In this document: in pieces, positions 1 to 6,013 of the stretch
How positions within the stretch are numbered: position 1 is the stretch's first letter
How the letters are laid out: every line of letters begins with the position of its first letter
DNA from: Chloroflexota bacterium
Lineage (GTDB): Bacteria > Chloroflexota > Anaerolineae > Aggregatilineales > Phototrophicaceae
DNA: 6,013 nt
Assembly (NCBI GenBank): GCA_023392115.1
Contig: JAEVZT010000610.1
Span: 1 to 6,013 of the forward strand
Direction of reading: 5' to 3'
Notes under the pieces: generated by a model
The model's database searches: none
Told to the model about the DNA's origin: nothing
Seen by the model: the letters and a program-made list of their open reading frames with translations, nothing else
Program-made: the position numbers and the translations under genes

Positions 1-847
1 CCGACGTCCATTCGCCTTCGAGCACATCCATCACATCACGCAGCGGTTCCGTTCCGGCAGCCGTGCGGAATGCGTCTTTGACTTCATCCTCGCTTGTCTC
101 GCGCTCGACAACTGCCGTCACTTCGGCAATGCTGCCGGTGCGGGTCGGGACGCGGTACGCCTTACCCGTAATCTTCAGCTCGGGCCATACGAACAGCAGC
201 ACCTTCGCAGCGCCCGACGACGACGGGATAATGTTTTCGGTCGCCGCCCACGAGTCGCGCCGATCTTTAATCGGCTGATCGGTCAGCGCTTGACTGTTGG
301 TGTAGCTGTGCACGGTCGTGAACAACCCCGCCTTGATGCCGTAATTGTCCAGCAGCACCTTGACCACTGGCGCGAGCGCGTTGGTCGTGCAGCTGCCCAT
401 GCTGATAATCTTGTGCTCGTCAGGGTTGTACTGCTCGCGGTTGATTCCGGGCAGCAGCACGGCGTCGCAGTCTTGCAGCGTCTTGCTCGGCGCGCTGACG
501 AGCACGCGCTTCGCGCCGCAGTCAAGATGCGCCTGCGCCCCTGCCCGCGTGGTCGCGCGCCCCGTGCAGTCGACGACGAGATCGACGCCGAGCGCGCCCC
601 AGTCAGGCAGTTCGTCCTTTGTATTGAAGTAGGCGACCTCGCGCCCGCCGATATTGAAACCGCTGTCAGTAGCTGTCACCGGCTCGTGCCAGCGCCCGTA
701 GTTCGTATCGACCTCGAACACTGCCGCCAGCGTCGGCACGTCCCGGATGTCCGAAACCGAAAATGGGCTGAACAGGTTCCCCTTGAGAGCCGCTTTGACT
801 GTCGAGCGCCCGATGCGCCCGAAACCGTGAACTGCTATCTTGCCCAT
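1..847 (-). CDS. gap: Type I glyceraldehyde-3-phosphate dehydrogenase, 3' end cut by window edge
   Basis: This gene encodes NAD(P)-dependent glyceraldehyde-3-phosphate dehydrogenase, which oxidatively phosphorylates glyceraldehyde 3-phosphate to 1,3-bisphosphoglycerate in cytosolic glycolysis or gluconeogenesis. I translated 282 residues from the ATG at 847-845, and the usual length is about 330-340, so some 50 C-terminal residues lie outside. The Rossmann start is HGFGRIGR (residues 7-14). The catalytic motif is SCTTNALAP with nucleophile Cys153, followed by TVHSYT with His180, SSSGAAK (210-215) and RVPTRTGS (232-239). Asp33 sits at the usual NAD-discriminating position. An AGGT at 854-857 lies 6 nt upstream of the start. 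Oddities are Ala in place of the common second Cys (CTTNC), and DRRDSWAATENIIP in place of the usual RRARAAA-NIIP. These point to a divergent GAPDH subgroup. Erythrose-4-phosphate dehydrogenase is possible but less likely. It is transcribed away from the lysine operon. Confidence 0.93.
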   Translation of the reverse strand, partial: MGKIAVHGFGRIGRSTVKAALKGNLFSPFSVSDIRDVPTLAAVFEVDTNYGRWHEPVTATDSGFNIGGREVAYFNTKDELPDWGALGVDLVVDCTGRATTRAGAQAHLDCGAKRVLVSAPSKTLQDCDAVLLPGINREQYNPDEHKIISMGSCTTNALAPVVKVLLDNYGIKAGLFTTVHSYTNSQALTDQPIKDRRDSWAATENIIPSSSGAAKVLLFVWPELKITGKAYRVPTRTGSIAEVTAVVERETSEDEVKDAFRTAAGTEPLRDVMDVLEGEWTS

Positions 848-895
848 CGCTGCACCTGTACCTTCGACTCGAAATGCGAAAATGCACGAACGTGG

Positions 896-901
896 ATTGT
901 A
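896..901 (-). promoter_or_regulatory. Possible -10 element for gap
   Basis: On the minus strand this reads TACAAT, a good match to a sigma70 -10 box, about 49 nt upstream of the gap start codon. No convincing -35 box lies 16-18 nt upstream, where the sequence reads CTAGAA at 17 nt. The gap promoter must lie between 848 and about 1000 if gap is not expressed from elsewhere, but this exact site is only a candidate. Confidence 0.25.
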
Positions 902-975
902 ACGCCGTTTTTACCGACTTCTAGAGAATTAGCACTTATGCAAGTCATACGACGGATTTGGTACACTCTCACTGA

Positions 976-1005
976 TTGACAGACGCGCTATGGTTGCCCT
1001 ATGCT
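976..1005 (+). promoter_or_regulatory. Sigma70-type promoter of the lys leader and operon
   Basis: A perfect -35 box TTGACA (976-981) is separated by 18 nt from a -10 box TATGCT (1000-1005). Transcription would start near 1012, about 19 nt before the first leader ORF, which matches the short untranslated lead expected of an attenuated operon. No comparable promoter is seen between the leader and lysW, so transcripts should pass through both terminators to reach the structural genes. The call is based on consensus match and position. Confidence 0.75.
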
Positions 1006-1030
1006 TACGTTGTCGCATGAGGAGCAGTTC

Positions 1031-1084
1031 ATGATCAGCGTCAATTTCACCAAGAAAGCGAAGAAGCACATCCCCGAACCCTAG
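1031..1084 (+). CDS. Lysine-rich leader peptide 1 (17 aa)
   Basis: The ORF encodes MISVNFTKKAKKHIPEP and ends with TAG at 1082-1084. A strong Shine-Dalgarno GAGGAG (1019-1024) lies 6 nt upstream of the ATG, so translation is well supported despite the small size. Four of 17 codons are Lys, packed as AAG AAA GCG AAG AAG (1052-1066), and there is no Arg codon. The proteins of the downstream operon contain only about 1% Lys, so this cluster is far above background. The Lys codons also form one strand of an RNA hairpin (1053-1064 with 1093-1104), and the stop codon directly abuts the antiterminator strand. I infer a ribosome-mediated attenuation sensor whose translation, not its product, matters. 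A functional small protein cannot be excluded but has no support. Confidence 0.85.
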   Translation: MISVNFTKKAKKHIPEP

Positions 1085-1104
1085 TCCGGGCGTTTTCGCT
1101 TTCT
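1053..1104 (+). promoter_or_regulatory. Attenuator 1, hairpin 1:2 (pause / anti-antiterminator)
   Basis: AGAAAGCGAAGA (1053-1064), which lies inside the Lys codon run of leader 1, pairs with TTTTCGCTTTCT (1093-1104). This gives 12 pairs with a single G-U. A nested CCCG:CGGG pairing (1073-1076 with 1087-1090) can stack inside. The helix traps strand 2 of the antiterminator, so without translation, or after ribosome release, the terminator is favoured. A ribosome stalled on the Lys codons would melt it. Pairings were read by hand and no folding energies were computed. Confidence 0.75.
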
Positions 1105-1146
1105 CGATGAAATGACGCGAAGCAGTCGAAACAGAAGCCGCCCGGA
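1085..1146 (+). promoter_or_regulatory. Attenuator 1, antiterminator 2:3
   Basis: TCCGGGCG (1085-1092) pairs perfectly over 8 bp with CGCCCGGA (1139-1146). The helix continues after a 5-nt bulge as GCTTT (1098-1102) with GAAGC (1134-1138), including one G-U. It consumes the 5' arm and part of the loop of the downstream terminator, so the two structures exclude each other. Strand 2 starts at the first base after the leader 1 stop codon, where a terminating ribosome would cover it. Confidence 0.78.
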
Positions 1147-1163
1147 AGGGCGGTTTTTTTTTT
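1138..1163 (+). terminator. Intrinsic terminator 1 (attenuator 1, stem 3:4)
   Basis: CCGCCC (1138-1143) and GGGCGG (1148-1153) form a 6-bp all-GC stem closed by a GGAA loop of the GNRA type. It is followed immediately by ten T (1154-1163). This is a textbook Rho-independent terminator, oriented on the plus strand and lying upstream of the whole lys operon rather than after a gene. That position is best explained by transcriptional attenuation. Confidence 0.9.
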
Positions 1164-1182
1164 GGCAGTACAGGTTGAGATG

Positions 1183-1260
1183 ATGCACACATTCGTCTTG
1201 TTCAACGACAGCCAGAAAAAGCAGAGCAAGTGCAAGAAGCCGGACACGCCGTCTGGATAG
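1183..1260 (+). CDS. Lysine-rich leader peptide 2 (25 aa)
   Basis: This second small ORF lies between the two terminators. The core reads FNDSQKKQSKCKKPD, with five Lys among 25 residues (codons at 1216-1221, 1228-1230 and 1234-1239) and no Arg. The stop TAG is at 1258-1260. The ATG at 1183 has AGGT (1172-1175) 7 nt upstream. An adjacent in-frame ATG at 1180 would be only 4 nt from it and is less likely. The ORF shares no clear sequence with leader 1 apart from Lys richness, so it does not look like a recent duplication. Its last codons (1248-1257) double as the antiterminator strand. A ribosome reaching the stop would mask that strand, while one stalled at the first Lys pair would leave it free. 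Confidence 0.8.
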   Translation: MHTFVLFNDSQKKQSKCKKPDTPSG

Positions 1261-1267
1261 CTGCGTT
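1204..1267 (+). promoter_or_regulatory. Attenuator 2, candidate hairpin 1:2
   Basis: AACG (1204-1207) and CAGC (1209-1212) pair with CGTT (1264-1267) and GCTG (1260-1263), leaving A1208 bulged. CAGA (1213-1216) then pairs with TCTG (1252-1255) across a 4-nt bulge. The helix ends at the first base of the first Lys codon and occupies part of antiterminator strand 2. It is less regular than the equivalent helix in attenuator 1, so I hold it with less confidence. Confidence 0.5.
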
Positions 1268-1305
1268 TGCGTATGCACCGTGTACCGCACCGCCGTCCAG
1301 ATGGC
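1248..1305 (+). promoter_or_regulatory. Attenuator 2, antiterminator 2:3
   Basis: GCCGTCTGGA (1248-1257) pairs with TCCAGATGGC (1296-1305) over 10 bp with one G-U. A short TGCG:CGCA helix (1262-1265 with 1286-1289) can close the intervening segment. The pairing takes most of the 5' arm and the loop of terminator 2, so antitermination and termination are mutually exclusive. Strand 2 ends immediately before the leader 2 stop codon, where it is sensitive to ribosome position. Confidence 0.75.
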
Positions 1306-1331
1306 ATCCGTCTGGACGGCGGTTTTATTTT
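1290..1331 (+). terminator. Intrinsic terminator 2 (attenuator 2, stem 3:4)
   Basis: CCGCCGTCCAGA (1290-1301) and TCTGGACGGCGG (1311-1322) form a perfect 12-bp stem. It can extend by a U-G and two G-C pairs to a very small loop, and it is followed by TTTTATTTT (1323-1331). This strong Rho-independent terminator ends 41 nt before the lysW start codon, so the operon would be silent unless it is bypassed. Confidence 0.92.
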
Positions 1332-1372
1332 CCGCAAAGCCCGTCTTGAGAACCGTTTGAGGAGAGCGAACC

Positions 1373-1546
1373 ATGTCGAATACGGTCATTTGCCCCGAAT
1401 GTGAAGCCGATGTCCCCCTGCCCGCCGGCGTCATGCAGAACGAGCTGATCGCCTGCCCCGACTGCGGCCCGGAGCTGGAAGTCATCAGCCTTGACCCGCT
1501 CGAAGTCGATCTCGCGCCGGAAATCGAAGAGGACTGGGGAGAATAA
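1373..1546 (+). CDS. lysW: LysW, amino-group carrier protein for lysine biosynthesis
   Basis: LysW is the small acidic carrier whose C-terminal Glu gamma-carboxylate is linked to the amino group of alpha-aminoadipate. It protects that group and offers a negatively charged handle to the later enzymes. The 57-residue product has two zinc-ribbon CxxC pairs, CPEC (7-10) and CPDC (28-31), an Asp/Glu-rich second half and the family-diagnostic C terminus EDWGE with Glu57 last. Length and ending match the known family. It contains no Lys at all. The Shine-Dalgarno GGAG (1361-1364, within GAGGAGAG) lies 8 nt before the ATG. It is the first structural gene after two attenuators, and lysX begins one nucleotide after its stop. 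The ORF is too short for many automatic gene callers. Confidence 0.96.
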
Positions 1547-1547
1547 C

Positions 1548-2435
1548 ATGCGCGTCGGCATCCTCGTCACCCATATTCGCCCCGAAGAGAAGCTGCTGAT
1601 CGCCGCATTTCAGGCGCAGGGCATCGATCCCGATGTAATCCTCGACCGCGACCTGAACTTCGACGTCACGCGCGGCGCGGAGCAGTTAGCCCCATCAGGC
1701 GTCCCGTGGAGCGCCTACAATGTGATTGTCGAGCGCTGCGTCAGCACGTCGCGCGGGTTGTACGCGCTTGAACTGCTCAACGCATGGGGCATTAACACGA
1801 TCAACCGCTTCGAAACGGCGGCGATCTGCGCCGACAAGCTGCGGACGACGCTCGCGCTGGCGCGAAACGGCGTCCCGCAGCCTGAAACGCGGCTGGCGTT
1901 CACCCCTGACAGCACCATCGACGCCATCGAGAGCATCGGCTATCCCGCCGTCCTCAAGCCAGTCACCGGATCGTGGGGGCGGCTGCTGGCGCGCGTCACC
2001 GATCGTTACAGCGCCGAAGCGATCATCGAGCACCGCGAAACGCTTGGCGACTACAACCACCATGTCTACTATGTGCAGGAATACGTCGACAAGCCGGGGC
2101 GCGACATCCGCGCGTTCGTCGTCGGCGACCGAACGATCTGCGCCATTTACCGCACCTCGCCCCACTGGATCACCAACACGGCGCGCGGCGGGCAGGCGTC
2201 GAACTGCCCGGTTACACCGGAAATCGACAACCTGTGTCAGCGAGCAGCGGCGGCGGTCGGCGGCGGCGTCCTCGCGCTCGATCTGTTCGAAACGCCGGAC
2301 GGCGGGCTGCTCGTCAACGAGATCAACCACACGATGGAATTCCGCAACAGCAGCCAACCGACAGGCGTCGACATCGCCGCCGAGATCGTCAGCTATGCGC
2401 TGACGCAGGTCGAGCGGAGGGAGATTCCGGCATGA
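1548..2435 (+). CDS. lysX: LysX, alpha-aminoadipate--LysW ligase (ATP-grasp)
   Basis: LysX uses ATP to join the amino group of alpha-aminoadipate to the C-terminal Glu of LysW, the committing step of the carrier pathway. The 295-residue product is ATP-grasp/RimK-like. It has [10 protein letters not shown] (61-70), the central-domain nucleotide-binding stretch [14 protein letters not shown] (135-148), [12 protein letters not shown] (177-188), [12 protein letters not shown] (206-217) and the metal/substrate segment [12 protein letters not shown] (257-268). These segments correspond closely to Thermus LysX as I recall it, and HTMEF favours LysX over the glutamate-using ArgX. I chose ATG 1548, preceded by GGGGAG (1536-1541). 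The in-frame ATG at 1491 would add 19 residues overlapping lysW and lacks family support. The stop overlaps the lysY start by 4 nt. Only four residues are Lys. Confidence 0.95.
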
Positions 2436-3466
2436 GAGACACGATCAGAGCCGGGATTGTCGGCGGGAGCGGCTACACAGGCGGCGAACTGCTGCGCCTG
2501 CTCCACTTCCATCCTGACGTCGAAGTGACACAGATCACCAGCCGCGAGCACGTCGGGCAGTACGTCCACACGGTTCACCCGAACCTGCGCAACGTCAGCC
2601 GCTTGCAGTTCATCCACCCCGACGCGCTCGAAGCCTGCGATGTGCTGTTCCTCGCCCTGCCGCACGGTTCCGCCGCCCGCGACATCGAGCGGTTCGCCGC
2701 TATCGCCCCCGCGCTAATCGACCTGTCCGCCGATTTTCGCCTCGACTCGCCCGAAGCCTACGAACGCTGGTACGGCGAGCCGCACCCCGCGCCCGAATGG
2801 CTCGAGCGTTTCGTCTACGGGCTGCCCGAAGTCCGCCGTGAAGCCCTGCGTGGCACACGCTACGCCAGCGGAGTCGGCTGCAACGCGACGGCGATCAATC
2901 TGGCGCTGCTGCCGCTCGCCCGCGCCGGCGTCCTCGAACGCGCCGCCGCCGAGGTCAAGGTTGGCTCGTCCGAGGGCGGGCAGCAGGCGAACGCGGGATC
3001 GCATCATCCGGTGCGCAGCGGCGCGGTACGCACCTATAAGCCAACCGGACACCGCCACCGCGCCGAAGTCGAGATGATCCTCGGCACGGCAGCGCCGATC
3101 GACTTCTCGGTGACGGCGATTGAGATGGTGCGCGGCGTCCACGTCCTCGCCCACTGCTACCTGAGCGAAACGCATACCGAAAAAGACCTGTGGCGGCTCT
3201 ATCGCGGCGCGTACCGTGACGAGCCGTTCATCCGCCTCGTGAGCAGCACAACGGGACTGCACCGCTACCCCGAACCGCGCATCGTCGCCGGTACGAATTA
3301 CTGCGATGTCGGCTTCGAGGTTGACGAAGGCGGTCGACACGTCGTCGTCATCGCCGCGCTCGACAATCTCGGCAAGGGCGCGGCGGGGTCGGCTGTCCAG
3401 TCGATGAACCTGATGTTCGGCTTTGATGAATGCGCAGGCTTGAGTTTTCCGGGAGTCTACCCATGA
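2432..3466 (+). CDS. lysY: LysY, LysW-aminoadipyl-6-phosphate reductase (ArgC family)
   Basis: LysY reduces the acyl phosphate of LysW-bound aminoadipate to the semialdehyde with NADPH, in parallel with ArgC of arginine synthesis. The 344-residue product starts with a Rossmann motif [17 protein letters not shown] (8-24). It has LALPHGSA (74-81), SADFRL (99-104), the active site GVGCNATA with Cys150, GSHHP (189-193), [10 protein letters not shown] (203-212) with a likely catalytic His, and [10 protein letters not shown] near the C terminus. GCNAT, rather than the GCYPT usual in ArgC, is typical of the LysY branch. The ATG overlaps the lysX stop (ATGA), with GGAGGGAG (2416-2423) 8 nt upstream. 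A longer in-frame ORF opens at 1973 inside lysX but has no family support upstream of 2432. Confidence 0.95.
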
Positions 3467-4281
3467 CAGGGACAGTTGTTGAGAACCTGCTCGTCATCAA
3501 AATAGGCGGCGCGGAAGGCGTCGATCTGGCACGGTGCGCGGATGACCTTGCTCGCGTCGCGACGCAGCGTCCGGTGATCGTCGTCCACGGTGCGAGCGCC
3601 GCCGCCGATCGCCTGTGCCGCGAGCGCGGGATTCCGGTGCGGACGCTGACATCACCCGGCGGGCACAGCGCCCGCTATACCGACCGCGCCACACGCGACG
3701 TGTTCGTTGAAGCGGCGGAGAGCGTCAACCGGACGCTCGTCGACCGGCTCGAACGGGGCGGCGTGCGCGCGCTCGGCATGATCGGCGACCGTGTCCCGCT
3801 GTGGGGTGAGCGCAAGACCGCGATCCGCGCGGTGGTTAACGGGCGCGTGCGGATCGTGCGCGACGACTACAGCGGCATCGTCGAACGCGTCGAAGTCAGG
3901 CGGCTGCTGGCGCTGCTGCACGACGGCATTGGTCCGGTCATCGCGCCGCTCGCCGCCAGCGCCGACGGTTTCCTCAACGTCGACGGCGACAGGGCAAGCG
4001 CCGCAGTCGCCGGGGCGCTCGGCGCGTCGGAACTTGTCATCCTCTCCGGCGTGCGTGGGCTGTACCGCCATTTCCCTGACGAAAACAGCTTCGTCTCCCG
4101 CGTCGAACGGTGCGAGGTCGAGCAGGCGCTCGACTGGGCGCAGGGACGGATGAAGCGCAAGGTGATCGGCGCGGCAGAAGCGCTCGATCGCGGCGTGCCG
4201 CGAGTCATCATCGCCGACGGACGCGCCGCCTCGCCTGTCACGCGCGCGCTCAACGGCGAGGGGACGGAGTTCACCCTATGA
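3463..4281 (+). CDS. lysZ: LysZ, LysW-aminoadipate 6-kinase (amino acid kinase family)
   Basis: LysZ phosphorylates the side-chain carboxylate of LysW-bound alpha-aminoadipate, in parallel with N-acetylglutamate kinase (ArgB). The 272-residue product has VIKIGGAEG (11-19), IVVHGASAAADR (39-50), LTSPGGHSARYTDR (62-75), NVDGDRASAA (172-181), VILSGVRGLY (192-201) and GRMKRKVIGA (228-237). It ends GEGTEFTL. All segments line up with Thermus LysZ as I recall it. One departure is HGAS where the family usually has HGGS or HGGG at the phosphate/substrate loop. The ATG overlaps the lysY stop by 4 nt and GGGAG (3451-3455) sits 7 nt upstream. The in-frame ATG at 3430 would add 11 residues inside lysY and is rejected. 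Its product is passed to LysY. Confidence 0.94.
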   Translation: MTGTVVENLLVIKIGGAEGVDLARCADDLARVATQRPVIVVHGASAAADRLCRERGIPVRTLTSPGGHSARYTDRATRDVFVEAAESVNRTLVDRLERGGVRALGMIGDRVPLWGERKTAIRAVVNGRVRIVRDDYSGIVERVEVRRLLALLHDGIGPVIAPLAASADGFLNVDGDRASAAVAGALGASELVILSGVRGLYRHFPDENSFVSRVERCEVEQALDWAQGRMKRKVIGAAEALDRGVPRVIIADGRAASPVTRALNGEGTEFTL

Positions 4282-5477
4282 CCACGCTCGCCGATCTCAA
4301 CACGATCGCGCAGACCGAGAACCGTTTTACGTCGGGGGCATACTCGAAGCGCCCGCTGACGCTCGTGCGCGGCGCGGGCTGCACAGTCTGGGACAGCGCC
4401 GGGAACGCCTACCTCGACGCGACCAGCGGCATGGGCGTCGCGCTGCTCGGTCACGCGCACCCCGCCGTTGTGGCGGCGATCCGCGTGCAGGCGGAACGGC
4501 TGATCACCTGTGCCGAAATCTTCTACAACGACAGCCGCGCGGCGCTCTACGAACGGCTTCACGCCGTCAGCGGCTTCGAACGCTTCTTCCTGTGCAACAG
4601 CGGCGCGGAAGCGATCGAAGGCACGCTCAAGATCGCGCGCCTGCTGACCGGGCGAACGGAGATTGTCGCCGCGAAGCGCGCGTTTCACGGGCGCACGCTT
4701 GGCGCGCTCGGGCTGACGTGGAATCCGCACTACCGCGAGCCATTCGCCGGTTGGACGCCCGACGGCGTGACCCACATCGCCTACAACGACATTGATGCGG
4801 CGCGGGCGGCAGTTACCGGCACGACCGCCGCCGTCGTTGTCGAGCCAGTGCAGGGCGAAGGCGGCGTCTACCCCGCCGATCCCGCCTTCTTGCACGAGCT
4901 TCGCCACCTGTGCCGCGAACATGGCGCGCTGCTGATCGTCGACGAAATCCAGACCGGACTTGGGCGTACCGGGCGCTGGTTTGGCTTCCAGTACGCGGGC
5001 ATTCAGCCGGACATGATCGCGCTCGGCAAGGGGATCGCCGGCGGCGTGCCGATGGGAGCCGTCTGCTGGCGTGGCAATATCAGCACGAATTCAGCCGGGA
5101 CGCACGGCAGCACCTTCGGCGGCAATCCGCTGGCATGCGCGGCAGCCGTCGCGACGCTCGACACGCTCCAAAACGAGCGCCTGCCCGAACGGGCAGCAGC
5201 CGTCGGGAGCCGTATCATCGATCGCCTGCGCGCGCTCAACCTGCCAGCGGTGCGCGAAGTGCGCGGCGGGGGTCTGATGATCGGCGTGGAATTGCGCGGA
5301 CGCGTGACGCCGGTCGTCCAGCGCTTGCAGGCGCGCGGCGTGCTGGCGCTTGTCGCCGGAAAAACCGTGCTCCGCCTGCTGCCGCCGCTGATCCTGTCAG
5401 ACGGTGAGGCGGATCGGCTGGTTGACGCCATCCGTGACTCTGTCCAAGCGCCGGGGGATAGTGATGACGCAGAGTGA
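4278..5477 (+). CDS. lysJ: LysJ, LysW-aminoadipate semialdehyde aminotransferase
   Basis: LysJ is a PLP enzyme that transfers an amino group, usually from glutamate, to LysW-linked aminoadipate semialdehyde, giving LysW-lysine. The 399-residue product belongs to class III aminotransferases related to ArgD. It has [15 protein letters not shown] (107-121), FHGRTLGAL (136-144), [10 protein letters not shown] (187-196), [14 protein letters not shown] (219-232) with cofactor-binding Asp222, and [14 protein letters not shown] with Schiff-base Lys251. [15 protein letters not shown] follows. Length is normal. The start overlaps the lysZ stop (ATGA), with GGAG (4266-4269) 8 nt upstream. An ORF opening at 4110 in the same frame runs through lysZ and is not supported before 4278. 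Similarity alone cannot separate LysJ from ArgD, so the specific name rests on the operon. Confidence 0.93.
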
Positions 5478-6013
5478 ACTGCTCCACCAGCCGATCACGC
5501 TGACCGATCGCGACGCGGAACAACTGCTGTGCGATCTTGTTGCCATTCCCAGCCCATCATACGACGAAGCCGACGCCGCGCGTTATCTCGTCGGCTGGTT
5601 TGATGCGCTCGGCTTTGATCAGGCGTTTGTCGACGAGGCAGGGAACGCGGTCGGCATCCGCGGCAACGGGGTGCGCGACGTGATCCTGCTCGGGCACATC
5701 GACACCTTCGGCGCGAGCTTCCCGGTGCGGTGCGACGAGCGGCGGCTCTACGGGCGCGGCGCAGTCGACGCCAAGGGCGCGCTGTGTACCTTCGCGGCAG
5801 CGGCGGCTCAGGCACAGATTTCACCGGATGTGCGGCTGATCGTCGTTGGCGCAGTCGAGGAAGAATGCCCGACGAGCGCCGGCGCGCGCCATATCGCCGC
5901 CAATTACCAGCCCGCCGCCTGCATCATCGGCGAGCCGTCGCAGTGGGATCGGATCACGCTCGGCTACAAGGGGCGTCTGCTGATTGAATGGGAATGGCGC
6001 GCCAGCCTCGGAC
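5464..6013 (+). CDS. lysK: LysK, LysW-lysine hydrolase (M20 peptidase family), 3' end cut by window edge
   Basis: LysK hydrolyses the isopeptide bond of LysW-lysine, releasing free lysine and regenerating the carrier. I translated 183 residues. The family is about 350 residues, so roughly half is present. The M20 metallopeptidase signatures are visible: LGHIDTF (76-82) with metal ligands His78 and Asp80, [11 protein letters not shown] (95-105) with bridging Asp102, and [12 protein letters not shown] (129-140) with the catalytic Glu132-Glu133 pair. [19 protein letters not shown] (154-172), typical of LysK/ArgE-like enzymes, follows. I chose ATG 5464, 5 nt after GGGGGA (5453-5458). A GTG directly upstream at 5461 is in frame but too close. 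The first 14 nt overlap the end of lysJ. ArgE-like or succinyl-diaminopimelate desuccinylase roles are alternatives disfavoured by context. Confidence 0.92.

What the first reader, a model, noticed from the sequence alone, without database searches (positions are those of the whole stretch)
976..1372. Tandem attenuators in series in front of one operon
One promoter is followed by leader-terminator-leader-terminator before lysW. Each transcript must pass two lysine checkpoints, which would multiply the repression ratio and could sharpen the response. Tandem riboswitches and tandem T-boxes are known. Two serial leader-peptide attenuators for the same amino acid are, as far as I know, rarely if ever described. 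A different number and spacing of Lys codons (KKAKK versus KKxxKxKK) could tune each unit to a different level of charged tRNA-Lys.
Basis: inference. Interest (0 to 1): 0.9.

Follow-up and report, generated by a model that had tools for sequence, protein, structure and literature searches.

The report
Two lysine attenuators in series
In front of a bacterial lysine-making operon lie two complete lysine-codon leader-plus-terminator units in a row, a layout also found in 28 related genomes; each unit is predicted to stop transcription when lysine is plentiful, so the pair would act as a double lysine checkpoint.

Summary
A predicted promoter (976-1005) is followed by leader ORF 1 (KKAKK), terminator 1, leader ORF 2 (KKQSKCKK), terminator 2, then lysW. 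Each unit has an antiterminator that competes with its terminator; it covaries strongly in unit 1 (17 cells changed on both sides, shuffled mean 5.5) and is conserved with weak covariation in unit 2. The units are distinct types: a unit 1 model scores 44 bits or more in 67 of 81 lysW loci, a unit 2 model 49 bits or more in 29 of 81, and each of those 29 also has unit 1 upstream. Promoter-like sequence precedes unit 1, not unit 2. Tandem arrays with other peptides occur before lysW elsewhere in the class, and one genome has a tandem pair before homocitrate synthase. Folding predicts unlike defaults: untranslated, unit 1 mostly terminates, unit 2 often reads through. Classical attenuation is known; two serial leader-peptide attenuators for one amino acid did not appear in what I saw of nine literature searches. 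The nearest case, Salmonella mgtCBR, senses two different signals. There are no expression data; multiplied repression and a sharper response are inferences.

The parts
976..1005 (+). predicted sigma-70-type promoter, TTGACA / TATGCT, spacer 18
   Evidence: z 3.8 against shuffles
1019..1024 (+). ribosome-binding-like GAGGAG before ORF 1
   Evidence: sequence
1031..1084 (+). leader ORF 1, MISVNFTKKAKKHIPEP*
   Evidence: each of the four core Lys codons kept in 24 to 26 of 26 aligned sequences
1044..1113 (+). unit 1 protector stem, arms 1044-1067 and 1090-1113; pairs the Lys codons and hides the antiterminator strand
   Evidence: pairing counts
1085..1092 (+). unit 1 antiterminator strand TCCGGGCG, pairs with 1139-1146
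   Evidence: covariation; staged folding
1133..1163 (+). terminator 1 (stem 1133-1158 and T run)
   Evidence: covariation
1180..1260 (+). leader ORF 2, MMHTFVLFNDSQKKQSKCKKPDTPSG* (start 1180 or 1183)
   Evidence: alignment
1248..1258 (+). unit 2 antiterminator strand GCCGTCTGGAT (end of ORF 2), pairs with 1295-1305
1289..1331 (+). terminator 2 (stem 1289-1323 and T-rich tail)
   Evidence: covariation
1373..1546 (+). lysW, carrier protein
   Evidence: TIGR01206 54.3 bits (cut-off 53.2); PF21344
1548..2435 (+). lysX
   Evidence: TIGR02144 338.5 bits
2432..3466 (+). argC/lysY-type reductase
   Evidence: TIGR01850
3463..4281 (+). lysZ, [LysW]-aminoadipate kinase
   Evidence: NF010659 279.7 bits
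4278..5477 (+). lysJ/argD-type aminotransferase
   Evidence: TIGR00707
5464..6013 (+). start of an M20 peptidase family gene, likely lysK
   Evidence: PF01546; the name lysK is inferred from position

Best explanation
Upstream of lysW lie two complete leader-ORF-plus-terminator units in series behind one predicted promoter, and each likely works as a ribosome-stalling lysine attenuator, so that RNA polymerase would reach the lysine genes only by passing both. Shown by sequence and comparison: the order of parts, the conserved Lys codons, the two competing structures in each unit, and the conservation of the units as two distinct types. Inferred: when charged tRNA-Lys is short, the ribosome stalls at the Lys codons, the antiterminator strand stays free and pairs with the 5' arm of the terminator, and transcription goes on; when lysine is ample, the ribosome reaches the stop codon, covers that strand, and the terminator forms. 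Predicted by folding: unit 1 has a protector stem and terminates if untranslated, whereas unit 2 of the window has none and would read through if untranslated. If the units act independently, read-through of the pair is the product of the two and their logarithmic sensitivities add.
For: Two-unit calls in 31 of 81 real, 0 of 81 reverse, 0 of 243 shuffled regions. Unit 1 antiterminator: 87.2% of cells paired, at most 49.5% when slid; 17 cells changed on both sides, shuffled mean 5.5. Unit 2 antiterminator: 94.6% paired, at most 54.8% when slid; 3 cells changed on both sides, shuffled mean 0.8. Both terminators covary. Mean antiterminator duplex energy, own against other loci against shuffled: unit 1 -16.5, -13.6, -10.7; unit 2 -19.9, -15.4, -12.8 kcal/mol, 30 loci each. 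Geometry: antiterminator strand at least 70% free with the ribosome at the last Lys in 30 of 30 first and 26 of 30 second units; at least 70% covered at the stop codon in 30 of 30 second units. Folding of 28 loci: antiterminator probability over 0.5 with the ribosome at the last Lys in 28 of 28 first and 23 of 28 second units, at the stop in 5 of 28 and 0 of 28. Promoter-like sequence before unit 1 only. A further tandem pair before a homocitrate synthase gene.
Against: No transcript, termination or expression data. Ribosome-binding matches of 4 or more bases are modest: 19 of 28 (unit 1) and 20 of 28 (unit 2), against 38% and 44% of shuffles. At the stop codon the ribosome covers 70% of the extended unit 1 duplex in only 13 of 30 loci, and in 5 of 28 first units (L022, L028, L030, L038, L039) the antiterminator still forms in that state. 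In 5 of 28 second units (L025, L038, L039, L060, L063) it is not predicted with the ribosome at the last Lys. Terminator 1 of L019 and terminator 2 of L068 were missed by the caller and look poor. In the other tandem arrays of the class (14 loci) the duplex energies exceed controls less clearly: -18.4 against -15.8 and -15.2, and -20.2 against -17.0 and -15.9. Coupling of transcription and translation in these bacteria is assumed.
Confidence: 0.84

Rival explanations
1. Only one unit works: unit 1 is the true attenuator and unit 2 an accessory or decaying unit, or the reverse.
For: Many relatives manage with unit 1 alone: 38 of 81 loci were labelled single, and at the thresholds used no locus has unit 2 without unit 1.
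Against: Unit 2 is found in 29 of 81 loci, its terminator covaries, its antiterminator is conserved, and in the window its stem is the stronger one (-31.7 against -17.2 kcal/mol). Tandem loci are spread over the LysX tree; the three states need 10 changes.
Confidence: 0.1
2. The two units belong to alternative promoters, so that some transcripts meet only the second checkpoint.
For: Four of 30 tandem loci (L013, L058, L063, L078) exceed z 1 for a promoter-like site before unit 2.
Against: Before unit 2 the mean score is below shuffles, and 4 of 30 exceed z 1 against 18 of 30 before unit 1. The gap between units is 17-76 nt in 28 loci. The test uses approximate E. coli promoter weights recalled from memory.
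Confidence: 0.05
3. The hairpins are ordinary terminators or a source of small RNAs, and the Lys-rich ORFs have another role.
For: No function has been measured.
Against: Antiterminators are conserved in both units; most variation in the core Lys codons of unit 1 is AAA/AAG; in the 81 loci all matches at the thresholds used lie just upstream of lysW.
Confidence: 0.03

Closest known systems
Classical leader-peptide attenuation (trp and his operons of enterobacteria; recalled; theory in PMC1183508, passages seen)
   Same: Short ORF with codons for the product amino acid, antiterminator against terminator, protector stem in unit 1.
   Different: Two complete units in series; lysine; Chloroflexota; unit 2 of the window has no clear protector.
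Tandem attenuators of Salmonella mgtCBR (PMC3641672, abstract and passages seen)
   Same: Two short leader ORFs in one leader transcript.
   Different: There the ORFs respond to ATP and proline, two different signals, and the paper calls it a singular example; here both ORFs carry Lys clusters and each unit has its own intrinsic terminator.
Leader-peptide control of the Thermus thermophilus lysine cluster (recalled; searches did not find the paper)
   Same: Lysine leader peptide before genes of the LysW route.
   Different: As recalled a single unit; I could not check this.
Tandem T-boxes and tandem riboswitches for one ligand (PMC12452182 and PMC9413887, passages seen)
   Same: Two sensors in a row for one signal; a pseudo-cooperative response is expected.
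   Different: The sensor here would be a translating ribosome, not an aptamer. No Rfam family matched the window.
rimP-leader with a second, upstream terminator in several Gammaproteobacteria (PMC2965389, passages seen)
   Same: Two terminators in tandem, the extra one with a potential antiterminator.
   Different: Not described there as a leader-peptide system.

Membership tests
Ribosome-mediated (leader-peptide) transcription attenuation | Short leader ORF enriched in codons for the operon's product | tested here: met
   Median 4 Lys (unit 1) and 5 Lys (unit 2) over 28 loci; in the class sample Lys gives the most regions with two or more units, 14 of 103, next Arg 9 and Ala 5
Ribosome-mediated (leader-peptide) transcription attenuation | Intrinsic terminator between leader ORF and genes | tested here: met
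Ribosome-mediated (leader-peptide) transcription attenuation | Antiterminator that excludes the terminator | tested here: met
   covariation strong in unit 1, weak in unit 2
Ribosome-mediated (leader-peptide) transcription attenuation | Stall at regulatory codons frees, and ribosome at the stop covers, the antiterminator strand | tested here: met
   Met in the window and most loci, by geometry and folding only; exceptions in 5 of 28 first and 5 of 28 second units
Ribosome-mediated (leader-peptide) transcription attenuation | Protector (1:2) stem | tested here: inconclusive
   Without a ribosome the antiterminator is suppressed in 26 of 28 first units, but forms in 16 of 28 second units, the window's included
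Ribosome-mediated (leader-peptide) transcription attenuation | Expression rises on limitation of the amino acid through the leader | not testable with these tools
   needs an experiment
Tandem attenuators of the mgtCBR type | Two leader ORFs responding to two different signals | tested here: not met
   Judged by codon content: both ORFs carry Lys clusters
Lysine riboswitch or T-box | Match to the Rfam family | tested here: not met
   no family at gathering score in the window

The most novel reading that the evidence does not exclude
A two-gate lysine controller with opposite defaults: gate 1 terminates unless a ribosome starts its leader and then stalls on Lys codons, gate 2 reads through unless a ribosome finishes its leader. 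Together they would open only when translation is running and lysine is short, and would reject false induction by a general loss of translation. The serial design recurs in the class with different peptides and also stands before homocitrate synthase, which suggests repeated selection for double lysine checkpoints.
Probability: 0.3. Interest if true: 0.8.

Novelty: new variant of a known kind. Interest (0 to 1): 0.66.

Why it matters
Serial sensors for one ligand are known for riboswitches and T-boxes, where a pseudo-cooperative response is expected. A ribosome-based counterpart would test whether evolution sharpens attenuation by adding whole units instead of more codons. Tandem and single arrangements in close relatives give natural pairs for the experiment.

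Tried and rejected
Rfam gave no family in the window. The window's own genome is not held, so other lysine genes of that organism could not be examined. Lysine riboswitch and T-box were set aside for lack of a match. That unit 2 senses another amino acid was set aside: its peptide has at least 3 Lys in each of 28 aligned loci, and Lys ranks first in the class sample. That unit 2 is a recent local copy of unit 1 is not supported: on the unit 2 model, unit 2 scores 49-121 bits and unit 1 at most 36 bits. A weak cross-match remains, so an old duplication is possible.

Corrections by eye: the first unit called in L003 is spurious; L019 and L068 are tandem though the caller gave one unit; the unit 1 frame of L001 was set by hand. 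L065, L072 and L073 were labelled none on the tree though the caller gave one unit each. In the class sample the first unit of L179 looks spurious. From the listed LysW matches I took 109: those of 73 bits or more and three of 51-57 bits; weaker rows were dropped, and the list itself was capped.

Limits of what I saw: the output was cut, so contexts of some loci were not seen; only part of the 124 genomes were looked at in context. Two literature searches listed 20 of 149 and 20 of 155 papers. In PMC4833913 and PMC1262725 I saw passages only.

Full report
What is there. The window holds lysW, lysX, an argC/lysY-type gene, lysZ, a lysJ/argD-type gene and the start of an M20 peptidase gene, with a divergent glyceraldehyde-3-phosphate dehydrogenase gene upstream. 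This is the LysW-dependent aminoadipate route to lysine (pathway knowledge). The closest relatives found are metagenome-assembled Anaerolineae of the Chloroflexota; the nearest LysX is 80% identical. Between the divergent gene and lysW lie, in order, a promoter-like site, leader ORF 1, terminator 1, leader ORF 2 and terminator 2.

More than chance. One caller was applied to up to 550 nt upstream of lysW in the window and 80 loci. It gave two units in 31 of 81, one in 42 and none in 8. Reverse strands gave none with two and one with one; 243 dinucleotide shuffles gave none with two and two with one. After correction by eye 32 of 81 are tandem: 30 of the window's kind and two (L078, L079) with other peptides.

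Two types. Covariance models were built from 26 unit 1 and 28 unit 2 sequences. Over the window and 80 loci, the unit 1 model scores 44 bits or more in 67 of 81, and the unit 2 model 49 bits or more in 29 of 81. Each of the 29 has unit 1 upstream. L068, judged tandem by eye, reaches only 31 bits with the unit 2 model and has no unit 1 match. Of the 29, 28 were in the training set, so the scores show that the types are distinct, not independent discovery; L019 was not in it and scores 78.7 bits.

Structure. The unit 1 antiterminator pairs 87.2% of cells against at most 49.5% when slid, with 17 cells changed on both sides against 5.5 in shuffles. The unit 2 antiterminator pairs 94.6% against at most 54.8%, with 3 cells changed on both sides against 0.8; its support is conservation more than covariation. 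Both terminators covary. The unit 1 protector pairs 75.2% of cells, at most 58.5% when slid, with modest covariation. The shuffles ignore relatedness, as the tool warns.

Ribosome positions. In the window, a ribosome at the last Lys codon of unit 1 leaves 1085-1092 free, and one at the stop codon covers it. For unit 2 most of 1248-1258 is free at the last Lys and covered at the stop. Over 28 tandem loci, folding with the ribosome at the last Lys gives the antiterminator in 28 of 28 first and 23 of 28 second units; at the stop in 5 of 28 and 0 of 28. Without a ribosome it forms in 2 of 28 first units and 16 of 28 second units (Wilcoxon p 3.4e-4). So the two units are predicted to differ in default state. 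Against a general rule: in 38 single-unit relatives the lone unit 1 forms the antiterminator without a ribosome in 39%. The call folds partial transcripts at equilibrium and is not a kinetic model.

One promoter. In 30 tandem loci the best promoter-like score averages 8.5 before unit 1, 3.2 before unit 2 and 5.0 before lysW; z against shuffles is 1.48, -0.48 and 0.16. Terminator 1 to ORF 2 spans 17-76 nt in 28 loci.

Spread. On a LysX tree of 81 rows (32 tandem, 38 single, 11 none) the states need 10 changes, shuffled mean 34. Inner branches are often weak, so gains and losses cannot be told apart firmly. The singles keep unit 1. Class-wide, a LysW profile was searched in 160 genomes, 124 of which had a match. 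I took 109 of the listed lysW matches; 103 upstream regions were fetched, ten of them cut short by contig ends, and six loci were already held. Of the 103, 14 had two units, 19 one and 70 none; reverse strands gave 0 with two and 5 with one. One of the 14 (L179) looks spurious. The six held loci are all tandem. The peptides include kinds other than the window's, such as a KSKK type followed by a KRAKK type (L205, L237, L241, L247, L253) and KQQKKAKK followed by KKKCKKAK (L191, L234). Other residues also give regions with two or more units there (Arg 9, Ala 5, Ser 4, Pro 4 of 103), so the caller has a background in these sequences. The unit 2 model matches 124 of 396 class genomes at E 1e-3 and 14 of 301 phylum genomes at E 1e-6; the unit 1 model matches 28 of 396 at E 1e-4. 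Not all of these matches stand before lysW, and only some were examined.

A second operon. Single Lys units precede genes that look like homocitrate synthase by eye in other genomes (L107, L116, L149, L151).

What is known. Nine searches of the open library showed no tandem leader-peptide attenuators for one amino acid in the listings and passages that I saw. PMC3641672 describes tandem attenuators for two signals and says that normally a single attenuator controls such genes (passages). PMC12452182 states that tandem riboswitches of one ligand are expected to be pseudo-cooperative (passages). Most subscription papers are not in the library, so absence there is weak evidence.

Verdict. Multiplied repression and a sharper response would follow if both units act independently, but I found no measurement of either.

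Noticed in passing
L141 1402-1677: Tandem Lys leader-terminator units upstream of a homocitrate synthase gene, in a genome that also has tandem units before lysW.
   Followed up: yes
L222, L223, L233, L238, L243, L252, L255 (upstream of lysW): Leaders with mixed Arg and Lys codons (RRARAKR, RARKRAKR and the like) in genomes where two LysX-like genes lie side by side: 7 of 11 such loci, two of the 11 cut short, against 15 of 92 others with the same loose test. The operon may make both amino acids and sense both.
   Followed up: partly
L140 minus strand 1513-1648, L139 1769-1904: Leader with four Arg in a row (FFPRRRRSSR) before a terminator; in L140 it stands upstream of an argC-like gene, perhaps an arginine attenuator.
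   Followed up: no
L185, L192, L214, L225, L227, L229 upstream of lysW: A group with two hairpins and a conserved ORF ending in GPDGSPVLT; Lys content too low for the caller in most, not explained.
   Followed up: no
L005, L011, L013: Terminator 2 to lysW is 169-253 nt, against 39-86 nt in the other 25 tandem loci compared; the extra stretch is not explained.
   Followed up: no
L147 minus strand 1505-1752: Leu-rich short ORF (LLDLLILL) and terminator before another gene.
   Followed up: no
window 2-847, minus strand: Divergent glyceraldehyde-3-phosphate dehydrogenase gene (PF00044, PF02800).
   Followed up: no
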